Made by a program: the position numbers and the translations under genes. From positions 1 through 5,711 of the forward strand of contig CAMOGC010000106.1 in NCBI GenBank assembly GCA_946613955.1: a DNA stretch of 5,711 bases, read 5' to 3'. Shown in pieces: positions 1 to 5,711 of the stretch. The notes below the pieces were generated by a model, which was given only the letters and a program-made list of their open reading frames with translations, was not told the origin of the DNA and did not search any database. The stretch is from an uncultured Clostridia bacterium (GTDB taxonomy: Bacteria; Bacillota_A; Clostridia; Christensenellales; Aristaeellaceae). Numbering within the stretch: the first letter of the stretch is position 1; each line of letters opens with the position of its first letter.

Positions 1-1018
1 CGCAGAGGAAGCCCTCCGGCAGGGAGATCCGCCGGTTGGCGGAATCGTCCAGGGTGCGCTCCAGCCACTGGGTGGAGGCGGTCATGGCGGCGTTCAGGGA
101 ATCCGCCATCAGATAGCGGCTCAGGGAGCAGATCCGCTCGCAGCGCATGGGGTTGCGCTTATAGGGCATGGCTGAGGAGCCGATCTGATGATCCTCGAAG
201 GGCTCCTCCACCTGCCGGTCATGCTGCAGGAGGCGCAGATCCTCGGCCATGCGGTACAGGCTCTGGCCGATGGCACTCAGGCAGGAAAGAATCCGGCTGT
301 CCAGCTTCCTTGGATAGGTCTGGCCGCAGACGTCAAAGAGCCGCGGGAAGCCGAAGCGGTCCCGCAGGCGCCGGTTCAGCTCCTCGACCTTTTCCCCGTC
401 GCCCTCAAAGAGCTCCAGGAGGCTGGCCTCGCTCCCCGTGGCGCCCCGGCAGCCCAGGAAGGGAATATGGGCCAGGACGAAATCCAGCTCCTCCAGATCC
501 GCCGCCAGATCCTGCAGCCAGAGGGCGGCGCGCTTTCCGACGGTGACCGGCTGGGCCGGCTGATAATGGGTGTAGCCGAGGGTGGGGAGGGCCTTGTATT
601 TGTCTGCGAAGGCGGCCAGATTCGCCATGACGCCCAGCAGCTCCCCGCGGAGATACCGCAGGGCGTCCCGATAGAGGATCAGATCCGCGTTATCGGTCAC
701 ATAGCAGCTGGTGGCCCCCAGATGAATGATGCCGGCGGCTTCCGGCGCCGCCAGGCCGTAGGCGTGGACGTGGGCCATAACGTCATGGCGGACTTCCTTT
801 TCCCGGGCCGCGGCGGCGTCAAAATCGATGTTGTCAATTTCCCTCTCCAGGGCCGCCACCTGGCTCTCCGAAACGGGCAGCCCCAGCTCGCTTTCCGCCC
901 GGGCCAGCTCCGTCCACAGGCGGCGCCAGGTCCGGATGCGGGTGCGGGCGGAGAAGAGCGAAAGCATATAGGGGGAGGCGTAGCGGGAGGAAAGGGGGGA
1001 TTCATAGCGGTCGTACAT
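1..1018 (-). CDS. purB: Adenylosuccinate lyase, 3' end cut off by the window edge
   Basis: Cytoplasmic fumarase/aspartase-superfamily lyase that releases fumarate from adenylosuccinate (giving AMP) and from SAICAR (giving AICAR) in purine synthesis. I translated 339 residues from the ATG at 1018-1016; family members are about 475 aa, so roughly 135 C-terminal residues lie beyond position 1. Visible landmarks are the N-terminal MYDRYESPLSSRYAS; RHDVMAH with His78; GATSCYVTDN at 101-110; YTHYQPAQP with the probable catalytic His151; GQTY with Gln233; and the superfamily signature GSSAMPYKRNP at 280-290 with the catalytic serine at 281 or 282. H78, H151, Q233 and S281 all fall exactly eight positions before H86, H159, Q241 and S289 of human ADSL as I remember it. 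It is therefore the human-like form, not the shorter B. subtilis form. The start has a good ribosome binding site 6 bases upstream. The gene follows purA by 108 bases on the same strand, the logical next enzyme. I saw no frameshift or missing catalytic residue in the visible part. Confidence 0.96.
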   Translation of the reverse strand, partial: MYDRYESPLSSRYASPYMLSLFSARTRIRTWRRLWTELARAESELGLPVSESQVAALEREIDNIDFDAAAAREKEVRHDVMAHVHAYGLAAPEAAGIIHLGATSCYVTDNADLILYRDALRYLRGELLGVMANLAAFADKYKALPTLGYTHYQPAQPVTVGKRAALWLQDLAADLEELDFVLAHIPFLGCRGATGSEASLLELFEGDGEKVEELNRRLRDRFGFPRLFDVCGQTYPRKLDSRILSCLSAIGQSLYRMAEDLRLLQHDRQVEEPFEDHQIGSSAMPYKRNPMRCERICSLSRYLMADSLNAAMTASTQWLERTLDDSANRRISLPEGFLC

Positions 1019-1024
1019 GGCTTT

Positions 1025-1030
1025 TCCTTT
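1025..1030 (-). promoter_or_regulatory. Ribosome binding site of purB
   Basis: On the minus strand this reads AAAGGA, 6 bases before the purB ATG at 1018-1016. It supports this start, where the protein begins with the family's typical MYDRYESPL N-terminus. No other start nearby fits better. Confidence 0.75.
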
Positions 1031-1126
1031 CTTTGATGGCTCGCGGAGGACGCGGACGTTCCGAGGGCGCGCGGGATGGGGCCGGTCAGGACCGTCCGAC
1101 GCTGCGCGCACCTTCCGGCGCCCGCC

Positions 1127-2407
1127 TTACTTCTGGCGGACGATGCAGGCGTCCCGGTCCGCTCCGACGGAGACGTAGGTGATGGGGCAGCCGATCGCCC
1201 GCTCGATCATCTCGACATAGTTCCGGGCGGCGGCGGGCAGATCCTCCCATTTCCGCGCGGCGGAGATATCCTCCCGCCATCCGGGCATGGTGGTCATCAC
1301 GGGCTTGCAGTCCTTCAGGCGGGTGGGGAAGGGGAAATCGTCGATTTCCTTTCCGTCCAGCTCATACCGGGCGCAGACGGGGATTTCCGCCAGATCGCTC
1401 AGCACGTCCAGCTTGGTCAGGGCGATGCCCGTCGCGCCCTGCACCTCCACGCCGTAGCGGGTGGCGACCAGGTCGATCGGGCCCACCCGGCGGGGACGCC
1501 CGGTTTTCGCGCCGTATTCATTGCCGGCGGTGCGCAGCCGCTCGGCCTCCTCCCCGAACATCTCGCAGACGAAGGGCCCCTCGCCCACGCAGGTCGAATA
1601 GGCCTTGACCACGCCGATTACCTCGTCCACCTTCGCGGAGGGGATGCCGGAGCCCACCGGGGCAAAGGCCGCGATGGTGTTGGAGGAGGTGGTATAGGGC
1701 ACGATGCCGTAATCCAGATCCCGCAGGGCGCCCAGCTGGGCCTCGAAGAGGAAGCGCTTGCCGTCCTTCTGGGCCTCCCGCAGGAAGGAGGTGGTATCGC
1801 AGACGAAGGGCAGGATCTTCTCCCCCCATTCCTGCAGCCAGGCCAGCAGGTGCTCCGGGGTTTCGGCCGCGGCGCCGTAGACGCCGGTCAGGGTCAGGTT
1901 TTTCCACTCCAGCAGCTGCATCGCGTGCTCCCGCAGGGCGTGGGGATCCCGCAGCTCGCCGGCCAGGAGGGTCTTTTTCTGATACTTGTCGGAATAGAAG
2001 GGGGCGATTCCCTGGCGGGTGGAGCCGTACTTTTTGTCCTTCAGCCGGGCCTCCTCCAGCCCGTCGAGCTGCCGGTGCCAGGGGAGCAGGAGGGACGCCC
2101 GCTCGCTGATCTTCAGGTTTTCCGGCGTGATGGGGACGCACTGGGCGCGCACCTGCTGAATCTCGGTCCAGAGGTTTTCCGGATCCAGGGCCACGCCGCT
2201 GCCCAGCACGTTGACCACGCCCGGACGGAAGATGCCGGAGGGCAGCAGATGCAGGGCGAATTTCCCGTATTCGTTGATGACGGTATGGCCGGCGTTGCCG
2301 CCGCCCTGATAGCGGATCACCACGTCATAGCGGCTGGTCAGCAGGTCGACCATGCGGCCCTTGCCCTCGTCGCCCCAGTTGATGCCGACAATCGCGCAAT
2401 TGGACAT
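1127..2407 (-). CDS. purA: Adenylosuccinate synthetase, divergent clostridial-type form
   Basis: Cytoplasmic, normally homodimeric enzyme that uses GTP to join IMP and L-aspartate into adenylosuccinate, the first committed step to AMP. Complete at 426 aa, close to the usual 425-435. The N-terminal loop is WGDEGKG at 11-17 with catalytic Asp13; NAGHT at 38-42 carries catalytic His41; TKLDVLSDL near the C-terminus is the guanine-recognition motif. The sequence departs from the E. coli type at IMP-contact positions. GTTGRGIGP is replaced by GSTRQGIAP (128-136), and the position of Arg143, which reaches into the partner subunit's IMP site, is Lys144. The aspartate loop reads KTGRPRR instead of TTGRRRR. 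I recall a similar GSTR-type PurA group in clostridia, so this is probably a lineage variant and not decay. The ATG has a strong AAAGGAGG ribosome binding site. It lies 44 bases after the carB-dapF stop and 108 bases before purB, its pathway partner. Confidence 0.95.
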   Translation of the reverse strand: MSNCAIVGINWGDEGKGRMVDLLTSRYDVVIRYQGGGNAGHTVINEYGKFALHLLPSGIFRPGVVNVLGSGVALDPENLWTEIQQVRAQCVPITPENLKISERASLLLPWHRQLDGLEEARLKDKKYGSTRQGIAPFYSDKYQKKTLLAGELRDPHALREHAMQLLEWKNLTLTGVYGAAAETPEHLLAWLQEWGEKILPFVCDTTSFLREAQKDGKRFLFEAQLGALRDLDYGIVPYTTSSNTIAAFAPVGSGIPSAKVDEVIGVVKAYSTCVGEGPFVCEMFGEEAERLRTAGNEYGAKTGRPRRVGPIDLVATRYGVEVQGATGIALTKLDVLSDLAEIPVCARYELDGKEIDDFPFPTRLKDCKPVMTTMPGWREDISAARKWEDLPAAARNYVEMIERAIGCPITYVSVGADRDACIVRQK

Positions 2408-2417
2408 ATCTCGGATG

Positions 2418-2425
2418 CCTCCTTT
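2418..2425 (-). promoter_or_regulatory. Ribosome binding site of purA
   Basis: The minus strand reads AAAGGAGG, a near-complete complement to the 3' end of 16S rRNA, 10 bases before the purA ATG at 2407-2405. It fixes the start and shows that purA is translated independently of the upstream fusion gene. Confidence 0.88.
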
Positions 2426-2433
2426 ATCACGTT

Positions 2434-2448
2434 CCGGCCCCTGGCCGG
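2434..2448 (-). repeat. Perfect 6-bp inverted repeat in the carB-dapF/purA spacer
   Basis: The arms CCGGCC and GGCCGG are separated by three bases (AGG on the minus strand), 3 bases after the carB-dapF stop codon and 8 bases before the purA ribosome binding site. All six pairs are G-C, so the RNA could form a stable short hairpin. No run of U follows, so it does not look like an intrinsic terminator. It could be a processing or stability element, or simply a chance product of high GC content. Confidence 0.4.
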
Positions 2449-2451
2449 GGA

Positions 2452-3315
2452 TCAGTATTCGATGGTTGCCTCGTAAACCTGGGCGACGCCGCCCCGGAGG
2501 GAGACGCGCCCGCCCTCATAGCGGACATAGAGGTTGCCGCCGGGCACCTGCACCTGGACATCGGTGCCCTCCCGGCAGTATCCGTTAACCACCGCCGCCG
2601 CCACCGCCGCGCACGCGCCGGTGCCGCAGGCCATGGTTTCCCCGCTGCCCCGCTCCCAGCAGCGCATGCGCAGGGTCGTCGGGTTCACGACCCGGACGAA
2701 TTCCGTGTTCACCCGGTTGGGGAAGAGTTTCGAATGCTCGAACTGGGGGCCGATATGGGCCAGATCCAGCAGGTCCGGCTGATCGGTAAAGACCACGCAG
2801 TGGGGGTTGCCGACCGACAGGCAGGTGACCCGGTAATGCTGCAGCTCGATGGCCGTCCGGGTCCGGTTGGGGCCGCCGATCTGGATCGAAACGTCGACCG
2901 CCGGGTTTTTGTCCACCAGCACCGGCACCGCCGCCGGGGAGAAGTCCACCGGGCCCATGTCCACCGTAACCGACTGGACATGGCCGAAGCGCTTGACGGT
3001 TTTCAGCCGGCTGACGCCGCCGGCCGTCTCGATGGCGATTTCCTCGCCGGAAACCAGCCCCCGGTCGCTCAGATACCGGGCGGCGCAGCGGATGGCGTTG
3101 CCCCCGGTGACGCCCTCGGTGCCGTCCCGGTTGAAGAGGCGGAGCCGCGCGTCGGCCCGGTCGGAGGGCAGGATCAGGGCCAGCCCCTCGGCACCGGGGC
3201 CGAAATGGTTTTCGCACAGGCGGACGGCGAGGGACTCGATGCCCTGGATGGGCTCGCGCATGCCGTCCACGACGATGTAGTCGTTGCCCGTGGCCTGCAT
3301 CTTGACAAAGCGCAG
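2452..3315 (-). other. dapF: Diaminopimelate epimerase-like module of the fusion, lacking the first catalytic cysteine
   Basis: DapF interconverts L,L- and meso-diaminopimelate for lysine and peptidoglycan, using two cysteines on opposite faces of the substrate. This module is 287 residues, slightly over the usual 270-280, and covers both halves of the fold. Counting from its first residue (LRFVKM), it has GNDY with Asn11; FNRDG with Asn62; GNPHC at 169-173 with Asn170 and His172; Asn203; Glu221 and Arg222 in WERGSGET; and Cys230 in ACGTGAC. These match H. influenzae and E. coli N11, N64, N157, H159, N190, E208, R209 and C217. The motif that normally reads CGNGxRC is instead GGNAIRC, so the Cys73 position is Gly71 (GGG at 3105-3103); Cys77 remains. 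The intact frame and conserved binding residues argue against decay. Activity could be lost, altered, or sustained by another residue. Family membership is near certain; epimerase activity is uncertain. Confidence 0.9.
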
Positions 3316-5711
3316 GGTCTGGCGGGAGGCGCGCATGTGGTTGAGGTCCACCAGCTCCGTGCTTCTTTCGGAATAGCGGCTCAGGAGCGTGTCCGCCAGG
3401 GCCCGGGCCGTATCCAGCGAGGTCAGGCAGGGAATGCCCAGGGCCAGGGCCCGCCGGTGCAGCGCGATATAATCCTGGACCGTGTCATCCAGCAGGGCGC
3501 CGGTATAGATGATGTACTGCACCTGGCCGCTTTCCAGCAGGTCGAAGGCGTGGTCGCTCTCCCGGATGCCCGCCACCGGCCGCACAGGGATGCCCATGCG
3601 GGAGATGGTTTCCGCGGTCCCCTGGGTGGCGTAGAGGGTGCAGTGGAGATCATAGAAGCGGCGGGCGACCTCGATGACTTCGGGATAGTCGTATTCCGCC
3701 ACGGAGAGGAACACGCCCGCCTCGTCCTCCGCCTCGGTCACGCGCATGCCGGCGGCGGTGAGCCCCTTGAACAGGGCCTCGCTGACGTTCTTGCCGATGC
3801 CCAGCACCTCGCCGGTGGATTTCATTTCCGGCCCCAGATAGGCATTGGCGTCGGAGAGCTTCTCGAAGGAGAAGACCGGCACCTTGACGGCGGAATAGGG
3901 CGGGGGCGTGCGCAGCCCGGTTCCGAAGCCCAGGGAGGCCAGGGGCTGCCCCAGCATGACCCGGGCCGCCAGATCCACCATCGGCACGCCGGTCACCTTG
4001 CTGATATACGGCACGGTACGGGAGGCGCGGGGGTTGACCTCGATGACGTAGAGCTCCCCGTGGAACACCAGATACTGGATGTTGACCAGCCCGCGGGTCC
4101 CCAGGGCCAGGGCCAGCTTTTCGCTGGCGGCCACCACCGTGTCCATCATGTGGTCGTCCAGGGTATAGGGCGGATAGACGGCGATGGAATCCCCGCTGTG
4201 GACGCCGGCACGCTCGACATGCTGCATGATGCCGGGAATCAGCACGTCCTTCCCGTCGGAGATGACGTCCACCTCCAGCTCGATGCCGGGCATATACTGA
4301 TCCACCAGCACCGGGTTTTCGATGCCGTGGGCCAGGATGCGGTTCATATAGGTAACCACGTCCGCGTCCCGGTGGGCGATGGTCATGTTCTGGCCGCCGA
4401 TGACGTAGCTGGGCCGCAGCAGCACCGGATAGCTCAGCCGCTCCGCCGCCGCCAGGGCCTCCTCCAGGGTCAGGACGGATTCCCCCTTGGGCCGGCGGAT
4501 GCCGAAGCGCTCCAGCAGCGCGTCGAAGCGGGAGCGGTCCTCCGCCAGGTCGATGCCGTCGGCGCTGGTTCCCAGGATGCGGATGCCCCGCCGGTCCAGC
4601 GCCTGCACGAGGCGGATGGCGGTCTGCCCGCCGAAGGCCACAACCACGCCCTCCGGCTTTTCCGCCTCGATGACCCGGAGCACGTCCTCCTCCGTCAGGG
4701 GCTCGAAATACAGCCGATCGGCGGTGTCATAGTCGGTGGAGACGGTTTCCGGGTTATTGTTGACGATGACCACGTCATAGCCCAGATCCCGCAGGGTCCA
4801 CACGCAGTGGACCGAGGAATAGTCGAATTCGATGCCCTGGCCGATGCGGATGGGGCCGGAGCCCAGCACCAGCATGACCGGGCGGCCGCTGCGGGGGAAG
4901 AGGGCCGATTCGTCCGCCCCCTCCTCGAAGGTGCCGTAGAAATACGGGGTCTCCGCGTCAAATTCCGCCGCGCAGGTATCCACCATCCGGTAGGAACAGG
5001 CCGCCCGGGGCAGCTCCTGCCGGCCGCTGAGCCGGCGCAGGGCGGCGTCGGGATAGCCCAGGCGCTTGCCCCGGAAATACTGCTCATCCGTCAGGCCCCC
5101 GGCGATTTCCGCCTCGAAATCCGCCAGGTGCTTCATCTTCCAGAGGAAGAAGGGGTCAATGCGGGTGATTTCATGGATCTTTTCCACCGGGATCCCCGCC
5201 TTCAGGGCCTCAAAGACCGTAAACAGCCGGTGGTCGTCCGCCCGGGCGAGCCGCTCCTCCAGGGGCGCCCCGTCCTCGGCGGCGCGGTTCAGGGTGTCCA
5301 TCCCGATTTCCGCCCCGCGCACGGCCTTCATCAGGGCCATTTCGAAGGTGGGCCCGATGGCCATGACCTCGCCCGTGGCCTTCATCTGGGTCCCCAGGAT
5401 CCGGGAGGCGGAGGGAAACTTGTCGAAGGGCCATTTGGGCATCTTGACGACCACGTAATCCAGCGTGGGCTCGAAGCAGGCGCAGGTCTTCCCCGTAACC
5501 TCGTTTTTGATCTCGTCCAGCGTATAGCCCAGGGCGATCCGCGTCGCCACCTTGGCGATGGGGTAGCCGGTGGCCTTGCTGGCCAGGGCGGAGGAGCGGG
5601 ACACCCGGGGGTTGACCTCGATGACCGCGTATTCAAAGCTGTCGGGATGCAGGGCAAACTGGCAGTTGCAGCCTCCCACGATCCCCAGGGCGGAGATGAT
5701 CTCCAGGGAGG
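2452..5711 (-). CDS. carB: Carbamoyl-phosphate synthase large subunit fused to a DapF-like module, 5' end cut off
   Basis: CarB makes carbamoyl phosphate from bicarbonate, ammonia (passed from CarA) and two ATP, for pyrimidines and arginine. 1085 residues are visible; about 268 N-terminal residues lie beyond 5711, so the whole protein should be near 1350 aa against about 1070 for ordinary CarB. Numbering from the first whole codon: end of the carboxyphosphate ATP-grasp domain (1 to about 134), with equivalents of E. coli Q285, E299 and N301 at 17, 31 and 33; oligomerisation domain (about 135-270); second ATP-grasp domain (about 275-655), with GPIRIGQGIEFDY, ornithine-site equivalents E499 and D507 in the ERAGVHSGD motif, and Q545, E557 and N559 matching E. 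coli Q829, E841 and N843; MGS-type allosteric domain (about 655-798); then a complete DapF-like module (799-1085). Both synthetic halves look active. The allosteric domain keeps Thr695 and Thr698 but not other UMP contacts. There is no stop, frame change or internal ribosome binding site at the junction. CarA is not in the window. Confidence 0.95.
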   Translation of the reverse strand, partial: SLEIISALGIVGGCNCQFALHPDSFEYAVIEVNPRVSRSSALASKATGYPIAKVATRIALGYTLDEIKNEVTGKTCACFEPTLDYVVVKMPKWPFDKFPSASRILGTQMKATGEVMAIGPTFEMALMKAVRGAEIGMDTLNRAAEDGAPLEERLARADDHRLFTVFEALKAGIPVEKIHEITRIDPFFLWKMKHLADFEAEIAGGLTDEQYFRGKRLGYPDAALRRLSGRQELPRAACSYRMVDTCAAEFDAETPYFYGTFEEGADESALFPRSGRPVMLVLGSGPIRIGQGIEFDYSSVHCVWTLRDLGYDVVIVNNNPETVSTDYDTADRLYFEPLTEEDVLRVIEAEKPEGVVVAFGGQTAIRLVQALDRRGIRILGTSADGIDLAEDRSRFDALLERFGIRRPKGESVLTLEEALAAAERLSYPVLLRPSYVIGGQNMTIAHRDADVVTYMNRILAHGIENPVLVDQYMPGIELEVDVISDGKDVLIPGIMQHVERAGVHSGDSIAVYPPYTLDDHMMDTVVAASEKLALALGTRGLVNIQYLVFHGELYVIEVNPRASRTVPYISKVTGVPMVDLAARVMLGQPLASLGFGTGLRTPPPYSAVKVPVFSFEKLSDANAYLGPEMKSTGEVLGIGKNVSEALFKGLTAAGMRVTEAEDEAGVFLSVAEYDYPEVIEVARRFYDLHCTLYATQGTAETISRMGIPVRPVAGIRESDHAFDLLESGQVQYIIYTGALLDDTVQDYIALHRRALALGIPCLTSLDTARALADTLLSRYSERSTELVDLNHMRASRQTLRFVKMQATGNDYIVVDGMREPIQGIESLAVRLCENHFGPGAEGLALILPSDRADARLRLFNRDGTEGVTGGNAIRCAARYLSDRGLVSGEEIAIETAGGVSRLKTVKRFGHVQSVTVDMGPVDFSPAAVPVLVDKNPAVDVSIQIGGPNRTRTAIELQHYRVTCLSVGNPHCVVFTDQPDLLDLAHIGPQFEHSKLFPNRVNTEFVRVVNPTTLRMRCWERGSGETMACGTGACAAVAAAVVNGYCREGTDVQVQVPGGNLYVRYEGGRVSLRGGVAQVYEATIEY

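Follow-up and report, generated by a model that had tools for sequence, protein, structure and literature searches.

The window, meaning the whole stretch of 5,711 nucleotides analysed here, comes from an uncultured Clostridia bacterium and carries the following genes and domains.

2452..5709, minus strand: CarB-DapF fusion gene, its ORF open at the window edge and its 5' end beyond the window
3421..3681, minus strand: MGS-like allosteric domain of CarB (Pfam PF02142, residues 677-763 of the window ORF), just ahead of the DapF module
2455..3330, minus strand: DapF module, 292 amino acids as analysed (TIGR00652 above cut-off)
1127-2407, minus strand: purA, downstream of the fusion gene
2-1111, minus strand: Lyase_1 gene, cut by the window edge, downstream of purA

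A protein database search found the full-length product, P0001, of 1352 amino acids, on a 64,692-base contig. Residues 1-1050 of P0001 align with E. coli CarB 1-1062 and the remainder is DapF; judged by the extent of this alignment, the CarB part is full-length, with both ATP-grasp halves. CarB is the large subunit of glutamine-dependent carbamoyl-phosphate synthase (CPS), and DapF is diaminopimelate (DAP) epimerase, an enzyme of cell-wall and lysine synthesis. The identity of the fusion rests on NF003671 (951.9 bits) and TIGR00652 (229.7 bits against a cut-off of 114.65). The AlphaFold2 model of the module has a pLDDT of 92.1 and a pTM of 0.90, and its structural matches have DapFs on top and dehydratases of the same fold below them. 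By curated profile, model and structural matches, the module has the DapF fold and lies above the family cut-off, and dapF here is part of a CarB-DapF fusion and not a stand-alone gene. Downstream of the fusion gene, where purA and then the Lyase_1 gene follow, there is no DAP-pathway neighbour, an adjacency that is usual for dapF, not obligatory. We ourselves read the Lyase_1 gene as purB-like. The plus strand, opposite the fusion gene, holds a 992-codon open frame (2734-5709), probably a by-product of codon use and no gene, and PADLOC gave no match.

Around the site of the first catalytic Cys the minus-strand ORF 2452-5709 reads FNRDGTEGVTGGNAIRC. In the alignment EGVTGGNAIRC of the window pairs with EGKSCGNGLRC of the Bacillus DapF 2otn, and Gly76 therefore stands at the position of the first catalytic Cys, which is Cys83 in C. 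glutamicum DapF and Cys73 in H. influenzae DapF. With module residue 1 at 3330, the catalytic and contact sites are as follows, placed by alignment unless a codon reading is given.

3283..3285, minus strand: Asn16 (C. glutamicum DapF Asn15), kept
3130..3132, minus strand: Asn67 (C. glutamicum Asn74), distal carboxylate contact, kept
3108-3106, minus strand: Thr75 (codon reading, ACC)
3103..3105, minus strand: Gly76 at the first catalytic Cys position (codon reading, GGG, and alignment)
3097..3102, minus strand: Gly77-Asn78 (C. glutamicum Gly84, Asn85), reacting carboxylate contacts, kept (codons GGC 3102-3100 and AAC 3099-3097)
3087-3085, minus strand: Cys82 (codon reading, TGC)
2806..2808, minus strand: Asn175 (C. 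glutamicum Asn159), kept
2707..2709, minus strand: Asn208 (C. glutamicum Asn194), kept
2650..2655, minus strand: Glu226-Arg227 (C. glutamicum Glu212, Arg213), kept
2626..2628, minus strand: Cys235, second catalytic Cys, kept (codon reading, TGC, and alignment)
2620..2625, minus strand: Gly236-Thr237 (C. glutamicum Gly222, Thr223), kept

All ten DAP contacts (Asn15, Asn74, Gly84, Asn85, Asn159, Asn194, Glu212, Arg213, Gly222 and Thr223 in C. glutamicum numbers) are thus present in the window. According to the excerpt of the C. glutamicum DapF study from which this contact list was taken (PMC5296763), Ala mutants at Asn15, Asn74, Asn85, Asn159, Asn194, Glu212, Arg213, Thr223 or either Cys had their activity almost abolished. 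The first-pass annotation had claimed a Gly (GGG, 3105-3103) in place of the first catalytic Cys, with the second Cys and the substrate contacts kept; codons and the 2otn alignment bear this out in sequence, place and frame, and we agree that two substitutions separate TGC or TGT from GGG. The residues that it called Cys230, Thr70 and Cys77 are Cys235, Thr75 and Cys82 in our module numbering.

The loss of this Cys is widespread among CarB-DapF fusions. We took the best 120 of 5202 and the best 120 of 7969 matches from two protein searches ranked by likeness to the window; in these 240 proteins, the window's P0001 included, the first and second sites read A/C in 117, G/C in 86, C/C in 35, and R/C and S/C in one each, and the best 120 of the fused-query search, again including the window's own, were G/C (72) or A/C (48). 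Because lists ranked by likeness to the window favour its kind, less biased genome sets were examined as well. A species-genome scan, in which modules with more than 200 amino acids upstream counted as fused and both search patterns include the second Cys (CGTGACAA), so that it is biased for the second site, gave among its best 80 loci fused modules with A (26), G (10), S (2), F (1) or C (19) at the first site, and unfused or contig-edge-cut ones with C (19), G (2) or A (1). An even sample covered 107 genomes of one order, 90 of them with DapF, with no pattern selection; every match above the cut-off was read, fused meant more than 400 amino acids upstream in frame, and six genes with long open leaders and no CarB match were counted as unfused. 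Its 51 fused modules read A/C 20, G/C 9, F/C 4, S/C 3, T/S 1, A/N 1, C/C 11, C/S 1 and C/cut 1. The first Cys is absent from 38 of these 51 against none of 69 unfused DapFs, all C/C, and 36 of those 38 modules retain the second Cys. The best listed relative of the window among 394 genomes of the order of genome G003 has 55% identity. The Cys-less fusions belong to a large group of Clostridia, mostly gut bacteria.

A sequencing, assembly or binning error would have in its favour that the window protein is known from one contig and that five Gs stand in a row at 3105-3101. However, proteins on other contigs (P0002 to P0017) share the Gly and every one of the 120 fused-query proteins has A or G at this site; homologues refute an error, to which we attach practically no probability, and the earlier statement that no base-call fault is involved holds. 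The alignment with fused and unfused relatives proposed in the first-pass annotation shows instead a loss common to a whole group of fusions under selection, which is neither an error nor a single-genome oddity.

The contact-residue counts cover 185 different fused modules without the first Cys, of which the likeness-ranked protein search supplied 110 and genomes 75, and, for comparison, 151 two-Cys modules (34 fused, 117 unfused). Outside the counts stand one edge-cut Cys-less module and 134 others, all distinct, whose fusion state is uncertain (91 lacking the Cys and 43 having it). The pooled classes for contacts, dapL neighbours and column conservation include 30 high-score loci from the best matches in 295 genomes. 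In C. glutamicum numbering, the 185 keep Asn74 in 184, Gly84 in 181, Asn85 in 180, Asn159 in 180, Asn194 in 182, Glu212 in 184, Arg213 in 181, Cys221 (the second Cys) in 182, Gly222 in 185, Thr223 in 182 with three Ser, and Asn15 in 164 with 17 Asp. The 75 genome-derived modules, taken alone, have ten of the eleven contact positions at 93-100% (Asn74 74, Gly84 71, Asn85 71, Asn159 70, Asn194 72, Glu212 74, Arg213 71, Cys221 72, Gly222 75, Thr223 72 with three Ser), Asn15 being found in 58 with 14 Asp. The 91 Cys-less modules of unsure fusion state also keep the contacts, the lowest being Asn159 (87/91), with Asn15 in 68 and Asp there in 21. Asp in place of module residue Asn16 occurs in 17/185 Cys-less modules against 0/151 two-Cys ones. 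Among 284 columns, Asn74, Asn194, Glu212, Arg213 and Cys221 rank 20-54 in conservation in Cys-less modules. Only three of the 185 lack both catalytic Cys; at the first site, Gly in the window, Thr is found in one and Phe in four. dN/dS is 0.03-0.29 in nine of 13 Cys-less pairs, the other four being saturated. Judged by these substitution ratios and counts, the fold, the pocket and the second Cys of the Cys-less modules are evidently under purifying selection, and the sequence pattern is that of a pseudoenzyme, with a catalytic residue lost across relatives and purifying selection retained. The suggestion that Thr75 or Cys82 might act as a substitute base fares poorly in the same set: position 75 is Thr in 14 of the 185 and Met in 129, and Cys82, kept in 175 of the 185, is kept equally in two-Cys modules (34/34 fused, 110/117 unfused).

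Two further changes were observed in the Cys-less fusions. Many of the A/G type have gained a Cys cluster, C30-x4-C35-x3-C39-x2-H42, shortly ahead of the GADG loop: at least two of its three Cys are found in 144/185 Cys-less fusions (36/75 from genomes, 108/110 from the protein search), in 0/34 fused and in 1/117 unfused two-Cys modules. It may be a metal or redox site, or merely a set of small buried residues; as a metal site in the window it is ruled out, since the region (3205-3243) retains only Cys39 and His42. The GADG loop itself reads GAEG, through a change at module residue 48 (window 3187-3189), in 66/185 Cys-less fusions, including the window; all 66 come from the protein search and none from the 75 genome-derived modules, and Asp stands there in 150/151 two-Cys modules.

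With FastTree we built a tree from 110 fused modules (window included) and 35 random unfused ones, 145 in all, omitting the columns around the site. The fused label changes twice, the first Cys 11 times (at least seven for the Cys-less group on starred branches) and the second Cys three times; the window's nearest row is L003, with support 95. Rooted on unfused two-Cys DapFs, the tree reads as a fusion that arose mainly once, as a two-Cys enzyme, and then lost its first Cys repeatedly. The closely related two-Cys fusions L184 and L190 lie outside the main fused group and perhaps represent a second fusion event. Of 116 unfused two-Cys dapF genes, six stand immediately downstream of a carB-type gene, from which a stretch resembling a ribosome-binding site separates them; this is likely the pre-fusion state. 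At one of the six, L090, the carB-type gene is itself a Cys-less carB-dapF fusion, followed by the intact dapF and then by a DapL-like gene. Whether or not a fusion has the first Cys, its CarB tail (T)ELVDIN.MR passes straight into the module. Some loci stand apart. In L139 (G067, A/S), L234 (G097, T/S) and L235 (G104, A/N) both catalytic Cys are lost and other motif positions altered, perhaps a later stage of decay. The Cys-less fusions L046, L061 and L076 fall within the Clostridia tree and come from contigs assigned to Treponema or Spirochaetaceae bins, through either transfer or misbinning. At L001:3305-7840 an ORF of 1512 amino acids, whose start presumably resembles carA, runs in frame into CarB-DapF, a possible triple fusion or assembly fault.

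We surveyed the union of both genome sets, 107 genomes, for another route to meso-DAP. Of these, 75 have a Cys-less module (in L023, L043 and L064 among them the contig ends before CarB is reached, which leaves fusion unproven) and 32 have the first Cys (including G073, with Ser as second Cys, and G117, with the module cut); meso-DAP dehydrogenase (Ddh) was called by TIGR01921 above its cut-off. The 75 Cys-less genomes have an unfused DapF in 46, else Ddh in 24, and neither in five, an alternative route in 70/75, against 19/32 for the first-Cys genomes (unfused DapF 5, else Ddh 14, neither 13). Fisher's test gives p 5.7e-5 for any alternative and 1.5e-5 for unfused DapF alone, values that ignore kinship; there are four independent pairs on starred branches and ten on all branches. 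Of 24 genomes counted with an unfused DapF in one set, 22 read Cys, the copies in G009 and G014 being fragments off the first site; an extra match in G042 is not a DapF and was excluded. The first-pass annotation had raised the question of a second DapF with both Cys, and the 46 of 75 related genomes answer it in the affirmative. DapB, the control for missing genes, was found in 66 of the 75. The five genomes in which neither unfused DapF nor Ddh was found (G012, G028, G030, G037 and G096, of which G030 and G037 are binned as Treponema) all have DapB and are therefore a real loose end. Gene neighbours, surveyed for dapL and carB, agree with this pattern: dapL lies within 2 kb downstream of 62/112 unfused dapF genes, 9/33 first-Cys fusions and 0/65 Cys-less fusions with at least 1 kb downstream each, the edge-cut Cys-less L090, with dapL behind its intact dapF, being classed apart. 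Two of the DapL genes were called above the TIGR03542 cut-off and the others by a profile built from three.

The CarB part has changed too. We take Lys954 of E. coli CarB to be a residue of the nucleotide site; Asn1015 and Thr1017 presumably have roles in the control of CarB too. The effector lysines Lys954 and Lys993 are not needed for CPS activity as such. An excerpt of PMC6245113 names Thr977 and Lys993 of E. coli CarB as important for UMP, and Thr1042 as important for ornithine. By alignment, the window has the following residues at the two lysine positions, and keeps Thr977 and Thr1042.

3568..3570, minus strand: Gly at the position of E. coli CarB Lys993 (UMP binding)
3685..3687, minus strand: Tyr at the position of E. 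coli CarB Lys954

Lys993 is K or R in 35/35 first-Cys fusions, 25/30 unfused CarBs of the same order and 42/180 Cys-less fusions, the 180 including window-like proteins from the protein search, all of which lack it; the genome-derived rows give 34/34 first-Cys against 42/81 Cys-less and the even sample 12/12 against 18/33. Most S, F and T types keep it (4/5, 4/4 and 1/1). Lys954 is Lys in 34/35 first-Cys fusions, 29/30 unfused CarBs and 33/180 Cys-less fusions. Among the fusions, the nucleotide site thus eroded only where the first Cys is already gone. All 18 Dollo losses of Lys993 fall on Cys-less branches, which make up 70% of tree length (a crude estimate, p 0.0015, assuming a midpoint root and irreversible loss), and a kinship-paired comparison has four pairs only. 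Since Lys993 persists in roughly half of the Cys-less fusions from genomes, and is absent from five of 30 unfused CarBs, the two losses are not tightly linked.

Taken together, we think there is about an even chance that the module is a former DapF without DAP epimerisation, which now serves CPS as an accessory or regulatory domain that binds a ligand, with both the ligand and the regulatory role putative. In such a course of events, carB and dapF, operon neighbours in a few relatives, would have fused, the sequence pattern pointing to one main origin; in lineages with an unfused two-Cys DapF or Ddh, Ala, Gly, Ser, Phe or Thr would then have replaced the first Cys on several occasions, a correlation that we observe with an order of events that we infer; and purifying selection would have held the fold, the pocket and the second Cys. 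Because these are under selection, the module may still bind DAP or a close relative, and since a thiol is left on one face only, normal epimerisation is probably lost, as the Cys mutants of other enzymes suggest. Tethered behind the allosteric domain of CarB, the module would most likely report the level of a DAP-type amino acid to CPS, and, where Lys993 of the UMP site is gone, as it is from the window and from roughly half of the Cys-less fusions taken from genomes, it may partly stand in for the nucleotide effector. A binding pocket left almost unchanged suggests an enzyme turned sensor or accessory domain, and the idea of a binding-only pseudoenzyme, raised in the first-pass annotation next to that of a substitute base, is the part that fits the evidence best. 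A complication is that first-Cys fusions also coexist with Ddh, in 14/32 genomes. We would go further only tentatively, to a DAP-gated CPS in a large group of Clostridia, in which a retired DapF would sense DAP, set the supply of carbamoyl phosphate and hence of UTP and the UDP-sugar precursors of peptidoglycan, and replace the nucleotide site wherever the latter is eroded; this extension we regard as improbable.

Other readings share part of this evidence. Near-complete retention of the second Cys seems to exceed the needs of a mere binding site, and because it is kept in 182/185 modules (72/75 from genomes) whereas the residue at the first site varies between A, G, S, F and T, a one-thiol catalyst has to be considered, in which Cys235 would take the alpha-proton from one face for a stereospecific elimination, dehydration or proton exchange. 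The change of Asn16 to Asp in Cys-less modules alone would suit a new chemistry, as would the dehydratases among the structural matches, which rank under the DapFs, and a superfamily member with Thr in place of a Cys acts as a dehydratase, as stated in the part of PMC8142540 consulted. However, a shared new reaction predicts one fixed residue at the first site, which is varied, the Phe found there in four modules should block the face, and the contacts are the ones used for DAP itself, so that we consider this reading unlikely. Similarly doubtful to us is a structural domain, kept because folding or oligomerisation of CPS depends on it, with pocket conservation as a by-product of fold constraint: the direct (T)ELVDIN.MR junction with or without the first Cys, the persistence of L139, L234 and L235 without either Cys, and the inactive pDHO needed for Pseudomonas ATCase activity (as excerpted from PMC7053772) all speak for it, but a pure scaffold has no need of five contact residues at ranks 20-54 of 284, and both Cys are lost in only three modules.

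That the module is still an epimerase, with water or another side chain replacing the first thiol and meso-DAP formed slowly, would account for the five Cys-less genomes that have DapB and no other DapF or Ddh found, and Ala, Gly and Ser do leave space for water. Yet C83A of C. glutamicum DapF is almost fully inactive and C67S of the F. nucleatum histidine racemase greatly reduced, in the excerpts seen of PMC5296763 and PMC11602996 respectively, no replacement base has been gained in residues 68-89, and it is the free copy, not the fused one, that is of the kind adjoining dapL in Cys-less genomes; we rate continued epimerisation as very improbable, well below the readings above, and hold to the ligand-binding domain of CPS as the preferred one.

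The family, the fold and the fusion partner are of known kinds. Against DapF as described by TIGR00652 and PF01678, the window module differs in its absent first Cys and its position C-terminal to CarB, and Cys-less fusions do not adjoin dapL. Two-Cys CarB-DapF fusions (L012, with carA upstream; L029, from Ruminococcus sp. FC2018) share architecture and junction and differ in having both Cys, in dapL following 9/33 of them, in that no unfused DapF was found in 27/32 of their genomes, and in keeping Lys993 (35/35) and Lys954 (34/35) of CarB. The E. coli DapF C73A/C217A double mutant still binds and stimulates RppH, according to the portion of PMC4227774 used here; as proposed for our module, a DapF body there controls another enzyme without epimerase activity, whereas the natural E. 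coli protein is active and acts in trans, and in the fusions the loss arose in nature and CPS is the fused partner. The pseudo-dihydroorotase (pDHO) of Pseudomonas is likewise an inactive enzyme relative kept within a pyrimidine-pathway enzyme (excerpt of PMC7053772), but it has another fold, serves another pathway enzyme, is a separate chain, and the need for it is shown experimentally. By sequence and by structure the closest matches of our module are DapFs and not one-Cys dehydratases. EcL-DER is a member of another racemase family. In trans-3-hydroxy-L-proline dehydratase and EcL-DER one racemase Cys is replaced and the other kept, as in our modules, although their replacement is Thr and their reaction known, in the excerpt of PMC8142540, whereas our modules mostly have Ala or Gly. 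Among the listed titles and abstract starts of open-licence literature we found neither such a fusion nor a DapF that has lost its first Cys naturally and repeatedly while under selection within CPS.

Since TIGR00652 scores the module at twice its cut-off, annotation by family score would call modules of this kind active DapF, and metabolic models would gain false meso-DAP routes. If the preferred reading is true, an enzyme would here have been turned into a binding domain by nature, more than once, and both the start and the end of the process would survive, in two-Cys fusions that are often the sole DapF found in their genome and in Cys-less lineages in which the pocket is held. The module would also offer a clean test of one of two symmetric catalytic thiols acting alone, and it may reveal a new allosteric link between peptidoglycan precursors and pyrimidine supply.
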